In this document: piece after piece, positions 1 to 64,000 of the stretch | Position numbering within the stretch: position 1 is the stretch's first letter | Layout of the letters: every line of letters starts with the position of its first letter | IMG/VR virus record: IMGVR_UViG_3300025162_000006 | Coordinates: 1-64,000 of that record | DNA: 64,000 bases | Origin: a virus | Direction: 5' to 3' (one strand) | The notes under the pieces: model-generated | The model's database searches: none | Seen by the model: the letters and a program-made list of their open reading frames with translations, nothing else | What the model was told of the DNA's origin: nothing | Position numbers and translations under genes: made by a program

Positions 1-9
1 CAGTGGCAA

Positions 10-1575
10 ATGGAGCGATTTCAGGAATCGGAGACTAACTGGTACTGGTCCAAGTTTGCGGGATACGAAAACCATCAGTGGGATGGAACACCGGACCCCT
101 TTGCTACCGCTATCAATGCATTGGCAGAGCGCAAATGGGTCGGGATTGAATCAGGTACTTCAACCGGTAAAACATTTATTCTCCCAAGAATAATTTACTG
201 GTTCCTCGATGTTTTTCCTAACTCACTGGTGGTAACTACTGCGCCAAAAAAAGAACAGTTGAAAAGAATCTTGTGGATGGAGATGGCCTCAGCATTTGAC
301 AAGTTTACCCGAATCAGGACCTTTGCGGAAATGTTAACACTCTCACTGGTGGTAGATAGTCGAAGTAAAAAAGCGCAAAACAGTTTTACCCGAACCACTG
401 AATACGATGTAGGCCATGAGGCTATTGGATTTGTCTCACAGGTTGGTGCCGGTGAAGAATCAGCTACAAAGATGCAAGGATTCCACAGGGAGAATATGCT
501 TTTCGTATTGGAAGAATGTGCGGGTTTGCCTCCCGCTATTATCAAAGCAGTAGAGAACACCTCCACTGCTGAAAACAATCTCGTTATTGCGGTTGGCAAT
601 CCGGACTCGCAATTAGATGCGCTCCATCAGTTCTGCGGATTGAGCAAAACAGTTCATATCACTATCAGTGCTTACGATCATCCGAACATCGTTCTTAAAC
701 AATCTCTAATCCCTGGCGCAGTAACCGTTTCCAGTATTGACTTCCGAAAGGAAGAATACGGGGAGGATTCTCCTTTTTATAAATCTCGTGTGAGAGGTAT
801 TGCTCCCACTGAGGCGGTTGACAGCTTATTCAGGAACGCATACATGGAGCAATGCAATGTTAACAATCCGGAGGCTTTTATTGGCGGGGATATCAATAGA
901 GGTAAGGAATTCCAAAACGCTCTCGGCATTGATGTCGCAAACTCAATAGATGGAGACAAGGCGTGTTTGGCATGGGGGACCGGAAACGAACTCAATATCT
1001 TACACGAATTCCATTGTCCTGATGCCAATTACCTTGCGTATAACATCATGTACGAAGATGATACCCTGCGGGATATGGCACGAAATAAGTTCTTTGAACA
1101 TGATATTGTTTACCGGACCAGTAAATTAGCGAACCATCAAATTGCTCACTGGAATATTGGCGTTGATGCCGTTGGCGTAGGGGTTGGAACGATCAATACT
1201 TTCAGGGATAACCATATCAAAGTAATCGGTTTACAGGGTGGCCAGTTGAAGAAAGTTATTCCGGTTGACAAATCTACCTCAACACCCTTGTACGAATATA
1301 ACTCGCTGCGCTCTCAAATGTATTTTACCGCAATGTTGGACATGAAAAAGGGAGAGATCAGGATTAACCTCCCCCCGAATGTTTACAAGGCATTGAAACG
1401 GGAGTTATTGGTAGTCTCTTATTCGGTTACTGGCGGGAAGATAGGAATAGAGGGAAAAGACGAGATCAAGAAAAAACTCGGGGGTAAGTCTCCGAACATG
1501 GCCGATGCGTTCGTTTACTGGAACTGGATGCGGAAGAACTATTATAGACCGACTCGAGATTTACCTTTTGGGTAA
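10..1575 (+). CDS. terL: Terminase large subunit
   Basis: DNA-packaging motor: an ATPase that pumps DNA into the prohead plus a nuclease that cuts the concatemer. A Walker A-type loop (GTSTGKT) lies at residues 49-55 and a Walker B-like hydrophobic run ending in two acidic residues (LFVLEE) at 164-169. The C-terminal half has RNase H-like nuclease features: GID at D308, GVD at D386 and an NMADAFVYW motif near 498-506. At 521 aa the length is normal. The frame stays open from base 1 to the ATG at 10, so a start outside the window cannot be excluded. Portal and head genes follow after an unusual 6.6 kb of small accessory genes. Confidence 0.93.
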   Translation: MERFQESETNWYWSKFAGYENHQWDGTPDPFATAINALAERKWVGIESGTSTGKTFILPRIIYWFLDVFPNSLVVTTAPKKEQLKRILWMEMASAFDKFTRIRTFAEMLTLSLVVDSRSKKAQNSFTRTTEYDVGHEAIGFVSQVGAGEESATKMQGFHRENMLFVLEECAGLPPAIIKAVENTSTAENNLVIAVGNPDSQLDALHQFCGLSKTVHITISAYDHPNIVLKQSLIPGAVTVSSIDFRKEEYGEDSPFYKSRVRGIAPTEAVDSLFRNAYMEQCNVNNPEAFIGGDINRGKEFQNALGIDVANSIDGDKACLAWGTGNELNILHEFHCPDANYLAYNIMYEDDTLRDMARNKFFEHDIVYRTSKLANHQIAHWNIGVDAVGVGVGTINTFRDNHIKVIGLQGGQLKKVIPVDKSTSTPLYEYNSLRSQMYFTAMLDMKKGEIRINLPPNVYKALKRELLVVSYSVTGGKIGIEGKDEIKKKLGGKSPNMADAFVYWNWMRKNYYRPTRDLPFG

Positions 1576-1603
1576 ACCAGTGGTATCAGATTGTTCATAA
1601 CTA

Positions 1604-1669
1604 TTTTTGATATAGGTCAAAAATAAATGAGAAAAAACTTGACAATCGACAAAAGATACTGTACTTTTG
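1604..1669 (+). promoter_or_regulatory. Bacteroidota-type promoter with upstream inverted repeat
   Basis: TTGACA at 1639-1644 and TACTTTTG at 1662-1669 are separated by 20 bases after TTG, matching the Bacteroidota -33/-7 pattern. Upstream lies a perfect 7-bp inverted repeat, TTTTTGA (1604-1610) and TCAAAAA (1617-1623), a possible operator or activator site. GAAATTATC follows at 1674-1682, an element shared with promoters near 44.8 and 47.4 kb. It would drive the small genes that start at 1697. Confidence 0.75.
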
Positions 1670-1696
1670 CATTGAAATTATCAAACGAAAAACGCA

Positions 1697-1972
1697 ATGA
1701 ACAATCAGAGAGTATCCGTAGAATCAAAGGTTTTCAGGAAAGTTGATCGCCTGTATCCTGATAGTCAGGTAGCGATTGACTCAGCTTGGAAACAGGGAGA
1801 GGGATGGGTCCCATTCATTGATCTGTTCCCGAAGATGGGTTACCTGTATCTCGTCACATCATTGATAGGGAGGCTCGGAGAACTTGGATATACGAAAGTG
1901 TGCTTGGAGATCACTCGAAAAAACAACCTTGTCATAAGGTCCGATTATACCATCAGGGAGTTAGCAGCATAG
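1697..1972 (+). CDS. Hypothetical protein, 91 aa
   Basis: Not recognised. A small basic protein whose start lies 28 bases after a good -7 box, so it is the first gene of the transcript. The middle looks helical and the C-terminus carries a short strand-rich segment. No catalytic motif is visible. Its position right behind a strong-looking promoter suggests an early takeover protein; that is inference only. Confidence 0.7.
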   Translation: MNNQRVSVESKVFRKVDRLYPDSQVAIDSAWKQGEGWVPFIDLFPKMGYLYLVTSLIGRLGELGYTKVCLEITRKNNLVIRSDYTIRELAA

Positions 1973-1996
1973 CTCCCTGAAATTTTTTTGTTCTCT

Positions 1997-2014
1997 ATTT
2001 TGATAACCTTAAAA
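1997..2014 (+). promoter_or_regulatory. 18-base leader element, copy 1
   Basis: ATTTTGATAACCTTAAAA, 10 bases before the start codon at 2024. The identical 18 bases occur at 52052-52069, again just upstream of a start codon (52083). It may be a translation-enhancing leader, or a relative of the TTTTGATA promoter element used elsewhere. There is no -7 box at the proper distance, so it is unlikely to be a -33 region. Confidence 0.5.
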
Positions 2015-2023
2015 ACAAACATC

Positions 2024-2176
2024 ATGTCAAAACAGATCGTGACTATAAATAGTAAAAACCATCCTGATGCCGGTAAGGTTTGCGGGTGTGGCCATGTGAT
2101 ATACTGGACCACTCGTTACGGTTATCGGTGCCATTGTTCAAATCCACAACCGAAGAATCCACAACCTAAAAAATAA
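2024..2176 (+). CDS. Small putative zinc-binding protein, 50 aa
   Basis: The ATG at 2024 is preferred over an in-frame ATG at 1988, because the extra residues would be translated from the AT-rich leader element. Two CxC pairs (CGC and CHC) about 15 residues apart suggest a tiny zinc ribbon. The C-terminus is a short Pro/Lys/Asn/Gln repeat. Family not recognised. It sits between two other small genes in the same transcript. Confidence 0.6.
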   Translation: MSKQIVTINSKNHPDAGKVCGCGHVIYWTTRYGYRCHCSNPQPKNPQPKK

Positions 2177-2180
2177 TATT

Positions 2181-2393
2181 ATGACCACAGATCAGAAAGT
2201 AAAGAGAGTTATCCAACTGGATAAAAAAATGAAAAGTTTACAAGAACATAAGGCTCTCATATATCGTTGCGGGTTGGCAAATAACGGAAAGGGATACAAA
2301 CCGGAAGATGATACGATTTATATGCAAATCCTGAAAAAGATTGAGAGGGTTGAGTCAGAAATGGCAGAACTATTACCGGAAGATCAAAGTTAA
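2181..2393 (+). CDS. Hypothetical helical protein, 70 aa
   Basis: Charged, mainly helical short protein, probably coiled coil through much of its length (heptad-like Leu/Ile/Met with Lys and Glu). It starts 4 bases after the previous stop, so it is co-transcribed and probably translationally coupled. No motif gives a function. Confidence 0.6.
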   Translation: MTTDQKVKRVIQLDKKMKSLQEHKALIYRCGLANNGKGYKPEDDTIYMQILKKIERVESEMAELLPEDQS

Positions 2394-2426
2394 CCAACAT
2401 AATTATTCACCTAAACACTTACCATC

Positions 2427-3512
2427 ATGGCAAAAAAAGAGATTGAAAGCACAGTCAACACACTGGAAAAGTACACTAAATCCAGTGTATCCACGCTGAA
2501 AAAGATCACCGGAGATGTCGCTAAATTGAAAAGCGATTGCTCCGCACTGGTCATTGTTGACATTAATGACAAAGCGGGGTATGAAGCGGTTGACAAGGCA
2601 AGGAAGAATGTCAAGTCTATCCGCACCGGAGTAGAGCGCAAACGCAAGGAACTGAATGAACCCGCTCTCTCATTCCAAAGAGACCTCATGGCCGCAGCAA
2701 AACAGTTAACCGAATTATTGACACCGATTGAGAGTGACCTCGAGGCGAAGATTAAAAAGATCGACGATGAAAAGGAAGCGATCAGGTTGGCCGAAATTCA
2801 AAAGATCAGTAACCGCACGAACCAGTTGTACAAACGGGGGATGACATTCAATGGAGAATACTTCGCATACAAAGGCATGATCATGTACCCTGACAAAATC
2901 GGTTTATTCACTACCGAAGAATGGGATAACTGGATTTCTGTCCTTGACAAGCAGATTGAGGCCGATAAGGAACCGGAACCGATCTTTCCAGTATTCACAC
3001 CCGAACCGGAGAAGATCGTTCAGCAGAGCGCACCGAATGAAGAAATTGAGATGCCGAGAGGTAGCGATTTTCAGGCAAGCGATTTCCGTAAACCAGTTGA
3101 CGAGATCAAACCGGCACCCGACTTCACGCCAACGATCACTGAATACAAAGGCTTATGGTGCGATGTTTACCGGAACACCGGAATGGATTGTACCGCAAGG
3201 GGGTCCAGTTCAAAGCACGATCAACTGTTACTGGTGGGAGAGGGTATCCCGCAGATCTTCACTGAGACGAATCCCGCAAAGGTTGTTAAACTTGAATTCA
3301 TGAATGTAGGCGTAAAGGGAGCCATCACTATTGAGGGAACCGCAGTCCGGATTAAATCTCCGCACCCTTATGTAAAACCGCTCTCCATTGATTCAGGAAC
3401 TCACTCCATGTTTGGCGGGAATTTCCTTTATACCAGTGATAGCCGTTTTCCAAGTGATCAGCCGATCGCTATTCATGACAGAGTTGAAACCGGAGTTTAC
3501 GACGGGAGGTAG
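2427..3512 (+). CDS. Coiled-coil phage protein, DUF1351-like N-terminus
   Basis: Residues 1-120 are a long charged coiled coil whose central pattern (VERKRKELNEP, then helices rich in Lys and Glu) resembles phage proteins often found beside recombination genes. A Pro/Glu-rich linker at about 180-230 leads to a C-terminal part of mixed strands that I do not recognise. No catalytic motif. Possibly a DNA-metabolism accessory protein; the family assignment is tentative. Confidence 0.65.
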   Translation: MAKKEIESTVNTLEKYTKSSVSTLKKITGDVAKLKSDCSALVIVDINDKAGYEAVDKARKNVKSIRTGVERKRKELNEPALSFQRDLMAAAKQLTELLTPIESDLEAKIKKIDDEKEAIRLAEIQKISNRTNQLYKRGMTFNGEYFAYKGMIMYPDKIGLFTTEEWDNWISVLDKQIEADKEPEPIFPVFTPEPEKIVQQSAPNEEIEMPRGSDFQASDFRKPVDEIKPAPDFTPTITEYKGLWCDVYRNTGMDCTARGSSSKHDQLLLVGEGIPQIFTETNPAKVVKLEFMNVGVKGAITIEGTAVRIKSPHPYVKPLSIDSGTHSMFGGNFLYTSDSRFPSDQPIAIHDRVETGVYDGR

Positions 3513-3514
3513 CG

Positions 3515-3958
3515 ATGAATTTCGAGAACAGAGTTAACCATATTGTTCCGGCAGCCGATATTGAATCGGTTGCCAGGGCATTCTTTTCCGGTAACTTTCA
3601 GCGCAACGGATATCAGGTAGGTAACATTATCTTTGTGGATGATAGTTCACCATCCGGTACGGGCGTATTAGAGGTTGCCGTGGTCGATCAGACGAGAGGT
3701 AAGATTGAGAGTATTACCGTTGGATGGATTAAAAGTGAGGGAGAGGTATTGAGATACTTCAAAGAGTGCATGAAACCTGATGCGGAAGTTGTTAATAAAA
3801 ATGTGAGGGTACCAGTGCGCTCAACCGATCTAACTGTTGTATCTTTGGAGTGCGGTTGTTGCGGAGAGTTCTTCAAAGATCAATTCGTAAATCAGGTCCG
3901 TTTCGATCAGGATACAGGAGACGGTATATGCGATAGCTGCAAGCAGTATTACTCATAA
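3515..3958 (+). CDS. Hypothetical protein with C-terminal zinc ribbon
   Basis: 147 aa. The last 35 residues hold CGCC and, after about 24 residues, CDSC, a classic four-cysteine zinc-ribbon arrangement ending in KQYYS. The N-terminal 100 residues show no recognisable domain. The ATG lies 2 bases after the previous stop. Zinc ribbons of this kind usually bind nucleic acid or protein partners; the role here is unknown. Confidence 0.65.
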   Translation: MNFENRVNHIVPAADIESVARAFFSGNFQRNGYQVGNIIFVDDSSPSGTGVLEVAVVDQTRGKIESITVGWIKSEGEVLRYFKECMKPDAEVVNKNVRVPVRSTDLTVVSLECGCCGEFFKDQFVNQVRFDQDTGDGICDSCKQYYS

Positions 3959-3974
3959 AGGGGTTTAAGGGTAT

Positions 3975-4052
3975 AACCGGAACCGTTGGCGAAGTGGTTT
4001 TTTTGTTGTTGCAGATAAGACTTCCCTCCCGCTGGCGTGTTCCGGTTCTGTT
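3975..4052 (+). terminator. Long-loop inverted repeat followed by T run, possible terminator
   Basis: AACCGGAAC (3975-3983) pairs perfectly with GTTCCGGTT (4039-4047), followed closely by CTGTTTTT. The 55-base loop is long for a simple terminator, so the segment may fold further or be a small structured RNA. It closes the first accessory transcript, ahead of the promoter at 4133. Confidence 0.4.
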
Positions 4053-4132
4053 TTTACCTCTCTCTCCCGAAAATTATTCTCCCTCTCCCCGAACGAGTTA
4101 GATCATTTCTGAAAAGATATTTGAAAAAACAC

Positions 4133-4162
4133 TTGACATTTCATAAAATTGTGTTACCTTTG
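4133..4162 (+). promoter_or_regulatory. Bacteroidota-type promoter
   Basis: TTGACA at 4133-4138 and TACCTTTG at 4155-4162, with 19 bases between TTG and the -7 box. It is followed by a GAGCAACAATG leader. The GCAACAA word recurs directly after the promoters at 5738 and 40415, so these three look like one regulated class. Confidence 0.78.
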
Positions 4163-4173
4163 TCGGAGCAACA

Positions 4174-4662
4174 ATGAAAAAACCAAGTGATATGAAAAAA
4201 GCGATCTTAACAATGGGACTCCCCGCAAGTGGAAAAAGCACAGTTATCAGGAATTGTTACAATTTTGATAATCAGTTTAAGAATATCGACCCCGATCAAT
4301 TCAAGGAATCCCATCCGGACTATAACCCAAAGGACCCGCACGCTCTCCACGCATGGTCACAGATTGAAACCGAAAAAGCATTTTTCCTCTACATGGGTCA
4401 GGGAGTTGATCTCATTATTGACGGAACCGGAACCAATGTCGAAAAAATGTATAAATATGTTTCTCTCTTACAGGGTCAGGGATACTTTGTTGAACTGATT
4501 TATGTGACCGTTACACTGGAAACATCACTGAAAAGGAACGCTCTCCGTAACAGGAATGTTCCTGAAAACATTGTTCGGGAAAAAGCAGCCACGATCAGCT
4601 ACGCATTTGAACTGATTGCTCCCAAGGTTGACAAAGTGACAGTAATTGATAATAACAAGTAA
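4174..4662 (+). CDS. P-loop kinase, AAA_33/zeta-like
   Basis: Small nucleotide-binding kinase fold of the polynucleotide kinase/zeta-toxin type. Walker A GLPASGKST lies at residues 15-23 and a conserved DGTGT near residue 90 is consistent with the substrate-side acidic motif. A lid region is rich in Arg (RNALRNRNVP). The substrate could be nucleic acid 5' ends, a nucleotide or a small molecule. A second in-frame ATG at 4192 is an alternative start closer to the usual N-terminus. First gene after its own promoter. Confidence 0.8.
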   Translation: MKKPSDMKKAILTMGLPASGKSTVIRNCYNFDNQFKNIDPDQFKESHPDYNPKDPHALHAWSQIETEKAFFLYMGQGVDLIIDGTGTNVEKMYKYVSLLQGQGYFVELIYVTVTLETSLKRNALRNRNVPENIVREKAATISYAFELIAPKVDKVTVIDNNK

Positions 4663-4682
4663 TAACCCTAAACCCCTTAATC

Positions 4683-5189
4683 ATGGCACGCAAACCTATT
4701 ACCGAAGAAAGAATGTGGCAGGCACTCGAAAATGATCGTCCTCCCATGAGTAAACGGATGGAGATCGCAATCATCCAGTATCTCGGAACAACTGGCAGCT
4801 ATTTTGCCGATTCATTCTCCCATGAGGAGCAAGAACAAATGATCGTCAATATCCGGAGCGACTTCCCTCTTATCCATAAAACAAGTGTTGAGGAGGCTTA
4901 TGACATAGCGGAAAAAGAACAGGAACGGGTTACCGAACTGGAAAAGGAGATCGGCGAGATGGACTTCCAGTTGAACGAAAAAGATCGACTCATTGAGGAA
5001 CGGGATAACATTATCTCCGGAATCTTCCACGCACTGGTTACCGAATCATGTCAGAGAGAGAGAGAGGGATTAGAGCCAATCCGCTCACTTGAGGAACACT
5101 TTACCCCGAAAGAGATAATCAGGTATAAGATCAGTCAGGGATACTCCCTAACGGTATCTGAATTGAGTTATATCAGTGAAAACCTTTAA
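4683..5189 (+). CDS. Hypothetical coiled-coil protein, 168 aa
   Basis: Acidic, helical protein with a strong coiled-coil stretch at about residues 75-110, full of Glu, Lys and Leu. A GAGA-repeat tract near 5055 encodes QREREG. No recognisable enzymatic motif. It lies 20 bases after the kinase gene, in the same transcript. Confidence 0.6.
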   Translation: MARKPITEERMWQALENDRPPMSKRMEIAIIQYLGTTGSYFADSFSHEEQEQMIVNIRSDFPLIHKTSVEEAYDIAEKEQERVTELEKEIGEMDFQLNEKDRLIEERDNIISGIFHALVTESCQREREGLEPIRSLEEHFTPKEIIRYKISQGYSLTVSELSYISENL

Positions 5190-5201
5190 CCCTATAACCC
5201 C

Positions 5202-5672
5202 ATGGAAAAAGAGATAACCTACCCCCGCAAGTTTATTCCGGAAATTCAGATCATTGTCACCATGACTGATACCCCCGATGTTTATTATACTCTTAAATCC
5301 TCCCAAGATGCGTACGATATGAGTAAGGAAGTGTTCTCGAAATCGGTTATGCTATTCAAAGAGGAGGCATTCATTGTGTGCCTGAGTAAAGCGAATAAGG
5401 CAATAGGTTGGTATAAGATCAGCTCTGGAGGGGTCACCGGAACCATCATTGACCCGAAGATCGTTTTTACCCTTGCGCTCAACGCCCCTGGCACTTGCTC
5501 AATCCTGTTAATGCACAACCATCCATCAGGCAACTTGCAACCGAGCGAAGCGGATAAGCGAATAACAAAGCAGATCAGGGAGTCAGGGAAGATACTGGAT
5601 ATAACTCTACTGGACCACCTTATTGTGACGATGGATAGCTACTATTCATTTGCGGATAACGGAGAACTTTGA
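5202..5672 (+). CDS. radC: RadC-like JAMM-domain protein
   Basis: JAB/MPN-type metalloprotein. The metal site H105-x-H107-P-S-G followed by D118 is intact, with an upstream Glu pair at about 54-55 as the candidate general acid. It lacks the helix-hairpin-helix N-terminus of full RadC and is about the length of the catalytic domain alone, as in many mobile-element versions. The role of RadC in DNA metabolism is unsettled; elements often carry it near anti-restriction genes, which fits the methyltransferase downstream. Confidence 0.85.
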   Translation: MEKEITYPRKFIPEIQIIVTMTDTPDVYYTLKSSQDAYDMSKEVFSKSVMLFKEEAFIVCLSKANKAIGWYKISSGGVTGTIIDPKIVFTLALNAPGTCSILLMHNHPSGNLQPSEADKRITKQIRESGKILDITLLDHLIVTMDSYYSFADNGEL

Positions 5673-5737
5673 TGAAAATTATTCTCCCTCTCCAAGAGGG
5701 AGTTACCCTTTACTTTGAAAAATAATTGATAAAATAC

Positions 5738-5768
5738 TTGACATATCATTGTGGAGGTATTATCTTTG
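5738..5768 (+). promoter_or_regulatory. Bacteroidota-type promoter
   Basis: TTGACA at 5738-5743 and TATCTTTG at 5761-5768 with 20 bases between TTG and the -7 box. The leader has GCAACAACATTAAAACCAT, nearly identical to that after the promoter at 40415. The start codon at 5798 lies 29 bases after the -7 box. Confidence 0.82.
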
Positions 5769-5797
5769 TCAACGCAACAACATTAAAACCATAGAAA

Positions 5798-6001
5798 ATG
5801 AAAACGACATTCAGCAAAGTAAGAGTTGGCAAATCATTCCTGAAATTTTATGAGGGAGGCCGTTCAATCGTTTGGAAAAAAACCAGTAGAACCGGAGCGG
5901 TTATTGAGGCACTGGATTATTACCGGAGTGAGCCCGATCGCAAATGTATCGGTAATGCAAATTCATTCTCCGGATTTGAGCAAGTAGTATTAACCAACTA
6001 A
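5798..6001 (+). CDS. Hypothetical protein, 67 aa
   Basis: Small basic protein, first gene behind a clear promoter. Predicted mostly beta with several aromatic residues. No recognised family. Five short, tightly packed or overlapping genes of unknown role follow. Confidence 0.6.
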   Translation: MKTTFSKVRVGKSFLKFYEGGRSIVWKKTSRTGAVIEALDYYRSEPDRKCIGNANSFSGFEQVVLTN

Positions 6002-6013
6002 ATATATGCAACA

Positions 6014-6334
6014 ATGAATTCATCAATGAGAAAATCAGTGACTACAAAAACCGGTAAGTATATACCGATGGGTGCCAGTGTAACGGTTGAAGTTCTGCAA
6101 GGCGGGATAGCAGCCGGTATCACTTATGGCGAAATAAAATTGAGAGTGCCGATGGCTGCTATTGGCGCATACTGTATCGGGTTCCTCACCATCCCGAAGT
6201 ACAAAAAAGCGATTGCGAGATATGACCGCAGGGGAGGGGAGATCGTTCAATCCATGACTGGCGAAACGGTTGAACCTGATGGATATGACAAATACGGAAT
6301 GCCCTCAGTGTTAATTGCGGGAGGATTCGTATGA
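6014..6334 (+). CDS. Hypothetical protein, 106 aa
   Basis: Glycine-rich hydrophobic middle (about residues 30-60) and a charged C-terminal half. The middle could be a buried core or one weak membrane segment; it is not long or hydrophobic enough to be sure. An earlier-looking in-frame Met at residue 5 is an alternative start. It overlaps the next gene by 4 bases (ATGA type), indicating coupled translation. Confidence 0.6.
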   Translation: MNSSMRKSVTTKTGKYIPMGASVTVEVLQGGIAAGITYGEIKLRVPMAAIGAYCIGFLTIPKYKKAIARYDRRGGEIVQSMTGETVEPDGYDKYGMPSVLIAGGFV

Positions 6335-6618
6335 GATATACCGCTATCGCATTCAATGGAATGCACAGAGAGTGGCCTATTCCAGTCAATACGGTAAGCG
6401 TGTGGATAGGGAGAGAGGTTGAACATATCCCAACACCGGAGAGCATATCTGCGCTCGTTTCGGAAGCGCAAAAGAGCGGGCAAATGCAAATTTACTATGG
6501 GGATTATTCTCCCGGCAAGATTGATGCCTTTGATGGCACCCCCTTGTTCACCAACGGACAGGAATCGGTAAGGGTATTACTGGATGAAAACGGAACTGAA
6601 TTATGGAGACGATTTTAA
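6331..6618 (+). CDS. Hypothetical protein, 95 aa
   Basis: Overlaps the preceding gene by 4 bases and the following one by up to 35. Short soluble protein with a WIGREVEH segment and no motif I can assign. The compact overlapping arrangement supports it being a real gene. Confidence 0.6.
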   Translation: MRYTAIAFNGMHREWPIPVNTVSVWIGREVEHIPTPESISALVSEAQKSGQMQIYYGDYSPGKIDAFDGTPLFTNGQESVRVLLDENGTELWRRF

Positions 6619-7063
6619 AACTGGATATATGAGATTTCAAGGATTGTTATACAGGCAGAAAGACGGTTCAATTAACGGCGCAATGGCTCCGGTAATGGCT
6701 GCACAGATTATCAGTAGAGAGAACAATTTTCCTATACATGGATTGGTTCGGGTATTATTCGACAATCCGGAAGTGAATAACCGGTATGAGGGTCCGGGCC
6801 GTAGAGAATGCCTCACTGGTTGTGACACCCTGATGTTATTGTCAATTTACACGAATTGCAAACAAGTGGTAATGTTCATTGATCAGGGGAGTGATCTCCT
6901 ACCGATAGGCCTCAAATTTGACAATGACGATGATCTTGCGGTATTAACGCCGATCTATCTAAGGGCACCCTTTGAAGTTAAACTGGATGCCGCAGAGGTT
7001 ACCGAATTGATCAATTCAGCACTTGCGGAAGATGCATTCAAGTTGAAAGGAGAATCAGTATAA
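6584..7063 (+). CDS. Hypothetical protein, up to 159 aa
   Basis: Two starts are possible: ATG 6584, overlapping the previous gene by 35 bases, or ATG 6629, 10 bases after its stop. The second gives 144 aa and is more ordinary. Acidic patches alternate with strands. No family recognised. Confidence 0.6.
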   Translation: MKTELNYGDDFKTGYMRFQGLLYRQKDGSINGAMAPVMAAQIISRENNFPIHGLVRVLFDNPEVNNRYEGPGRRECLTGCDTLMLLSIYTNCKQVVMFIDQGSDLLPIGLKFDNDDDLAVLTPIYLRAPFEVKLDAAEVTELINSALAEDAFKLKGESV

Positions 7064-7081
7064 ACCATAAAAACAAGCACG

Positions 7082-7324
7082 ATGGCAGCAAAATTCAATT
7101 TCGGGAAAACAACCGTAGAACTTGCCGATGGGAGCAAGGTCATTTATGAAACCGCTCGACATACAGTGAGCGTACAGAATCCGCAGGGAAACATTTTGAG
7201 TATCATCCATGTTGCGGAAGATTATACGGTTGAGGCATTTTCAAAGTATTGTGACAAGATCGCACAAATGATGTCAACAATGGTTTACCCATGGCAAAAC
7301 AGTAAACAAATTTCAATCACTTAA
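7082..7324 (+). CDS. Hypothetical protein, 80 aa
   Basis: Small mixed protein: strands at the N-terminus, then a helix with a YCDKIAQMM segment. No motif recognised. It lies between the overlapping hypothetical genes and the methyltransferase, 10 bases ahead of the latter, and probably shares its transcript. Confidence 0.6.
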   Translation: MAAKFNFGKTTVELADGSKVIYETARHTVSVQNPQGNILSIIHVAEDYTVEAFSKYCDKIAQMMSTMVYPWQNSKQISIT

Positions 7325-7334
7325 AACCGTAAAA

Positions 7335-8111
7335 ATGAACACACAACAAGCACTCGAATTATGTACCGTAAAGGGTAACACTATTCATCCCCCACAAGTC
7401 CAGTTGGACAGGGAGAGTTACATGGCACTGAAAAGCGCACTGGTCAAATCCGGTGGAATGTGGAAAGGAGGTAAGATCGCAGGATTTGTTTTCTCTCATG
7501 ACCCAACGGATATACTGGAACGATTGAGAGGGGGAGATAAAATTGATCTCAAAAAGGAAAATCAGTTCTTCCCTACTCCCGCCCATGTAGCCGATCTCAT
7601 GACCTCAATACTGGAACTGGAACAGGGAGTATCCATCATGGAACCATCTGCGGGGAGCGGTTCACTGATGGATGCAGTATTGCGATTGATGCCTGACAGC
7701 ACGATCTTTTTCATTGAGAAGAACCCCCTGATGAATCCGGTCCTTACGGATAAATTTGATAAGATGGAGAGGGTATTCAGGTTGAATCCGGAGAATGACG
7801 ATTTTATCTCACTGGAAAGCGAACCAGTGTTTGACAGGATTATTGCAAACCCTCCATTCACGAAGAATCAGGATATAGATCACATTTACAAAATGTTTTC
7901 TTGCCTGAAACCCGGGGGAGTGATGGTCACACTGGCCTCAAACCATTGGCGCACTTCCGGTAATGGAAAAGAGGCAGCATTCAGGGCGTGGCTTGAAGCC
8001 TATAACGCACAGATCAAAGATATTGATGCGGGAGAATTCAAAGAAAGCGGTACACAGATTGCGCTATGTATGTTAAAGATCAGGAAAGCACCCCTCCGGT
8101 TAATCCAGTGA
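7335..8111 (+). CDS. DNA adenine-type methyltransferase
   Basis: SAM-dependent methyltransferase. Motif I EPSAGSG is at residues 103-109, an acidic motif II (FIEKN) near 127, and catalytic NPPF at 172-175, the signature of N6-adenine (or N4-cytosine) enzymes. An N-terminal extension of about 75 residues precedes an FFPTP motif typical of this phage family. No restriction endonuclease is adjacent, so it is probably an orphan enzyme that protects phage DNA or marks it for regulation. Target sequence not deducible. A terminator follows. Confidence 0.88.
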   Translation: MNTQQALELCTVKGNTIHPPQVQLDRESYMALKSALVKSGGMWKGGKIAGFVFSHDPTDILERLRGGDKIDLKKENQFFPTPAHVADLMTSILELEQGVSIMEPSAGSGSLMDAVLRLMPDSTIFFIEKNPLMNPVLTDKFDKMERVFRLNPENDDFISLESEPVFDRIIANPPFTKNQDIDHIYKMFSCLKPGGVMVTLASNHWRTSGNGKEAAFRAWLEAYNAQIKDIDAGEFKESGTQIALCMLKIRKAPLRLIQ

Positions 8112-8169
8112 GGTACGGTGAACGATAACCGTTAACCTGATACGGAACATCACCCATGAAAAGAAAGAG

Positions 8170-8195
8170 GCCTACCGATAACGGTAGGCTTTTTT
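8170..8195 (+). terminator. Intrinsic terminator
   Basis: Perfect 8-bp stem GCCTACCG (8170-8177) / CGGTAGGC (8182-8189) with an ATAA loop, followed by six T. It ends the accessory transcript before the portal gene. Confidence 0.93.
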
Positions 8196-8213
8196 CGTAT
8201 ATTTGACAAAATA

Positions 8214-10742
8214 ATGGGCATGAAAATAAGTGAGAAAATCGGAAATTATGTATATCAGGCTCTACGAAGAAGGTTCGGAGGCACAGTTCCAATGCCTATA
8301 TCAGACGGTCAAAGATCGTCAATGCCTACCTTTGCAGGGTTCGTTCCCACAACAAAGTTACAACCGGTAACACTGGATTTTGCCCGAGAGTGGTTCTCCA
8401 CCATGGAACACCTTGCGGTATATAATCCTGATGTAGCTTATGCACTGGATAACATTGTCCAGTTGGCAAACACTGACCATGAGATAACTTTCTCCGATGA
8501 AGTTACCGCAGATCAGGCAAGGGAAATGAAAAAGTTTTTACGGACTGAGGAGAAGAAATGGTACCATCACTCCGGAGGTCAAAGATCATTGAAAAGTGAT
8601 CTTATTTCGCAAGTGGTCATTAATGGCGCTCTCAGTGCCGAGATCATCCCGCTCCCTGATTTGTCAGGAGTTAAACAGATCGCAAGGGTATCACCAAAAT
8701 ACATTTATTTCGTTTACGATTTGGAGAGCGATAATTTTGAACCATATCAAATTATCAATACCAATGCAATGTCAAGCCAGTACGCACAAGGGGATACATT
8801 CATAGGTATGAAAAAACTGAATAACATCACTTACAAGTATATCGCTTGGAGAAGAATATTTGAGGGTCCATATCCTACTCCCCCTTTCATTGCGGCGATT
8901 GAGGGGTTATTGATTCAAAAGGATATGACCGCAAACCTGAAATTTATTATTCAGAAATTAGGAATGCTTGGATTCCTCTCCGCAGAGGTTACCCCGCCTG
9001 AGATGGGAGTTACCGAAACGGAAACTGAATATTACGATCGCCTTGTTAATTATCTCGAAACGAAAGTGTATCCTCAACTGGAAAAGAATCTCGGTAAGGG
9101 TATGGTTGCGGGATTCAAAGACACTCATAAATTCACCTTACAGGGAAACAATATGAATGTCACTGGTGCAGAGGGATTAGTAAAGATCGTTCAACTGATG
9201 ATCTTCGCCGGTTTGAAACAGGACCCCAATATGCTCGGCCGTAATTACTCCACAACGGAAACCTTTGGCAGAGTTATCCTCCGGAAGATGATCTCCCAAG
9301 TGAGAGATTACCAACAGGTAGTTGATGCATTCTATTCCGAAATGTATTACCTGGCATTGAGGTTAGCGGGTTACTCCCCCGGGTTCGTCGATGTAAAAAG
9401 CAAGACCGCTCTTGTCAGTGATATGGTTGCGGAACAACAGGCGGAGAACTTAAAGATCGGCAATGTAATTAAAAAGCGCAACGCCGGTTTTATAGATCAA
9501 ACCACAGGAGCGCAAGAACTGGAATACGAAACACCCGCAGAGGAAGGACCAGTATATAACGATCAGGGTCAGGAGATCGTTCCGGTTGAAGATCTCGTAC
9601 CTGATGCAACACCCCCTGATGGCACACCCGAAGATATGAATCCGGAAACGGACCCAGTAACCGGTAAACCCAACAAAAAAGATAAGAAGAAACCGGTTCC
9701 GGAGGTTACCGATGAACAGAGTAATATCAGGGAGATACAAAGGTTTGAGGCTCAGTTAAAGGCTCATGTTCCAGTGTATCCGTACTTCACCATTGAATGC
9801 GATGGATTAACCGCAGAACCAACATATCAAAGGTTGGAATTCGGGGATGAAACCGTACAACATTATGCCGATCACTACTTTGCCGACAGTTATGCAATTT
9901 ATGTAAAAGCGGTTCGGGATATTACTGACAGGGTTGCTCACACGCTATCCCTGAAAGATCGGTCATTAGAGGTTGAATCAGTATGTGCACTGGTCTATCT
10001 CGAAATATTGAGAGGGTGGGATAACTTGTATCTCCACAAGCAGAATACCGTCACGAAAAACAATGTTGACAAAATCTATTCTCACTACCGCAAGGACAAA
10101 CGGATATTCTCGAAAAGTGCCACGATCTCAAATGAAGCGATCAGTTACAAGGATGCTCCGATACCGGAAGCACTTTTCGACATGAATGATTTCAGGGCAA
10201 TAGAACACGCTTGCAGTGTTGACAGTATGTACCTTGGGAAATTCATAACTGACCCTGATGTAAAAAAGAAAGTGTACCGGTTAATGAGAGAGCGGTATAT
10301 TGAGGGGAGTGTTCCGTTCGGTAATAATCCCGGCTTTGTCAGTGATTTCAAGAAGCAATTCAGTGAGTTAATGCAACATGAATCATGGAAGATCAGGCGT
10401 ATAATTGATACCACTGTATCGTCTCTACGCAATGATGCGAACATAAAGTACATGAATCAGGCAAGGGTACAGAAATTTGAGGTTATTGAGGTTGTTGACG
10501 AGAATACTTGCGAATATTGCCAAACATTGAATGGGATGGAGTTTGAGGTTCCACAAGCAGTGAGCAAGATCACTGGAAAGATCAGTGCGGGACCGGAGAG
10601 TATTAACAGTGTTTCACCATTTGCAACGATTATCAATTTAGCAACATTTAAGGGGATGGATTCCAGTGCCATGTCGGCCTCCGGAATTCAGCAACCGCCG
10701 TATCATCCTCATTGTAGGGGTAGAATTGTCGCAGTAATTTAA
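8214..10742 (+). CDS. Portal protein fused to MuF-like head protein
   Basis: Residues 1-about 440 look like a phage portal: the dodecameric ring at the capsid vertex through which DNA passes, with a helical wing and long stem helices. A Pro/Asp/Lys-rich linker (about 450-515) leads to a C-terminal region ending in a Cys-rich site (CEYC) and a final PPYHPHCRGR motif, the hallmark of MuF/SPP1 gp7-type head morphogenesis proteins. At 842 aa it is much longer than a portal alone, so the two usually separate genes are joined. The start at 8214 has a second ATG at 8220. Confidence 0.88.
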   Translation: MGMKISEKIGNYVYQALRRRFGGTVPMPISDGQRSSMPTFAGFVPTTKLQPVTLDFAREWFSTMEHLAVYNPDVAYALDNIVQLANTDHEITFSDEVTADQAREMKKFLRTEEKKWYHHSGGQRSLKSDLISQVVINGALSAEIIPLPDLSGVKQIARVSPKYIYFVYDLESDNFEPYQIINTNAMSSQYAQGDTFIGMKKLNNITYKYIAWRRIFEGPYPTPPFIAAIEGLLIQKDMTANLKFIIQKLGMLGFLSAEVTPPEMGVTETETEYYDRLVNYLETKVYPQLEKNLGKGMVAGFKDTHKFTLQGNNMNVTGAEGLVKIVQLMIFAGLKQDPNMLGRNYSTTETFGRVILRKMISQVRDYQQVVDAFYSEMYYLALRLAGYSPGFVDVKSKTALVSDMVAEQQAENLKIGNVIKKRNAGFIDQTTGAQELEYETPAEEGPVYNDQGQEIVPVEDLVPDATPPDGTPEDMNPETDPVTGKPNKKDKKKPVPEVTDEQSNIREIQRFEAQLKAHVPVYPYFTIECDGLTAEPTYQRLEFGDETVQHYADHYFADSYAIYVKAVRDITDRVAHTLSLKDRSLEVESVCALVYLEILRGWDNLYLHKQNTVTKNNVDKIYSHYRKDKRIFSKSATISNEAISYKDAPIPEALFDMNDFRAIEHACSVDSMYLGKFITDPDVKKKVYRLMRERYIEGSVPFGNNPGFVSDFKKQFSELMQHESWKIRRIIDTTVSSLRNDANIKYMNQARVQKFEVIEVVDENTCEYCQTLNGMEFEVPQAVSKITGKISAGPESINSVSPFATIINLATFKGMDSSAMSASGIQQPPYHPHCRGRIVAVI

Positions 10743-10761
10743 CCAGTAATAATTAATTCCA

Positions 10762-12255
10762 ATGACAAAAAGAATAGGAATTCTCACTTTGATTAACGAC
10801 AATTCGTTAGTCATTCTCAATGCCTCAGATCAGGGATTGATGGCAACAAAACTTCGCAAGGAGTTAAAATTCTCCGATACTTACAGACAGGCGAATGTGA
10901 GCGGGGATTTGAGTAATGCGGTGCCCAAACCGGAGGACTTTCTTCCTTTCCAGTTCCGACATATCAGTGCAACGATTATCGGGGGAGGTACATGGAAAGC
11001 AACCGATTTCAGCAATGAAAAGGTTATCAAAAAGATTCCTCAATTGTTATCCTATCAGCCGGTTTACCTGAATCACAATATGGATGTCACCAATGTTGTA
11101 GGAACGAACGGCCAGTTGATCTTTTCTCCCGCAAAAAAGGTAAATGGAACATTGATACCGGCAGGGGTAGATGGTCCGATATGGATTGATGGCAAGTTAC
11201 ATACCGATCTTTGCAGACAGTTGGCCTCATATCCTGTTCCACAGATACAAAGTGTTTCGGTAACAATCGTTTTCGAGTGGGAACCGTCTCATGAGTTCAA
11301 AGATCAATCCGGTAATCAGGATGATTGGGAATTTGAGCGTCAAATAGGGCGTTTGGTAGAGGGAAAGATGGTGCGCAGAATCGCCGTAGATGCGGTTGCA
11401 GCTTATGAGACATCACTGGTATGGAATGGTGCGGACCCGTTTGCAAAAATGTTGGATGAAAAGGGTAACCCCATTAACATAGATCGCTCAAACATTGTAG
11501 GCGCAGATCAGTTCGATCAGGACCCGCTCACTGGAATCTATAAAAAAGACAATCGCTTTTTTATTGCCTCAAATGTTTTCAGTGACGAAAAGACGGTAAA
11601 TTTATACAGACAAGAAATTATTAATTACAGTAAAACGGAAAATCCACTATTTGTTAATCCAAAAAATGAAGAACCAATGAACGAACTTCAAAAATTTTTA
11701 GCAACGGTAATGGGGGTAGCAGAAGAAGCGGTCACAGTTGATCTACTGAAACAGCATACATTCACCAAGACCCCTGAATTTACCACGATGAAAGCCAATG
11801 CGGACCTGTTACAGGCAACCAAAGACAAGGTAACCGCAGCCGAGGCCAATGTCGCAAAACTCTCCGCTCTTATTCCACTGGATAAGGTTGAGACTATCTC
11901 CGCAGAATTGAAAAAGATCGGGGAGAATACCACTATTGAGGCCATACTGCCATTCGCTATCGTGGGAAAAGAATCACTGGAACACAAGCGCACAACTTGC
12001 GTGAAAGCCTACAAGCTGGCCGTTGGTGAAAAGAACGAAGATGCTGCCGTACTCGCTACGATTCAGGGAGCGGATTCTAAATTACTGGATGGTATGCTGA
12101 AACAATACGGGAAGAAAATCGGTGAAGAATTTACCGGTGTATGCCTGGACTGCAAAAGCACCAATGTCTCTTTCCGTTCGACCACTGCTGAAACTACGGA
12201 GGATTCCAATTCCGGTAATGTAGAATTCAATATGCCGTTGGCATTTCGTCAATAA
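10762..12255 (+). CDS. Putative prohead protease fused to scaffold
   Basis: The position between portal and decoration/capsid genes and the architecture fit a maturation protease plus scaffold. The N-terminal part has a PVYLNHNMDV..VVG segment (candidate catalytic His) followed by an SVSV..FEWEPS strand (candidate Ser), the order seen in herpesvirus-like prohead proteases such as Mu gpI. Residues about 310-430 form a long Lys/Glu/Ala coiled coil typical of scaffolds. A CLDC pair near the C-terminus is unusual. The catalytic residues are inferred, not proven. Confidence 0.68.
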   Translation: MTKRIGILTLINDNSLVILNASDQGLMATKLRKELKFSDTYRQANVSGDLSNAVPKPEDFLPFQFRHISATIIGGGTWKATDFSNEKVIKKIPQLLSYQPVYLNHNMDVTNVVGTNGQLIFSPAKKVNGTLIPAGVDGPIWIDGKLHTDLCRQLASYPVPQIQSVSVTIVFEWEPSHEFKDQSGNQDDWEFERQIGRLVEGKMVRRIAVDAVAAYETSLVWNGADPFAKMLDEKGNPINIDRSNIVGADQFDQDPLTGIYKKDNRFFIASNVFSDEKTVNLYRQEIINYSKTENPLFVNPKNEEPMNELQKFLATVMGVAEEAVTVDLLKQHTFTKTPEFTTMKANADLLQATKDKVTAAEANVAKLSALIPLDKVETISAELKKIGENTTIEAILPFAIVGKESLEHKRTTCVKAYKLAVGEKNEDAAVLATIQGADSKLLDGMLKQYGKKIGEEFTGVCLDCKSTNVSFRSTTAETTEDSNSGNVEFNMPLAFRQ

Positions 12256-12288
12256 TCATTTAATCATTAATCCTTAAAAACAAGCAAC

Positions 12289-12909
12289 ATGACTGGAACA
12301 ATTCAAAATGCTGCAACGGTAGTAATGACTGACATTCGTCACGATGCGTTGCAGTTTTCGTTCGTCAATGACTCCGGTGCAGCATTAACCGAAGGTCAGG
12401 AAGTAACTCTCAAAACTGATGGCACGATTGACAAAAGAGATGCCGCAAGTGATATACCTTTGGGTATTGTAGTTGTTGGCGCTGCCAACGGTGCAAGGGT
12501 TACAGTGAGAACATTCTTCACCGCCGTTATTAAAGCAAAGGCAATCGGTGGTACTATCAATGCGGGAGTATTTGTTAACCCGAACGGGAACAAAGACGCC
12601 ACTACCCATATCCCTGAATACATACTTGCCACTGGAAACAATCCATCGGTCGGGTTGGTAATCAAAGGTGCTGCGCAGAATGGTTCTATTACCGTTGGTA
12701 TCATGGATGGTATTTCGGTTAAAGCCGGTGCTACCGCTCTCGCCGCTTACACTTCAAACCCGCAGTCTTCCGCATTTACCACAACTGGTGCGACTACGGA
12801 TATTGCCTCCAAAGCTGATCTCAATACATTGAGAGTTGCGGTAGAAAATCTCCGTGTACTGGTTGAGGATATGAAGGCAAAACTCATTGCTGCCGGAATT
12901 TTATCATAA
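12289..12909 (+). CDS. Putative capsid decoration (head fibre) protein
   Basis: Small Ala/Gly/Thr/Val-rich beta protein immediately upstream of the major capsid gene, the usual place for DUF2190-like decoration proteins, which stabilise the mature head. The first 140 residues are strand-rich; the last 35 form a helix that could mediate trimerisation. Identification rests on position and composition. Confidence 0.65.
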   Translation: MTGTIQNAATVVMTDIRHDALQFSFVNDSGAALTEGQEVTLKTDGTIDKRDAASDIPLGIVVVGAANGARVTVRTFFTAVIKAKAIGGTINAGVFVNPNGNKDATTHIPEYILATGNNPSVGLVIKGAAQNGSITVGIMDGISVKAGATALAAYTSNPQSSAFTTTGATTDIASKADLNTLRVAVENLRVLVEDMKAKLIAAGILS

Positions 12910-12936
12910 TTTTGTAAACCCTTTAATTTTAATAAC

Positions 12937-14232
12937 ATGGCACTTTCAAAAGAAAAATGGGCGAAACTCCGGACTCATAACAGTAATGTAATGAAAGGTG
13001 ATTTTGTCGGAACATTGGACCCTAAAGATGTTCGTGGAGCATACGAAGAATCTTTCAGTGAGTTCGTTCAAGGAATTATTCAAACCCGCCTCGGCAGATC
13101 AGAGGATAAAAAAGGGTTGCCAATCCCTGCATACGATTTGTCGTTTGATCAGGCATTGAAACACGCTTACGGCGTTGACATGAAAACCTATTTCAAACAG
13201 ATGGAGATTTTCATGGGAACTGATACCCTGGCTCGGGTTGCTCAAAGGTTCGGAAACGATAACCTCACTTCCAGTGTTGTACAGGGCGCTCTCATTCGTC
13301 ACTCTCAATTTGACGGTTTGAACAATACCAGTGACATCAATTCGGAATGGCGTTTCATCATCCCTGAAATGATCATGGCAGCGATCAGGACCGATTACGA
13401 GGCCAGTTCATTGCACGCTAACTGGATTGCCACTACGCAAACCGTTAATGCAAGAGACATCAAAATGCCGTTCATCAAAAGAGGTAACGCAACACCCCGT
13501 AAAATTGAACAGGCGGAATCAATTCCTTTCGGAACCGTAGCATTCGGACAGAAATCAGCTACCCTGTACAAAGTTGGAATCGGATTCAAAATGACGGATG
13601 AACTGGTTGACCAGTCAAGCCTCGATATGTTATTCAATTTCCTTGGTGAAGTCGGAACCGATATGAGTATTGCCTCCGATGTTGAAGCATTGACCGTACT
13701 GGTTAACGGTGAACAGGCCGATGGTTCTGAATCATGTCCTGTTATCGGAACGGAAAACGGTTCATCCTTCGCATACAAGGATATCAAACGGGGAGTTTCC
13801 CGTCTTGAGAGGTTAAAGAGACCGGTAACCCGCATTCTATACGGTGAAGAAGATGGTTTGGATATTAATGTTCTTGACCAGTTCAAAGGGTTTGCCGGTG
13901 GCACAACGCTCGGTCAGATCAATGGATTGATGGGTAAGATCATTTCCTTACAGGAAGATGTTTATGTCATGCCGTCAAATCAGTTAATGTTACTTGCTCC
14001 CACAAAGGCAATGGCAAAACTGAAATGGAAAGGCATGAAAACGGAAACCCGCAGGAATCCACAGACGCAGGAAGAAGAAATCTTCGTTTCAGATTATATC
14101 GGTTTTGCGATTCTCCGCAGGGATGGCCGGTTGATCTTGGACAAATCCAAAGCATGGTCAGGCAACAAATTTCCGGATTACATGGATATTGATAGCCGTA
14201 TCAATGTATCGTTCAAATCGCTACAAGGTTAA
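12937..14232 (+). CDS. Major capsid protein
   Basis: 431 aa, in the conserved slot after protease and decoration genes. Sequence pattern is compatible with an HK97-fold shell protein: a charged N-terminal arm, a long central spine-like helix region (IIPEMIMAAIRTDYEA), and a C-terminal domain with VYVMPSNQLML and a final strand (INVSFKSL). No separate delta-domain is evident because scaffold is encoded upstream. Confidence 0.87.
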   Translation: MALSKEKWAKLRTHNSNVMKGDFVGTLDPKDVRGAYEESFSEFVQGIIQTRLGRSEDKKGLPIPAYDLSFDQALKHAYGVDMKTYFKQMEIFMGTDTLARVAQRFGNDNLTSSVVQGALIRHSQFDGLNNTSDINSEWRFIIPEMIMAAIRTDYEASSLHANWIATTQTVNARDIKMPFIKRGNATPRKIEQAESIPFGTVAFGQKSATLYKVGIGFKMTDELVDQSSLDMLFNFLGEVGTDMSIASDVEALTVLVNGEQADGSESCPVIGTENGSSFAYKDIKRGVSRLERLKRPVTRILYGEEDGLDINVLDQFKGFAGGTTLGQINGLMGKIISLQEDVYVMPSNQLMLLAPTKAMAKLKWKGMKTETRRNPQTQEEEIFVSDYIGFAILRRDGRLILDKSKAWSGNKFPDYMDIDSRINVSFKSLQG

Positions 14233-14258
14233 TTAACCCCTGATTAATATTTTACCCC

Positions 14259-14918
14259 ATGGAAAAGAAATATTATCGCCTGAAAGACACATCAGGAACA
14301 TATTGGTCGGTTGTACTGGGCGTCTCTTTCGTAAGAGATGCTCCGGTAGAACTGGAATCCTCTCCGGAGTTAAAATCGCTACTTGCAAAGGGAGTGATCA
14401 TTGAGGTTGACAAAAACGAATTCGAGGCCTATTACGGAATACCTACTGAGGAATCAGGTGGTAACACCGTAGGGGGGGAGATCGTTGACCCCATCAAACC
14501 GGAGGGCTCACAGGAGGCAAATTCTTCAATTCAGGTAGGGGAGGTTTTACCGGAAACGGTTTTACCGACTCAGAAAGACGAGGGGGATGCCGGCTCACTG
14601 GATGAAAAGACAGATGAAGCACCGGTAACAGAAAAGGAAAATGCAGAACCCCCTCAATCTGCACAGGTGGAGGAACCGGATCAATCAAACGCTCCAGCTC
14701 CCGCCGCAGAGGAAAACCTGAAAAAAGAACTCAATCGCTCGGAGATCACAGAATTGATACAAAAAGCGTTGGAGAAAGAAGTGTTCACAACAAATACGGG
14801 ATGGATGAAATACGGAACCTTCAATCTCGGCAGAGGGATTGCAGCTGTAGTTGATTACCTATTAAGTGCGCCCAAACTGGTTGCTGAAATTCAGGGAAAA
14901 GTTGCACCGACCGAGTAA
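14259..14918 (+). CDS. Head-associated protein with acidic linker
   Basis: Residues 1-70 form a compact strand-rich domain, residues 70-155 are a disordered Pro/Glu/Gln/Ala linker, and the last 60 are helical with LVAEIQGKV near the end. It sits directly after the capsid gene, where phages often encode a connector or capsid-associated protein. Specific function not recognised. Confidence 0.6.
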   Translation: MEKKYYRLKDTSGTYWSVVLGVSFVRDAPVELESSPELKSLLAKGVIIEVDKNEFEAYYGIPTEESGGNTVGGEIVDPIKPEGSQEANSSIQVGEVLPETVLPTQKDEGDAGSLDEKTDEAPVTEKENAEPPQSAQVEEPDQSNAPAPAAEENLKKELNRSEITELIQKALEKEVFTTNTGWMKYGTFNLGRGIAAVVDYLLSAPKLVAEIQGKVAPTE

Positions 14919-14938
14919 TTAACCGTAGTCCAATATTG

Positions 14939-14979
14939 AGGTTCACCTACCCGCTTGTAATGGTTAGGTGAACCTTTTT
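14939..14979 (+). terminator. Intrinsic terminator
   Basis: Perfect 11-bp inverted repeat AGGTTCACCTA (14939-14949) / TAGGTGAACCT (14965-14975) ending in a T run. It separates the capsid genes from the connector genes and could set the high capsid-to-connector transcript ratio. Confidence 0.9.
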
Positions 14980-14992
14980 AATTTTCAGGAAT

Positions 14993-15535
14993 ATGCCACA
15001 GAAAACAGTTGAACAAATGGTTTACAATAGGCTCCCATTCCTTGCGGTTACTCCGCAGAATTCGGAACTTATCAGTGATTTTAAACAGGAAATGTATTAC
15101 TATCTACAACCATGGACCCGTTTTGCGGATGATATTGTTGAGGAAGATAGTTCGTATCGTGGACTGAGGCGAATGTTGGTTGCGGAATTAACCGCTCACA
15201 CTATCCTCAAACGCAAGATCGTAACCAATCTCGGAGGGGTGGGAGGTAGTTCATCTTCCGGTGGTAAGCATATCAAAAAAGGTAAGGCCGATGTAGTTGA
15301 GGCAGAATTTGAATACGCCAAAGCCGGTGACGGAAATGAGTTGTTAATGGAATCTGTTGACCTGATTGCAGAGATCAAAGCTACATACTGCAAATATGGT
15401 TATTCATTGGGGTATTATCTACCTGATTGTGAGAAAAAGATTCCTTTCACAATGCCATCATTTGTCTCATTCGTTCCGGATGATAATACCGGAAACACTG
15501 AAACGGTTGACGATATTAGCTATTTGACCCCATGA
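14993..15535 (+). CDS. Putative head-tail connector protein
   Basis: 180 aa. Helical N-terminal 65 residues resemble small neck adaptors (gp6-like) that dock on the portal. A Gly/Ser/Lys loop (GGVGGSSSSGGKHIKKGK) near residue 80 interrupts it. It overlaps the next gene by 4 bases. Identification rests on order between capsid and tail genes. Confidence 0.6.
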   Translation: MPQKTVEQMVYNRLPFLAVTPQNSELISDFKQEMYYYLQPWTRFADDIVEEDSSYRGLRRMLVAELTAHTILKRKIVTNLGGVGGSSSSGGKHIKKGKADVVEAEFEYAKAGDGNELLMESVDLIAEIKATYCKYGYSLGYYLPDCEKKIPFTMPSFVSFVPDDNTGNTETVDDISYLTP

Positions 15536-15999
15536 GTAAGCTGTTAACAGATCAGGATTTTACCGATATACGGTCAGCTATTGGAGATGTCTCCGAAACA
15601 TTTCTGCAAAAGGAAATCACTTATAAACTTTTTCAGGAATCAATGAACCGTATGAACACAGATCAAAACAAGCATTCCAGTTACGAACGCTTTGACCTGA
15701 TGGGATTGATCAAATGGGAAACAACCGAACCACAGGAAACTCGCCAGGGAGTATCTCATTTACAAAATGGATATGTACTGTTTAACATTGATGCATTGTT
15801 ATCAGTGACGGGAGAATCCGGAGGGGTATTGATCAGTGACGAGAACGGGGTATTATCGGTTCTCATGCTCGAGACGGTTGACCGGATTGAGATAGATGGA
15901 GAGGAAATGCTTGTCACACTGGTTCAACAAATAGGCCAGTTAAAAGATCGTAATGTAATGCTGAAAGTTTTCTTCGCTCGTCAAGTTCAAAATGTATAA
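15532..15999 (+). CDS. Putative neck protein
   Basis: 155 aa, mixed alpha/beta, overlapping the genes on both sides by 1-4 bases in the connector block. The middle shows alternating strands (GVLISDENGVLSVLML) compatible with a stopper or head-closure barrel. Not recognised by motif; role inferred from position. Confidence 0.55.
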   Translation: MSKLLTDQDFTDIRSAIGDVSETFLQKEITYKLFQESMNRMNTDQNKHSSYERFDLMGLIKWETTEPQETRQGVSHLQNGYVLFNIDALLSVTGESGGVLISDENGVLSVLMLETVDRIEIDGEEMLVTLVQQIGQLKDRNVMLKVFFARQVQNV

Positions 16000-16490
16000 T
16001 GGCCTCGATCAAAAAAATAGGTGACTGGAAAGCTGCTGCGGCTCAGATCAAGGGCATGAAAACTGATATTCAGAGTGCGAACGAAGTAGCATTAAAACAG
16101 ATCGGCCTCAAAGGGGAGCGATATGTTGTAAAGGTTATTCAATCGCAACCGTCAGAATGGCCCCCCCTCAAAGACAAATACCGGAACTGGAAAAAGAAAC
16201 ATGGTTATTCCTCTCTCATGCTTATGCGCACAAGGGATATGTTCAACCGTATCACTTCGTTTGCGGATAAGAAACAGGTGTTCATTGGATTGAAAAGAGA
16301 GGCTATAAACAGGGAGGGTGAAAGCCTTGCGAACATTGCGGCCATCATGGAGTTTGGCTCAAAGAAAAGGAATATACCGGCAAGACCATTTTTGCTGCCG
16401 GCACATAAAAAACTGATGGATGAAGGACTTCAAAAATTGTTCACTGAATTGTATCTCAAAGAGTGTAAACGCAAATACAAAACTTCATGA
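15999..16490 (+). CDS. Tail completion protein, HK97 gp10/virion morphogenesis type
   Basis: Strongly basic 163-aa protein with the motifs of the phage virion morphogenesis family: an LRDM-like TRDMFNRI segment, IMEFGSKKRNIPARPFL, and a basic C-terminus. The IPARPFL element is characteristic. These proteins act at the head-tail joining end of the tail. Overlaps the next gene by 4 bases. Confidence 0.82.
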   Translation: MASIKKIGDWKAAAAQIKGMKTDIQSANEVALKQIGLKGERYVVKVIQSQPSEWPPLKDKYRNWKKKHGYSSLMLMRTRDMFNRITSFADKKQVFIGLKREAINREGESLANIAAIMEFGSKKRNIPARPFLLPAHKKLMDEGLQKLFTELYLKECKRKYKTS

Positions 16491-17515
16491 CAGTAAGAGA
16501 GATTGGCAACGGTATTTTTGAGGCTCTACGATTGGCAACGGTACAGAGCGGATACTTCCCTGATATAGTTCCTTTTCTCAATCCAAAGGACCCGATGGGA
16601 TTCTTTGAGGCGAAACAGGTTATACTATCATCCGGAAAGGAATTGATTGAGGTATTCAATGTTGGCGGTTACAATGCAAGACCGAGAAGAAAAACCAATG
16701 ACATAGCACTGGATTTGGTCGTTACTGATAAGTCGAAAAGGGGTACCATTACCGTTCCTGAATACACTGAGGCATACACTCCCCCCATTGCTGAAACAAG
16801 GGCGGTGGCTCAGGTCGAAATTGATAGTGTGATACAGGGAGAGGAATTCAGTTTAATCATTCAGGGAGACATACCGGTAACGCTTTGTACGCTAACAACC
16901 GGAGCGGAAACCGTAACGGAGTTAATGGATAGGGTTGTTGCGGAGATCAGTGCGAACTTTCCCGAATATTTACTAAACAGAATTGCGCTTGGTCAGGATG
17001 GTTACGAACGACTTGATATACTTGCTCCCGTAGGTATGGGAGTATCAGGAAACAGGGAGTGTTCGGTTGTATTCACCACAACGGGAAACAGTGTCATTCG
17101 GTTTTACAATTTCTACGGAGGGGTGGATTCTATTGCTCCGAAAAAATACTTCCTGAAAACGCTCACTGCAAAGAACCTTTACGATATTGATTTCCAGTTG
17201 CAGTATATCGCTTATTCGGAAGAATATGCCTCAATAATTGAGGACCTGATTAATAAAACCATCGGAGCTCATGCAGCACTGTACGGATACAATGATTCAG
17301 GGTATCGGTTGAATGATTACTTTGTTATCATCCGTCAATCTTCGTTTGATACTTCGGGCTCAGATTTCATTGAGAGAGGTATCAGGTTTACAGTACCGGC
17401 AAAAGACTTGAACACTTCAACCAGTGGAGGTGCTATTGCTGAAAACATTGAAATTAAAATTGATCTTGAAGATTTAGAGGAAAATACTTTACTGGAATTA
17501 ACTGTTCCTCTTTAG
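16487..17515 (+). CDS. Putative tail terminator with inserted beta domain
   Basis: Position before the sheath gene and a terminator-like N-terminal half suggest the tail-completion/terminator protein that caps the tube. At 342 aa it is about twice the usual size. Residues about 105-214 look like an inserted domain (a TLTTGAETVTELMDRVVAEI helix, then strands, ending YGGVD) whose pattern recurs in the sheath and J-like proteins of this phage. Function assigned by position. Confidence 0.6.
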   Translation: MTVREIGNGIFEALRLATVQSGYFPDIVPFLNPKDPMGFFEAKQVILSSGKELIEVFNVGGYNARPRRKTNDIALDLVVTDKSKRGTITVPEYTEAYTPPIAETRAVAQVEIDSVIQGEEFSLIIQGDIPVTLCTLTTGAETVTELMDRVVAEISANFPEYLLNRIALGQDGYERLDILAPVGMGVSGNRECSVVFTTTGNSVIRFYNFYGGVDSIAPKKYFLKTLTAKNLYDIDFQLQYIAYSEEYASIIEDLINKTIGAHAALYGYNDSGYRLNDYFVIIRQSSFDTSGSDFIERGIRFTVPAKDLNTSTSGGAIAENIEIKIDLEDLEENTLLELTVPL

Positions 17516-17568
17516 CGAAATATTATCTTTATTCACACAAGGCATTCACTAATCAAAAAAAACGGAAA

Positions 17569-19500
17569 ATGCAAAACTTATCAGGAACACCGGGCGTAAA
17601 GACGAGCATTACCGATCTTTCTATTATCATCGGAAACTCGTTAAAAGGTATCACTTGCGTTATGGGAATCACAGAGCGTGGGGAACCTGCAAAACAGGTC
17701 CTTGTCACCAACTGGACAGAGTATAAAAGGGAGTTTGGCGGTTTGATCGCCGGAGAATTATTCCCGCTCTACTGCAAACAAGCACTGGAATCAGGTGCGA
17801 AGCTGCGGGTTAGTCGTGTAAATCATTTTACCACGATTGACGATAACGCCTCAGTTGTTGGAACAAAGGCCTCGGCAACACTTACCGTTAACTCGGTACC
17901 CGAAACACTGGCATCGGCAACGGTATCGGTCACTACTGCGGGAGCAAACAATGACACTCACTCCATCACTGCAAACGGTACACTGATTGCAACCTATACG
18001 GTTGTTACCGGTAACTCTACCACTGATGTAGCGAATGGTTTGTTAATTGATCTCCTTGCTAAATTCGCAGCCGGCACACATGGCTACAAGGGCGTAAAAG
18101 CCTCCGCAACTACGATAACCGTAAGACCTCCGGTTGGTTCGGGCGTTGCTGCAAATGCTTACACTCACACAGTCGCAAATACAGGAACCGCAGTTTGTAC
18201 CTTTGGTGCATTCACTGGTGGAGTTGACGCGGTTGTTGCGGGAGTGAGTAATTGGAAAGCGAAGGGAGTAGGCGCTGGATACAATGGAACTACAATCGTG
18301 GTCACAGATTCGATCTCAGGCGTTTCAGGGAACATTGACATTGAGGTAACCTTACCGAATACAGATATTTCGTTCAAGGTATCCAATGTCACGAATAACC
18401 CCTCTACCGCTCAAAAGGCCTCTCTCAATTCAAAACTTGCGGGAGTAACACTGGATACATTCACCACAACGATTCCAAAGGGAACCGCAACACTCGCCAC
18501 TGGTGCTGAAACGGTGGCCTCCATTGTGGCTGCGGACTATGTGGGGTCCAGTATCGCAAAGAACGGAATGAGAGTATTTGATGCGGTAACGGATTCAATG
18601 CGAATGATGAACTTTAATTGCCCTGACCCGACAGTTGATGTTGCGATGGTTACCTACTGCGAATCAAGAATGGACATGAGAGCGGTAACCCGTACTCCGG
18701 TCGGTTTAACAGTCTCCGGAGTGAGCGATTACAGGAGCGGGACCGGAGCATACAGTTTTACCTCAATCAATTCCATGTACGGCGATTTATGGTATTCCGA
18801 TCTCTACATTACGGACCCGAGCGATAACGATGTAAAGGATATGCAGATATCCGGTATTGGATTCTTCGCAGGATTAAGGGCACAGGCTGATAACAATTTC
18901 GGAGAATGGTTCTCGGCAGCGGGAGATTTCACTGGAAAGATCACTGGTGCAAACGGGGTATTGATCAATTTTATTTCTCCTGGCAACAAAGGTCAGTTTG
19001 ACACGCTTTACGAGGCGGGAGTTAATGCGATTGTGAACCATCCTACTTTCGGTATCTGTTCATGGGGTAACCGCTCAATGTTAAAAGATCGCACGAAGCT
19101 GACATCAAAGATGAATATTGCTGATATGTGCGTTTTCATTGCCCGTACCCTCAAAGGTATCGCAGAGACACAATCGTTCAAACCGAATGATTTTCCAATG
19201 TTCAATGAGTTATACCGGAAAGCGTTACCGTTCATCCGTGATGTACTCGTTGCGGGGAGAGCAATTCAGGGGGATGATTCTCCACAAAAGGGAGAGGGAA
19301 CATGGTGGCATTGGTTCGGAGATCAGTTTGCCAAAACACCGGCAGACCTGACATTCAATACCAAAAATGAGATTGATGCCGGTAAGTACAGGATTCGGTT
19401 CGCATTCAAACCGATTGCCTCCAATGAATATATCGCCATTGATATTGCTCCCGCAGATTCCGCAACCATACTCAACATTCAGGTATTGAAAACCCTTTAA
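17569..19500 (+). CDS. Tail sheath protein
   Basis: Contractile sheath subunit. The N-terminus begins with the typical SGTPGVKTSI segment and G-x-A-K-L-R-V-S-R-V pattern. The conserved C-terminal half has GVNAIVNHPTFGICSWGNRS, an FIRDVLVAGRAIQG-type helix and the final strand that laces neighbouring subunits. Residues about 103-222 are an inserted Ala/Thr/Val-rich domain ending TGGVD, probably exposed on the surface. At 643 aa it is longer than simple sheaths for that reason. Confidence 0.93.
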   Translation: MQNLSGTPGVKTSITDLSIIIGNSLKGITCVMGITERGEPAKQVLVTNWTEYKREFGGLIAGELFPLYCKQALESGAKLRVSRVNHFTTIDDNASVVGTKASATLTVNSVPETLASATVSVTTAGANNDTHSITANGTLIATYTVVTGNSTTDVANGLLIDLLAKFAAGTHGYKGVKASATTITVRPPVGSGVAANAYTHTVANTGTAVCTFGAFTGGVDAVVAGVSNWKAKGVGAGYNGTTIVVTDSISGVSGNIDIEVTLPNTDISFKVSNVTNNPSTAQKASLNSKLAGVTLDTFTTTIPKGTATLATGAETVASIVAADYVGSSIAKNGMRVFDAVTDSMRMMNFNCPDPTVDVAMVTYCESRMDMRAVTRTPVGLTVSGVSDYRSGTGAYSFTSINSMYGDLWYSDLYITDPSDNDVKDMQISGIGFFAGLRAQADNNFGEWFSAAGDFTGKITGANGVLINFISPGNKGQFDTLYEAGVNAIVNHPTFGICSWGNRSMLKDRTKLTSKMNIADMCVFIARTLKGIAETQSFKPNDFPMFNELYRKALPFIRDVLVAGRAIQGDDSPQKGEGTWWHWFGDQFAKTPADLTFNTKNEIDAGKYRIRFAFKPIASNEYIAIDIAPADSATILNIQVLKTL

Positions 19501-19511
19501 TTCTTTGAACA

Positions 19512-19955
19512 ATGGCAGTAGATAATGTTTTAAAAAATTATGATTTCGCCCTTGAAATTAACGGCGTAAATCAGGCTCTCCTTCAAGGGGTAACCCCTCC
19601 AACGGTTGAATATACCGAACATAAACAAGGACAGCAGGGCAACAGGCCTGACAAGAAAACTCCCGGCAAAAAGATCGTAGGTGATCTCGTTGCGGAAATG
19701 GTCGTGAGCGCAATTACCGGTTCACCTGAAATATGGAAAATCTTTCAGGCAACCGCACTCGCTCCCCGATCAGGATACATTGGAACAGGATTCCTGATTG
19801 AAACAAACCCTATTGGCGTTCCGATTAATCGGTTCTTCATTGGCGATGTTTGGATTAAGAAAATTGAATCCGCTCAGTTGAGCACCAAAGGGGATAACTC
19901 CGCAGATGTACTACGCACAGTCACATTCTCAATTGAGGATTATATTTTGATGTAA
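19512..19955 (+). CDS. Tail tube protein
   Basis: 147 aa, directly after the sheath, as in contractile tails and related injection systems. Strand-rich with the usual tube-like terminal segment (VLRTVTFSIEDY). An exposed loop with HKQGQQGNRPDKKTPGKK is unusually basic and polar and may line the tube or contact the sheath. A terminator follows. Confidence 0.85.
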   Translation: MAVDNVLKNYDFALEINGVNQALLQGVTPPTVEYTEHKQGQQGNRPDKKTPGKKIVGDLVAEMVVSAITGSPEIWKIFQATALAPRSGYIGTGFLIETNPIGVPINRFFIGDVWIKKIESAQLSTKGDNSADVLRTVTFSIEDYILM

Positions 19956-19997
19956 GGTACTGCTGTGCTTGCGGTGTGTTTATTTCCCATGGAAAGA

Positions 19998-20025
19998 GGG
20001 GGGTCCGAAAGGATCTCCCTTTTTT
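19998..20025 (+). terminator. Intrinsic terminator with GAAA tetraloop
   Basis: GGGGGGTCC / GGATCTCCC stem (with G-T pairs) closed by a GAAA loop, followed by six T at 20020-20025. It lies between the highly expressed sheath/tube pair and the chaperone genes. Confidence 0.85.
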
Positions 20026-20068
20026 GTGTTATATTAGATCATTACTCACAAATTAAATTATTCACAAA

Positions 20069-20965
20069 ATGGTAAAATTCAGTATCCGCAAGCAAGAAAA
20101 AATGACCGCATTGAGCGGCATTGAGATCGGAATTAGATCGTTACTTGGCGCACATCAGGCGCTCATTACGCAGCAATCCGAGAAGAAAAGAGTAGAGGGT
20201 TTTGAGGAACTTTTATTCGACTGCATTGATTACATTGGCGAAAAAAAGAAACCGGAGTTAACTCTCAATAACATCAAAAGATTACTGGAAGGAGACAGGA
20301 AACATATCCTGATTCGCATTCGCCAGTTATCCAACAACCATGACCCGCTTTTTATCTTTGATTATGAATTCCCGACAGAGGATGGTAAAAAACTCAAAGA
20401 GAGAAAAACGGTTGACTTCAATTACACTAACTTTCCTGTAAAACCTTATTATTGGGTCCGTAACGAAATGGAATCTCAAAGTGGTGCGGTAACCCATCCG
20501 GAGGGAGATCGTGCGGGAGAGCTTACTGGATTGAGTGACGGAGGCAATATTCCGGTTATGTTTACCGATTACTCCGAGATACTGGAAAAATACAAAGAAC
20601 AGAAATTCGTTCTACCGGAATCAGGGGTTACGGTTATTTACAACCTACTCATTGCAGAGGAAACCGCAAAGTTCGCAACCGCACTGGTTAAAGAGAGAAT
20701 CAATTCACACACTCAAATACAGATGCACGCTCCGGTTTACATTGACGATGATCTCTCCGTTAACAGGGATAAACCGGTAAGGATTCCGGTACCACTTGAC
20801 CAGCTTACTCACACTGATATTGAGGCATTGAGAAAAGACATGATGGAGAAAGAGGGGTCTGTTGACAGTCAGATCGTGGTCCAGTACAAGGAGGACAGGA
20901 CAAAGCAATCGGAAATTGATCTCGTTTCGATGCCGGCTTTTTTCTTCCCCAGTTTGGTGCTATAA
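20069..20965 (+). CDS. Tail assembly chaperone, zero-frame product (G-like)
   Basis: 298 aa, located between tube and tape measure genes, exactly where tailed phages encode the G/GT chaperone pair that coats the tape measure during tail assembly. The body is acidic and helical with an N-terminal strand. The last codons contain a T TTT TTC slippery heptamer; ribosomes that do not slip stop at 20963-20965 after FFFPSLVL. Unlike lambda G it is twice as long. Confidence 0.75.
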   Translation: MVKFSIRKQEKMTALSGIEIGIRSLLGAHQALITQQSEKKRVEGFEELLFDCIDYIGEKKKPELTLNNIKRLLEGDRKHILIRIRQLSNNHDPLFIFDYEFPTEDGKKLKERKTVDFNYTNFPVKPYYWVRNEMESQSGAVTHPEGDRAGELTGLSDGGNIPVMFTDYSEILEKYKEQKFVLPESGVTVIYNLLIAEETAKFATALVKERINSHTQIQMHAPVYIDDDLSVNRDKPVRIPVPLDQLTHTDIEALRKDMMEKEGSVDSQIVVQYKEDRTKQSEIDLVSMPAFFFPSLVL

Positions 20966-21186
20966 ATCAGAAACCAAAACTCGAGGATATTTGTAACGAA
21001 TCACTATTTTTGAATATCCTCGATGTTTGGTTTGATCTCTCGTACGGTGGCTTAACAGTGAGTATCGACGATGTGCTAAACTGGGATTATCCAACGATTT
21101 ATTATTTTATCAAAAGGATGGAAGTACAAAAGAATTTCGAGAACAAACAAGCAGCGCAAATAAAGGCAACCGCTAAAAAGAGTTAA
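20069..21186 (+). CDS. Tail assembly chaperone, -1 frameshift product (GT-like), 372 aa
   Basis: A second frame, -1 to the upstream gene, is open from 20920 to the TAA at 21184-21186 and carries no ATG until 21118, so it has no proper start of its own. It encodes a helical, Asp/Tyr-rich extension (NILDVWFDLSYGGL at its core) ending in a basic AATAKKS-like tail. Slippage at 20938-20944 gives 292 zero-frame residues followed by 80 from the -1 frame. This explains the otherwise empty 220 bases before the tape measure gene. Confidence 0.85.
20938..20944 (+). promoter_or_regulatory. Programmed -1 ribosomal frameshift site
   Basis: T TTT TTC in the zero frame fits the X XXY YYZ slippery rule exactly; after slipping, both tRNAs re-pair with TTT. 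It sits 19 bases before the zero-frame stop. Confidence 0.85.
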
Positions 21187-21188
21187 TC

Positions 21189-23696
21189 ATGTCAGTATTC
21201 GGTGGAGGTTCCGGAGGTATAGGTACCGGTATTGTTTATAGTCTTGTAGATCAGTTTTCAGGACCCGCAGATAAAATCACTGCGAAGTTTCAGAAGATGG
21301 AGGGGGTCACTGAAAAGTCTATGGATAGTATCAATAAAAGCATGGGTAAGATTAAAACCGGAGTAGCTGCCCTGGCACTTGCGGGAGCGGTATTTCTTCC
21401 GTTGGGAAAAGCGATCGATGAAGCTGCTGAATACGAAAAGCACTTTCAGGGAATTAAGCATACAGTGAAATTAACCGGTCAGGGATACGATGAACTCAGT
21501 AACAAATTGAGAGCGGTATCAAAGACGGGAACGTCCGCACTGGATGATTTGATTGTCGGTGCAGAGATGGCCGGTAAGATGGGCGTACAAGGTATTGATA
21601 AGGTTGTTTCATTCTCAAAGAATGTTGTTCGTTTTGCGGGAGATGCGAATATGTCAGTAGAAGAATCCGCAACCATGTTCAAACGGTTATCGCAAATACT
21701 CGATATTCCACTGGATAAGATTGAAAACATTGGTTCTGCGGCATTGGAATTAGGGGATACCTTTTCCGCAAATACAAATGACATCATGGGATTCTCCGCA
21801 AAGATAGCAGGGGCGGGTAAAATCGCAGGGTTATCCACTGCCGATATTCTTGGTATGTCAACCGCATTTGTTTCCGTTGGCGCTGATGCGGGCAGGGGCG
21901 GTAATGCAGTAGCGAAAACCCTGTACAAAATGAACGATGCCGTTAATATTTCCGGAGACAAATTAACAGACTTCGCAAAGGTGGCCGGTGTATCCGTTGG
22001 TGAATTCTCCGATGTATTCCGTAAGGAACCGGTCAAAGCCTTTGATATGTTTATTCAGGGATTAGGTAGATCAGGCAATCAGGCAACCGCACTGATGGAT
22101 GATTTAGAGTTGTCAGATATCCGGTTAATGAACATGATGATCTCCGTTTCAGATAGCAGTGGTAACATGGGTAAGGCAATCTCACTGGCGAATAAATCTT
22201 ATGAGGAAGGTACAACCATGGCCGAACACGCTGCCATGAAATACAATACCGTTGCCGGTCAGACAAAGATCATGGAAAACAATATGAAAGATTTATCCCT
22301 GACAATCGGTAATATGTTCCTCCCTGTAATGATGGTAATCAATAAGGTTATCAGTGGAACGGTTCGGTTATTCAACTGGTTGGCGGGTTCTACGGTTGGA
22401 AAATTTATAATAGGGTTAATTGCCGTTGTTGGAGTATTGGCCGGTCTATTCGGGATATTTACTATTGCGGTAAATATTGGAACATTTGCAATGGCTAAAT
22501 TCCAGTTAGCATTGATTGAGGCGGGGTTTGCGGAGGTTGCTACTGCGTTCGCTACCGGAGGGTTGACTGCGGGAATGTGGGCGTTAGCTACCGCAGTATG
22601 GACCGCACTCGCTCCATTCTTACCGTTTCTTGCTGCTATTGCTGCGGTTATCGGTATTATATGGGGAGCGAACAAAGCGATTGATGCCTATGCTGATGTT
22701 CTCAATGGCAAGGCCGTTGTTGCGACTGAGGGGTGGAGTAGGGTGCTCCAGCAGATCGGTGGCGTACTTACCGGAATCGGAGAGGTATTCAGAACAGCCG
22801 GAGACGATGGATTCACCATGTCAAAGAAAATGAGAGATTCACTTGAACAGTTGGGGGTATTGGATTTCGTTGTCGCAATAGGAACATGGGCGGTGAGGAT
22901 TAAAACATTCTTCAAAGGAATGAAAGAGGGATTCATGGAGGCTTGGGGAGTGATAAAACAAGTGTGGTCCTACATGAAAAAACCCTTTGAAATGTTGGGT
23001 AATTTCCTAGGAAAACTCGGTCTTGATTTTTGGAAAGGTGCGGGTGCGATGGAGGAATGGGCGAAATGGGGTAAGAGAATAGCTTATGTGATTGTTGGAT
23101 TTATTACCCTTGCGCTATCTCCGCTCATTATTGCCATAGGTTCAGCCATAGCAATATTTATGTTAATCGGTGCGGTTATCAGTGCAATTATTTATCCATT
23201 TACTCACTGGGGAGAAACCGTTGAATGGGTTAAAAAACAATTCAATTCCCTGATAAGTACGGTAGGCGATTTTTTCAGTGGTATCGGTCAATGGTTTGCC
23301 GGTATTTTTAAGAGCGCAATGACATGGGGCGCTGATATTGTGAACGGGATTTGGAAGGGGATTAAGAGTGCCTGGACTGCTTTACAGGATTGGTTTACGA
23401 ACGCTCTCAATGCACTGATCGCTCCGTTTACCAGTATCTTGTCAATGCTTGGAATCATTGACGATGTTAAAGTGAGTACGAATACAACCTCAACAAACAT
23501 CAATACACCAACAAAGGCGGGGGTAGCAACCGCACAGGGAAAGAATAACTCCGTTGCCGGTAATACTGAAACCTATACCTACAACCATGACAGAACGGTG
23601 GTTCGGGATATTAATGTTGTAATGCCTGATGGCAAAGTATTGGCAAGGGTTGTCAATAGTGAAAACGATCAAACCAAAACAAGGAGAACCGGATAA
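21189..23696 (+). CDS. Tape measure protein
   Basis: 835 aa. Sets tail length and is ejected into the cell envelope. The N-terminal 350 residues show the Gly/Ala-rich helical pattern of the PhageMin_Tail family (SALDDLIVGAEMAGKMGVQG; GADAGRGGNAVAKTLYKM). Three strongly hydrophobic segments at about 395-430, 475-495 and 635-680 are candidate membrane-insertion regions. Conserved C-terminal tail: NHDRTVVRDINVVMPDGKV. Overlaps the next gene by one base. Confidence 0.93.
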   Translation: MSVFGGGSGGIGTGIVYSLVDQFSGPADKITAKFQKMEGVTEKSMDSINKSMGKIKTGVAALALAGAVFLPLGKAIDEAAEYEKHFQGIKHTVKLTGQGYDELSNKLRAVSKTGTSALDDLIVGAEMAGKMGVQGIDKVVSFSKNVVRFAGDANMSVEESATMFKRLSQILDIPLDKIENIGSAALELGDTFSANTNDIMGFSAKIAGAGKIAGLSTADILGMSTAFVSVGADAGRGGNAVAKTLYKMNDAVNISGDKLTDFAKVAGVSVGEFSDVFRKEPVKAFDMFIQGLGRSGNQATALMDDLELSDIRLMNMMISVSDSSGNMGKAISLANKSYEEGTTMAEHAAMKYNTVAGQTKIMENNMKDLSLTIGNMFLPVMMVINKVISGTVRLFNWLAGSTVGKFIIGLIAVVGVLAGLFGIFTIAVNIGTFAMAKFQLALIEAGFAEVATAFATGGLTAGMWALATAVWTALAPFLPFLAAIAAVIGIIWGANKAIDAYADVLNGKAVVATEGWSRVLQQIGGVLTGIGEVFRTAGDDGFTMSKKMRDSLEQLGVLDFVVAIGTWAVRIKTFFKGMKEGFMEAWGVIKQVWSYMKKPFEMLGNFLGKLGLDFWKGAGAMEEWAKWGKRIAYVIVGFITLALSPLIIAIGSAIAIFMLIGAVISAIIYPFTHWGETVEWVKKQFNSLISTVGDFFSGIGQWFAGIFKSAMTWGADIVNGIWKGIKSAWTALQDWFTNALNALIAPFTSILSMLGIIDDVKVSTNTTSTNINTPTKAGVATAQGKNNSVAGNTETYTYNHDRTVVRDINVVMPDGKVLARVVNSENDQTKTRRTG

Positions 23697-24010
23697 TGGG
23701 AGTTAAACTGTACAAGATCGACCCGAAGTCAGGGCAGGGAGATTATCAATTCTTCTGCCCGGGGTGCCGTTGTAATCATGCGGTATGGGTTACCGCTAAC
23801 AATGACAATCACGCCGTTTGGTCATTCAATGATAACATGGAAAAGCCTACATTCAGTCCCTCAATACTGGTCAGGTGGACCCGCACCATTGGAGAGGTAG
23901 TGGATTTCGTATGTCATTCCTTTGTCACTGACGGTATGATTAAATTTCTTGGAGATTGCACCCATCCGTTAAAAGATCAAACCGTAGAATTACCTGATAT
24001 ACCTGATTGA
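23696..24010 (+). CDS. DUF6527-like protein
   Basis: 104 aa with FFCPGCRCNHAVWV, EKPTFSPSILVR and VCHSFVTDGMIKFLGDCTH motifs, the signature of the DUF6527 family widespread in phage tail regions. Cys/His spacing suggests metal binding. The biochemical role is not known. It lies between tape measure and baseplate genes. Confidence 0.82.
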   Translation: MGVKLYKIDPKSGQGDYQFFCPGCRCNHAVWVTANNDNHAVWSFNDNMEKPTFSPSILVRWTRTIGEVVDFVCHSFVTDGMIKFLGDCTHPLKDQTVELPDIPD

Positions 24011-24011
24011 G

Positions 24012-24494
24012 ATGATAAGTACAACAAACGGAAACCTTTACATTGTCGAATTAGAGGACCCATTTGAAAAGATGGAGATTCAATTCGTACCGGAGAATAT
24101 CGCTCAGCCGAGAACGGCAAACCTTAAATCGGTAAATATCGTTGGAAGAAATAACGATCTTTTGCATTATACCGGTGGTCAGGAAACAATGCAATTAACA
24201 CTGGATTTCCTTGCGGATGATGAACGCAGAACGGAAGTGATTGACAAAATCCGTTGGTTAAAATCTCTCACAATGAAAGACGGGGATAACGGACCTTTCC
24301 GCAATGTTTCCCTTATCATGGGCGATCTATTTAAGAATCAGGTTTGGGCGGTCAGTTCGGTTGAACCAACCATGACACATTTTGACGGAGATCACAACTG
24401 GCTCCCATTGAGGGCGTCAGTGGTAGTCAAGTTTATACTGGACCCGAAAACGAATTTATTATTTTCGCAAGTAAGAGCAAGGCAAGTTATTTGA
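24012..24494 (+). CDS. Baseplate/tube-initiator protein (CIS tube N-terminal type)
   Basis: 160 aa, strand-rich, with GRNNDLLHYTGGQETMQLTLDF, a pattern found in the proteins that bridge tube and baseplate in contractile injection systems. Placed immediately before the LysM protein, with which such proteins are sometimes fused. Function inferred from pattern and order. Confidence 0.65.
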   Translation: MISTTNGNLYIVELEDPFEKMEIQFVPENIAQPRTANLKSVNIVGRNNDLLHYTGGQETMQLTLDFLADDERRTEVIDKIRWLKSLTMKDGDNGPFRNVSLIMGDLFKNQVWAVSSVEPTMTHFDGDHNWLPLRASVVVKFILDPKTNLLFSQVRARQVI

Positions 24495-24495
24495 T

Positions 24496-24807
24496 ATGGA
24501 AGCATTAACATTGAGAGTTGACAATCCCTACGCAGACGGTAAGCTGATTCAGCTACCGAATAACGACATCATCCTCAACAGGGAAAAGATCACCTACAAA
24601 CCTACTGTTTATGACAAGCGCCATACAGTAATTCAGGGAGACAATCTCACTGCCCTGGCATATCAGTATTACCGGAATGTAACAGAGTATCCATCCCGTT
24701 ACTGGTGGATAATTGCAGATGCGAATAATATTCTCAATCCACTGGACATTTCAGATTTAATCGGTTACGAAATTATCATTCCTGATTTCAATGAGGCAAC
24801 ACTGTAA
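24496..24807 (+). CDS. LysM-containing baseplate protein
   Basis: 103 aa with a LysM domain at about residues 40-90 (HTVIQGDNLTALAYQYYR, then WIIADANNI.NPLD). In contractile tails these small proteins (gpX/gp53 type) sit in the inner baseplate near the hub; the LysM fold binds neighbouring proteins or glycan. It starts 1 base after the preceding stop. Confidence 0.87.
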   Translation: MEALTLRVDNPYADGKLIQLPNNDIILNREKITYKPTVYDKRHTVIQGDNLTALAYQYYRNVTEYPSRYWWIIADANNILNPLDISDLIGYEIIIPDFNEATL

Positions 24808-24809
24808 AC

Positions 24810-26063
24810 ATGGCATACAGTCCGATATACAAAGTTAAACTGGCCAAAACCGATCAGGATATTACGGATAAGGTTACAAAACTCCATTACGAAGATTGTA
24901 CGGAGGAAGATGATCTCGTCACCATTACACTGGAAAAACTCTCAAATGATTGGATTGATTCAAAAGAGGTAAACAAGGGTGCGGAGATTCATTTTGCGTA
25001 TGGATTTCAGGGGGTGGGAATGTCCGGAACACGGATAGGGGTTATTAAGGATTTCGAGGTCGATTACGGAGAGCAAATCAGTGGAACGATAACAGCATTA
25101 GATCAGGGGTATTTGTTCAAGAAACTAACCTCCAATCGAATCTACAAGGATTTAACCACAAGTGAGATAATCACACAAATAGCCAACCAGTTTAATCTAC
25201 CCTGCGAAGTTGAACAAACAACCGAAAAGCACAAAGCGCAACCGATGGGTAATAAAACCTATTGGCAATTCTTACAGAAATTAACCGCTCGGGCGGGGTC
25301 CACTGATTCCAAAAAGGGGACGTTCAAATTATTTTTCAGATCAGGGAAATTATATTTCAAGCAAAAGGATTCCGGTAAACCCGCAAAGAGATCGTTTACC
25401 TACGGAAAAGGCGATGGAGTTGTTATCTCATTCAAGCCGAAGTTTACCGAAAAGGATAGTGACACTGCGGGTGCTACGGTGGCCGGTATTGACCCTGAAA
25501 CAAACACGCCTTATGTTGCCTCCGCAGATGCGAAGCATACCGAAGAAGTGAAACATGGAGAGGAGCAAGCGCATTTCTCCGTAGATGGAGTTGAAAATCA
25601 AACGGGGTACTCATTCCCTGACCCTGATGGTGGGAAGTTCAATATCGGAACAATGAAGATGAAGGTAGGGAACAGTAATACCTATGCCGAATCAAAGGTT
25701 GAAGTCAAGGCGAAACAATCAAAGGGAGCGGAAACGGAATTAACCGCCACGCTCACAATTCAGGGAGATGTTTCAATGGAGGCCGATCAGATCATTACGA
25801 TGTTGGGAGTAGCTAAAAAACACGCCGGTAACTGGTATGTTACAAAGGTTATTCAGGATGTCGGAGATTCCGGATTCACTACCGAAATTGAGTTAAATAA
25901 AACGGGTACGAAAAAGAGTGCCAGTGAGACTAAGCAAAAGAATTCCGATGTCAACAAAACAAAGGGAGACGAGAAAGCGGATAAATCAAAAGAGGTTGAA
26001 CAGGTCCATTACACGACTGAGGGATTCAACAAAAAGGGTGGTGGTGCCGGTGGTTCATGGTAA
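24810..26063 (+). CDS. Baseplate hub protein (gpD/VgrG N-terminal type)
   Basis: 417 aa. N-terminal 230 residues match the late-control D/gp27-like hub fold: paired barrels, SEIITQIANQFNLP helix and a YWQFLQKLTARAG element. A second region (about 275-360) continues with strands. The C-terminal 55 residues are disordered, Lys/Glu rich, ending in a Gly-rich tail. It carries the spike encoded next. Confidence 0.85.
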   Translation: MAYSPIYKVKLAKTDQDITDKVTKLHYEDCTEEDDLVTITLEKLSNDWIDSKEVNKGAEIHFAYGFQGVGMSGTRIGVIKDFEVDYGEQISGTITALDQGYLFKKLTSNRIYKDLTTSEIITQIANQFNLPCEVEQTTEKHKAQPMGNKTYWQFLQKLTARAGSTDSKKGTFKLFFRSGKLYFKQKDSGKPAKRSFTYGKGDGVVISFKPKFTEKDSDTAGATVAGIDPETNTPYVASADAKHTEEVKHGEEQAHFSVDGVENQTGYSFPDPDGGKFNIGTMKMKVGNSNTYAESKVEVKAKQSKGAETELTATLTIQGDVSMEADQIITMLGVAKKHAGNWYVTKVIQDVGDSGFTTEIELNKTGTKKSASETKQKNSDVNKTKGDEKADKSKEVEQVHYTTEGFNKKGGGAGGSW

Positions 26064-26075
26064 TACAGATAAGAC

Positions 26076-26744
26076 ATGATAAGTGCTGAATTGATTGCAT
26101 TGTTAATGGAGGATGGACTGGAACAGTTCGGTTTGTTCTATTCTTCGTATGAGGCACAAGTTTCCGATAATCAAGACCCTGATAAGAGAGGGAGATTAAA
26201 AGTGATTTGTCCAGCCGTATATGGAGATGCAGTCAGTGATTGGGCTTTGCCAAAGGGTATGTTTTCCGGTAACAAAATAGGGTTCTTCGCTCTCCCGCAA
26301 ATTGGTGACCCAGTATGGTTATCATGTCGAAAAGGCGACCCCAAAATACCGATATGGGAGTATGGCGCTTATGCCAAAGATTATGCTCCGGATGGTGCGG
26401 ATTATAAGCATTTCGTTTACCGTACTCCAAAGGGTTATATGTTAACGGTGGATGAAGAAAATGATTCCGCAGTATTGACAACACCGGCTGGTTTACTCTT
26501 AAACCTCAATGAGAAAGACAATGAAGTGTTACTAAAAAAAGCCGAAAAGGATTATATTCGTATTAAGACGAAAATATCAATTTATGCGAATGGGGAAAAC
26601 TTATTCAATACACTGGATAAACTATTGACTGCACTATTAACCCCGATGAATTTGACAACCCCATCAGGGCCCGGGCAGTTTAACCCGAAAGCGGTAAAGG
26701 ATTTGACAGAGGTAAAATTATTGATCGCAAAACTATTGGAATAA
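26076..26744 (+). CDS. Baseplate spike protein (gpV/gp5 OB-fold type)
   Basis: 222 aa. Residues about 25-105 form an OB-fold with the usual DPDKRGRLKVICP and FALPQIGDPVWLSCRKGDP motifs; residues 125-180 are short repeated strands suited to a trimeric beta-helix needle. A helical C-terminus follows. It pierces the outer membrane on contraction. Confidence 0.87.
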   Translation: MISAELIALLMEDGLEQFGLFYSSYEAQVSDNQDPDKRGRLKVICPAVYGDAVSDWALPKGMFSGNKIGFFALPQIGDPVWLSCRKGDPKIPIWEYGAYAKDYAPDGADYKHFVYRTPKGYMLTVDEENDSAVLTTPAGLLLNLNEKDNEVLLKKAEKDYIRIKTKISIYANGENLFNTLDKLLTALLTPMNLTTPSGPGQFNPKAVKDLTEVKLLIAKLLE

Positions 26745-27067
26745 TGCCAGGGGATATACCAAAACTGAAATCTGACATTAAGGCTATCAGTGAAGAACTG
26801 AAAACCTACGATGGCGTTGCTCCCAAAGATCAGCCGGCAGCTATTGAGTTCAATGCTGACAAGCTATCTCAGGCGATCAGTGAATATGTCACCAGTGTAT
26901 TAACCGGAGGCACACTGGTAACCATGGGGGAGGGAGAAAAGAAAACAGGGGTAGATGCCGGCACCATTGGTCAAATGTCTATCACTGACGATTACCTTTA
27001 CATCTGCGTTTTATCCGGAGAAATTGGTATTGCGATATGGAAGAAATCAGTATTATTTGCAACATAA
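26744..27067 (+). CDS. Hypothetical baseplate-region protein, 107 aa
   Basis: N-terminal helix, then Gly-rich strands. The C-terminus (GQMSITDDYLYICV.....W) shares a pattern with the end of the fibre-like gene at 27354 (GMIAWDGNYFYLCT.....W), suggesting a common small beta domain found in virion fibres. Overlaps the spike stop by one base. Confidence 0.6.
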   Translation: MPGDIPKLKSDIKAISEELKTYDGVAPKDQPAAIEFNADKLSQAISEYVTSVLTGGTLVTMGEGEKKTGVDAGTIGQMSITDDYLYICVLSGEIGIAIWKKSVLFAT

Positions 27068-27077
27068 AAATAACAGA

Positions 27078-27350
27078 ATGGGAAAGAAGAAGATTACCGT
27101 AGATTCCTCAAAGACACTGGAACTGGTACATAGACAACAGGAAGTTGATACCCTCCTGAAACAAGCGGTTGAAGAAGATAAGGCAAAACTCGTTTCGGTT
27201 GAAAAACAGATCAGGGAGATTTGCGAAAAGAATAATGTTTTTTGCGGGGTGGTCCTTAATATTCAGGACCTTTTGGCGGTTACAGAATTAATGTATCAAT
27301 CGCATGAACCCGTCAGTATTGAGTTTCGTGTAATGTTCAAGGAGGAATAA
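27078..27350 (+). CDS. Hypothetical coiled-coil protein, 90 aa
   Basis: The ATG at 27078 is chosen; a longer in-frame start at 26955 would overlap the previous gene by over 100 bases. Residues 10-60 are a charged coiled coil; the C-terminal 30 form strands. Possibly a small virion or chaperone protein. Not recognised. Confidence 0.6.
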   Translation: MGKKKITVDSSKTLELVHRQQEVDTLLKQAVEEDKAKLVSVEKQIREICEKNNVFCGVVLNIQDLLAVTELMYQSHEPVSIEFRVMFKEE

Positions 27351-27353
27351 ACC

Positions 27354-28460
27354 ATGCCACAGTATGATATTGTTTTAACTCAAAATACCCATGCTACGGG
27401 TACGGAATACAGTGAGAAAGTAGTCAACCTCTCAAAAGGTGGATTGATCACTGCAAACGCCAGTAGGGTACCGACTGTTCACGCCGTTGGGGTTGATGGT
27501 TATATGCTTGTCGCAGACAGTTCTCAGGCAACTGGTTTGCGTTGGGCGGTAGTCTCCGGTGGTCACACTCAAAACACTGATACCGGAACAACGGCCGCAG
27601 ACTGGACTCTTGACAACGATGGATACAAGGTACACCTGATTGCGGAATCCGCTCAGAAAATGAAGTTAATGAATGATGCTGCGGGTTATGCTGACATTCA
27701 GGCTTATGACGGTACATTCAATAAGGTTACGGTTGGTTCTGCCTCTCCATCCGGAGCATACGAATTATGTCATAAAACCTATGTTGACGGGTTATTTGCT
27801 GCGAATGATGCAATGATTTTCAAGGGTACAATTGGCACTGGTGGCACGATCACCATTTCAGCATTTAACGCTCTCACTACCTATAATGCGGGATGGACAT
27901 ACAGGGTTATTGAGGCGGGAACGATCAGGGGCGTTGCGTGTGAGATCGGGGATATCGTCATGGTAATTGTAGATCGCACTGGTTCCGGTAATGTCAACGG
28001 AGATTTTACCGTAGCGCAAACCAATCTCGATGGCGCAGTGATAGGACCGGCCTCGGTTACCGATGGATACCTTGTACTGTTCGATGGAGCAACCGGAAAA
28101 CTCATTAAAGCGGGTACTGGTGCGCCTGGAAGTATGGCCTATGCGAATACTACGGACTATGTTCCTAAAACCTTATTCGATGCCTATACGATGCTCTATG
28201 CCGACACTGATAATACTCCCGCAGCTTTAACCATTGGAGCCTCCACGATCGTCGGTAGAAAATCCTCCGGAGGTATTTCAGCATTAACACCGGTTGAAGC
28301 GATGAATGTTTTATTTGTGAGCGCACCGGCGAATAATACCTCTGCCGGTACTGCGGGAATGATCGCATGGGATGGGAACTATTTTTACCTGTGTACATAC
28401 ACTGGTACTGCGGGAAACGCAAAGTGGACCAGAACGGTAATGTCAACAATTTGGCCGTAA
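27354..28460 (+). CDS. Tail fibre-like protein
   Basis: 368 aa, Gly/Thr/Ala rich, mainly beta. A GGHTQNTDTGT motif near residue 70, common in fibres of Bacteroidota phages, is followed by a KMKLMNDAAGYADI segment and a C-terminal domain ending WTRTVMSTIWP. It sits among baseplate genes, so it probably forms a short fibre or baseplate appendage. Confidence 0.7.
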   Translation: MPQYDIVLTQNTHATGTEYSEKVVNLSKGGLITANASRVPTVHAVGVDGYMLVADSSQATGLRWAVVSGGHTQNTDTGTTAADWTLDNDGYKVHLIAESAQKMKLMNDAAGYADIQAYDGTFNKVTVGSASPSGAYELCHKTYVDGLFAANDAMIFKGTIGTGGTITISAFNALTTYNAGWTYRVIEAGTIRGVACEIGDIVMVIVDRTGSGNVNGDFTVAQTNLDGAVIGPASVTDGYLVLFDGATGKLIKAGTGAPGSMAYANTTDYVPKTLFDAYTMLYADTDNTPAALTIGASTIVGRKSSGGISALTPVEAMNVLFVSAPANNTSAGTAGMIAWDGNYFYLCTYTGTAGNAKWTRTVMSTIWP

Positions 28461-28470
28461 TAATTGAATC

Positions 28471-28944
28471 ATGGCAGCGGGAGACATCAAAGGATACAGG
28501 GAGGAATCAAACGGTTCTTTCACAGAAATAAATCTGAATGACTATTATTCCAACACCTCAAACGGTATTGTAACGGATAAGTTTCCCATTACTTACGATG
28601 ATCTACGGAATAATTACCTACAAGACGGTATTGAATTAGTGAATCTCGGAAGTGGGTGGTGGATTGACTTGATTAGTGTTATGGTTTACAGGCCTGATTT
28701 AATTGGGGGTTACTCGGGGGGAGTTGATATTACGATAAAAGTAGGTAGCGGTGCTATTTGTACAATCCCGGGCGCAGATGTAATTACGAATAACACTCAC
28801 GCCGGAACATACAAAGCCGCAATAACGGAGGGAGCATGCGGTCCTGCAATTATACTTGCACAATCAAACGGCAATTATGATGAAGGCAATGTAAGTAATG
28901 AACCGTTCCTTTTAGTGATTGCATACAGGAAATTTCAACCATGA
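28471..28944 (+). CDS. Hypothetical structural protein, 157 aa
   Basis: Gly-rich beta protein with many Asn and Thr and no motif I recognise. It lies between the fibre-like gene and the gp25-like gene and overlaps the latter by 4 bases, so it is probably a virion component of the baseplate region. Confidence 0.55.
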   Translation: MAAGDIKGYREESNGSFTEINLNDYYSNTSNGIVTDKFPITYDDLRNNYLQDGIELVNLGSGWWIDLISVMVYRPDLIGGYSGGVDITIKVGSGAICTIPGADVITNNTHAGTYKAAITEGACGPAIILAQSNGNYDEGNVSNEPFLLVIAYRKFQP

Positions 28945-29315
28945 ATGTAGCAGTTAAATATCCGATTCAACCGAATACTACCGGAAAATTAATCATGGTA
29001 GATGAACGGGAGAGTATTATTCAAAGTATTAAGCAGATCCTCCGGACCCCTATCAAAGATCGCTTTTTCAATGAGGGTTACGGTAGTAATTGCCACAAGC
29101 TGACATTTGAACCGAACGATCAGGTATTACATGGTTTACTGAATTACTTTATTGCCGATGCTCTTTACAAGTGGGAGAAACGGATTCGCTTGGTGGATAT
29201 ACTTTTCGAGCGAATAAGTGAGAATCAGGTTAATTGCGTTTTGCTTTATGTTCGGGTTACGAATAACATACTGGAAACATTTACATACCCTTTTTACAGG
29301 GAAATAATTTTTTAA
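28941..29315 (+). CDS. Baseplate wedge protein, gp25/gpW type
   Basis: 124 aa with the gp25 pattern: an N-terminal arm, then ESIIQSIKQILRTPIKDRFFNEGYGSN, a helix with ALYKWEKRIRL and a final pair of strands. Gp25-like proteins join wedge and sheath and are needed for sheath assembly in contractile tails. It directly precedes the J-like gene, the usual order. Confidence 0.9.
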   Translation: MNVAVKYPIQPNTTGKLIMVDERESIIQSIKQILRTPIKDRFFNEGYGSNCHKLTFEPNDQVLHGLLNYFIADALYKWEKRIRLVDILFERISENQVNCVLLYVRVTNNILETFTYPFYREIIF

Positions 29316-29316
29316 C

Positions 29317-31311
29317 ATGGATAACCCTTGGATTAGTTACATAGACAGGACTTACCAACAGATCAAGAAAGCGATCTTGGATAAGATCATTAACCCCGTT
29401 ACTGGTATCCCTGAAATGGTTGACCATTCAGAGGGTAATGACTTCGTGAAGATGATCGGAATTTGGGCGGGAATCGCAGAAATGCAAGGTTATTATCTCG
29501 ACAATCGTGCAAGGGAAACATTCATCACAAAATTACAGTTATTCGAAAGTGCGGTAGAGATCGCAAGGCAAATGGATTACCGCACCAGGGGAGCATACCC
29601 GTCTCAGGGATATGTTCGCTTTACGATTAACTCTACCCATAGCTCACCGATTTCTATTCCCTCCGGTACGGTAGTTAAAACAGATCAGGAGTTACAATTC
29701 ATCACTACGGCCAGCATGGTTATCCCTGCCGGTAGCTTATCGGTACTGGTTCCGGTTAAACAGATGAAGAAAGTAGTTCTCCCGACATTTCAATCTACCG
29801 GTTTACCCGATCAGGTTACGATACTTGAAAAAAAGGTTGTCGATGATTCTACGGAGGTTTGGTCGGGTGGCGAGTGTTACACCTTAACGGAATCGTTTGC
29901 GTTCGCTGTAGGGGTCGCTACACCCTCTGTCGGTTATTTTGACATTGATAACGGTACACAGAATCTCCCCACTGATTCAATAACCTCAATAACCGTTAAC
30001 GGGGTCCAGTTGTTATCCTCTCCGGTGGCGTTTACCACGAGCGGAGAATTTACGGCCGGTTTGGTCGCTACCGCAATAACCAATGGCGTAACGGTTCCTG
30101 ATTATGTTGCCATCACTTCCGGTAAAAGAGTATTGATCTTTGCAACCACAAAGGGGAGCGGTTCAAACGGGTTGGTCCTTGCGGTTACGGCAACCGCAAA
30201 CATATCCATTGTGAATAAAACAAATTTCAGGGGAGGGGATGATGAATCTGCATACAGGGTTTACAGACCATTCGTGAACAAAGATCAGGTAATGACCATT
30301 GAGTTCGGTAACGGAGTTAACGGTGCAATTCCATCCGGAGACATTGACATCAGTTATTATCTGACTGAGGGGGTTAATGGAAATATGCCGGCCGGTACAA
30401 TTACAAAGATCGTATCCACTATCACACTCCCGCAAGGGAAAACCATTTCGGTAACCAATCCCGAAAATACGCAGGGCGGGATAGATCAGGAGAGTTTGCT
30501 CTCAATTCAGAAGAATCTCCCGCTCTTTATTCGCACAAGGGATAAGGCGGTATCAGAACAGGATTACATTGATATTGCAAGGTTGGCCCCTGGCGTTTAC
30601 AATGCGAAGGTTTATTTCGTTTGCGGTAAAACGGTTGGCGTTTATGTTCTCCCTTATGGCGGTGGATTGAGCAATCTCGAATTCCGAAAAAGAGTTTGGG
30701 ATTATTTTGAAAATAACCGTAGAATGTTAACCACAAAGGTTGACATAAAACCGGTCGGAGAGGTATTACTCAATTTGTCATTTGATGTTTATGTCAAATC
30801 AGGGTATAACACTACTGCGGTTCTTCAATCAGTGAGAGACAATTTACTGAATTTGCTTGGTTGGAAAAATGCGGTTATCAAAACAAGGTTATTCATTTCC
30901 GATTTATACGAAACGGTTGAAACAACAATAGGGGTTAAATCCTCTTATCTAACGGCACTTTCCATTGTTCCCTATGCGGAGTATCAGTTAGAGGGAGATA
31001 AGCAGTTAAACTGGTCCCGTACGCTACTGGATACAGGATTAACGGTAACCGTTTTCAAGATCAGTTTCTTTAACACGACTCAGTTCACCGTTCACCGGAA
31101 CACGGTTAATGTTGGCACCCATTCGGTAGGGGATTTAATCACTTACGAACAGATCAGTTTCACAGTGTTATCGGGGAGTTATTCGGCAAATGATTCATGG
31201 ATTTTCAGAACCTATCCGAGCACCGATGTAAATGCCGGTAAGATTGAATTACAGGAGTTTTCGGTTATCACTGCTTACGATGCGAATATCACACTTAATT
31301 TGGCGCAGTAA
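29317..31311 (+). CDS. Baseplate J-like protein
   Basis: 664 aa wedge component. N-terminal MVDHSEGNDFVKMIGIWAGI and RQMDYRT.GAYPSQGYVRF segments, a central NKDQVMTIEFGNGVNG strand and a C-terminal SEQDYIDIARLAPGVYNAKVYF motif define the family. Residues about 218-309 look like an inserted beta domain ending RGGDD, similar to inserts in the 16487 protein and the sheath. A C-terminal extension of about 110 residues is strand-rich. Confidence 0.9.
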   Translation: MDNPWISYIDRTYQQIKKAILDKIINPVTGIPEMVDHSEGNDFVKMIGIWAGIAEMQGYYLDNRARETFITKLQLFESAVEIARQMDYRTRGAYPSQGYVRFTINSTHSSPISIPSGTVVKTDQELQFITTASMVIPAGSLSVLVPVKQMKKVVLPTFQSTGLPDQVTILEKKVVDDSTEVWSGGECYTLTESFAFAVGVATPSVGYFDIDNGTQNLPTDSITSITVNGVQLLSSPVAFTTSGEFTAGLVATAITNGVTVPDYVAITSGKRVLIFATTKGSGSNGLVLAVTATANISIVNKTNFRGGDDESAYRVYRPFVNKDQVMTIEFGNGVNGAIPSGDIDISYYLTEGVNGNMPAGTITKIVSTITLPQGKTISVTNPENTQGGIDQESLLSIQKNLPLFIRTRDKAVSEQDYIDIARLAPGVYNAKVYFVCGKTVGVYVLPYGGGLSNLEFRKRVWDYFENNRRMLTTKVDIKPVGEVLLNLSFDVYVKSGYNTTAVLQSVRDNLLNLLGWKNAVIKTRLFISDLYETVETTIGVKSSYLTALSIVPYAEYQLEGDKQLNWSRTLLDTGLTVTVFKISFFNTTQFTVHRNTVNVGTHSVGDLITYEQISFTVLSGSYSANDSWIFRTYPSTDVNAGKIELQEFSVITAYDANITLNLAQ

Positions 31312-31928
31312 TGTTTTCCCTGAAAGATAAAATATTCTCCCTGTTCGGTATCAATTCGGTACATGACGATCTGTTCAAGGTGAACGGCAAAGGATTCCTC
31401 CAACGGTATAACGAAAAACTTGCGGAAGACTTTGACGAAAACGAACTGGATAAGACACATCATTTTTCCAATTATTTGATCAATCCGGATAGCTTGTTAA
31501 CACGGTTTATCCCATTGAGATATGAAAGCATGGGAGGGTATGATTCCGTTCTCGCTTCAATCGGTTTGAGGGAGATTCCCATGAGGCGGGTATTGAAATA
31601 CATTATTCCGTTATACAGGAAAAAGGGTACAAAGATCGGTTACATTGCCATGTTCCGGATGATCGGTATTGATGGCACTATTTTGATCGATGAGTACGAA
31701 TCGGATAAGGGATTTGATTCACCTATCACATGGGATGATACAGTCCGGAGGTTAGATGGTTCCGATTCTACCTGTTCGGATTATGGTATTCAGCTATTCG
31801 GGACCATGGCGTATTCTGCTGCATTAATGAATGAGATCAGGTCCGTTGTGGAATTCAATGAACCGATCAATGCAAGGCTTGTCAGGTTAACATATAATCA
31901 GGTAATTATTCCTGAAATTGGCGATTAA
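31311..31928 (+). CDS. Tail protein I-like baseplate protein
   Basis: 205 aa following the J-like gene with a one-base overlap, the standard gpI slot. Residues about 95-125 carry the YRKKGTKIGYIAMFRMIGID pattern of tail protein I family members, which attach fibres to the wedge. The N-terminal third is helical and charged. Confidence 0.75.
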   Translation: MFSLKDKIFSLFGINSVHDDLFKVNGKGFLQRYNEKLAEDFDENELDKTHHFSNYLINPDSLLTRFIPLRYESMGGYDSVLASIGLREIPMRRVLKYIIPLYRKKGTKIGYIAMFRMIGIDGTILIDEYESDKGFDSPITWDDTVRRLDGSDSTCSDYGIQLFGTMAYSAALMNEIRSVVEFNEPINARLVRLTYNQVIIPEIGD

Positions 31929-31945
31929 TTTTAATAACTCATATC

Positions 31946-33922
31946 ATGCAAAGAAGAATATTTGAATTCAGGGCAGATGATAAAACCGTAGATTTTAACG
32001 GTTCACTGATGGGTATTGTTGAGTCAGGCGTTTACAGGGGGTATGATGCTCACTTAATCGCAGGGTTAACACTGGAATTGGTTCACACGCAAAGCGGTGC
32101 TACATTTGTGGATGATACCCCCGCAGTTGTGGAGAATGTCGGGATACTGCGAACAAAGCAAGGAACTGTTATCAGGGAGAGCGCACCGGTGGAGATCACT
32201 ATTGGCGGGAACAATTACGGTAGTGGTCACCCATCCACGAGAAACCGTATTGATCTTATCGTTTGCGAACATTGGCATCAGGATATAGTAGATGGAGTAC
32301 AAGCGATCTATTACGCTATCCCTGGCACTCAGGCGAGCAATCCAGTTCCTCCCGCACTAACGAACCCGTCAAAACAAATGATTATCGGAACACTATTCCT
32401 GCCCGGGAATTGTGTTAGCTTGGATACTTACGGAGTGAAGTTCACAAAGGCCTCTCTCCCGCTCAATCCATCACTACCTGATACCGCTTACCCCTGTTAT
32501 TTTGACGAGACAAATAAAGTCATCAAAACGGATTATCTTGACAGGGCGTATTACTATATCGTCAGTGGTGGGATTGATTCAGATTATCCGGAGGTTCGGT
32601 CGTTTGATCTGTTCACAATTCCGAATATGGTTGCAACAATTATTTCAGATCAGAAATATAAATTCGTTTCGGGTTACGGGATAATACTTCAACCGGAGTT
32701 AGAGTGGTCCATTGCGGAGGCGTTTGAGGAAATTCAGGTTTACATGGTTGGGAGTGCTTACGGTGGTTCCTCCGGTAGCTATGTTCTTGTAAACACTGCA
32801 AGATTGTACAAAAATCAGGTGAATAAACTCTACAAGGCACTCATTGGGAATATTGGAACAACCGGAGTATTGGGAGCGGGAGCTCTCACACTCGAGGCAA
32901 CGGGAAACATTCAAAAGATAACAGTATCCGGAAATGCTGACCTGAAAAGTATCAATACTTTCGCACAACCGAACACGATCGCCGGATTTGATTCCGGTAT
33001 GCAGTTAATCGTACAGATCAATACCGCAGACAGGATTACCGTAAAACACTTGGCGGCTAACATTACCGCACCATACAAGAACATTTATATCTACGGGAAA
33101 AGGGATATTGTTTTATCAGGGAACATTACGCTATACCTGTACGAAGATCAGGATAAATTTGTTCTTTTCCAGTGGAATGCAGATGTAGTGATTTCCACTA
33201 CTGCGGGTCCGCTCTCAAACCGAAACGGAGTATTCTGCGGAACTGGTTCCAGTGAAACCATTGAGGCATTCAAGGCGCTGATGGTTACCGGAATGTTGAG
33301 TAACGATTTATTGTTCGTTGACGAGATCACTGCGGGAGCAAGTGAGGCCGGTAATAAATTCAGGTACACAGTCAAGATCAGAAACGCTCCTACGGTTGAT
33401 TCAGATAGCCAGGGGAGCACTGCGTGGTTAACTTATACCGAACTATCAAATACAAAGAAAACGGGTTGGCAACGCCTTGTAATGACTGAGGATGATGGTT
33501 CGGGTTGTAACGGGGTACTGGTCATTGATTGGGGAAAACTTTCATTAACAGGATACCAGTACGGAACATATAAAGCGGGTGCGCTTTTCGGTATTACTCC
33601 ATTGTTGAATTGGACCGGAGACAATTCAATACCGTTGGTCACGATAACCGGAACCATTGCCGATGTTGACGGTTCCAGTCCGTTGTATGTAGTTGATGCG
33701 GGAGAGAATGTTGTGGTTACACTGAAAACGATTACCCTTTGCGCAAATAAGTTCACTATTAAAAATGTTAATGGATATGTTTGCAGGGTGGAGAGCGATG
33801 TCAGTGACCCATTCGGAAACGCTCAGGCTATAACGGTTAACACAAACGGGGGTGCTGCAACCTTTTGGAAGAACGGCGCTAAATTTGAAGTAACCGGAGA
33901 TTACGAAGAAATTTATTTGTAA
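31946..33922 (+). CDS. Tail fibre/baseplate-attachment protein
   Basis: 658 aa. The N-terminal 230 residues resemble fibre N-domains that dock onto gpI-like proteins (RNRIDLIVCEHWHQD.....YYAIPGTQ; then Pro/Asn-rich). The rest is strand-rich with a short helix and several Gly/Asn turns, compatible with a long fibre shaft. Assigned by position and composition. Confidence 0.65.
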   Translation: MQRRIFEFRADDKTVDFNGSLMGIVESGVYRGYDAHLIAGLTLELVHTQSGATFVDDTPAVVENVGILRTKQGTVIRESAPVEITIGGNNYGSGHPSTRNRIDLIVCEHWHQDIVDGVQAIYYAIPGTQASNPVPPALTNPSKQMIIGTLFLPGNCVSLDTYGVKFTKASLPLNPSLPDTAYPCYFDETNKVIKTDYLDRAYYYIVSGGIDSDYPEVRSFDLFTIPNMVATIISDQKYKFVSGYGIILQPELEWSIAEAFEEIQVYMVGSAYGGSSGSYVLVNTARLYKNQVNKLYKALIGNIGTTGVLGAGALTLEATGNIQKITVSGNADLKSINTFAQPNTIAGFDSGMQLIVQINTADRITVKHLAANITAPYKNIYIYGKRDIVLSGNITLYLYEDQDKFVLFQWNADVVISTTAGPLSNRNGVFCGTGSSETIEAFKALMVTGMLSNDLLFVDEITAGASEAGNKFRYTVKIRNAPTVDSDSQGSTAWLTYTELSNTKKTGWQRLVMTEDDGSGCNGVLVIDWGKLSLTGYQYGTYKAGALFGITPLLNWTGDNSIPLVTITGTIADVDGSSPLYVVDAGENVVVTLKTITLCANKFTIKNVNGYVCRVESDVSDPFGNAQAITVNTNGGAATFWKNGAKFEVTGDYEEIYL

Positions 33923-33978
33923 CCGCACGATATTTTTTGTTTAATTGTTATCAGTTGAGATAAGACAATACGCAAATT

Positions 33979-34344
33979 ATGGGAACTTTGACCGGAGTGT
34001 TTCAGGGAGAACCTTTCAGGATGAAAATTGTAGAGAGGGATAACGATGGCAACATTGTGGATTTATCCCTGTATGCGAATGTTATCGTTCGTGCGTGGAC
34101 CCTTGTCAACAATATAAAACTTTATTCATTTGTCGCAAAAGATGGTTACGGTCCCATCACTGCATTGAGCAATACGGAATATGAGGTCACCGTTCGGAAT
34201 TATGAAACAAAGACCATGGCACCCGGGCCGTTATTCATTGAGATTTATGTTTGCGATGTGACCGGTACGGAAACCGCAATATTCTCCGGTAAGGTTTGCA
34301 TGATCTTACATTCACACAGTAAAGACGAAGTATCCAATGGTTGA
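33979..34344 (+). CDS. Small Ig-like structural protein
   Basis: 121 aa, all-beta, resembling BppU-type N-terminal domains (GEPFRMKIVERDNDGNIVDL, then a YEVTVRNYETKTMAPGPL pattern). Such proteins connect receptor-binding modules to the baseplate. It overlaps the repeat fibre gene by 8 bases, suggesting the two act together. Confidence 0.6.
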   Translation: MGTLTGVFQGEPFRMKIVERDNDGNIVDLSLYANVIVRAWTLVNNIKLYSFVAKDGYGPITALSNTEYEVTVRNYETKTMAPGPLFIEIYVCDVTGTETAIFSGKVCMILHSHSKDEVSNG

Positions 34345-35986
34345 ACTGTATATACTTCATAACACTTTTGAGGTTACCGTAACAGGCGAGAGATCGGTTA
34401 CGGTAACTGTCACAAATGGATTGAGAGGTATCCCTGGCAAAGCTGTGGAGATTCAAAATACCGGTACCGTAATACAGTGGAAATATGTCGGGGATGATAA
34501 CTGGATTGATCTCATTCAGGTAAGCGCACTCAAAGGCGATCAGGGAACACCAGTCGAGATTAATAATTCGGGTACCGCAATTCAATGGCGCTATATCGGA
34601 GATCAGGACTGGACTACAATCGTAAACCTTTCCGATCTCAAAGGAGATGCCGGCAGGGAGGTAGAGATCAGGAACGATGGTTCTCATATCCAATGGCGTT
34701 ATGTCGGAGATCAAAACTGGAATAACATTGTTACGCTCTCCGATCTTATCGGTCCTCGGGGATATCAGGTTGAAGTACAGAATACCGGAACTTATATCCA
34801 GTGGAAATATTCGAATGATGTCAACTGGACAAATCTCATTTTGTTATCTGACCTCAAAGGGAATAAAGGCGATCAGGGAGATGCGGTACAGATCAGGAAT
34901 AATGGCTCATATATCCAGTGGAAATATGAAACGGAAACTGACTGGACAAATCTCATAGATATATCCTCTTTGATAGGTCCGCAGGGTTATCAGGTACAAT
35001 TACAAAACACCGGTACATACATTCAATGGAAGTATTCAAATGATGTCTCTTGGGCCAATCTCGTTGCACTTGCGGATATTAAGGGTAACAAGGGAGATCA
35101 GGGAACACAGGTGCAGATCAGGAATAACGGTACGAGTATCCAATGGAAATACGCAACTGATGTCGAATGGACCGATCTTATTTCTATTGCCTCACTGGTA
35201 GGAAATAGAGGTTTATCCGTAGAGATCAGGAACAACGGTAACGCAATACAGTGGTCCGTAGAGGGTGCAAACTCTTGGAGTGATATTGTCACACTCGCTG
35301 CGATCACTCCGGATATTTCGGGTAAGGTTGACAAGGTTAACGGTAAGGGTTTGTCAGCAAACGATTTCACGGATGATATAAAAAACAGGTTGGCGAACAC
35401 GCAAGGAATAAATACGGGAGATCAGGATTTATCGGGAAAGGTTGACAAGGTTAACGGAAAAGGATTATCCGCAAACGATTTCACGGATGATATAAAAAAC
35501 AGGTTGGCGAACACGCAAGGAATAAATACGGGAGATCAGGATTTATCGGGAAAGGTTGACATGGTCGCAGGAAAAGCATTGTCAACGAACGACTACACGG
35601 ACGCAGACAAAGCCAAAGTTGCAGCCACATCCGGAACCAATACTGGTGACCAGGTAAAATTTACTCCCCGCGTCTATTCCGTTGCGTCAAGTGCCACCCC
35701 TACTTTCAATACTAATAATTATGATGCTATATCCATCACCGCGCTTGCTGAAGCGATAACTTCAATGACAAGCGGTATGACAGGATCACCTGCCAACTTT
35801 CAGAAGCTAATTATCCGTATTTTGGATAATGGAACAGCAAGGGCGATAACATGGGGAGCAAAATTCGTTTCTAGGGGAGCAACGTTGCCAACTACTACTG
35901 TGATTAGTAAACTACTTACCGTGGGTTTTATTTATAATTCAGTCACTACAACGTGGGGTTGTGTTGCAGTAAGTCAGGAGGTTTAG
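34337..35986 (+). CDS. Repeat-containing tail fibre
   Basis: 549 aa. Residues about 35-325 comprise eight tandem units of 35-38 residues, each with VEIRNNGTxIQWKY, a D..W pair and a KGDQG-type turn; two turns read GNKGDQG. Three 38-residue units follow (KVDKVNGKGLSANDFTDDIK type), the first two nearly identical in DNA. The C-terminal 110 residues form a separate beta domain. Odd: base composition changes inside the third unit at about 35560, suggesting a recombination junction. Confidence 0.85.
   Translation: MVELYILHNTFEVTVTGERSVTVTVTNGLRGIPGKAVEIQNTGTVIQWKYVGDDNWIDLIQVSALKGDQGTPVEINNSGTAIQWRYIGDQDWTTIVNLSDLKGDAGREVEIRNDGSHIQWRYVGDQNWNNIVTLSDLIGPRGYQVEVQNTGTYIQWKYSNDVNWTNLILLSDLKGNKGDQGDAVQIRNNGSYIQWKYETETDWTNLIDISSLIGPQGYQVQLQNTGTYIQWKYSNDVSWANLVALADIKGNKGDQGTQVQIRNNGTSIQWKYATDVEWTDLISIASLVGNRGLSVEIRNNGNAIQWSVEGANSWSDIVTLAAITPDISGKVDKVNGKGLSANDFTDDIKNRLANTQGINTGDQDLSGKVDKVNGKGLSANDFTDDIKNRLANTQGINTGDQDLSGKVDMVAGKALSTNDYTDADKAKVAATSGTNTGDQVKFTPRVYSVASSATPTFNTNNYDAISITALAEAITSMTSGMTGSPANFQKLIIRILDNGTARAITWGAKFVSRGATLPTTTVISKLLTVGFIYNSVTTTWGCVAVSQEV
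35357..35561 (+). repeat. Tandem direct repeat, period 114 bases
   Basis: 91 bases at 35357-35447 recur identically at 35471-35561 (period 114, 38 codons). The third unit diverges abruptly after 35561. The identity at DNA level points to recent duplication or repeated homologous exchange. Confidence 0.93.
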
Positions 35987-38125
35987 ATGTCAATAGTAAA
36001 ATTAATCGCATCGGGAAATTGGAGTGCAAATGGCATATGGGATAAAGGATCAACGCCAGATGCCACCGATGATGTCATTCTTGATAATGCTTACAATGTT
36101 ATCGTTGATACGACCTCATGCGTGGCTAAGACTATTTTACAATCCGGTTCCGGAACACTTACCATCAATAATTCAATGAAGCTGACCGTTTCAGGTAATG
36201 TAACTTTTGCAGCAGGAAAATTCATAGTAGGAGGAAATACAGCAGAACTTGCAATGTTAGCTACGGGAACACTTATTACTGCGGGGAATATAATGGGGGC
36301 ATTGACATTTAATGGAGCTTCGCAAACATTTACATTAGGGAATGCGGTCACTACACGACAAGAATCCATCGTAACACTAACAGAAGGGTCTCTTATAACA
36401 GGTAGCTATACTCACAATTTTGGGCAATATTCGTCCAATAATCTTAATAATAGAACTGTTAATATTACTGGCACTACTATAAATATCACAACAACAGGTG
36501 GAAATAACGCTTTTAATATTTCAGGGGGAGATTCCAATAATATAATAACCGATGCTTCAAGTATTATTAATTTTTTGGGTAATAATCTGTCTCCTAATTT
36601 TGGGGGAAAAACATTTCTTGGTTCAGTGAATTTCAATGGCGCAAATCTTTTAGCAGTAACTGTTTCGGGCAGTAATACCTTTCATAACCTATCTTTTGAT
36701 GGTTCTGCTAAAACTTTATCTTTAATGGTATTAAGTTTATCGGATAACCAGACAATTGACGCAACAGGCACTTTAACCTTAAAAGGTGGTGCAGATAATC
36801 GTTATAGGTTATTGGTACAGAGCAATACGTTGGGAACGGAAAGATCTATCACTCTTACCAATGGTGCTACCCTTGTAACCCAAAGGGTAGATTTTAGAGA
36901 TATTAAAGGTGTTGGTACAGGTACTATTTGGGATTTATCTTCTTATGCAACATGTCCGGGTGGTGCAGGAGATTGTGGAAATTCTGTTACTTGTGGAATC
37001 ATTTTTCCGACTGCAAGAACATTGTATTGGTATAGCACAGGAGCATACAAATATTGGACGGCCAATACAGGAACCAATCCTTGGTATACTGATGATGTTC
37101 ACCTGTCTAACCTTTCAGGATTAGACTCTCCCTTACCGCAAGACAACGTAATTATTAACAATAATTCAATACCCACAACTGGGAAAACCATTAATATTGA
37201 TTCTTTAAGACCCTGTAAAGACCTTAATCTCACAGGGGCAACCAATTCTCCAACCATTACGGTTTCTTCTTCATCAACAATATATGGTTCACTTACCCTG
37301 ATCAGTGGAATGACTTTTACACATAATAATAATACTATTACTTTTGGAGGTCGTGGAACTCACACTATAACAAGTGGTGGAAAAACATTTTATGATTTAT
37401 ATATTCAAGGTGTTGGTGCATCTTATACACTATTAGATAACTTAACTATTTCAAGAGATTTTTATATCACTGCTGGTTCGTTTTATGTAAACAACTTCAA
37501 TATAGCATCAAGAAGTTATATCTTAACAAGCACTCCACTAAATACAAGAGCATTTTATATGGGCAATGGAATAGTGGAATCTACCATGTCGGCACCGTCA
37601 AATTATATTTTAATATGCGCCGATGCAACTAATTTAACTATTAATTGTGGTCAATCTACTTTTAAAATATCAGGCAGTAATAGCACTGGGGTATTGTATA
37701 TAATCCCAAACATAGCGGTCTCTTTTTATAACCTTCAGATTAGTGGAAACCAAACAAGTTCAGGATCAATTAATTTTTATCAAGACTTTACAGTTACCAA
37801 CATATTTACTATTGCCGCACCTAATAGGATTCGTATTGCCAGTGGCAAAACAATCACACTTGGTCCATCTGCGTCTCTTGTATGGATTGGATCAGCAGGG
37901 AGTGTGATTGAAATCAATGTAGTTTCCGGAACAACACCTTTTACCATTTCACGTCCTTCAGGAACGCAGATATTCAGTTGTGACTGGCTCCTCTTAAACT
38001 ATTGCACAGCCACGCAAACCAATACCTTCTATGCAGGCGCCAACTCTACAGGTGACAATGATCTTAACTGGAAATTTGTTGCAGCTCCAGTGTCTTCAGG
38101 AAATATGTTCTTAATGTTCGATTAA
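35987..38125 (+). CDS. Putative receptor-binding protein, beta-solenoid type
   Basis: 712 aa, very rich in Asn, Thr, Ser, Gly and Ile, with repeated short strands and turns throughout, as in parallel beta-helix adhesins. Two related modules start near residues 10 and 350 (SANGIWDKGSTPDATDDVIL; KYWTANTGTNPWYTDDVHL, then ..DNVIINNN). The DNA is markedly richer in A+T and uses different synonymous codons from all neighbours, so it was probably acquired separately. As the last large tail gene it is the best candidate for host recognition. Confidence 0.72.
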   Translation: MSIVKLIASGNWSANGIWDKGSTPDATDDVILDNAYNVIVDTTSCVAKTILQSGSGTLTINNSMKLTVSGNVTFAAGKFIVGGNTAELAMLATGTLITAGNIMGALTFNGASQTFTLGNAVTTRQESIVTLTEGSLITGSYTHNFGQYSSNNLNNRTVNITGTTINITTTGGNNAFNISGGDSNNIITDASSIINFLGNNLSPNFGGKTFLGSVNFNGANLLAVTVSGSNTFHNLSFDGSAKTLSLMVLSLSDNQTIDATGTLTLKGGADNRYRLLVQSNTLGTERSITLTNGATLVTQRVDFRDIKGVGTGTIWDLSSYATCPGGAGDCGNSVTCGIIFPTARTLYWYSTGAYKYWTANTGTNPWYTDDVHLSNLSGLDSPLPQDNVIINNNSIPTTGKTINIDSLRPCKDLNLTGATNSPTITVSSSSTIYGSLTLISGMTFTHNNNTITFGGRGTHTITSGGKTFYDLYIQGVGASYTLLDNLTISRDFYITAGSFYVNNFNIASRSYILTSTPLNTRAFYMGNGIVESTMSAPSNYILICADATNLTINCGQSTFKISGSNSTGVLYIIPNIAVSFYNLQISGNQTSSGSINFYQDFTVTNIFTIAAPNRIRIASGKTITLGPSASLVWIGSAGSVIEINVVSGTTPFTISRPSGTQIFSCDWLLLNYCTATQTNTFYAGANSTGDNDLNWKFVAAPVSSGNMFLMFD

Positions 38126-38138
38126 TAATTCAAGCAAA

Positions 38139-38411
38139 ATGGCACTCGAAAAACAAATTTTATTACGCAAAACTCAGCTTAAGTATTGGGCAATTACCCT
38201 CAATAGCTGGAATAAGGATAACAATGAGACCACGGTCAATATCTCTCCATATGTTGATCATGATGCTCGAAAAGATTCGGCGGTAAACTATTTCGGAGAG
38301 CTCACTAAAACGTACTATTATCCCGGTATTTACACTATAGAAGAATTGTACCGACTGATCAAGGAGGACGAAAAGTTTTCGGGGTTTTTTACTGATTCAA
38401 TAGACTGCTAA
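38139..38411 (+). CDS. Hypothetical protein, 90 aa
   Basis: Mixed, Tyr-rich small protein following the receptor-binding candidate, with codon use like the rest of the genome. It could be a fibre chaperone by position, but no family is recognised. Confidence 0.6.
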   Translation: MALEKQILLRKTQLKYWAITLNSWNKDNNETTVNISPYVDHDARKDSAVNYFGELTKTYYYPGIYTIEELYRLIKEDEKFSGFFTDSIDC

Positions 38412-38491
38412 GTATTTATGCTGTATTAAATTCCTTTACAATTCGATTTAAAACTTATTACATTTCGTTTTTTCGATTTTAGAGTAACCGT

Positions 38492-38671
38492 ATGTATCGT
38501 ATCAACATAAAAACACTTGTGGTTGAACCTGCCGGACTTATACCTTATGCTCCGAACACAGGGGTACAGGGTAACAGGATGGAGATAATTACTACCGCAG
38601 ACGGATTAAAGTTCTTATATTTGATGCGGTCCACAGGGTTTGAAATGTGGAGATGTTTATTGTGGTGGTAA
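38492..38671 (+). CDS. Small hypothetical protein, 59 aa
   Basis: Open frame with an ATG at 38492 and TAA at 38669-38671; contains a PNTGVQGNRMEIITTADG segment and a Trp-rich end. It overlaps the holin start region by about 25 bases. Small conserved-looking genes in this slot are frequent in Bacteroidota phages, but the assignment rests only on open frame and codon use. Confidence 0.5.
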   Translation: MYRINIKTLVVEPAGLIPYAPNTGVQGNRMEIITTADGLKFLYLMRSTGFEMWRCLLWW

Positions 38672-39162
38672 ATTCACAAATGTCTATGTCTCTATCAATT
38701 ATTCTCGCCAATGCATTGAATTCGTTTTGGGGTAAATTAGCAATACTATTTGTAAGCTATTTTACCCCAATTAAAGAGATCGTTCATGTCATGCTTATTT
38801 TCCTGGCAATGGATACGATCTCCGGAATTTGGGCGTCTCTCAAAGGGGGAGACAAGTTACAAAGTAGTAAGCTGCGCACAACCGTTTATAAATTCCTTTG
38901 GTACACCGTTGCGGTAATGCTCTCCCTGATGATGGAGAAAACATTCGGATTCTCATGGACCCGTTTGGCTGCACTGGTTGGCGGGTTTATTTGCTCGGTG
39001 GAGTTGGTATCAATATTTGAAAACATTTCAAAGATCACTGGTGACCCGATCTTTGCAAGGATTGTCAGGGTAATTAAAAAGAAAAGTTCTGAGACGATTC
39101 AGGAGGTCACCAGTACGAAAGAAACCACAGAAACAATAACTGAAAAAACTAATGGCGAATGA
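38647..39162 (+). CDS. Holin, phage_holin_4 type
   Basis: Inner-membrane pore or trigger for lysis. Hydrophobic segments at about residues 15-45, 48-65 and 85-125 with the family pattern FLAMDTISGIWASLKGGDKLQSSKLRTTVYKF between them, and a charged Lys/Thr/Glu-rich C-terminal tail. The GTG at 38647 is one start; ATGs at 38653 and 38680 are good alternatives, the last giving a typical N-terminus. Overlaps the amidase gene by 4 bases. Confidence 0.87.
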   Translation: MEMFIVVVNSQMSMSLSIILANALNSFWGKLAILFVSYFTPIKEIVHVMLIFLAMDTISGIWASLKGGDKLQSSKLRTTVYKFLWYTVAVMLSLMMEKTFGFSWTRLAALVGGFICSVELVSIFENISKITGDPIFARIVRVIKKKSSETIQEVTSTKETTETITEKTNGE

Positions 39163-39647
39163 AAAAGTTACAACTGTTAATCATTCATTGTACCGCAACA
39201 CAGGTCGGTATTGAAGTAACAAGCGATCAGATCAGGAAGATGCACCTGTCTCCGCCTCCGGTTGGCAGGGGATGGCATCAAGTGGGTTATTCGGACATGA
39301 TTCACCTGAATGGCACCATTGAGAACCTTGTTAAACATAACGAGGATGAATGGGTTGACCCTTGGGAGATCACAAACGGAGCAATAGGGTTGAATGATGT
39401 TGCCCGTCATGTCGTATATGTAGGGGGTATTGACAAAATCGGTAAACCGATGGATACAAGAACTGTTGCGCAGAAAGCAGCATTACAGTTATATGTCGAA
39501 GATTTCCTCTCCCATCATCCGGACTGTAAAATTGCTGCGCACAATCAGTTTGCAAACAAAGCCTGCCCGAGTTTCGATGTTCCTACATGGTGCAAGGAGA
39601 TTGGAATTGCGGAGAACAATATCAATTATCAAATACATAGGGTATGA
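39159..39647 (+). CDS. N-acetylmuramoyl-L-alanine amidase (endolysin)
   Basis: Amidase_2/T7 lysozyme-like zinc enzyme that cuts the bond between MurNAc and L-Ala. Candidate zinc ligands H10 (IIHCTAT), H128 (AAHNQF) and C136 (KACPSFDV) are all present, along with GRGWHQVGYSDMIHLNG. Length 162 aa, single domain with no signal peptide, so it needs the holin for export. Confidence 0.94.
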   Translation: MKKLQLLIIHCTATQVGIEVTSDQIRKMHLSPPPVGRGWHQVGYSDMIHLNGTIENLVKHNEDEWVDPWEITNGAIGLNDVARHVVYVGGIDKIGKPMDTRTVAQKAALQLYVEDFLSHHPDCKIAAHNQFANKACPSFDVPTWCKEIGIAENNINYQIHRV

Positions 39648-40291
39648 AATGGACTGGTGGATTAATCGGTTTGATGGCTCTCGCCATAATTATCTTGTCA
39701 GTATTGTTATACAGATCAGGTAAGATCAGTGAGGGGGTAACGATTACAAAACAGGGGGATACTGCGTACCGCTCTCCGGTCACCAGTAACCCCATCCCCA
39801 CCAGTGAGATCAGGCCGGTACTCCCTCAACAATCTCGAAAACCCATCATTGTCTATCTCAAAGATTCATCCGGAGTGATCTCCATTGATACGATGGAGAT
39901 CATTGCCCGTTACTCGAAAACAATCTGCGAACTGGATAGCTTGTTAACCGAACTTAAAACCGTTCGGTTTTACAGTGATACGGTAAGCGACACGAGCGCA
40001 AAGGTTCGGGCGGTTATCAAAGATCAGGTAACCGATAACCGATTACAGGCTGGTAGGCAAGTGCTCTTTATGAACTACCGGCCTATCTCAATGAAGATCG
40101 TCACGCTGGACCGCAAGGGAGCATTCCTTTGGGGGTTAACTGGCGGGTATAGTTTTATGGGGGACCCTCTCTTTGGGGTAAACATGGACTATATCACTGT
40201 TAAAAATCGCATGATCGGGGTTACTTTGGGAACGGGGTTCCTGATTCCTGGCAACCGGTTTATCCTCTTGCGATATAGCCAAAAGCTATAA
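39644..40291 (+). CDS. Spanin-like membrane-anchored protein
   Basis: 215 aa, starting 4 bases inside the amidase gene. One N-terminal membrane segment (about residues 5-23), then a Pro-rich periplasmic linker, a helical stretch (about 80-115) and a Gly-rich strand-forming C-terminus. The layout resembles the DUF6808-type proteins seen in lysis regions of Bacteroidota phages and could span the periplasm as a one-piece spanin. The role is inferred from position. Confidence 0.6.
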   Translation: MKWTGGLIGLMALAIIILSVLLYRSGKISEGVTITKQGDTAYRSPVTSNPIPTSEIRPVLPQQSRKPIIVYLKDSSGVISIDTMEIIARYSKTICELDSLLTELKTVRFYSDTVSDTSAKVRAVIKDQVTDNRLQAGRQVLFMNYRPISMKIVTLDRKGAFLWGLTGGYSFMGDPLFGVNMDYITVKNRMIGVTLGTGFLIPGNRFILLRYSQKL

Positions 40292-40380
40292 AAGAGGTTT
40301 GAGATCAAAAAAAAAGCAAAAAAATTTTGTAGGTTTACTTATCGTTCCGTCAGGAGGTTCGGTTTTTCGTTTGAGATTAT

Positions 40381-40445
40381 TTTTGATATTTATCAAAATA
40401 TTTTGTTCCGGCTCTTGACTTGTCTCTCTGCCCGTATTATCTTTG
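40381..40445 (+). promoter_or_regulatory. Bacteroidota-type promoter with palindromic operator-like site
   Basis: TTGACT at 40415-40420 and TATCTTTG at 40438-40445, 20 bases between TTG and the -7 box. Upstream is a perfect inverted repeat TTTTGATA (40381-40388) / TATCAAAA (40391-40398). The leader repeats the GCAACAACAT element. It lies in a gap of 330 bases (40292-40623) that otherwise holds only a 23-codon frame and A-rich leader, and should start the DNA-metabolism transcript. Confidence 0.82.
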
Positions 40446-40476
40446 CCGCAGCAACAACATAAAAAACCATCAAACC

Positions 40477-40548
40477 ATGAAAAAACTTATCTCAATTTTG
40501 AAACCGAAACCCCGCTCTGAAAAAGACTATAATACTTATATTGTGTAG
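40477..40548 (+). CDS. Possible 23-aa leader peptide
   Basis: ATG to TAG frame (MKKLISILKPKPRSE...) 31 bases after a strong -7 box, with a good A-rich upstream region. Basic N-terminus, acidic/Tyr C-terminus. It may be a translated leader regulating the downstream gene, or simply a chance frame. Too short for support by codon statistics. Confidence 0.35.
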   Translation: MKKLISILKPKPRSEKDYNTYIV

Positions 40549-40623
40549 CAACTGAAAAACAATGTTTCAAATCTCAAAAGAATTTACTAATCAATTAAAA
40601 ATAAACCTTAAACCCTTATTACT

Positions 40624-41799
40624 ATGAAAAGAGCAACATCATTACCGGAAAGCAGAACAGCCATCAGGCTCATGTTCGCAGCAGTTGTAAAAGAAATGTA
40701 CAACGCCTCAATCAAAAGTTTAACCCCCGAGCAGTTACTTGCAGCGATCAGGAAAACCGCAGAACAGGTGACCATCGTTCATATCCCTGATGGGAGCAAT
40801 GATACGGAGGTATTGAAGAACGCATTCAAGGAAGAAATCACCATCCTGAATAAAGCGGTTCCGACATTCAAAACTGATGTAACCCTGATATGGAAATCAG
40901 CCGTAGAAGTTATTGCCGAGATCAGTGAGACTCCCGCTCCCGCACCAGTGAGTGACGAAGTTCCATTTGCACAACCGGAAGAAACCGAAAACACTGACAA
41001 GGGTAATGAGTTCCCGTCAGATGCAGATGATCTCAAGCCGATTGAACAACCCGCTCTCGCTCCGGAATACACAGGAAAGCCAATCACTGAAAAGGATACG
41101 GTTGACGGAGTGAAAACAAAAAAACCCGCCAGTAACCCATCCCGCAAATCAATTCAGGAGGCTTTTCCCGGCAAGCAGATTGACCTCAATAAGATGGAGG
41201 TAAACGGGAAAGTTTATATCGCTATCCTGACCGCTGCCCGCAGCAAATACATTGAGAGCAAGAACCCGCTCACTTGGGAAAAATGGGTAGATTCCACATA
41301 TCATGAGTACAAGGGCACCGATCTCGAAAACCGCAAAAAAGCAGATCAGGAAAAACCCGCTGCCGAGATCAAACCGGTGACCGAGAAAAAAGCAAAACCG
41401 GTGACCGAGAAAAAAAGCAGGGGAATTCAACCGATTGCCAAAAGTGATTCTCCGGTAGTTGTTCCTCCGGTTGGCGAAAGGGGAGAGAACGAGAGCGCAA
41501 CGGATTTCTTCACACGCAAGTTCAAAGCTTGTCAATCGGTAGAGGAATTGCAAACCCTGATTGACACAGTGAACAGTGAGGCCAATCGTCAGGTAGTGTT
41601 TGTTCACACTGAATCCGGTAAACATGGAGTGATCACTGGAACCAAGACGAATGCAAGGACTGGAAAACCGGTTCTGAAAGTAACCCTGTCAGATGGAGCG
41701 GAGAGCAGATCATTTTGTGAGATTTTCACACGCTATTTCTCCCTGATTGAAGATAGCGCAGAATTCGCAAAGATGACCGCAGAGATCGTTAAAAAGTAA
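40624..41799 (+). CDS. Hypothetical multidomain protein, 391 aa
   Basis: N-terminal helical domain (about 1-95), a long disordered Pro/Glu/Ala/Lys linker (95-290) containing a duplicated PVTEKKAK/PVTEKKS unit, and a C-terminal domain (about 295-391) with strands and a VVFVHTESGKHGVITG segment. No family recognised. First full-length gene of the DNA-metabolism transcript, so possibly an abundant early protein. Confidence 0.65.
   Translation: MKRATSLPESRTAIRLMFAAVVKEMYNASIKSLTPEQLLAAIRKTAEQVTIVHIPDGSNDTEVLKNAFKEEITILNKAVPTFKTDVTLIWKSAVEVIAEISETPAPAPVSDEVPFAQPEETENTDKGNEFPSDADDLKPIEQPALAPEYTGKPITEKDTVDGVKTKKPASNPSRKSIQEAFPGKQIDLNKMEVNGKVYIAILTAARSKYIESKNPLTWEKWVDSTYHEYKGTDLENRKKADQEKPAAEIKPVTEKKAKPVTEKKSRGIQPIAKSDSPVVVPPVGERGENESATDFFTRKFKACQSVEELQTLIDTVNSEANRQVVFVHTESGKHGVITGTKTNARTGKPVLKVTLSDGAESRSFCEIFTRYFSLIEDSAEFAKMTAEIVKK
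41371..41415 (+). repeat. Short tandem direct repeat, period 24
   Basis: A 21-base unit beginning AAACCGGTGACC occurs at 41371-41391 and 41395-41415, encoding the duplicated PVTEKK segment in the linker of the surrounding gene. A typical slippage-generated repeat. Confidence 0.85.
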
Positions 41800-41815
41800 A
41801 ACTGATAAGTAACCC

Positions 41816-41844
41816 GAACGGGGGGAGATCGTCTCTCTCCGTTC
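41816..41844 (+). other. Strong 13-bp hairpin without T run
   Basis: GAACGG...GAGA (41816-41828) pairs with TCTC...CCGTTC (41832-41844), with two G-T pairs and a TCG loop. It lies between the stop at 41799 and the next start at 41860. Lacking a T run, it may be an mRNA processing or stabilising element rather than a terminator. Confidence 0.7.
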
Positions 41845-41859
41845 ACTATTCAAAGGAAT

Positions 41860-42060
41860 ATGACCATTCAAACCGAACAACCGATATCCCGAAGTCGTCA
41901 CACCTCTCCCGAACCAGTTAAATGCGATCATCCTGAATGCGGGTGGTCCGGTATCAGGATGAATGCCTATCATGGGTATGCTCCGGTATATCCGGATGAT
42001 GTTGAACCGATGGATTATTGTCCGGTTTGTTGGTCCAATGGTCGGAGGACTGAGGTATGA
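41860..42060 (+). CDS. Small zinc-ribbon protein, 66 aa
   Basis: CDHPECGW near residue 22 and CPVCW near residue 54 form a likely four-Cys zinc ribbon with a Tyr-rich loop between. Overlaps the next gene by 4 bases. Family not recognised. Confidence 0.62.
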   Translation: MTIQTEQPISRSRHTSPEPVKCDHPECGWSGIRMNAYHGYAPVYPDDVEPMDYCPVCWSNGRRTEV

Positions 42061-42296
42061 GTAGCTATGTAAAAGATCATGGAGATCAATTCGCTCCGGT
42101 TTACGCTCTCAAATGGGAGAAAGTAGATACAGGGATAACCCGCACTGCAGTATTCGGGGGGTGGCTTGTAATGGTCACTGATTCCGTTTCAACAATCTCG
42201 AAAGAACCTTATGCTCCGCAAAAACTGGAAAAAGGAATAGACTGGCACAGATCAGTAACCTTTGTTCCTGATGTCAATCATGAATGGAAAATCTGA
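42057..42296 (+). CDS. Hypothetical protein, 79 aa
   Basis: Small, Trp- and Val-rich, mostly beta protein. It overlaps the zinc-ribbon gene by 4 bases and is followed after 4 bases by the secreted repeat protein, so all three should be translated together. The family is not recognised. Confidence 0.58.
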   Translation: MSSYVKDHGDQFAPVYALKWEKVDTGITRTAVFGGWLVMVTDSVSTISKEPYAPQKLEKGIDWHRSVTFVPDVNHEWKI

Positions 42297-42300
42297 CAAT

Positions 42301-42609
42301 ATGAAAAAACTGATATTAATATTTGCACTGGTTATATCCTTACAGGGATTCTCCGGAAAAGTTTATGTTTCCAGTGATAGCCATGGAGCGAAAAAGGTTT
42401 ACATCACCAAGAACCGGAGTGAGGCCAATATGTTTGTTTACTTTGTTTCAGATCAGAACCAAGCGAACAAACCGTATCTGTGGTACAAGGTCAGTGATCG
42501 CAATACCGCCAATTCGATCATACATTATGTACACGATAAGAACACCGCTGACTTGATAATCTATATCGTTCATGATAAGAACGAGGCTCGTACCTCACGG
42601 AAACGCTAA
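42301..42609 (+). CDS. Secreted repeat protein, DUF6150-like
   Basis: 102 aa from the ATG at 42301 (a longer in-frame start at 42262 lies inside the previous gene). A signal peptide (MKKLILIFALVISLQGFSG) precedes about five imperfect repeats of roughly 15 residues, each with an xxANxxVYxV-type strand and a DRN/DKN turn. The pattern matches a family of small exported Bacteroidota proteins of unknown role. An exported protein inside an early DNA-metabolism transcript is odd; exclusion of other phages or envelope protection is conceivable. Confidence 0.75.
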   Translation: MKKLILIFALVISLQGFSGKVYVSSDSHGAKKVYITKNRSEANMFVYFVSDQNQANKPYLWYKVSDRNTANSIIHYVHDKNTADLIIYIVHDKNEARTSRKR

Positions 42610-44772
42610 ATGGAGAAATACGCCGAATTAAGAGATGCCCTCAATCAATTCAGGGAGTTATTCAGGAGAAAAATACTACCCTTTGATGCGATTAACGGGA
42701 ACGGAGACTTTCTCCGGAGAATGAGAACCACTGAGTCACCATGGACCGATTCGGAAGCCTCAAAGGTTTACTGGATTCTCAAACCATACACAGAGCGGTT
42801 GAAAATAGTGGGTTGCGATTTCCGCAGGGTTCCACTGGTCAAGATGGAGGTACAGAGATCGGAACAACCGCCAGTCAAGCAGATCACTTTTGTTGAACCT
42901 TACTTCGTTATCCATACTCCATACCGTCAGGAGATCATTGATGCAATCCGCAACCTCACTGGTCGGATATATCACTCCGAAACCAAAACATGGCGGGTGC
43001 CATTAGATCAGGCTCAGAACCTACTTGACTTCGCAGCAAAATTCGGGTTCCTGATAGGGAACAAAGCAGAGAAGATCATGCGGGATATTCACACGAATGT
43101 AGCTGATAGCTATAAATCGGAGTATGTCGAATTGAATCTCCCTCTTAAACTTCCATTGTTCCCGTTCCAAACTGCGGGAGCGGATTATGCGATCAGGAAT
43201 AAGCGGGTAATTATAGCTGATGAAATGGGGTTGGGTAAAACTGTTCAGGCAATCGCAACTACGCTCGGCACCGGTGCGTTTCCCGCACTGGTTATATGCC
43301 CGAAGTCTCTCCGGTATAACTGGCAAGATGAATGGAGTAAGTTTACAGATCACAAAGCAGAGGTACTGAATGCGAAGATCAATAAGAATCTTCCGGAGTA
43401 TCTGCAAATGGGCGTGTTTGATGTCGTTGTCACAAATTATGAGGGTATCGTAAGTTACTTCGCAAAAGAGATACAGGAGGTTATTCAACCAACTGAGGGG
43501 GAGATATTCGAAAAATGCAAAGTGAAGTATGTCGGTCCCCCGTTTGAAGGGTTTGACAAGGATGATAACCGATGGAAAAAGATGGAGGTTATTCAGGTTG
43601 ACAAATCACTGGTGACCGTTATCTTTGAAAAGGGTAAAAAAGGAATACCTGACAAAACGCTCGTATTTTCAATCAGTGATCTAAAAAAAGTCCGGATAAT
43701 AAAAAAGCCAATTTTAAACGGTACAGAGAAGCTATTCCGAACAGTGATACTGGATGAGGGTCACGAGTGCAGAAATAAAACCACGATCAGGTATAAGGCC
43801 GTAGCGCAAGCATTCAAGGAAAAGGAGATCAGGCTCATTCTCTCCGGTACGCCGATCGTAAAAGGTCCGGAAGATATTGCTACCCTGATTGAATTACTCG
43901 GTCGTATTGACGAGTTCGGAGGGTATGCTGAATTCATTAAAACCTATACCGGTTTATCCGTTAAAGACTACGGAAAGGCAAAGAATAAGAAATACGATGC
44001 CGCAAGGTTACAGGCTCTCAATGTTAAACTTCGCACCAGTTGTTTCATCCGGAGGGAAAAGCATCAGGTATTAAAGGAATTGCCCGACAAATTCAGGCAG
44101 ATAATCAAAGTCGACATTGACACTCAAACCGAATACACAACGGCATGGCTTGACCTGATGAATTACTTGGTAATGAAAAGCCGTACCAGTAAGGAGATTG
44201 AACGGGCAATGAGAGCGGAGATGCTTGTGCGGTTGAACATATTGAAACAGATCAGTGGCAGGGGTAAGATTTCCGCTCTCAAAGAGTTTGCGGAATCATT
44301 ACCTGACGGAGAAAAACTGATTGTATTCACATGGTTCTTGGAGACCTCTCAGGCTCTTAAAAAAGAGTTCCCGTTGGCAGTCTCGATAACCGGCCAGGAT
44401 ACCGATGAACAGGTTGAGGCAAACAAGAAGAAGTTCCAAGAGGACCCCGATTGTCCGATGATTATTGTTTCGTATAAGAGAGGGGGGATGGGTCACACGC
44501 TAACCGCCTCGAGCAAGGTTGTTTTACTGGAATTGGGTTGGACTTATAAAGATCAGGTACAGGCAGAGGATAGAGCGCACAGGATAGGACAAAAGGAATC
44601 GGTTAACTGTTATTACATTTTGGGTAAGGATACCATTGACGAAGATATTTACCAAATCATTGAGTCGAGGCGAGAGATGGAGAAAAATGCAACCGGAGGG
44701 ACCAGTGATATTGAAACCTCTACGGTAGATGCACTCACTACAAAGTTGATAGGCATAGCGAATAAAAAATAA
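42610..44772 (+). CDS. SNF2-family helicase with HARP-like domain
   Basis: 720 aa DNA translocase. Motif I DEMGLGKT is at residues 204-211, a DEGH box near 380, a SGTPI motif III and an arginine-finger motif QAEDRAHRIGQ in the C-terminal lobe. The N-terminal 95-150 region (YFVIHTPYRQEIIDAIRNL, then TKTWRVP) resembles the HARP domain of SMARCAL1-type annealing helicases. An insert of about 60 residues separates motifs Ia and II. Likely acts in phage replication-fork or recombination reactions. Confidence 0.92.
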   Translation: MEKYAELRDALNQFRELFRRKILPFDAINGNGDFLRRMRTTESPWTDSEASKVYWILKPYTERLKIVGCDFRRVPLVKMEVQRSEQPPVKQITFVEPYFVIHTPYRQEIIDAIRNLTGRIYHSETKTWRVPLDQAQNLLDFAAKFGFLIGNKAEKIMRDIHTNVADSYKSEYVELNLPLKLPLFPFQTAGADYAIRNKRVIIADEMGLGKTVQAIATTLGTGAFPALVICPKSLRYNWQDEWSKFTDHKAEVLNAKINKNLPEYLQMGVFDVVVTNYEGIVSYFAKEIQEVIQPTEGEIFEKCKVKYVGPPFEGFDKDDNRWKKMEVIQVDKSLVTVIFEKGKKGIPDKTLVFSISDLKKVRIIKKPILNGTEKLFRTVILDEGHECRNKTTIRYKAVAQAFKEKEIRLILSGTPIVKGPEDIATLIELLGRIDEFGGYAEFIKTYTGLSVKDYGKAKNKKYDAARLQALNVKLRTSCFIRREKHQVLKELPDKFRQIIKVDIDTQTEYTTAWLDLMNYLVMKSRTSKEIERAMRAEMLVRLNILKQISGRGKISALKEFAESLPDGEKLIVFTWFLETSQALKKEFPLAVSITGQDTDEQVEANKKKFQEDPDCPMIIVSYKRGGMGHTLTASSKVVLLELGWTYKDQVQAEDRAHRIGQKESVNCYYILGKDTIDEDIYQIIESRREMEKNATGGTSDIETSTVDALTTKLIGIANKK

Positions 44773-44838
44773 TTTTGATATTTATTAAAAATAATTTTGA
44801 TAATAATAAAAACAGTTGTAATTTTATCTGAAATTAGA
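44773..44838 (+). promoter_or_regulatory. Probable promoter, TTTTGATA class
   Basis: Near-palindrome TTTTGATA (44773-44780) / TATTAAAA, then TTG at 44797-44799 and TAATTTTA at 44819-44826, 19 bases apart. GAAATTAGA follows at 44830. The whole block aligns with 47346-47388 almost base for base, including an AAAAACAGTT spacer. It would serve the Sak4-like gene. Confidence 0.62.
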
Positions 44839-44888
44839 TTAAGCACAGTAGTTCATTCATTTATTTATTCACCTTAAACAATTACATT

Positions 44889-46019
44889 ATGGCAATTAAA
44901 ATCATTCGTGAAGATGAACCCATGGGGGTTGACACACTGGTTGTGGTAATCTACGGAGAGCCCGGTATCGGCAAGACCTCACTTGCATTTACTTCCGATC
45001 ATCCATTACTGGAAGATTATGACGATGGATTAAAGCGGTCCGTTGGTCGTAAGACTGCGGTTAAATTTGATCGTTGGACTGATGCCGCTGATTTCCACAG
45101 AGGCGCAGAATTTCTCGCACTCGCTCCCCGCACCCTTATCTTTGATACGGCCGGTACATTACTGGATAACTTCATGGCTCAGTATGTCGGTACAACCGAT
45201 GCCAAGAATATCAGGGGTGGCGGTGAGTTAACCTTACAGGGATACGGCGCACTGAAAAACCTTTTCAAGCAATTCGTTGCAGAGATGAAAGGGAAAAAGA
45301 TCAATTTAGTTTTCATTGCTCACACCGAAACAATGAAAGAGGGAGACAATGTAAAATTTCGCCCGAAAATGACCGGTGGTTCTTATGACATTCTCCTTGC
45401 GGAGGCTGATATGGTCGGGTATATGGAGAGCAAGAATAACAAGCGCACCATCTCCTTTTATCCATCCGACAGAACCGTTGGGAAAAACACAGCAGAATTC
45501 CCTACCATTGATGTTCCGCATTATACCGCTCCGGAGTACAAGACATTCCTTGCCGATCTCATTGAGCAAACGAAAGAAAAAATGTTGTTCATTAACGAAG
45601 CGCAACAGGAAGCCATTGAAAAGGTTGACAGATTCAGGGGAGAAATTGAGGCGTGTACTGATGTCTTTACCGAAATGCCGGCTTTACTGGCAGCGATCAA
45701 TGAACTTTCTCCGGTTTACCGCACTCAGTTGTTATCCCTCTTTGATGGAGTGTACATGAGATTGTGGGATAACGAAGTCAATAAGGTGACCAAAGCAAAA
45801 GAGGCTCAGGGGTTACTGGTGGAGATCAATGCTACCCCGAAAAGTTATCTCGGCAAATTACAGGCAAAATTGTGGAAGCGGTGTCAGGATATATCCATTG
45901 GTTACGATAAGGCCACAAACCAATTTTTAGACGGTACCGCACCAGTAAAACCGGCACCTGATAAGAAGGCTCCCCCCAAGGCGCAGGGTTCGGGAGATGG
46001 CACTATTCCACTGGAATAG
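44889..46019 (+). CDS. Sak4-like RecA-fold annealing ATPase
   Basis: 376 aa. Walker A GEPGIGKT is at residues 23-30 and a Walker B TLIFDTAG near residue 80; the conserved GYGALKNLFKQF and FIAHTET segments fit AAA_24/Sak4 proteins, which promote single-strand annealing in phage recombination. A C-terminal extension (about 225-376) ends in a Pro/Lys-rich tail. Placed directly before a RecB-type nuclease, a typical recombination pair. Confidence 0.85.
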   Translation: MAIKIIREDEPMGVDTLVVVIYGEPGIGKTSLAFTSDHPLLEDYDDGLKRSVGRKTAVKFDRWTDAADFHRGAEFLALAPRTLIFDTAGTLLDNFMAQYVGTTDAKNIRGGGELTLQGYGALKNLFKQFVAEMKGKKINLVFIAHTETMKEGDNVKFRPKMTGGSYDILLAEADMVGYMESKNNKRTISFYPSDRTVGKNTAEFPTIDVPHYTAPEYKTFLADLIEQTKEKMLFINEAQQEAIEKVDRFRGEIEACTDVFTEMPALLAAINELSPVYRTQLLSLFDGVYMRLWDNEVNKVTKAKEAQGLLVEINATPKSYLGKLQAKLWKRCQDISIGYDKATNQFLDGTAPVKPAPDKKAPPKAQGSGDGTIPLE

Positions 46020-46741
46020 TGATTAACATTTCCGTTTCACCGTCAAAGGTTGAAAACTTCCGGAAATTTTATGACGAAGAACTCAAAGGTATTGTAACAG
46101 AGGAGGCGGTGGTGCAGTCAATCATGGGCACCACGCCATGGAAACCCGCAATGATCTTCGGAAGCGCCTTTCATAAAATTTTAGAGGTTGACGCCAGCCA
46201 GTTCTATAATCCTAAAACCGGATTGTATGTTGTTCAAGACGATCAAATGCCTGAACCTATCACTATGGTTCAATCCGAGGTCGATGTTGCGAACAAATAC
46301 AGGGAGTCATATCCTCACATGATTCATGAGATTAAATGCCACTACCGTACGCTAATTGGCAAATACGATGTCAGGGTTAATATGAGAATAGACGGCATGA
46401 GTGGGATTGTAGTTCATGAAAAGAAAACAACCTCAAAGTCTCCCGAAGTCGGAAATTACGAACGATCAGTACAATGGAAATTCTACGCCCTGGCAACGGA
46501 GTGCAGGGTTATCCAGTACGATATATTTCAGATCAAAGAGTATAAGTCCGGACCGAGAGAGATCACACACATACCGTTTCAATTCTTTCCTTATGCTGAA
46601 ATGAAAGGAGATGTTGACCGGTGGATTATGCACCTGATAAGGTTTGCGGAAGATCGTAATTTACTTGACTACCTGATTCCCAAATGGGATAACGAAGATC
46701 TATTCCCTGTATCAAATGAGACGATCTTCGGAACAACATAA
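46019..46741 (+). CDS. PD-(D/E)XK exonuclease, RecB/Cas4-like
   Basis: 240 aa starting with GTG at 46019, overlapping the previous stop by one base. Catalytic set: H52 (FGSAFHKI), D125 (RIDG), E134-K-K136 (VHEKKT) and a QWKFYALA helix (Q-x-x-x-Y). It would resect DNA ends for the annealing protein encoded just upstream. Confidence 0.85.
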   Translation: MINISVSPSKVENFRKFYDEELKGIVTEEAVVQSIMGTTPWKPAMIFGSAFHKILEVDASQFYNPKTGLYVVQDDQMPEPITMVQSEVDVANKYRESYPHMIHEIKCHYRTLIGKYDVRVNMRIDGMSGIVVHEKKTTSKSPEVGNYERSVQWKFYALATECRVIQYDIFQIKEYKSGPREITHIPFQFFPYAEMKGDVDRWIMHLIRFAEDRNLLDYLIPKWDNEDLFPVSNETIFGTT

Positions 46742-47003
46742 TTACGAATGGTTGTGTTACCGGATTATCGCAGCAGAGACCGGTGACACAACCTATTCCG
46801 TTTACACTGCATTCGTAAAACACTTTTTAAAAGAGGTTGACGAAAATGGAAAGGTTCACTACCGGAAACCTACCTCACTGGAAGATTGGGAGCATTCAAT
46901 TTATATGCAACAAATTCATCACTTCATTGCTCAATTTTATCCTGATTTCGTTTGGCCTGAAAAGAATGACATTATGCAACCAGTATTTAAAAACATTGAA
47001 TAA
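46716..47003 (+). CDS. Hypothetical protein, 95 aa
   Basis: Overlaps the nuclease gene by 26 bases. Aromatic- and His-rich (HHFIAQFYPDFVWPEKND), mainly helical. It may be a small partner of the recombination proteins, given the tight coupling. No family recognised. Confidence 0.58.
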   Translation: MRRSSEQHNYEWLCYRIIAAETGDTTYSVYTAFVKHFLKEVDENGKVHYRKPTSLEDWEHSIYMQQIHHFIAQFYPDFVWPEKNDIMQPVFKNIE

Positions 47004-47018
47004 TCTAAAATTACGATC

Positions 47019-47330
47019 ATGAAAAAAGAAACGTTCATAAAAGCAAAAAAAATAATCACATTAATTGAGGACCTGAAAGAAATAACAAAGTCTCATTATT
47101 CGCAGGAAGATGGACTCAATATTGAGATTACTTCATATCAAAGGGGTCCAAAGAACTTTAATGTAAGTACCTCACATACCGTTTACGGAGAGGTTGACGG
47201 GTTGAAAGAAAAGATCAGTGAGCGGTTGTCAGATGCTTGTTTATTCGTGCAGATGGATATTGATAAGGCTATTAAGAAACTGGAAAAGGAACTGGCCGAG
47301 TTACAGGATATTCCGGATGATCTCGAATAA
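47019..47330 (+). CDS. Hypothetical helical protein, 103 aa
   Basis: Lys- and Glu-rich, with a C-terminal coiled coil (KAIKKLEKELAELQDIP) ending in acidic residues. Lies at the end of the recombination cluster, just before the promoter at 47346. Function unknown. Confidence 0.58.
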   Translation: MKKETFIKAKKIITLIEDLKEITKSHYSQEDGLNIEITSYQRGPKNFNVSTSHTVYGEVDGLKEKISERLSDACLFVQMDIDKAIKKLEKELAELQDIPDDLE

Positions 47331-47345
47331 TTTTTTTGAGACCAG

Positions 47346-47388
47346 TTTTGATTAATATAAAAACAGTTTTATATTCGCTGAAATTATC
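47346..47388 (+). promoter_or_regulatory. Probable promoter, TTTTGAT class
   Basis: TTG at 47348-47350 and TATATTCG at 47370-47377 (19 bases apart), then GAAATTATC at 47380-47388 just before the ATG at 47392. It aligns closely with the 44.8 kb promoter. The messenger would have a very short or no leader. Confidence 0.6.
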
Positions 47389-47391
47389 TAA

Positions 47392-48336
47392 ATGATTACC
47401 GGAGGTTATTACATAAAAGCACGATTCATAAAAAGCAGTAATGTGGCAAAGTCTCCCCCGCATGTTAGAGAAACATGGGATTATCTTTTACGGGAAGCAA
47501 GTCACACAGAACAAAGGTATCAGGGATTTAAGGTAGAGAGGGGTCAGGTATTCCGTTGTTATCAGGATATTAGAGAGGCGTTAGCGTGGTATGTAGGGTA
47601 TCGGAAAGTGATGTACAGTGAAGCTAATATCAAAAAGGCAATGGAATTTCTCAGGCATGAGAAAATGATTGAGACGGTGAGATACCCCGGGGGAGTGCTC
47701 ATTACTGTATTGAACTATGCATACTATCAAGACCCAAAGAATTATGAAAAAGATCAGGGTTACGATAGAACTAATGAAAGTACCACTGAAAGGACTAATG
47801 AAAGAACTAACGAAAGAACTAAGGCAGAAATCGGAAAACCCCGTCAGAAGCGGGAAAGGAAGGGTAAGAAAAAAGACGAGAGTACCAGTGAAAGGACTAA
47901 TGAGAGTTCCAGTGAAAGGACTAATGAAACAGCCACTATTACAATAACGGAAGAACAAAAAATTAAAGAATTAAATTCTTCGGCGGTGGCTCCGCCCCCC
48001 GCCGTTGAGTCAATCGTAACAAAGATCAGGATTGTATTTGAAGAATTCTATACCAGTAAAAAGCCTAATGAAAAATATTATTACGCTCCGATGGATGCAA
48101 AGCACACAAAGGAATTGGTTAAAAAATTATCGTACCGGTTGAAGAATAAAGTACCGCCAAAAGAACCGAATGATGAAAATGTCATTGAGTCATTCAAAGG
48201 GTTACTGGCTATGCTCCCGAAATGGCATATTGAAAATCTCTCACTGGTAAATATCAATTCAAAGTTTAATGAAATTGTTTCATCCCTCACGAAAAGCAAA
48301 CCCAAAACAAAAGATATAAATGGAATCAGCTATTAA
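47392..48336 (+). CDS. Replication initiator-like protein
   Basis: 314 aa. Residues 1-115 form a winged-helix region (ANIKKAMEFLRHEKMIETVRYPGGVLITVLN) like phage initiators of the O/DnaD type. Residues about 125-185 are low-complexity repeats of ERTNE/STSERTNE with a Lys/Arg-rich break. The C-terminal 100 residues are helical. It overlaps the DnaC-like loader by 17 bases, the usual initiator-loader order. Confidence 0.75.
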   Translation: MITGGYYIKARFIKSSNVAKSPPHVRETWDYLLREASHTEQRYQGFKVERGQVFRCYQDIREALAWYVGYRKVMYSEANIKKAMEFLRHEKMIETVRYPGGVLITVLNYAYYQDPKNYEKDQGYDRTNESTTERTNERTNERTKAEIGKPRQKRERKGKKKDESTSERTNESSSERTNETATITITEEQKIKELNSSAVAPPPAVESIVTKIRIVFEEFYTSKKPNEKYYYAPMDAKHTKELVKKLSYRLKNKVPPKEPNDENVIESFKGLLAMLPKWHIENLSLVNINSKFNEIVSSLTKSKPKTKDINGISY

Positions 48337-49024
48337 GAATCATTTTCAGGCTCTCACTGATGCGATCAGGAGAACCCGTACCAAACGGCCGGTTGTCAAT
48401 TACGATATGGAGGTAGTGAAAAAACAGATCACTGCAATAGGAAACGGTTATATCAGGGATTTTAAAATTGACGAGTATAATGTTAAACAGATTGAGAACA
48501 TTATCCGCTACTTTTACTTTGACCCGAACTTTGAGGGAGAACCTGAAAAGGGATTGCTCCTGATTGGGCCAAAGGGTACAGGGAAAACACTTATCATGGT
48601 TATCATGCAGAAGCTATTAACAATGCTGAAAAAACAATTCATGGTAGATGGGTACGATGAAAATTGTAACACCTTCGGTATTGAACCTACGCACAGGATT
48701 ACCGCAGCTTACGAATCAACAGGGCACCCGGGCATAATGAAATACACTGAAAAGAACATTTTTTGTTTTGATGATCTCGGAGAGGAAGAAAAGCTATGTA
48801 AGTATTATACCAACGAGATCAATGTCATGGCAAAGGTTCTTACTGACCGGTATTTTAATTTCGTCACAAAGGCATTGATCACACACGCAACCAGTAATTA
48901 TCCATTGGTGGATACTAAAACCGAAGCGCATTATTATTTAGATTTCTACGGTGCAAGGGTTGAAGATCGCATGACCGAGATGTTTAATGTTATTGTTTTC
49001 AAAGGTAATAGTCGCAGAAAATGA
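48320..49024 (+). CDS. DnaC-like AAA+ helicase loader
   Basis: 234 aa ATPase. Walker A GPKGTGKT is at residues 83-90, Walker B IFCFDDLGEEEK near 155, sensor-1 THATSNY near 195 and an arginine-finger-like GARVEDRM near 215. It would load the host or a phage replicative helicase, working with the initiator encoded just upstream. No helicase gene of the DnaB type is visible in this window. Confidence 0.85.
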   Translation: MESAIKNHFQALTDAIRRTRTKRPVVNYDMEVVKKQITAIGNGYIRDFKIDEYNVKQIENIIRYFYFDPNFEGEPEKGLLLIGPKGTGKTLIMVIMQKLLTMLKKQFMVDGYDENCNTFGIEPTHRITAAYESTGHPGIMKYTEKNIFCFDDLGEEEKLCKYYTNEINVMAKVLTDRYFNFVTKALITHATSNYPLVDTKTEAHYYLDFYGARVEDRMTEMFNVIVFKGNSRRK

Positions 49025-49284
49025 AAATGGAATTTGATTATCTCGAATTTGTACAGATACCGCACACCGGTAAAACCCTGAAATATTATTGCAAGAATAA
49101 GCGATCAGGAGTTATCCTTGGATATGTACAGTGGTATGGAGCATGGAGACAGTATTGCTATGTGACAATTCATGATGCAATTTATAGTCGGGGATGCTTA
49201 CTGGATATAGATTTCTTCATAAAACAAGTAACTACCGAATATGATAATATCAGAAAAAACAAAAAGGGTATTGGAAATACTTAA
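49021..49284 (+). CDS. Hypothetical protein, 87 aa
   Basis: Tyr- and Trp-rich small protein with alternating strands and a helical end; overlaps the loader gene by 4 bases and the next gene by 44. Not recognised. Confidence 0.58.
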   Translation: MKMEFDYLEFVQIPHTGKTLKYYCKNKRSGVILGYVQWYGAWRQYCYVTIHDAIYSRGCLLDIDFFIKQVTTEYDNIRKNKKGIGNT

Positions 49285-49549
49285 TGTTCCATTCGGGAAA
49301 GGGTTATCCGCAAGGGAGTTTTCAGATCAAATGTGGCCTGATAGTCCCGCAAGGAATCGCTCTTACAATGTCGGTAATGGTGCTACTCATGGAGCGGGTT
49401 TGTGGAAGTCTGCCGGTAGCTATCTTTCGAGATTGAGAAAAACCGGATTGATCAGGGATTCATTCGGAGAGGATGGATACTCACTACAAAGGAAATGGAG
49501 AATAACAGAATTGGGTATTAAAACATTGAAAGATGCCGATGCTAATTAG
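49241..49549 (+). CDS. Winged-helix-like protein, 102 aa
   Basis: Helices followed by a KWRITELGIKTLK wing; the core (AGSYLSRLRKTGLIRDS) reads like the recognition helix of MarR-like or plasmid-type winged-helix domains. Possibly a phage transcription regulator. The large 44-base overlap with the preceding gene suggests coupled translation. Confidence 0.6.
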   Translation: MIISEKTKRVLEILNVPFGKGLSAREFSDQMWPDSPARNRSYNVGNGATHGAGLWKSAGSYLSRLRKTGLIRDSFGEDGYSLQRKWRITELGIKTLKDADAN

Positions 49550-49706
49550 GACTGAGAAAGGAACCGAGGGCGTTGTTCTTGAAATGGTTGGAACAAAATT
49601 GCTCTGCGAAAAGACTGACAAAGATCACCGGAAAACCGGAGTGAAATTTGCGGTTGAACATACAAAGGTTGAAACCATTGGATACATTGATTACCCTAAA
49701 AGATAG
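49533..49706 (+). CDS. Small hypothetical protein, 57 aa
   Basis: Open frame from ATG 49533 (second ATG at 49539) to TAG 49704-49706, overlapping the previous gene by 17 bases and ending 4 bases before the next start. Strand-rich with a VLEMVGTKLLC segment. It fills an otherwise empty 160 bases in a compact transcript, which supports it. Confidence 0.55.
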   Translation: MPMLIRTEKGTEGVVLEMVGTKLLCEKTDKDHRKTGVKFAVEHTKVETIGYIDYPKR

Positions 49707-49710
49707 CATT

Positions 49711-49911
49711 ATGAAAGAGGTTACACAAGATCAGTTTTATCAGTTCATTGGTCCGCTCGATGTCACAGTAGGCGCTATTGGCAATTATCCGTACACTACG
49801 GAATTCAGAATGAGGCGCAGTAGGGAGTTAATGGGTAAGGTGGTTGAAAATTATTCTGATGAATTGGAACACCATTACCCGATAGTGAAAAAGTATTTCA
49901 TTAATAACTAA
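49711..49911 (+). CDS. Hypothetical protein, 66 aa
   Basis: The start at 49711 (MKEVTQDQF) is preferred over an in-frame start at 49648, which lies inside the previous small gene. Sequence has a YPYTTEFRMRRSRELMG segment similar in feel to small phage proteins of unknown role. Not recognised. Confidence 0.6.
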   Translation: MKEVTQDQFYQFIGPLDVTVGAIGNYPYTTEFRMRRSRELMGKVVENYSDELEHHYPIVKKYFINN

Positions 49912-49929
49912 AATAAAGCGGTACAGAGC

Positions 49930-50415
49930 ATGATAACAAAAAAGTTATATATCGGTATAGATGGAGGCAGGGAAACCGGCCTCGCTACATGGAACAGCGC
50001 AGAACAGGCATTCTCCGAAATACTCACTACCGATTTTTGGGGAGCGATTGACCGGATAGAATACTGGGCTCAGTATTGCCTATTGAGTGCATTGGAGTTA
50101 ACGGTTGTCATTGAGAACCCTGCCGGCAATTCTCCGGTATTCAAAATTGACGGAGTGTATTCCGCAACCAACGGGAACCATCATGTCAAGCTGGCTGCTG
50201 CCGGATTTGTCGCTTCCTCTATTGGGTCCGTTAAAAGGGAATCGGAGTTACTGATTGAATACTGCAAAAAACATAAAATTATTTACAGGGCGCTCACGCC
50301 AGGAAAGCGATCTTTGACAAAACTGGATGCTGAAAAGTTTGAGCGGTACACAGGATATAAAAAACGAATATCGCAGCATGGGAGAGATGCTGCCATGTTG
50401 GTATTTCAATTTTAG
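49930..50415 (+). CDS. RuvC-like Holliday junction resolvase
   Basis: 161 aa RNase H-fold nuclease. Acidic residues D11 (IGIDGG), E62 (VVIENP) and D153 (HGRDAAML) match the RuvC catalytic set, with a basic C-terminal half. It would resolve branched recombination or replication products before packaging. No dimer-extension domain is visible. Confidence 0.85.
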   Translation: MITKKLYIGIDGGRETGLATWNSAEQAFSEILTTDFWGAIDRIEYWAQYCLLSALELTVVIENPAGNSPVFKIDGVYSATNGNHHVKLAAAGFVASSIGSVKRESELLIEYCKKHKIIYRALTPGKRSLTKLDAEKFERYTGYKKRISQHGRDAAMLVFQF

Positions 50416-50448
50416 TTCTCTCATTTATTAACCCTTAATTTTATCTTT

Positions 50449-51144
50449 ATGTTCATTACAAATTTGAAAATCATTGTCGCAACTGATGTCAATGAGAAAG
50501 TGTTCAAAGCACTTATGAAACGGCTCTCCGACAAAGCCAAAAAGGAAATGGAGAATGTTACCGGAGTAGCATTTCCCGCAGTGAAGGAACCATACCTCCA
50601 CTTTGAAAACAAGTTTAACATTCCGTTTGCGGACCTCAATGCACTGTTCATGTCAGAGGATGAAAAGATCGTTTTCAGGGCGATCGGTGACGAGATGGTA
50701 CAGGTGCCCGGATTCACTTTCAAATCAATTCAGGTACCGCTCACTCCGGAACAAAAGGAAGAAGTCGGAACGGATATGTGCAAAGTGTTGGAGGAAACCG
50801 AACAGATTGAGGCCGACAAAAAAGAACACAGTAAGCAGTGCGCTCTCAAAATTGAGAAACTTGATGTTCAAATGGCCGAACTCGCCACTCGTTTCCGCAG
50901 GGGATATGACGACAAAGAGATCAAATGCGTTGTGCAAATGGACTTCGCTACCAAAGTGAAGAACTACCTCAATGAACAAACCGGAGAGGTCATTGCCAGT
51001 GAGGAACTTCAACCGAGCGATTTTCAAATGAGGATTGATTATATCCCGGGCGTTTCTGCGGAGGTACTGATTGGTGAAGAAAACACCGGAGATGCTCTCC
51101 CGTTTCCAGTGGTAGAACCGGAAGATGATGAATTGCCAATGTAG
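50449..51144 (+). CDS. Hypothetical DNA-metabolism protein with SSB-like acidic tail
   Basis: 231 aa. The middle has a coiled coil (about 115-150) followed by an EIKCVVQMDFATKVKNYLN strand and TGEVIASEELQPSDFQ, a pattern seen in phage proteins next to recombinases. The final residues are acidic and end DDELPM, reminiscent of the protein-docking tails of single-strand binding proteins. No OB-fold is evident, so calling it an SSB would be premature. Confidence 0.55.
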   Translation: MFITNLKIIVATDVNEKVFKALMKRLSDKAKKEMENVTGVAFPAVKEPYLHFENKFNIPFADLNALFMSEDEKIVFRAIGDEMVQVPGFTFKSIQVPLTPEQKEEVGTDMCKVLEETEQIEADKKEHSKQCALKIEKLDVQMAELATRFRRGYDDKEIKCVVQMDFATKVKNYLNEQTGEVIASEELQPSDFQMRIDYIPGVSAEVLIGEENTGDALPFPVVEPEDDELPM

Positions 51145-51150
51145 TCCTTT

Positions 51151-51297
51151 GGGAGTGATCTCGTCGACATGAGGCTCATACCCTCACAGACGATAAAATG
51201 TAGGTGAGAATCCTATTCCGTCAAATGGCTGAAAAATCCATGTCAGAGGCCAGCTTACTATCGTAAGTGCGGAAAGGTATAGATCACTCCCTTTTTT
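51151..51297 (+). ncRNA. Unassigned multibranched structured RNA with terminator-like end
   Basis: A perfect 11-bp outer stem, GGGAGTGATCT (51151-51161) / AGATCACTCCC (51281-51291), closes the element and is followed by six T. Inside are: TGAGG/CCTCA with a 7-base loop (51170-51186) on a CGTC/GACG stem; GTAGG/CCTAT (51200-51216); and TTCCG (51216-51220) / CGGAA (51270-51274) enclosing TGG.CTGA/TCAG.CCA and CTTAC/GTAAG hairpins (single shared bases where stems meet). I could not match it to tRNA, TPP, SAM, cobalamin or group I/II intron cores. It lies just before the DnaA-domain gene and could be a free RNA or a leader element. Confidence 0.75.
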
Positions 51298-51384
51298 AAA
51301 ACATTGAGGGACCGGTGGGGTGGGTATCTTAAATACTCCGTTACGCCACTCCATCGTTACCCCTCAAACCTTAAACCCCAAAAT

Positions 51385-51723
51385 ATGAAAACAGACGAAG
51401 TGAAACAAGTTGTTACAGTTATTTTGAACCATTGCGAAATGACAGAATCTCAGGCTCTATTCTTCAATAACGGGAGACGGTCAAATGGAAAAGTATCAAG
51501 GGCAAGGCACCTGATAAAATATTTTCTGTATTTCCATTGTAAGCTATCTACGCCTCAGATAAGTAGGGAGATGGAGGATATATCTACCGGATTTGACCAC
51601 GCCTCTACCCTGTACAGTATTGGAATTGTGAGAGCGCAAAAGAAATATTTCTTCAATGACCTGATTGCGATCAAAGAACTATTAACACCGGTAGAGGAAC
51701 CGGTTGCGGAACTGGTTGCCTGA
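51385..51723 (+). CDS. DnaA domain IV-like DNA-binding protein
   Basis: 112 aa from ATG 51385; an upstream in-frame start at 51304 would begin right after the structured RNA. Residues about 30-90 resemble the C-terminal DnaA domain: RARHLIKYFLYFHCKLSTPQISREM helix-turn-helix followed by FDHASTLYSIGIV, equivalent to the DnaA signature GRDHTTV. No ATPase domain. It probably binds DnaA-box-like sites, at the phage origin or to divert host initiation. Confidence 0.78.
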   Translation: MKTDEVKQVVTVILNHCEMTESQALFFNNGRRSNGKVSRARHLIKYFLYFHCKLSTPQISREMEDISTGFDHASTLYSIGIVRAQKKYFFNDLIAIKELLTPVEEPVAELVA

Positions 51724-51729
51724 AATAAA

Positions 51730-51761
51730 TTTTGACAGTATTAAAAATTGTTTTTTATTTG
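51730..51761 (+). promoter_or_regulatory. Possible promoter, TTTTGACA class
   Basis: TTTTGACA from 51730 (TTG at 51732-51734) and TTTATTTG at 51754-51761, with the usual 19 bases between. The second base of the -7 box is off consensus. The following start codon is at 51778. Confidence 0.5.
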
Positions 51762-51777
51762 TATAAAAATTGATAAG

Positions 51778-52008
51778 ATGAAAGTAGTTACATTGAATAC
51801 GGTTACACTGGATACAGTGTTGACGATGGGGGAATTTGTTAAACAAGTGCGGGAGCGGACCGGTAACACTAAAATCTCCAATCAAACAATTCATTATCAT
51901 TTGAATCATACGGATGAACTGGACTTCATTGACTGGTGCGGGATGAAATTAATTGTTATGAATGAGAAAGCGAAACGGTTTAATCCCGGCCAGTATTACA
52001 AGAATTAA
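51778..52008 (+). CDS. Hypothetical small protein, 76 aa
   Basis: The ATG at 51778 is chosen because the longer frame (51748) would read through the promoter. Residues 20-50 look like a helix-turn-helix (VKQVRERTG..KISNQTIHYHL), so it may bind DNA. A terminator-like hairpin follows. Confidence 0.62.
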   Translation: MKVVTLNTVTLDTVLTMGEFVKQVRERTGNTKISNQTIHYHLNHTDELDFIDWCGMKLIVMNEKAKRFNPGQYYKN

Positions 52009-52012
52009 CACC

Positions 52013-52040
52013 CCTCACTGAAAAGATCAGTGAGGATTAT
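52013..52040 (+). terminator. Hairpin terminator with weak T run
   Basis: CCTCACTG (52013-52020) pairs perfectly with CAGTGAGG (52028-52035) around a 7-base loop; the tail is ATTATTTAT. It separates the small HTH gene from the exonuclease gene. Confidence 0.72.
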
Positions 52041-52051
52041 TTATACCCACA

Positions 52052-52069
52052 ATTTTGATAACCTTAAAA
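52052..52069 (+). promoter_or_regulatory. 18-base leader element, copy 2
   Basis: Identical to 1997-2014 (ATTTTGATAACCTTAAAA) and again 13 bases before a start codon. It points to a shared leader function for two genes 50 kb apart. Confidence 0.5.
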
Positions 52070-52082
52070 CTATTAAAAAACT

Positions 52083-52889
52083 ATGAAAACATTCCAAAAC
52101 ATTAAAAAACCTATTGTGTTCTTTGACCTCGAAACAACCGGATTAGATGCATTACAGGACAAAGTTTGTCAAATCTCACTGATAAAAGTCATTGGGGATA
52201 CGAAAGAAAAGATTGAAACCCTGATTAATCCCGGCATACATATACCGGAATCCGTTACTGCGATTCATGGTATCACTGATGAAATGGTATCCGGTGCGCC
52301 GTACTTCAAAGACATTGCCGCTGATGTGGCTACATTCCTGAAAGATTGTGACATTGCGGGGTACAACATTATCTACTTTGATCTCCCGCTACTGATTGAA
52401 GAATTGGGGAGATGTAACAGGGAAATCTCACTGGAAGGAATCAATATTATTGATGTTTGTTTGATCTACAAAAAAATGCGCCCGAGAACGCTCACTGCTG
52501 CATACATGGAATTCACTGGAAGGAACAGGGAGGATGCGCATGATGCAACCGCAGATACACTGGCAACCATTGAGGTATTTGATGCCATGGTTGAACGGGA
52601 GAATATCGGGGATACTCCGGAGGCGTGGATGGATTACACTGTTAACCGCAAACAAATGGTTGACCTTGCCGGCAAATTGATCAGGGGAGAGAATGGAGAT
52701 ATTCTCTTAAACTTCGGACCGCACAAGGGAGAAAAGGTGGTCGATAACATGGGGATGCTGAAATGGATGATCGGTAAGAATTTTCCAAGGGATACAATGA
52801 ACTGGGTAAATGCGATCATGGATGATAGTTCGGTAGCCTACGGGAAGACTTCTACCGAAAATGATGTTACACCCTTACCATTCGGTTAA
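52083..52889 (+). CDS. DEDDh exonuclease, DNA polymerase III epsilon-like
   Basis: 268 aa 3'-5' exonuclease. Active-site residues D15 and E17 (FDLETTG), D100 (YFDLPLL) and H153/D158 (HDATAD) are complete. The C-terminal 90 residues hold a small extra domain with GENGDILLNFGPHKGEKV, found in several exonucleases of Bacteroidota. Possible roles are proofreading, end trimming or nucleotide recycling; no phage DNA polymerase is visible in this window. Confidence 0.9.
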   Translation: MKTFQNIKKPIVFFDLETTGLDALQDKVCQISLIKVIGDTKEKIETLINPGIHIPESVTAIHGITDEMVSGAPYFKDIAADVATFLKDCDIAGYNIIYFDLPLLIEELGRCNREISLEGINIIDVCLIYKKMRPRTLTAAYMEFTGRNREDAHDATADTLATIEVFDAMVERENIGDTPEAWMDYTVNRKQMVDLAGKLIRGENGDILLNFGPHKGEKVVDNMGMLKWMIGKNFPRDTMNWVNAIMDDSSVAYGKTSTENDVTPLPFG

Positions 52890-52945
52890 ACGCTCCTATA
52901 ACTCACAGAAATCAATATTCCAATAACCCTTAAACCTTATGAAAA

Positions 52946-54571
52946 ATGAATGACATTGTAAAAATTAAGATTGCGGACATTGTGATCGTTTCAAATATCC
53001 GCACACAGGACAGTAAAGCGATTGCGGAACTTGCTGAATCCATTGAATCGGTTGGCCTTATTCAACCGATTACCACAACCTTTGATGAAGAAGCGGAGAA
53101 ATACCGATTAATCACTGGTCACCGCAGGGTAGCGGCATACATTAAACTCTCTCTCCCCGAGATTGAGGCAATACTCAAACCGGAGATGTCAGATGCCGAC
53201 ATTATCGCATACCAGTTAATTGAGAATATCCAACGGGAAACGGTCACCATTATTGAGGAAGCGCACTCATTTGACAAGCTTGTTAAAGAGAATCATTTGA
53301 CGGTTAAACAGATTGCGAAGTCAATAGGGAAAACCCTGAAATATGTCAACGCAAGGTTACTCCTGAATAACCTCACTGATGATGTCTCCGCACTGGTCCA
53401 CTCCGGAACCCTCACAACGCAACACGCCTTACTCTTTGCTCAATGCACCCCTGATGCTCAGGCGATGTTATTAGGGAGGATACGCCCTGATATTCTCAAA
53501 CCGGAACAGGTAGAGGGTCCGAGAGAACTCAAACGGTTAATATCGCAACTGGTGGTACATTCACTGGCCGGTGCACCTTTTGATTTCGAAGATGCCGAGT
53601 TAGTGCCTCACGCCGGTAGCTGCCTCAAATGTCCGAAACGATCAGGTGCGAACAAATCACTGTTTGACACAGTGGAGAGTGAGGATGATTGTTTTGACCC
53701 TGCTTGTTACGGGTTGAAGATTCGCGCCATGATGGATAAGATGGCCGCTCAATACCAGTTGAAGAACATTAAAGTTCATTTCCTTACGGAGAACTGGAAA
53801 CCGGATTCTGAATTAGAGAAAAAGAATCTCGAATGGGGGTATAAGCTGCACACCGTAGATATGCCAAAAGGTAAACCGGTAAAAGGATTTCCATTGAGAG
53901 AGGTAGGTATCTACATTGAGGCTCAGAATCCCGAAAAGAACGGAACGGTTGTACAGGTATTGAACGATGAAGAATGGAGAAAGTTTTACGATTTAACCGC
54001 TCCGAAAAACAATGACTCACGCCCTGATAATAACGAATCGGTATCTGATGAAGATCAGTTCACGAAAGAATTTCAGGCCAACCGCAAGAACATTGAAAAG
54101 TTCATCAAAGAGATAACCAACGCCGCTGCGCTGCAAGTAGCGAAGTCGGATACGATTAAGCTACCGGATACCTTGCTCCGTTATCTTGGGAAGAACCTAC
54201 TGGAATCGCTTGACGAAGAAGATCAAAAGGAATTCATTAAACACTTCGGGTGGTCCATGGAAGTCGCTCCGCAAAAAGAGGGTGGGGAGATCAGGGTTGT
54301 CAACTTTGAAACCTTTGAGGCTTACGACATGGATACCCTGTACCAGTCGAATATTTACAGGTACTCCGGTCGTGATCTTTATGAGGTCCTGATATTTCTC
54401 GTCTTACTGGAAATTGGTTCGCAAAGTTTTTACGGAAAGCGAATGAGTGACGAATCAATATACGGTATTGAATTAGCGAAAGAGATAGGGGTAAACACTG
54501 ATGAAGTCCTTGCCTCAGTAGAGAAAGAAACGGAAAGCGCACTCAAAAAATTCATCCTGTTAAGAAATTAA
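52946..54571 (+). CDS. ParB-like DNA-binding protein, large
   Basis: 541 aa. The N-terminal ParB/Spo0J domain includes IRTQDSKAIAELAESIESVGLIQPI, a GHRR motif (LITGHRRVAAYI) and ENIQRE, followed by a helix-turn-helix (LTVKQIAKSIGKTLKYV). A Cys cluster (CLKCPKRS ... CFDPACYG) near 228-257 suggests a zinc site. The last 170 residues are of unknown fold. Without a ParA partner, it is more likely a regulator or nucleoid-type factor than a partition protein. Confidence 0.85.
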   Translation: MNDIVKIKIADIVIVSNIRTQDSKAIAELAESIESVGLIQPITTTFDEEAEKYRLITGHRRVAAYIKLSLPEIEAILKPEMSDADIIAYQLIENIQRETVTIIEEAHSFDKLVKENHLTVKQIAKSIGKTLKYVNARLLLNNLTDDVSALVHSGTLTTQHALLFAQCTPDAQAMLLGRIRPDILKPEQVEGPRELKRLISQLVVHSLAGAPFDFEDAELVPHAGSCLKCPKRSGANKSLFDTVESEDDCFDPACYGLKIRAMMDKMAAQYQLKNIKVHFLTENWKPDSELEKKNLEWGYKLHTVDMPKGKPVKGFPLREVGIYIEAQNPEKNGTVVQVLNDEEWRKFYDLTAPKNNDSRPDNNESVSDEDQFTKEFQANRKNIEKFIKEITNAAALQVAKSDTIKLPDTLLRYLGKNLLESLDEEDQKEFIKHFGWSMEVAPQKEGGEIRVVNFETFEAYDMDTLYQSNIYRYSGRDLYEVLIFLVLLEIGSQSFYGKRMSDESIYGIELAKEIGVNTDEVLASVEKETESALKKFILLRN

Positions 54572-54592
54572 TTTTTTATAATTAACAAAATG

Positions 54593-54603
54593 TTATTATT
54601 TTG
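54593..54603 (+). promoter_or_regulatory. Weak candidate -7 box before the transporter gene
   Basis: TTATTATTTTG, a loose version of the Bacteroidota -7 box, lies 43 bases before the start codon at 54646 in a gap of 74 bases. No TTG sits at the right distance. An inverted repeat TTAATT/AATTAA lies upstream (54569-54586). Confidence 0.3.
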
Positions 54604-54645
54604 CCAACGATAATTCACTGATTTATTCACTAAAAACAAGAAAAC

Positions 54646-56049
54646 ATGAATGTATTATCGCAAAGTCAAGGGTGGTTCATCCTGTTAATGTACTTACTGG
54701 TTATGTGCGTACTGGCATGGTGGTACTCCCGAAATGACGGGAAGATGACAAAGTTATCATTTCTCGTTGCCAACAGAACTATTCAGGGATGGTATGCGGC
54801 CTTATCAATAGCTGCCACTTGGATATGGGCGCCCGCTTTATTCGTTGCTTCGGAAAAGGCATACACGCAAGGAATTGCAGGGGCGTTTTGGTTCATTGCT
54901 CCGAATGTTGGCGTGTTGGTTTTATTCGGTTTTTTCGCTAACTGGATGCGGAAGAAAAAGCCGGAGGGTTGGACATTCTCCGATTCAATCAGGGAGTCCT
55001 ACTCGAATCGTACTCACAATTTATTTTTAATTGAGAGTTTCGGATTGCAAACAATGTCATTTGCGGTCCAGTTATTGGCGGGTGCTGCCGTAATGAGTAA
55101 GATTACAGGGATAGGATTCTTCCCGCTTACCGTTGCCCTGGCAGTTATACCGATCATTTACACTTTCCTGAAAGGGTTAAAGACAAGCATCATGACGGAC
55201 TACTGGCAAATGCTCGTCATTGCGGTGGTCCTGATTGTTGGTTTACCGTTCCTATTCGCAAGGACAGAACCCGGCTCCATTATCAGGGGATTGTCCGGAG
55301 CGAGTGGTAAGTTCGGCTCTCTCTTTGACTCAAACGGATTAAATGTTTTCCTCACATTCGGTTTGAGTACAACCATTGGACTGTTATCAGGTCCATTCGG
55401 AGATCAAATGTTTTGGCAAAGGATTTTTGCGGTTAAAAGGAATCAGGTCAAATCGACCATGATGTGGGCCGCAGTGTTCTTCGCCATTGTTCCGATCTCA
55501 CTGGCTCTATTCGGGTTTGCGGTTGCCGGTTCCCATGTTGAAAACGCCAACACTCAATTAACGAACCTCACTGCGGTATTGAACTGGACCCCGACATGGT
55601 TCATCTGGCTTTTTATCGTACTGATTTTATCCGGATTGATCTCTACATTGGACAGTATTATCACGGCGGTATCTTCCATTGTCGGTCATGACATTCAGGT
55701 AAGAACACAATTCAAGTTTGATGTCGTGAATGCCTCCCGTATTGCCATGGTGGTAGTGACTATCGTAGGTATTTGCATAGCGAATATTCCCGGCCTCAAA
55801 ATTGTGTACCTGTTCATGCTTTACGGGACATTGAGGGCATCGGTATTGCTCCCGACCATGTGGCATATCCTCGATAAAAAAATGTCGGAGAAAGGCCTGT
55901 TTTACGGTATCCTGATAAGTATGGCGGTAGGGTTACCGATATTCGGGTATGGAAACCTCAATAAGATCACTTGGATGATCGTTGGCGGTTCCCTGATCTC
56001 GCTCCTTGCCAGTGGGATAATCTCACGCCTCGGGAAGAACAAAGTTTAA
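54646..56049 (+). CDS. Sodium:solute symporter (SSS family)
   Basis: 467 aa membrane transporter with about 12-13 hydrophobic segments. Family features include an N-terminal LSFLVANRTIQGWYAALS stretch (substrate/sodium side of TM1), a GPFGDQMFWQRIFAVK motif between TM7 and TM8, and LSGLISTLDSIITAVSS in the LeuT-like core. Substrates in the family range from sugars and sialic acid to proline, urea and vitamins; sequence alone does not say which. A phage-encoded SSS transporter is unusual. It forms a unit with the outer-membrane gene that follows. Confidence 0.9.
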   Translation: MNVLSQSQGWFILLMYLLVMCVLAWWYSRNDGKMTKLSFLVANRTIQGWYAALSIAATWIWAPALFVASEKAYTQGIAGAFWFIAPNVGVLVLFGFFANWMRKKKPEGWTFSDSIRESYSNRTHNLFLIESFGLQTMSFAVQLLAGAAVMSKITGIGFFPLTVALAVIPIIYTFLKGLKTSIMTDYWQMLVIAVVLIVGLPFLFARTEPGSIIRGLSGASGKFGSLFDSNGLNVFLTFGLSTTIGLLSGPFGDQMFWQRIFAVKRNQVKSTMMWAAVFFAIVPISLALFGFAVAGSHVENANTQLTNLTAVLNWTPTWFIWLFIVLILSGLISTLDSIITAVSSIVGHDIQVRTQFKFDVVNASRIAMVVVTIVGICIANIPGLKIVYLFMLYGTLRASVLLPTMWHILDKKMSEKGLFYGILISMAVGLPIFGYGNLNKITWMIVGGSLISLLASGIISRLGKNKV

Positions 56050-56081
56050 TTTCAAAGTATCAATTCAAAACAGATTTTAAG

Positions 56082-56780
56082 ATGAAAAAGATTTTAACAT
56101 TATTCGCAGTGCTATTATGCACGATCTCACTGAATGCACAAGTATATGACGGTATCACACAACCCACAAGGTGGCGGGTATGGTTCCCTGCACAAATGAG
56201 TGTTGCACCCGCTAAAACAACTACGCCAACGGTTGCTCCATTCGTGGGGTATAAGGTTGACTTGGCGAAATGGGTAAACCTGACAGCAATATATCAATAC
56301 AATATCAACAAACACGCCCATATCCCGCAAGTATGGATGAACTTCAACATTAACAAAAAGGTATATTTCCTGTTCCGCACCGGATACAATACTCAGGCGA
56401 ACCAGTTATTTGAAACCGTCTCCGGTACATGGAAAGCGCCATTGAACCTGATGTTGGATTTCACTTGGCAAAACCTGATTGTTAATAACTTCAATGAGGG
56501 AGCGACAAAGGGAACGCAAATGTTTGAGACATACGACAATTTTCAGGTACTCGGGGGATGGAAACTCACTGTTAAAGGGCGGGATATATTCGTCATTAAC
56601 ACTGGTTGGCGGTTCCGACAGGAGTATGTTAATAACAAGTACAATGCCGGTTTGATCTCGAACCTCCGGTTAATTGTGTATCAAAAGAACTGGCTGCAAT
56701 TCGGGTATGATTACACGAATAAAATGTTAACCGCAGCGGCCGTTATCCAGTTCGACAATTTTACAGACAAGAAGAAGTAA
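56082..56780 (+). CDS. Outer-membrane beta-barrel protein with signal peptide
   Basis: 232 aa from ATG 56082 (the longer in-frame start lies inside the transporter gene). Signal peptide MKKILTLFAVLLCTISLNA, cleaved near AQV. The mature part alternates strands (YKVDLAKWVNLTAIYQYNIN; KKVYFLFRTGYNT; WLQFGYDYTN) with aromatic girdle residues and ends near a short basic tail, as in 10-12 strand barrels. It could be a porin supplying the symporter, or a surface-exclusion protein. Confidence 0.78.
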   Translation: MKKILTLFAVLLCTISLNAQVYDGITQPTRWRVWFPAQMSVAPAKTTTPTVAPFVGYKVDLAKWVNLTAIYQYNINKHAHIPQVWMNFNINKKVYFLFRTGYNTQANQLFETVSGTWKAPLNLMLDFTWQNLIVNNFNEGATKGTQMFETYDNFQVLGGWKLTVKGRDIFVINTGWRFRQEYVNNKYNAGLISNLRLIVYQKNWLQFGYDYTNKMLTAAAVIQFDNFTDKKK

Positions 56781-56800
56781 ACCGTTATTAATCCGGAGAA

Positions 56801-56829
56801 AGGTGGGGGAGCGATCTCCCGCCTTTTTT
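56801..56829 (+). terminator. Intrinsic terminator
   Basis: AGGTGGGGGAG / CTCCCGCCT stem with a short bulge and a CGAT loop, then six T. It isolates the transporter/barrel pair from the modification-type gene chain that starts at 56835. Confidence 0.82.
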
Positions 56830-56834
56830 AAGCT

Positions 56835-57578
56835 ATGAAACAACTCACTTGGAAAAACGAAACAAGAAAACTTTCTGATCTCATACCTTGGGAAAAGAAT
56901 CCCATGATCATGACCGATTCCAAATTTGAAAAACTGGTCGGGCAGATCAATTCATTCGGGTTTACGAATCCGTTTGTTATTAACATTGATAACATGATCG
57001 TTTGCGGTCACTCCCGCAGAAAGGCATTGATTCAGTTGGGTCGGGTGGATGAAGAAGTTCCTGTAAGGGTCCCGAATCGTGCGCTCTCTTCGGAAGAATT
57101 TGAATTGATCGCATTGGGGGATAACCGGTATATTTCAGCATTTGACCCGAAACTTGTATCCGCAAATTTTAACCCTGATGTATTACTGAAACTCGGGTTT
57201 GAAAGATGGGAATTCGGCAACCTGAATAACGATCTACTTGCAACAATGCCAACCTTTGCGGATAGACCTGATTCAAAGTTACCGGAAGATGATCGCTCCA
57301 CGCTCACACCTATTGACCTCGAAGCATTGAAAAGTGAGGGCAGTCAGTTACCGGAGCACAATGAACAGGAACCATCCGCAGAGCAAACCCAAACCGAAAA
57401 GGAAATGGCCTTTGAATTGCTCCTGAAATTATCCGTTCGGAGATCTGCTTACCAGTTGATAACCGAACTCAGGGAAAAGTATAATGCCACTACGGTATCT
57501 CAGGCGTTCCTGATGATAATTGAAACGATGGAGAGAGCGAAAGACCATCCTGATTTCAAAGACATTTTCGGAAAATAA
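56835..57578 (+). CDS. ParB-like protein, methylase-associated type
   Basis: 247 aa. ParB N-domain at about 10-110 with LSDLIPWEKNPMIM, a GHSRRKALIQLG motif and ALGDNRY..FDPKLV, a pattern common in phage ParB proteins found near DNA-modification genes. Acidic disordered linker (about 135-185) and a helical C-terminus. The ParB fold is known to bind DNA and, in some members, NTP. First gene of the overlapping chain. Confidence 0.82.
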   Translation: MKQLTWKNETRKLSDLIPWEKNPMIMTDSKFEKLVGQINSFGFTNPFVINIDNMIVCGHSRRKALIQLGRVDEEVPVRVPNRALSSEEFELIALGDNRYISAFDPKLVSANFNPDVLLKLGFERWEFGNLNNDLLATMPTFADRPDSKLPEDDRSTLTPIDLEALKSEGSQLPEHNEQEPSAEQTQTEKEMAFELLLKLSVRRSAYQLITELREKYNATTVSQAFLMIIETMERAKDHPDFKDIFGK

Positions 57579-57584
57579 ACAACC

Positions 57585-58172
57585 ATGTGCGGGATATATG
57601 GATACATAGGTAGTTTCGCAAGTTTTGATGTTATTAAAAAACTGATTAAATTAGCTGAAACAAGAGGGAAAAAACAGCATGGATTCAGTTATATAAAAAA
57701 CGGAATGCTTTTCACTTACAAAAATACCGGTCGGGCAAGTAGAACGCTCTCACACGCTAAAAGGGTGGAGGGAGCGCAATGCATTATCGGTATCGCTCAA
57801 AATAATACAGGGCGGTTCTCCGGTGGTCCGCAGCCGTTCACTGATGGAGAGAGCGTTTCAGTTGTTATACTGGATGATTTCAGCAGCTATAAAAGTTTAT
57901 TCCGTAACCATGACCGTAAAACACCCGCACAGATCAATTCGGTAGCCTGTATTGAGAGATTAAACCGGAGTGATATATCACCATCAAAACTACATAGAAC
58001 GCTCCCTACGCATCTCGTATTGACAATTCAGGATAACACTTTTTATGTTATGAATAAAGAGTTACCCCTGTACATTGAAGAATTACCTGATGGATTAATT
58101 TTCAGTTCCAGGCGAATTTCAGAAAAAAGCAAACCATTATTCAATTCATTCATTCATCATGTCGTTAAGTAA
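57585..58172 (+). CDS. Stand-alone class II glutamine amidotransferase
   Basis: 195 aa N-terminal-nucleophile amidotransferase. Cys2 directly follows the initiator Met (MCGIYGYIG), the catalytic nucleophile of PurF/GlmS/AsnB-type enzymes; GRASRTLSHAKRV and IGIAQNNTGRFSGGPQPF occupy the positions of the glutamine-binding loop (normally ..HNGxI..). It would hydrolyse glutamine and hand ammonia to a partner. There is no synthase domain on the same chain; the PP-loop gene overlapping by 14 bases is the natural candidate. Confidence 0.83.
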   Translation: MCGIYGYIGSFASFDVIKKLIKLAETRGKKQHGFSYIKNGMLFTYKNTGRASRTLSHAKRVEGAQCIIGIAQNNTGRFSGGPQPFTDGESVSVVILDDFSSYKSLFRNHDRKTPAQINSVACIERLNRSDISPSKLHRTLPTHLVLTIQDNTFYVMNKELPLYIEELPDGLIFSSRRISEKSKPLFNSFIHHVVK

Positions 58173-59433
58173 AGAATTTCAGGAAACAAATGTATGGGAA
58201 GCCTCACAGGAACGGGTAAAACTGGTATTTGATCGTTTCGATCATGTCTCAGTCAGCTTTTCCGGTGGTAAAGATTCAACCGTTGTGCTACATTTAGCAC
58301 TGGAAGAAGCCGAGCGCAGGGGAAGATTACCACTTGATGTTTTCCATTTTGACGAAGAAGCCATACACCCTCCAACGATGGAGTATGTTGCCCGAGTAGC
58401 CAGTAACCCGAAGATAAGATTCCTTTGGTTCTGCCTACCGGTCCAGCACCGGAACGCATGCTCCCGCAAACAACCGTATTGGTATTGTTGGAACCCGAAA
58501 GAGAAGAATATTTGGGTGCGCCCATTACCGAAAGAGGGTATCACTTATCTCAAAGGATTCGAGGCCGGTATGGATGTCCCTACTGCCTGTACGCTATTAT
58601 ATCCGGAGGTACAGGGAAGTAAAATCCAGTTATTAGGTATCCGCACCGAAGAATCACTCCGTAGGTACAGAGCGGTCACCGCAAGGGTGGAGGATAACTG
58701 GTTATCATTGAGATCAGGTGCCGGTCGGTTTTACAGGGGTTATCCTATTTATGACTGGAGCTCATTAGATGTGTGGATGCCGATAGCAAAATTCGGGTGG
58801 GATTATAACCGCACTTACGATGTTCTCAATATGTACGGGTTCTCCCCGTTGCAGCAAAGGGTTTGTCCTCCCTACGGCGAAGAACCATTACGGGGTTTAC
58901 ACCTTTACAAAGCCTGTTTTCCCAAAATGTGGGATAAAATGATTAACAGGGTGCCGGGGGCCAACGCCGCAGCACTTTACGGAAATAGTGATGTTTACGG
59001 GGTGCGGTTAAAGGAACCCCCCGATGGAATGACATGGAGGGAATATCTCGAAGTGATCATGACCCTTTGGGATACAGAACAGGAAACCCGACTCAGGGAA
59101 CACATTAACGGTCAGATAAAACTCCATTATTACAAGTCAATTCTCCCCATTCACGAATCAAAGAATGACCCAGTGAGCGGTATGAGTTGGCTTTTCCTTT
59201 GTCGAATTGCATTATCAGGTGACCTGAAATTGAGAATAGCGGGGGTTGCCATAAGGGAAACAGGGAAAGCCTGTACGAAAATGGGGATAACAAACGAACA
59301 AGCGATTGAATTATACGGAACTGAAAAATTTAAAAACGATTTCAAAAATGGAACAATCAGGAAACCAAAAGACGATGAAATTGAGGAAGTCATCGGAAAT
59401 GACATCGACCTCGAAAGTGATGCCGGTGAGTAA
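58159..59433 (+). CDS. PAPS-reductase-like PP-loop enzyme (DUF3440, IbrA type)
   Basis: 424 aa. PP-loop SFSGGKDST lies at residues 33-41, the ATP-pyrophosphatase signature that adenylates a substrate. The C-terminal region is that of DUF3440/IbrA proteins (RTEESLRRY, WDYNRTYDVLNMYG, MTWREYLEVIMTLWD). Cys/Trp-rich YWYCWNPKE near 110 may bind substrate or metal. The pair with the ParB protein that overlaps downstream matches the IbrA-IbrB arrangement of mobile elements. Chemistry unknown; AMP-activated amide or thio transfer is possible. Confidence 0.88.
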   Translation: MSLSKEFQETNVWEASQERVKLVFDRFDHVSVSFSGGKDSTVVLHLALEEAERRGRLPLDVFHFDEEAIHPPTMEYVARVASNPKIRFLWFCLPVQHRNACSRKQPYWYCWNPKEKNIWVRPLPKEGITYLKGFEAGMDVPTACTLLYPEVQGSKIQLLGIRTEESLRRYRAVTARVEDNWLSLRSGAGRFYRGYPIYDWSSLDVWMPIAKFGWDYNRTYDVLNMYGFSPLQQRVCPPYGEEPLRGLHLYKACFPKMWDKMINRVPGANAAALYGNSDVYGVRLKEPPDGMTWREYLEVIMTLWDTEQETRLREHINGQIKLHYYKSILPIHESKNDPVSGMSWLFLCRIALSGDLKLRIAGVAIRETGKACTKMGITNEQAIELYGTEKFKNDFKNGTIRKPKDDEIEEVIGNDIDLESDAGE

Positions 59434-59911
59434 TGTACAGTGGGTACATAGATCAGAATTAACGGCAAATGATTACAACCCGAATTATGTTGCGGGTCCC
59501 GAAATGAAACTCCTGAAAACCTCCATCATGGAGGATGGATGGACAGTGCCACTGGTAATTGATGAAAAGGGTACCATCATTGACGGATTCCACAGATTCA
59601 CGCTCTCCGCAGATGCGGAAATTTACGCTCTCACGGATGGATGGTTACCGGTTGTTATTTTGACGAGAGATCAAAATGCAAGGCGGTTATCCACGATCAG
59701 GCACAACAGGGCAAGAGGTACTCATGCAGTGATTGAAATGTCGACAATCGTGCGCTTTTTACTGGAACACAATATGACGGTTCCTGAAATACAGGCACGC
59801 TTGGGGATGGATGAAGAAGAAGTTTACCGGTTATCCGCAAAGGGTGGTATGCCGGCACAAGCGATCAGGCAGCAAAAAGATTTCAGCAAATCATGGAACC
59901 CGAAAGGATAA
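59420..59911 (+). CDS. ParB-like protein, IbrB type
   Basis: About 163 aa from ATG 59420; in-frame starts at 59306-59399 lie inside the previous gene. ParB domain: ANDYNPNYVAGPEMKLLKTSI, DGWTVPLVID, IIDGFHRFTLS and RHNRARGTH. A helical C-terminus with LGMDEEEVYRLS could be a helix-turn-helix. Always seen beside DUF3440 proteins in this arrangement, so the two probably act together. Confidence 0.82.
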   Translation: MPVSNVQWVHRSELTANDYNPNYVAGPEMKLLKTSIMEDGWTVPLVIDEKGTIIDGFHRFTLSADAEIYALTDGWLPVVILTRDQNARRLSTIRHNRARGTHAVIEMSTIVRFLLEHNMTVPEIQARLGMDEEEVYRLSAKGGMPAQAIRQQKDFSKSWNPKG

Positions 59912-60255
59912 AAGTAATTGCCATTACCGGCAGCCGATCAGGTATTGACAGGGGAACAGTGCACCAGTATTTGAGTGCGCTGCTCTCCCTTGGCAATTAT
60001 GAGATCGTGACCGGTGGTGCAAAAGGGGTTGACAGATTCGCTATTGAATTTGCGGAATTACATGGAATAAAGCATACCGAAATTCTACCTGATTATAACC
60101 GTTATAGCACAGTGGCGCCAATTATCAGGAACAAAGAGATCGTAAAAAATGCGGATATGGTATATGCTTTTTGGGATGGATTAAGTAAGGGAACTTTACA
60201 CACTATCACCTATGCAAGCAAAATCGGAAAAAGAATACTCGTTATTAAAAACTGA
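59893..60255 (+). CDS. SLOG-fold nucleotide-binding protein, YspA/DUF2493-like
   Basis: 120 aa Rossmann-like protein: TGSR (residues 12-15), VTGGAKGVDRFA (39-50), LPDYNRY and FWDGLSKGT, all hallmarks of the YspA branch of the SLOG family. Related proteins bind nucleotides, ADP-ribose derivatives or cleave base-sugar bonds (LOG type, though the LOG motif PGGxGTxxE is absent). Overlaps both neighbours, so it belongs to the same pathway. Confidence 0.85.
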   Translation: MEPERIKVIAITGSRSGIDRGTVHQYLSALLSLGNYEIVTGGAKGVDRFAIEFAELHGIKHTEILPDYNRYSTVAPIIRNKEIVKNADMVYAFWDGLSKGTLHTITYASKIGKRILVIKN

Positions 60256-61237
60256 CAATGGCATTTATGGATTATACACCTACCATAGCACTTGGACCTC
60301 TGCCTCCGGTCCGCTCAATGACCCCGAAAGTCAGAGGCAAAACAATATAGTTGCGGGATTCAAGAATAGAGGCCACAATACCGAACTGTTTTCCCGAAGG
60401 ATAAAACAGGTTGCTCTCCTGTTAAACTGTACACGAATCGTTGCCGTACCTCCGCACGATCTGAAACAGAGCAATATTCAAAAGTTGTTTCCTGGCAATG
60501 GGATTATTCGCACCACGCCCGGGCCCAAACGGAAATACAAAAAAAATGAGTTATCCCTCTCTCATTTTTCAATCAGTGATACAAAAGAGCGCACCCTACT
60601 GGTGGATGATCTCTCTACCACTGGATACACCTTAAAATTCTTCGCTAATTCATTTCAGGATTGTGAGTTATTCGCTATTGGTATCAATGCGAAACTTAAT
60701 CCACGCACAGTCCGGATGCTCCAAGATCAGGATATCAAGCCTCAGCCTGAGATCAAACCGGAGGATACTGGTAAGATACAGGTTGACAATGTAAGCGACA
60801 GGGTGGCGTTCATTGCTGCTTTACAGAATGGAATGGGGTTAACTCATGGGTGCAGATTAATCCAGTGGCACCCGAAAGAAATGTCCGCTCTACTGATTCG
60901 GGAACCGGAATTCCGCAAAGAGTGTGAACACGCTCTAAAATTCGCCTCGAAAGCCTTACTGGTCATGAGTAACAGTTTTCTCGAAAATAAGAAATTCGAC
61001 AAATGGCTCCATCAGAACGAATACATTAAGGCGTTCCATACCGATCTCAATGTTTGGGAGTGTTACCGGCGTAGGGAATTGGTAACGGATATTGATCTCA
61101 TTAACGGATTCAGGATATTCGGTAGCATTGGAGAACTGGCTACCTCTACCGGTTTTACCGGACCTGAATTGATTGAACATATTGCTACAAACAAACGGTT
61201 GTCAATTTATTTCACTGAAATAGGAGTGTTAAAATGA
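60212..61237 (+). CDS. Phosphoribosyltransferase-domain protein
   Basis: 341 aa. PRPP-binding motif LLVDDLSTTGYT at residues 129-140, preceded by FSRRIKQVALLL and IVAVPPHD strands, matches type I phosphoribosyltransferases. The C-terminal half (about 190-341) is a separate domain of unknown family that includes a helix-turn-helix-like GSIGELATSTGFTGPELIEHI. It would add or remove ribose-5-phosphate on a base, or act as a sensor. It begins 44 bases inside the SLOG gene, the only ATG start available. Confidence 0.82.
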   Translation: MQAKSEKEYSLLKTDNGIYGLYTYHSTWTSASGPLNDPESQRQNNIVAGFKNRGHNTELFSRRIKQVALLLNCTRIVAVPPHDLKQSNIQKLFPGNGIIRTTPGPKRKYKKNELSLSHFSISDTKERTLLVDDLSTTGYTLKFFANSFQDCELFAIGINAKLNPRTVRMLQDQDIKPQPEIKPEDTGKIQVDNVSDRVAFIAALQNGMGLTHGCRLIQWHPKEMSALLIREPEFRKECEHALKFASKALLVMSNSFLENKKFDKWLHQNEYIKAFHTDLNVWECYRRRELVTDIDLINGFRIFGSIGELATSTGFTGPELIEHIATNKRLSIYFTEIGVLK

Positions 61238-61767
61238 AACTTGTCCTGAATAAATACAAGCGATGGAACACCACAGACGAGCGGTTTGTTGCGTATTTGA
61301 GGGATAACTTCACTAAATACGATAACCGCACCCTTGCGTACATGATGGGTAGAACAGTAGATGCGGTTCGGAAACAGTTGAAGAAAATGAAACTCAAACG
61401 GCCACGCAAAACGAAGATCAGGACCGGAGCTCCATTAAAGCGGGGGAGAAAGCGCAAGGAATTAACGATCTTTGATATGCTTGTCATTGGTCAGGTAGAG
61501 CGAAAGAAGCGCCAACGGGTACGGGAGCGCAACACCCGCACCGAACAGTTAAAAGCGATTGAGAAAAAAAAGGTTACCGCAGAATTTGCCGATCCTCCCA
61601 TACACTGCGCCCCGGTCACTGAGGGGAAGGAATACATTGTTACCGTTATCAATGGAAAGGAAACCATCATTTACGGTGACCCCGTTAAAATAAAGAGATA
61701 CATTGAGGCTTGTCAAAACAGATTTAACCCTAAAAAAACTAAAAGGAATGGACCGAAAAATTATTAA
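61234..61767 (+). CDS. SANT/Myb-like DNA-binding protein, basic
   Basis: 177 aa. Residues 10-60 read as a SANT/Myb-type helix-turn-helix (WNTTDERFVAYLRDNF, then RTLAYMMGRTVDAVRKQL). The middle is extremely Arg/Lys rich and would bind nucleic acid; the C-terminal 50 residues contain a GKETIIYGDPVKIK hairpin. Likely a regulator of the chain or of late genes. Overlaps its neighbours by 4 and 20 bases. Confidence 0.72.
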   Translation: MKLVLNKYKRWNTTDERFVAYLRDNFTKYDNRTLAYMMGRTVDAVRKQLKKMKLKRPRKTKIRTGAPLKRGRKRKELTIFDMLVIGQVERKKRQRVRERNTRTEQLKAIEKKKVTAEFADPPIHCAPVTEGKEYIVTVINGKETIIYGDPVKIKRYIEACQNRFNPKKTKRNGPKNY

Positions 61768-62518
61768 TCTCATAGGTGAAGTTAAGACCGGCACACCGGA
61801 TTGTATTTGTTTCGTGTGCGAAAAGGAAACGAAATGGCCGCAACGATATGAAGTATCGGAAACGGAGGAAGTAATTATCTGCAATAAATGTATGAGGGTA
61901 AATATGCAAAACATTGTAGATACGGTTATCTCAATGCGATCAGTTTATAAAATCGCAATAGACACATTCCGGAGAATAGTTCCTCCGGATACTTTTCAGA
62001 TCAGGATTGACGATATTTTTACGGCACCCTCAAACCTTCAGGCATACATTAATCAGGTAAAGCTATTAAAGTCCCTGGCATTATACCTCACTACATTTGA
62101 TTCAAGCCTGTACGGGAGCGTTTCTCTCATGGACCTTATCAATGTATTCAGATTGGCAAAGAATGAAATGGATGATACCGTAATAGATCACTGGGCACTG
62201 TTATTGGTTAACATGGCATTGATCAGGGAACCACAAAGGCACCGGTTACTTATTTCCACAATGCAGGAGATGGGACCACTGGAAATAAAGATCATCCATT
62301 CAATACAGGAACAGAACGGGGCAATAGCCGTTCACCTACTGGAAGAACAATTCAAAGAAGCGATCTCCGAAACAAATCTCCGGTTACTTTTACTCAACCT
62401 ATTCCGAACGGATATACTGGATAAGGTTGCCATGGATATGAGTAACATTGCATACCTCACTGAATACGGCAATATTTTTGCAACAAACATATCTTTTCTA
62501 ACCATTAAAAACAATTAG
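61748..62518 (+). CDS. Hypothetical protein with zinc-ribbon N-terminus
   Basis: 256 aa from ATG 61748 (an in-frame ATG at 61703 would overlap by 65 bases). CICFVC near residue 20 and CNKC near residue 45 suggest a zinc ribbon. The rest is helical, with repeated Leu-rich helices (LLLNLFRTDILDKV). No known family. Confidence 0.6.
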   Translation: MDRKIINLIGEVKTGTPDCICFVCEKETKWPQRYEVSETEEVIICNKCMRVNMQNIVDTVISMRSVYKIAIDTFRRIVPPDTFQIRIDDIFTAPSNLQAYINQVKLLKSLALYLTTFDSSLYGSVSLMDLINVFRLAKNEMDDTVIDHWALLLVNMALIREPQRHRLLISTMQEMGPLEIKIIHSIQEQNGAIAVHLLEEQFKEAISETNLRLLLLNLFRTDILDKVAMDMSNIAYLTEYGNIFATNISFLTIKNN

Positions 62519-62520
62519 CC

Positions 62521-63243
62521 ATGAGTAAAGATTCAATCAGGTCATTAAGTCGTAACAACAAAAGGGAAACAGACACCATTAACGAACAACTGCAAAAAGG
62601 AATCAAAGCCTTTTTTGACCGCAGAAAAGAACTTTGTACACTGGACAAAGGGATAATCATTACCGATCAACCGGAGAAAATTACCTCTCTCTACGACAAC
62701 CACAATCAAAACTGGAAAAGGTTCTGCACCGTATGGAATAAGAACAAATCCCATCAGATCATGTGCGATCATTCAGCATTCGCAAGATATGTTTTCGAAT
62801 ACGCTGAAAAGGAATTGAAAAAGAACTGGACCGATGAACTCAAACGGATTGTGGAAGAACTGTTCTACTGCAAAGAATACATCGATGAAGATTACTCCGC
62901 TATCTACGCAACGGAAAGCTGCGAAAAGGGGTTGGCTCTCCCCAAAGAGGCAACCGGAGAGGCAGCAATAACCCTGATGAAAAGATACTTCGACAAACTG
63001 TATGCAGAGAAACCGGCAGAGATCATCCCTGAAACAGTTTATATCCCGCCAACACGCAAAGAAAAATTCATTCAGTTCCTCAAAGATTGCCGTAAGGCCA
63101 TCATGGAAGATGAACCGAAAGAGGTAGTTCAAACCGAAGAAAAATTGCCTACATTCTTCCCCTCAGGATGGTTGTATCCCGAACCCGAAAAGCAGGAAAC
63201 AACCGTACAGGAAAAGGTAGAAATGCTCCCTGTTCATCCGTAG
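62521..63243 (+). CDS. Hypothetical helical protein, 240 aa
   Basis: Lys/Glu-rich helical protein with an N-terminal basic segment and a disordered Pro-rich C-terminus (GWLYPEPEKQ). Starts 2 bases after the preceding stop. No motif; it may be a virion or DNA-associated accessory protein preceding the terminase genes. Confidence 0.6.
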   Translation: MSKDSIRSLSRNNKRETDTINEQLQKGIKAFFDRRKELCTLDKGIIITDQPEKITSLYDNHNQNWKRFCTVWNKNKSHQIMCDHSAFARYVFEYAEKELKKNWTDELKRIVEELFYCKEYIDEDYSAIYATESCEKGLALPKEATGEAAITLMKRYFDKLYAEKPAEIIPETVYIPPTRKEKFIQFLKDCRKAIMEDEPKEVVQTEEKLPTFFPSGWLYPEPEKQETTVQEKVEMLPVHP

Positions 63244-63284
63244 ATTTACGGGAAAAGTATTTTCAGTTTCCGCAAATTGCCGAA

Positions 63285-63365
63285 ATGATTAACTCACTGA
63301 TAAGCATGGGAGTTAAATCATCCCCGCTATATTTTATCATGTGGGTTTACGGTTCTTTGCAGTAA
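63285..63365 (+). CDS. Possible 26-aa peptide
   Basis: ATG to TAA frame in the 147-base gap before the last gene; hydrophobic and aromatic (GVKSSPLYFIMWVYGSLQ). It could be a tiny membrane peptide, or a chance frame extending the longer overlapping frame from 63168, which I do not accept. Confidence 0.25.
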   Translation: MINSLISMGVKSSPLYFIMWVYGSLQ

Positions 63366-63390
63366 AAAACCGAAACAGGAAAAGGCAGAA

Positions 63391-64000
63391 ATGAAAAAAG
63401 TAATAAACAAGCATGATCTGAGGATAGACTGGTTAACAACCAACGGCTACTACATTGAACTGCCTGCCGGTTTGGTCAGTCGGATTCTCATGCTTGGATT
63501 CCTATACCGTCAGATCAAAGAGGGTAACGGAATTGCCATTCTCCAACAGATCACAAAGGGAATATCTCAAACGCAATTATATTCGTACAAGCGGGGTAAT
63601 TGGTCAGTGCCAGGAAACAAGTACAACAAATTGAAGTTACTGGAAAATGAGATTCTTCACCTGAATATCAAAGATCGGAAAACCGATAAGCTGACCGGAT
63701 ATACCCTCACACTGGTCCACAAGGAACTGATGGCAGAGCCTGAGTCGAAAACAATCTCGGTTCAAAGGGCGGTAGAGATCAGGGAGGAATTGGTTAATGA
63801 GGAAGAAAAGAAGCGCAGAACATTTTCCTCAGTGAATGAGATTGAAGAAGTCGCTCTCAATATTTGTCAAATGTTCGCCTCCGGTAGAATAACGATATAT
63901 GAGGCGTGCGCTCGTTTCGATGTATCCTATTTGGATTTCTTCAAATGGGTTATAGGCATGGACCCAGTGAAGCAAATGTATGAGGATTCCGTTGCCGTAG
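63391..64000 (+). CDS. Putative terminase small subunit or regulator (3' end cut by window)
   Basis: At least 203 aa, open to the window edge. N-terminal 70 residues look like a replication/DNA-binding winged region (GISQTQLYSYKRGNW); the C-terminal segment IYEACARFDVSYLDFFKWV followed by KQMYEDS resembles the helix-turn-helix of small terminases. If the window ends are adjacent, its frame continues 13 codons into the start of the window and stops at 36-38, overlapping terL. Terminase identity is therefore supported by position but not certain. Confidence 0.5.
   Translation, partial: MKKVINKHDLRIDWLTTNGYYIELPAGLVSRILMLGFLYRQIKEGNGIAILQQITKGISQTQLYSYKRGNWSVPGNKYNKLKLLENEILHLNIKDRKTDKLTGYTLTLVHKELMAEPESKTISVQRAVEIREELVNEEEKKRRTFSSVNEIEEVALNICQMFASGRITIYEACARFDVSYLDFFKWVIGMDPVKQMYEDSVAV

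Follow-up and report, generated by a model that had tools for sequence, protein, structure and literature searches.

The 64,000-nt window analysed here, part of a 69,208-bp phage record with genes for portal, head protease, major head protein, tail sheath, tape measure and baseplate, contains a sodium:solute symporter gene followed by the gene of a putative outer-membrane barrel. In Bacteroidota, Clostridia and spirochaetes, related symporters were found in phage and prophage genomes beside PP-loop and ParB-like enzymes. We judge the chances to be about even that the symporter is a Na+-coupled importer, accompanied by a porin in Bacteroidota-type phages, which is dedicated to this phage PP-loop/ParB enzyme module.

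The symporter gene (54646-56049, + strand) is a complete open reading frame of 467 aa and is separated by 32 nt from the barrel gene (56082-56780, + strand; 232 aa including the signal peptide). The program-listed frame of the barrel starts at a TTG at 55971, while an alignment of 17 orthologues places the start at 56082, from which the protein reads MKKILTLFAVLLCTISLNA followed by QVYDGITQ... The pair ends in an intrinsic terminator (56796-56829, + strand), a hairpin of -23.1 kcal/mol followed by T6, and only 1 of 200 shuffled sequences gave an equally good hairpin (z -3.1). The first-pass annotation had read this stretch as a two-gene unit of an SSS symporter and a signal-peptide-bearing barrel with a strong terminator at its end, and both points are borne out, the former by the PF00474 match, the structure models and the orthologue alignment described below. 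It had also placed a gap and a weak promoter-like sequence ahead of the symporter. The gap is there (74 nt, 54572-54645), but the promoter did not hold up: a sigma-70-like scan of the gap gave no forward site and a single site on the minus strand, no Bacteroidota-type -33/-7 match was found in it, and promoter-like sites around the symporter were rarer than in shuffled sequence.

Downstream on the + strand follow a ParB-like gene in the ParB1 position of the conserved module (56835-57578; phrog_620, E 7e-19; phrog_498, ParB with DNA methyltransferase, E 2e-17), a gene for a probable class-II glutamine-amidotransferase-like protein (57585-58172), the gene for a PAPS-reductase-like PP-loop protein with DUF3440 that is IbrA-like (PAPSR; 58159-59433; PF01507, E 1.7e-13; PF11922, E 2.1e-16; phrog_2302, E 7e-86) and a gene for an IbrB-like ParB protein (ParB2; 59306-59911; phrog_2159, E 3e-64). 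The PAPSR gene is present in a single copy in the phage genome and overlaps the ParB2 gene at 59306-59433. The amidotransferase-like assignment is read from a motif (MCGIYGYIGS...QPF), as the frame had no match in Pfam, PHROG or the PDB; it occupies the slot where relatives carry an extra PP-loop gene. Further downstream, a frame at 60212-61237 contains a phosphoribosyltransferase-like motif (LLVDDLSTTGYTL). A phosphoribosyltransferase chain had been suggested as the consumer of the transported substrate, a proposal that we abandon, given that this frame lacks a Pfam match and is not found beside the symporter in relatives.

The symporter matched PF00474 (SSF) over residues 39-424 with an E-value of 2.8e-23 and 82.9 bits against a gathering cut-off of 22.8. 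It also matched phrog_20720, a PHROG without assigned function (E 7e-105), and the TIGR00813 superfamily model over its full length, the latter below the model's own cut-off (97.8 vs 184 bits). A structure predicted with 19 phage orthologues (pLDDT 90) fits solved SSS transporters over 430-465 residues with Z scores of 30-40, the best folds being CHT1 (Z 40.6), DUR3 (Z 38.5) and SiaT (Z 37.1) over 442-449 residues. Among proteins of solved structure, DUR3 urea/polyamine symporters come closest in sequence (E 3e-29), followed by a bacterial choline transporter (CHT; E 9e-19), although for most SSS subfamilies no structure has been solved. The phage protein thus shares the fold of DUR3 and CHT, but it is only about 20% identical to them, is phage-encoded beside terminase genes and, at 467 aa, lacks the long C-terminal part of DUR3.

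In CHT1, Na+ is bound by S346 and S347 at Na2 and by D188, D349 and S350 at Na3 (PMC11589582). By alignment, these positions correspond to S333 and T334 (Na2) and to D185, D336 and S337 (Na3) of the phage symporter, and S340/T341 of Escherichia coli PutP align with the same Na2 pair. S333/T334 and D185/S337 are kept in all 93 phage-type proteins compared and D336 in 92 of them, the exception being D336S. This likeness to CHT1 and PutP is strong evidence that the symporter couples to Na+ via Na2 and Na3 sites, and the direction of transport is probably import. Five residues near the presumed pocket (W59, W61, D253, Q254 and W257) are invariant in the same 93 proteins. As in DUR3, the alignment shows a W-x-W-A motif in TM1 and an aspartate in TM6, whereas the aromatic cage of CHT1 (W141, W254) is absent. 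The pocket looks more DUR3/urea-like than choline-like, although naming a substrate on that basis would be speculative. Among close relatives (L003/L004, L003/L031, L005/L034 and L005/L035), dN/dS was approximately 0.04-0.06 for the symporter and 0.08-0.10 for the barrel; the L026/L032 pair gave higher values for both. The symporter is under purifying selection and its core residues are intact.

The barrel protein had no family match in Pfam, NCBIfam or PHROG, and its likeness to known proteins is one of fold alone. The model (pLDDT 82) contains 12 strands according to DSSP, and its best Foldseek match is the KdgM porin. It aligns with autotransporter, COG4313, KdgM and NanC barrels at Z 15-19, with KdgM/NanC tied with the autotransporter barrels. 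In strand number and size it resembles the small porins KdgM and NanC and the COG4313 channel. Unlike these, to which it is 6-12% identical, it has a conserved N-terminal QVYDGITQP and always adjoins a phage symporter, its relatives having been found solely by their position beside the symporter gene. Invariant polar residues occur in pairs spaced i, i+2 within strands (T116/K118, D126/T128 and N194/R196); because of this spacing, they lie on one face, which in the model is probably the lumen. Phage records and viral contigs, searched with the single barrel sequence, yielded no homologue. In genomes, the barrel profile matched the prophage copy alone, in three Bacteroidota genomes, and it found no homologue in the full genomes of Clostridia, Treponema and other hosts that were searched.

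In L026 (8001-10304) and at the same position in L032, symporter, a coiled-coil linker and a barrel with signal peptide form one open frame of 768 aa. No ATG stands beside the signal peptide of this fused frame, and possible starts are a TTG at 9714 or an ATG at 9627. We considered a frameshift artefact and rejected it, as the frame is open in both phages, which are 93% identical with many silent differences.

A symporter-only search yielded 28 viral contigs and 80 genome loci, to which a PAPSR search added two. The phage-type set drawn from these and from the window comprises 98 phage or prophage loci with 84 distinct symporter proteins. The barrel gene occurs in each of the 38 Bacteroidota-type loci, in truncated form in the L010 group, L013 and L024, whereas it is absent from the remaining 60, which come almost entirely from Clostridia. 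This distribution fits a pore that is needed where a second membrane exists, but it is suggestive only. In the tree, the symporters of Bacteroidota phages fall into a single clade (support 100), and prophages of Treponema, a diderm host, carry the module without the barrel; since the barrel loci form one clade and Treponema lacks the barrel, the contrast between monoderm and diderm hosts counts as a single evolutionary event.

The company of enzymes is more widely shared. An intact PAPSR gene accompanies the symporter in 87 of the 98 phage-type loci, and the IbrB-like ParB2 is also present in 86. The common gene order is symporter, barrel (where present), PP-loop, ParB, PAPSR/ParB, TerS and TerL; L147 and L164 hold the same set in the permuted order ParB-SSS-PAPSR-ParB. 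In Clostridia prophages, the stop codon of the symporter frequently overlaps the start of the next gene by 4-17 nt. Most loci without the full module either run into the end of a contig (L034, L083, L085) or have suffered an internal deletion (L010 group, L013, L024, L095). Distances between symporters correlate with those between barrels (rho 0.86) and between PAPSR proteins (rho 0.79), and in neither case did any of 2000 permutations reach as high a value. In Eubacterium plexicaudatum ASF492 (L073), the PP-loop gene of the module is interrupted by an insert of about 3.5 kb. Among annotated phage records, we found one clear relative of the symporter only, on the unannotated faecal scaffold MT836198, and a literature search on phage SSS proteins, a symporter-PAPSR-ParB module and DUR3 binding sites returned nothing on point.

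Seen from the enzymes, the picture is different. In a set of 80 viral loci selected through their PAPSR (L118-L197), with a ranking that favoured relatives of the window's PAPSR, ParB2 was present in 76 and the symporter in two. The PAPSR-ParB pair is thus common alone, with the importer as an addition to it, and the enzymes do not always need the importer. Like phage IbrA/IbrB-like pairs (phrog_2302/2159), the window has a PAPSR domain with DUF3440 adjoining a ParB-like gene; unlike plain pairs of this kind, the module also has the symporter, the barrel and an additional ParB, and in many cases a further PP-loop enzyme. The PP-loop/PAPS-reductase domain is also shared with the phosphorothioation enzymes DndC and BrxP. 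However, the DndC match is weak (E 9e-7; 22-28 bits against a curated cut-off of 290.4), and no DndA, DndD or DndE is present at the locus.

At E 1e-60, the symporter type was found in 1 of 295 Bacteroidia genomes, namely in the prophage of the search-centre genome. Hosts already hold several unrelated SSS genes, whose products scored at most 155 bits against the symporter profile compared to more than 630 for the phage type and lie on very long branches in the symporter tree. Non-phage cousins from Patescibacteria, Proteobacteria, Desulfobulbaceae and Armatimonadota adjoin asparagine-synthase-like or other PP-loop genes, and the tie between symporter and PP-loop genes is therefore older or wider than phages. 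In four loci (L044, L046, L047, L080) from several bacterial phyla, a member of the symporter clade forms a conserved trio with an asparagine-synthase-like enzyme and a zinc-ribbon membrane protein that has weak Toprim-like similarity, and an alphaproteobacterial cousin (L049, 6040-11016) is flanked by a signal-peptide protein on one side and a class-II aminoacyl-tRNA-synthetase-like gene on the other. A recent chance acquisition with a broken core, which the first-pass annotation had raised as a counter-reading, is ruled out by the widespread phage clade, the purifying selection, the intact residues and the distances that track those of the barrel. Its reading of the pair as a two-membrane uptake unit is kept, without the phosphoribosyltransferase link, the exclusion of other phages and a promoter of its own.

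In the mechanism that we propose, the symporter would bring a small polar molecule across the inner membrane together with two Na+ (Na2 and Na3), and in Bacteroidota-type phages the 12-strand porin would pass this molecule through the outer membrane. The imported molecule may then feed the neighbouring enzymes: following PP-loop chemistry, the PP-loop ATP-pyrophosphatase/PAPSR enzyme or enzymes could adenylate it or its target, and together with the two ParB-like proteins they might transfer it. The recurrence of the importer beside these enzymes suggests that they need a small molecule from outside the cell. More speculatively, the target of the transfer could be a nucleic acid at about the time of packaging, which is proposed because the module abuts the terminase genes and has ParB-methyltransferase and DndC-like relatives. 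In its most specific form, in which an environmental precursor is built by the PP-loop/ParB enzymes into phage DNA as a new modification before packaging, the idea is tentative and we think it rather unlikely to be right.

SSS proteins usually are nutrient importers, and the symporter might accordingly serve general uptake of a carbon, nitrogen or amino-acid source as an auxiliary metabolic gene, the enzymes merely sharing a moron site before the terminase. Prophage loci within chromosomes (L031, L036, L055 and L082, the last in Anaerotruncus colihominis DSM 17241) imply carriage in lysogens, which would suit such a role. Furthermore, three or more separate deletions begin within the barrel gene and reach into the 3' portion of PAPSR (L010/L011/L012/L016/L018; L013; L024), and they leave the symporter open, with the terminase genes coming next; these variants, which retain the symporter without the enzymes, come from a search that selected for symporters. 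Against nutrient uptake stand the pairing of the symporter with the same enzyme set across three bacterial phyla, in phages that are not related, the frequent gene overlaps, the PP-loop enzymes beside non-phage cousins and the SSS genes that hosts already possess. We consider this explanation somewhat unlikely.

It is also conceivable, but quite improbable, that the symporter handles Na+ or an osmolyte late in infection, or acts as a sensor, and imports no precursor. The two intact Na+ sites would be compatible with ion or osmotic control, as would the resemblance of its fold to that of CHT1, a protein with osmoprotectant-importing relatives. However, the CHT1 cage is not kept, the Pfam search found no sensor or kinase domain in the symporter, and the linkage to the enzymes would be left unexplained. 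Alteration of the envelope or superinfection exclusion, in which the two proteins would alter the surface or sit on receptor sites and so keep other phages out, had been an alternative in the first-pass annotation and is very improbable: exclusion genes are carried by many prophages and the barrel is the more divergent of the two (mean distance 0.54, against 0.39 for the symporter), as surface-exposed proteins would be, but the PADLOC models of known anti-phage defence matched neither protein at E 1e-3, the symporter is conserved without the barrel in the 60 other loci, in Clostridia prophages always with the enzymes, and invariant Na+ and pocket residues would not be required.

Returning to an importer dedicated to the PP-loop/ParB module, we note that phage-borne transport genes are of a known kind and that the conserved enzymatic company is the interesting part. 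PAPSR/ParB pairs are very common in phages, and the usual labels for them, host metabolism or partition, are not backed by evidence; a study of a C. clostridioforme prophage, for example, files the same two PAPSR PHROGs under host metabolism (PMC11318856). The importer is tied to a subset of these pairs, which suggests that their chemistry can depend on an extracellular molecule. Once identified, the cargo of the symporter would be a candidate substrate of the enzymes, and their function would become testable. A phage-encoded route over both membranes would, moreover, be an unusual auxiliary gene set.

Follow-up and report, generated by a model that had tools for sequence, protein, structure and literature searches.

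Six tightly packed phage genes around an IbrA/IbrB pair, four of them from a recurrent cassette with a possible role in DNA modification

Introduction

What do six tightly packed phage genes do when they encode two ParB-fold proteins, a class II glutamine amidotransferase (GATase), a PP-loop enzyme of the DUF3440 family, a SLOG protein and a phosphoribosyltransferase (PRTase)-like protein? The chain lies at 56835-61237 (+) of the 64,000-nucleotide stretch of viral DNA analysed here (the window), and an earlier note on this DNA read it as a candidate pathway for making and installing, or sensing, an unusual base or nucleotide. At its centre is an IbrAB (PAPS-reductase/ParB) pair, a combination that is common in phages and unexplained. 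In E. coli, the names IbrA/IbrB designate regulators of Eib expression; we are not aware of any biochemical activity that has been tested for IbrAB.

Results

All six ORFs are present on the + strand, each overlapping its neighbour or separated from it by a 6-base gap, much as the earlier note described. Because 36 of the 78 adjacent same-strand pairs in the window overlap or lie no more than 7 bases apart, such packing is nothing special here, and gene overlap was dropped as functional evidence. Both ParB-fold assignments of that note hold: ParB1 (56835..57578) has a ParB/sulfiredoxin fold with a GHSRR box and matches PHROG 620/498 (E 7e-19 / 2e-17), and ParB2, or IbrB (59399..59911), has the same fold (DGFHR ... 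RHNRARGTH) and matches PHROG 2159 (8.5e-61). The ATG at 59399 was inferred as the ParB2 start from homologues, the alternative being a GTG at 59426. Between the two ParB genes stand a stand-alone class II GATase homologue (57585..58172) and the DUF3440 PP-loop enzyme (58159..59433; PF11922 2e-16, PHROG 2302 7e-86), whose SGGKDS motif is intact, again as noted; by sequence and adjacency, this enzyme and ParB2 are members of the IbrA/IbrB pair. The chain closes with a YspA-type SLOG gene (59893..60255; PF10686 7e-11), also correctly named before, and an orphan PRTase-like gene (60212..61237). The unit reaches upstream of the chain as well, to 54646-56780 (+), where an SSF-family sodium:solute symporter (54646..56049; PF00474 2.8e-23, PHROG 20720 7e-105) and a predicted outer-membrane-type protein with a predicted signal peptide and no Pfam match (56082..56780) are encoded, both of them cassette-linked in relatives. 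No tRNA genes were found within the window.

ParB1, GATase, IbrA and IbrB of the window belong to a cassette that we recovered from more than 100 IMG/VR loci, ordered as ParB1, a cupin or transporter, an optional further PP-loop gene (PP-loop 2), an optional class II GATase, IbrA and IbrB. One scan confirmed at least 584 relatives of the IbrAB pairs, of which the best 80 of 584 were read. Cultured phages are among the carriers: Streptococcus thermophilus phages CHPC1230 and CHPC1148 encode IbrA, and the GATase-bearing loci L089 and L138 trace back to isolate-genome records, as prophages. IbrB adjoins IbrA in nearly all loci and ParB1 is present in 54 of the 61 DUF3440 loci that have at least 1.5 kb upstream, the ParB proteins being the most constant partners of IbrA. 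Mostly the cassette lies directly upstream of terminase: in 59 of 88 loci the terminase-large gene follows within 2.5 kb. The cassette is a widespread, uncharacterised set of phage genes, usually adjoining DNA-packaging genes; we found no paper in the open literature that names cupin, ParB, PAPS reductase and terminase in combination.

This position would suit a transcription-regulatory switch, which we consider unlikely, in which IbrA would detect or produce an adenylated metabolite and the ParB-fold proteins would attach to DNA, placing the downstream packaging or late genes under control of the cassette; the signal metabolite would come from cupin, SSF and TctC. The C-terminus of ParB2 resembles a helix-turn-helix, with HTH_17 and mad1 matching weakly. 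In E. coli, YbdNM shares its regulation with citrate genes and has ties to a citrate-related regulon, and a transcription-factor role was predicted for YbdM (PMC9068703). However, two PP-loop enzymes and a glutaminase would be heavy equipment for a regulator, and ParB1 is a free-standing version of a domain which other phages fuse to DNA methyltransferases (PHROG 498, PADLOC MTase_II): it matches the N-terminal part of MTase_II at 1.8e-9, and one locus (L121) carries a ParB-type tail fused to a methyltransferase.

In IbrA, the SxGKDS motif, D65, E67, R162, E165, S166, R169 and Y198-D199-W200 are conserved in essentially all 107 homologues, and C92 is the only near-invariant cysteine (97%). The enzyme has a weak PADLOC match to DndC (1e-6), and against the DndC equivalog it scores 22 bits, far from the 290-bit cut-off. 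Sulfur assimilation as an auxiliary metabolic role was dropped, the PAPS-reductase label being family-level only and the CysD/CysH matches far below cut-off. PP-loop enzymes of TilS/TtcA/QueC type usually act on tRNA, and membership in this family admits RNA modification, for instance of tRNA to shield phage translation from tRNA-targeting defences, as does the action of Gat-QueC on archaeal tRNA (PMC6884629). We regard this as quite improbable for a cassette that lies beside terminase, in a window free of tRNA genes, and is nearly always equipped with two ParB-fold, DNA-type partners.

Next to ParB1 comes a slot filled by a cupin, a sodium:solute symporter or a TctC-type binding protein. Cupin (41/82 loci) and SSF (24/82) never occur together (Fisher 9e-10, a value not corrected for kinship), and TctC takes the place of cupin inside one cupin clade. 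This replacement and mutual exclusion suggest a small-molecule precursor for the cassette; the cupin/transporter exchange itself comprises few independent events, supported branches yielding about four contrasts (sign test p 0.125-0.25). The closest solved relatives of the window SSF are the urea/H+ symporters DUR3 (PDB, 8e-20). Of its 28 viral relatives, 21 have the cassette adjoining, and in three loci (L085, L094, L107) the SSF gene is part of the cassette itself, placed between ParB1 and IbrA. The window SSF, encoded upstream of ParB1, plays the part of the small-molecule slot. The outer-membrane-type protein is paired with SSF in nearly all relatives retrieved through SSF, and both genes persist without the cassette in L022-L024, L028 and L030.

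The import components SSF and TctC, together with the moron/AMG label that PHROG gives the PP-loop proteins, would also fit a moron serving defence or superinfection exclusion, or else a set of auxiliary metabolic genes coupling nutrient import to ATP-dependent conversion, either one acting without a nucleic-acid target. This strikes us as rather unlikely, since the PADLOC defence matches of the core proteins are limited to weak DndC/BrxP similarity and ParB proteins are the partners that IbrA most constantly keeps.

The window GATase begins MCGIYGYIG...RG, retaining the Cys2 nucleophile, and its class II identity is indicated by a match to the GlmS N-terminus (E 0.001); a Pfam search gave no match. 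To this extent the earlier assignment stands. Aligned with eight stand-alone DUF3440-linked homologues, however, the window protein reads AQN for HxR, LDD for HNG and NSV for D(S/T)E, so that the glutamine-binding Arg, the oxyanion Asn-Gly and the substrate Asp are all replaced and Cys2 alone remains. Because the other glutaminase signatures are lost, the window GATase is probably degenerate; the PP-loop 2 gene is missing from this phage. A single-sequence AlphaFold2 model of the GATase was unusable (pLDDT 34.2).

In some other phages the association is intact. GATases with canonical motifs lie beside DUF3440 in L043, L088, L089, L090, L092, L098, L104 and L117, and further homologues were found in L133, L138, L139, L155 and L157. 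The comparison of gene neighbourhoods that the earlier note had proposed links DUF3440, the two ParB proteins and the class II GATase, the GATase adjoining PP-loop 2 and/or DUF3440 in 15 loci besides the window. Because the alignment of cassette GATases was too divergent for scanning, we chose the GHARLATxG signature, scanned as a DNA pattern without using neighbouring genes; all GATases of this family recovered with it adjoin PP-loop 2, as well as IbrA in every locus that reaches far enough. On the IbrA tree, GATase presence requires 7 changes, at least 6 of them forced by supported branches, which indicates repeated association. The link between GATase and PP-loop enzyme is genuine. For the canonical L043 GATase the closest family is asparagine synthase (3e-10), which itself combines a GATase II with a PP-loop enzyme. 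A pattern search with the window GATase returned only GATases unconnected with the cassette, and a GTDB scan with the L043 GATase returned only GATase proteins of ~600-660 aa (Anaerolineae, Vibrio), without the cassette. Most cassettes have neither GATase nor PP-loop 2, so these genes are not essential.

SLOG (LOG-type) proteins and PRTases act on nucleotides, and with overlapping genes on one strand this would favour the integrated six-gene pathway of the earlier note. Neither gene, however, is found in any of the other cassette loci examined (>100). YspA-type SLOG genes often occur in phages on their own (294 phage records), and an IMG/VR scan found no relative of the window SLOG. No homologue of the PRTase-like protein turned up in INPHARED or PLSDB, nor did peptide-pattern scanning of IMG/VR and GTDB find one. 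What the note said of a PRPP motif stands at motif level: the ComF-type VDDLSTTG is there and the ComF and ShosT models match (E 0.083 and 0.0024), but PF00156 does not. A phosphoribosyltransferase fold is probable; a single-sequence AlphaFold2 model was uninformative (pLDDT 37.6). Splitting of PurF into GATase and PRTase was considered and dropped, a PRTase accompanying the cassette nowhere else and the window GATase being degenerate. The chain is a composite of four cassette genes and what looks like a two-gene add-on: the linkage of DUF3440, two ParB genes and GATase in other loci upholds part of the single pathway, whereas with SLOG and PRTase unlinked, tight packing common in the window, the GATase probably degenerate and PP-loop 2 absent, a pathway of all six genes is very unlikely. 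An anti-defence role, which the note gave as an alternative, is conceivable.

The add-on looks like a separate insertion, possibly a toxin-antitoxin or defence module resembling DprA/ComF. Toxin-antitoxin and anti-phage activity is documented for DprA+PRTase pairs (PMC9122126; PMC4670107), and the window SLOG matches ShosA (3e-7) and PsyrA (2e-5). A module of RqlHI/PsyrTA/ShosTA type behind the cassette, with SLOG as DprA-like antitoxin and its partner as ComF-type PRTase toxin, is thus a reasonable possibility that we hold with less than even confidence, and it is compatible with our best explanation of the cassette. Against it, the ShosT model is positive in 14/14 control genomes and its match to the partner is therefore a generic ComF-type signal; the window SLOG has 120 aa, the antitoxin gene comes first, and no homologue of the pair was found.

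Discussion

Our best explanation, held tentatively and by analogy with DndC/DndB, DpdA/DpdB and Gat-QueC, is that the window version of the cassette (ParB1, GATase, IbrA and IbrB with the symporter and outer-membrane protein) equips phage DNA, ahead of packaging and at the expense of ATP, with a modification derived from a small molecule. Several lines of evidence point this way: gene order and co-occurrence in more than 100 viral loci; GATases that adjoin PP-loop 2 or IbrA, repeatedly so on the IbrA tree, with the canonical L043 protein nearest to asparagine synthase; the exclusive cupin and SSF genes and the TctC replacement; a ParB1 domain fused elsewhere to DNA methyltransferases and a weakly DndC-like IbrA; and the nearby terminase. 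Against it, the naming of IbrA/IbrB as Eib regulators and the citrate-related regulon of YbdNM make a regulatory role possible, most cassettes lack GATase and PP-loop 2, independent cupin/transporter exchanges are few, and the SSF and outer-membrane genes can occur without the cassette.

In such a DNA-modification route, a small molecule would be imported (by SSF, or with a TctC-type protein elsewhere) or, in most phages, processed by the cupin, as slot replacement suggests. The PP-loop enzyme would adenylate this molecule or the nucleic-acid target, a chemistry that the invariant SxGKDS and acidic residues of IbrA would allow. In some phages PP-loop 2 and the class II GATase, whose pairing is observed, may act as a split asparagine-synthetase/Gat-QueC-like amidotransferase; with no PP-loop 2 gene and a degenerate GATase, this step has probably been lost in the window phage. 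The ParB-fold proteins would recruit the enzyme to DNA and might contribute an NTPase function, as is thought for DpdB, a ParB-like ATPase found with DpdA (PMC12839542), and DndB, the ParB-type precedent (PMC10853773). The bolder proposal of a new class of DNA modification, in which an imported or cupin-handled small molecule is ATP-activated by PAPS-reductase-like PP-loop enzymes, joined to DNA with ParB/sulfiredoxin-fold help just before packaging and, in some phages, amidated by a split AsnB-like GATase/PP-loop pair, is doubtful. Should the cassette prove to modify DNA, phage counter-restriction would gain a new chemistry. Its make-up predicts a need for a small metabolite, and the exchangeable slot, optional AsnB-type pair and terminase position make its function directly testable.

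Among known systems, the phosphorothioation systems Dnd, Ssp and BREX type 4 likewise combine a PP-loop enzyme (DndC) with a ParB-superfamily partner (DndB); unlike Dnd, the cassette has no cysteine desulfurase, DndD or DndE (DndA, DndD and DndE are absent from cassette genes and recurrent neighbour clusters), and IbrA has a single near-invariant Cys. Dpd and phage 7-deazaguanine modification share a ParB-like ATPase accompanying a DNA modifier and a GATase with a PP-loop amidotransferase, Gat-QueC being found in phage 9g (PMC6884629), but PP-loop 2 is CysH-like, not QueC, and no TGT/DpdA or preQ0 genes (QueC, QueD, QueE, FolE) occur among ~40 scanned proteins of the window genome, small ORFs being partly covered. 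Asparagine synthetase B also places an AsnB-type GATase II beside a PP-loop enzyme, whereas the cassette has separate genes and a PP-loop of PAPS-reductase type. In RqlHI, PsyrTA and ShosTA a SLOG (DprA-like) gene adjoins a ComF-type PRTase-like gene, an arrangement that the add-on may share; the window SLOG is much shorter and without a helicase domain, the order is reversed and the similarity marginal. The closest counterparts are IbrA/IbrB and YbdN/YbdM of E. coli and phage PHROG 2302 + 2159, of which the window DUF3440 and ParB2 are members, but here the pair is accompanied by ParB1, a transporter and a GATase.

A recurrent phage cassette of ParB and PP-loop genes

Searching with the window's SSF symporter (54646-56049, +) retrieved 28 viral loci, 21 of which carry SSF followed by two ParB genes and a PAPS-reductase-like PP-loop gene and then terminase small and large; in these 21 an outer-membrane protein gene usually, and a second PP-loop gene often, lies ahead of the ParB/PP-loop genes. 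A DUF3440 protein alignment gave 80 further loci, the best 80 of 584 confirmed matches, and a profile-search census over all retrieved loci indicated a common order of ParB1, a cupin or transporter, an optional second, CysH-like PP-loop enzyme (PP-loop 2), an optional stand-alone class II glutamine amidotransferase (GATase), the DUF3440 PP-loop protein IbrA and a second ParB, IbrB, with terminase usually next. Of the 88 loci with enough sequence, 59 have a terminase-large family gene on the same strand that begins no more than 2.5 kb downstream. Partners were counted in the 61 DUF3440 loci that extend 1.5 kb or more upstream: ParB1 occurs in 54, ParB2 (IbrB) in 58 and a cupin in 41, and more rarely PP-loop 2 (13), SSF (3) or the binding protein TctC (3). 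The cassette is real, recurrent and uncharacterised in phages.

Some loci vary this pattern. The tandem IbrA-type genes inside the cassettes of L105 and L157 are a possible paralogue expansion, and a protein of ~165 aa (cluster u10), with no Pfam match in those members searched, recurs between IbrA and IbrB in L044, L045, L047, L051, L055 and L109. In Fusobacterium phage phiFN37 (L007, 10763-12927) the IbrAB pair shares its region with another ParB gene adjoining queuine tRNA-ribosyltransferase and queuosine-precursor transporter genes, likely a 7-deazaguanine DNA-modification set.

The GATase accompanies PP-loop enzymes

The association of DUF3440 with a class II GATase recurs in other phages: the GATase directly adjoins IbrA in L043, L088, L089, L090, L092, L098 and L104, and is last in L117 (IbrA, IbrB, cupin, PP-loop 2, GATase). 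As a specificity check, a degenerate DNA pattern encoding GHARLATxG was run against IMG/VR. Nine of the 31 stretches found encode a cassette-family GATase with the motif, two on contigs already seen and seven new (L133, L138, L139, L143, L151, L155, L157); PP-loop 2 adjoins the GATase in all nine, and IbrA is present wherever the locus is long enough. Mapped onto a tree of 107 IbrA proteins, GATase presence requires seven changes, of which supported branches force at least six; repeated gain or loss of the GATase follows. The closest family to the canonical GATase of L043 is asparagine synthase (3e-10), which itself joins a GATase II domain to a PP-loop domain.

Exchange of cupin and transporter in a putative small-molecule slot

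Cupin (41 loci) and SSF (24) never occur together among 82 loci (Fisher 9e-10, ignoring kinship and with 21 of the 24 SSF loci coming from the SSF-query search). Between ParB1 and IbrA, SSF is found in L085, L094 and L107; in L059-L061 this position is taken by a periplasmic binding protein of the TctC type (PF03401, 3e-32; PDB matches to Bug and terephthalate-binding proteins), nested inside a cupin clade of the IbrA tree. As a pattern the exchange is clear, but its independent replication is modest, since supported branches give only about four contrasts, the transporter moving opposite to cupin in three to four and in the same direction in none (p 0.125-0.25). The closest solved structures to the window SSF are DUR3 urea symporters (8e-20).

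Five loci (L022, L023, L024, L028, L030) keep the SSF and outer-membrane genes without ParB/PP-loop genes, with terminase directly next where the locus is long enough. In L036 an ORF (1565-2638) fuses an outer-membrane protein N-terminus to an IbrA-profile match (120 bits), an apparent scar left by deletion of the cassette.

A derived cassette in a contractile-tailed phage

The record (69,208 bases, of which the window covers 1-64000) begins and ends with an exact direct repeat of 127 bases (window 1-127, record 69082-69208), so that it is probably a complete genome assembled as a circle. Its genes for a tail sheath, a portal, a major head protein and a terminase large subunit identify a contractile-tailed phage, and the style of signal peptide on the outer-membrane protein (56082-56780, +) suggests a Bacteroidota host. 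A 541-aa ParB with an HTH_ParB domain (52946-54571) directly precedes the symporter, and in L043 (402-2288) a large ParB resembling it lies upstream of the cassette.

The six ORFs of the chain (56835-61237, +) lie where the earlier note placed them, and family scans bear out ParB1, DUF3440, ParB2 and SLOG; the GATase and PRTase assignments come from short motifs (GlmS N-terminus, E 0.001; ComF, E 0.083). Tight packing is nothing unusual in this window, where 36 of the 78 adjacent same-strand pairs overlap or lie within 7 bases. PP-loop 2 was absent from the HMM scan of the window, and no SGGKDS ORF occurs in the record's remaining 5.2 kb. In the alignment Cys2 and the RG motif persist in the window GATase, but AQN stands in place of HxR, LDD in place of HNG and NSV in place of D(S/T)E, positions that homologues retain; we infer that this glutaminase decayed following loss of its PP-loop 2 partner. 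IbrA and IbrB look intact. The window IbrA groups with L043 and the cupin-type cassettes, far from the IbrA of other SSF/outer-membrane phages, so two distant cassette versions have entered the same position after the SSF and outer-membrane genes.

The single six-gene pathway that had been proposed is not supported: SLOG and the PRTase-like gene are both absent from all other cassette loci examined. As a stand-alone gene SLOG is common in phages (294 records), lying near terminase without a PRTase in Ruminococcus phage NatCom_28274, and its PRTase-like partner is an orphan. The window holds a partly degenerated cassette followed by a two-gene tail that is apparently unrelated to it.

Comparison with known systems

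The SLOG/PRTase-like pair (DprA-like/ComF-like) resembles the RqlHI, PsyrTA and ShosTA toxin-antitoxin and defence modules; such a role stays a lead because every one of 14 control genomes also gives a match to the ShosT model.

For the cassette itself, gene families, order, repeated association and intact PP-loop residues are observed, and we infer its chemistry and target. The core idea of the earlier note is partly supported: the PP-loop/ParB/GATase association recurs, with DNA modification as its putative function. The Dnd system is ruled out (IbrA DndC score 22 bits vs a 290-bit cut-off), with no DndA, DndD or DndE in the cassette, and no 7-deazaguanine system was matched among the proteins scanned. 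DNA is the favoured target, because phages carry fusions of the ParB1-type domain to DNA methyltransferases (PHROG 498; PADLOC MTase_II; for example in L121), IbrA weakly resembles DndC, the cassette adjoins packaging genes, and ParB-superfamily proteins such as DpdB (PMC12839542) and DndB (PMC10853773) accompany known DNA-modification machineries. Gat-QueC of phage 9g provides a precedent for GATase and PP-loop chemistry on a DNA base (PMC6884629).
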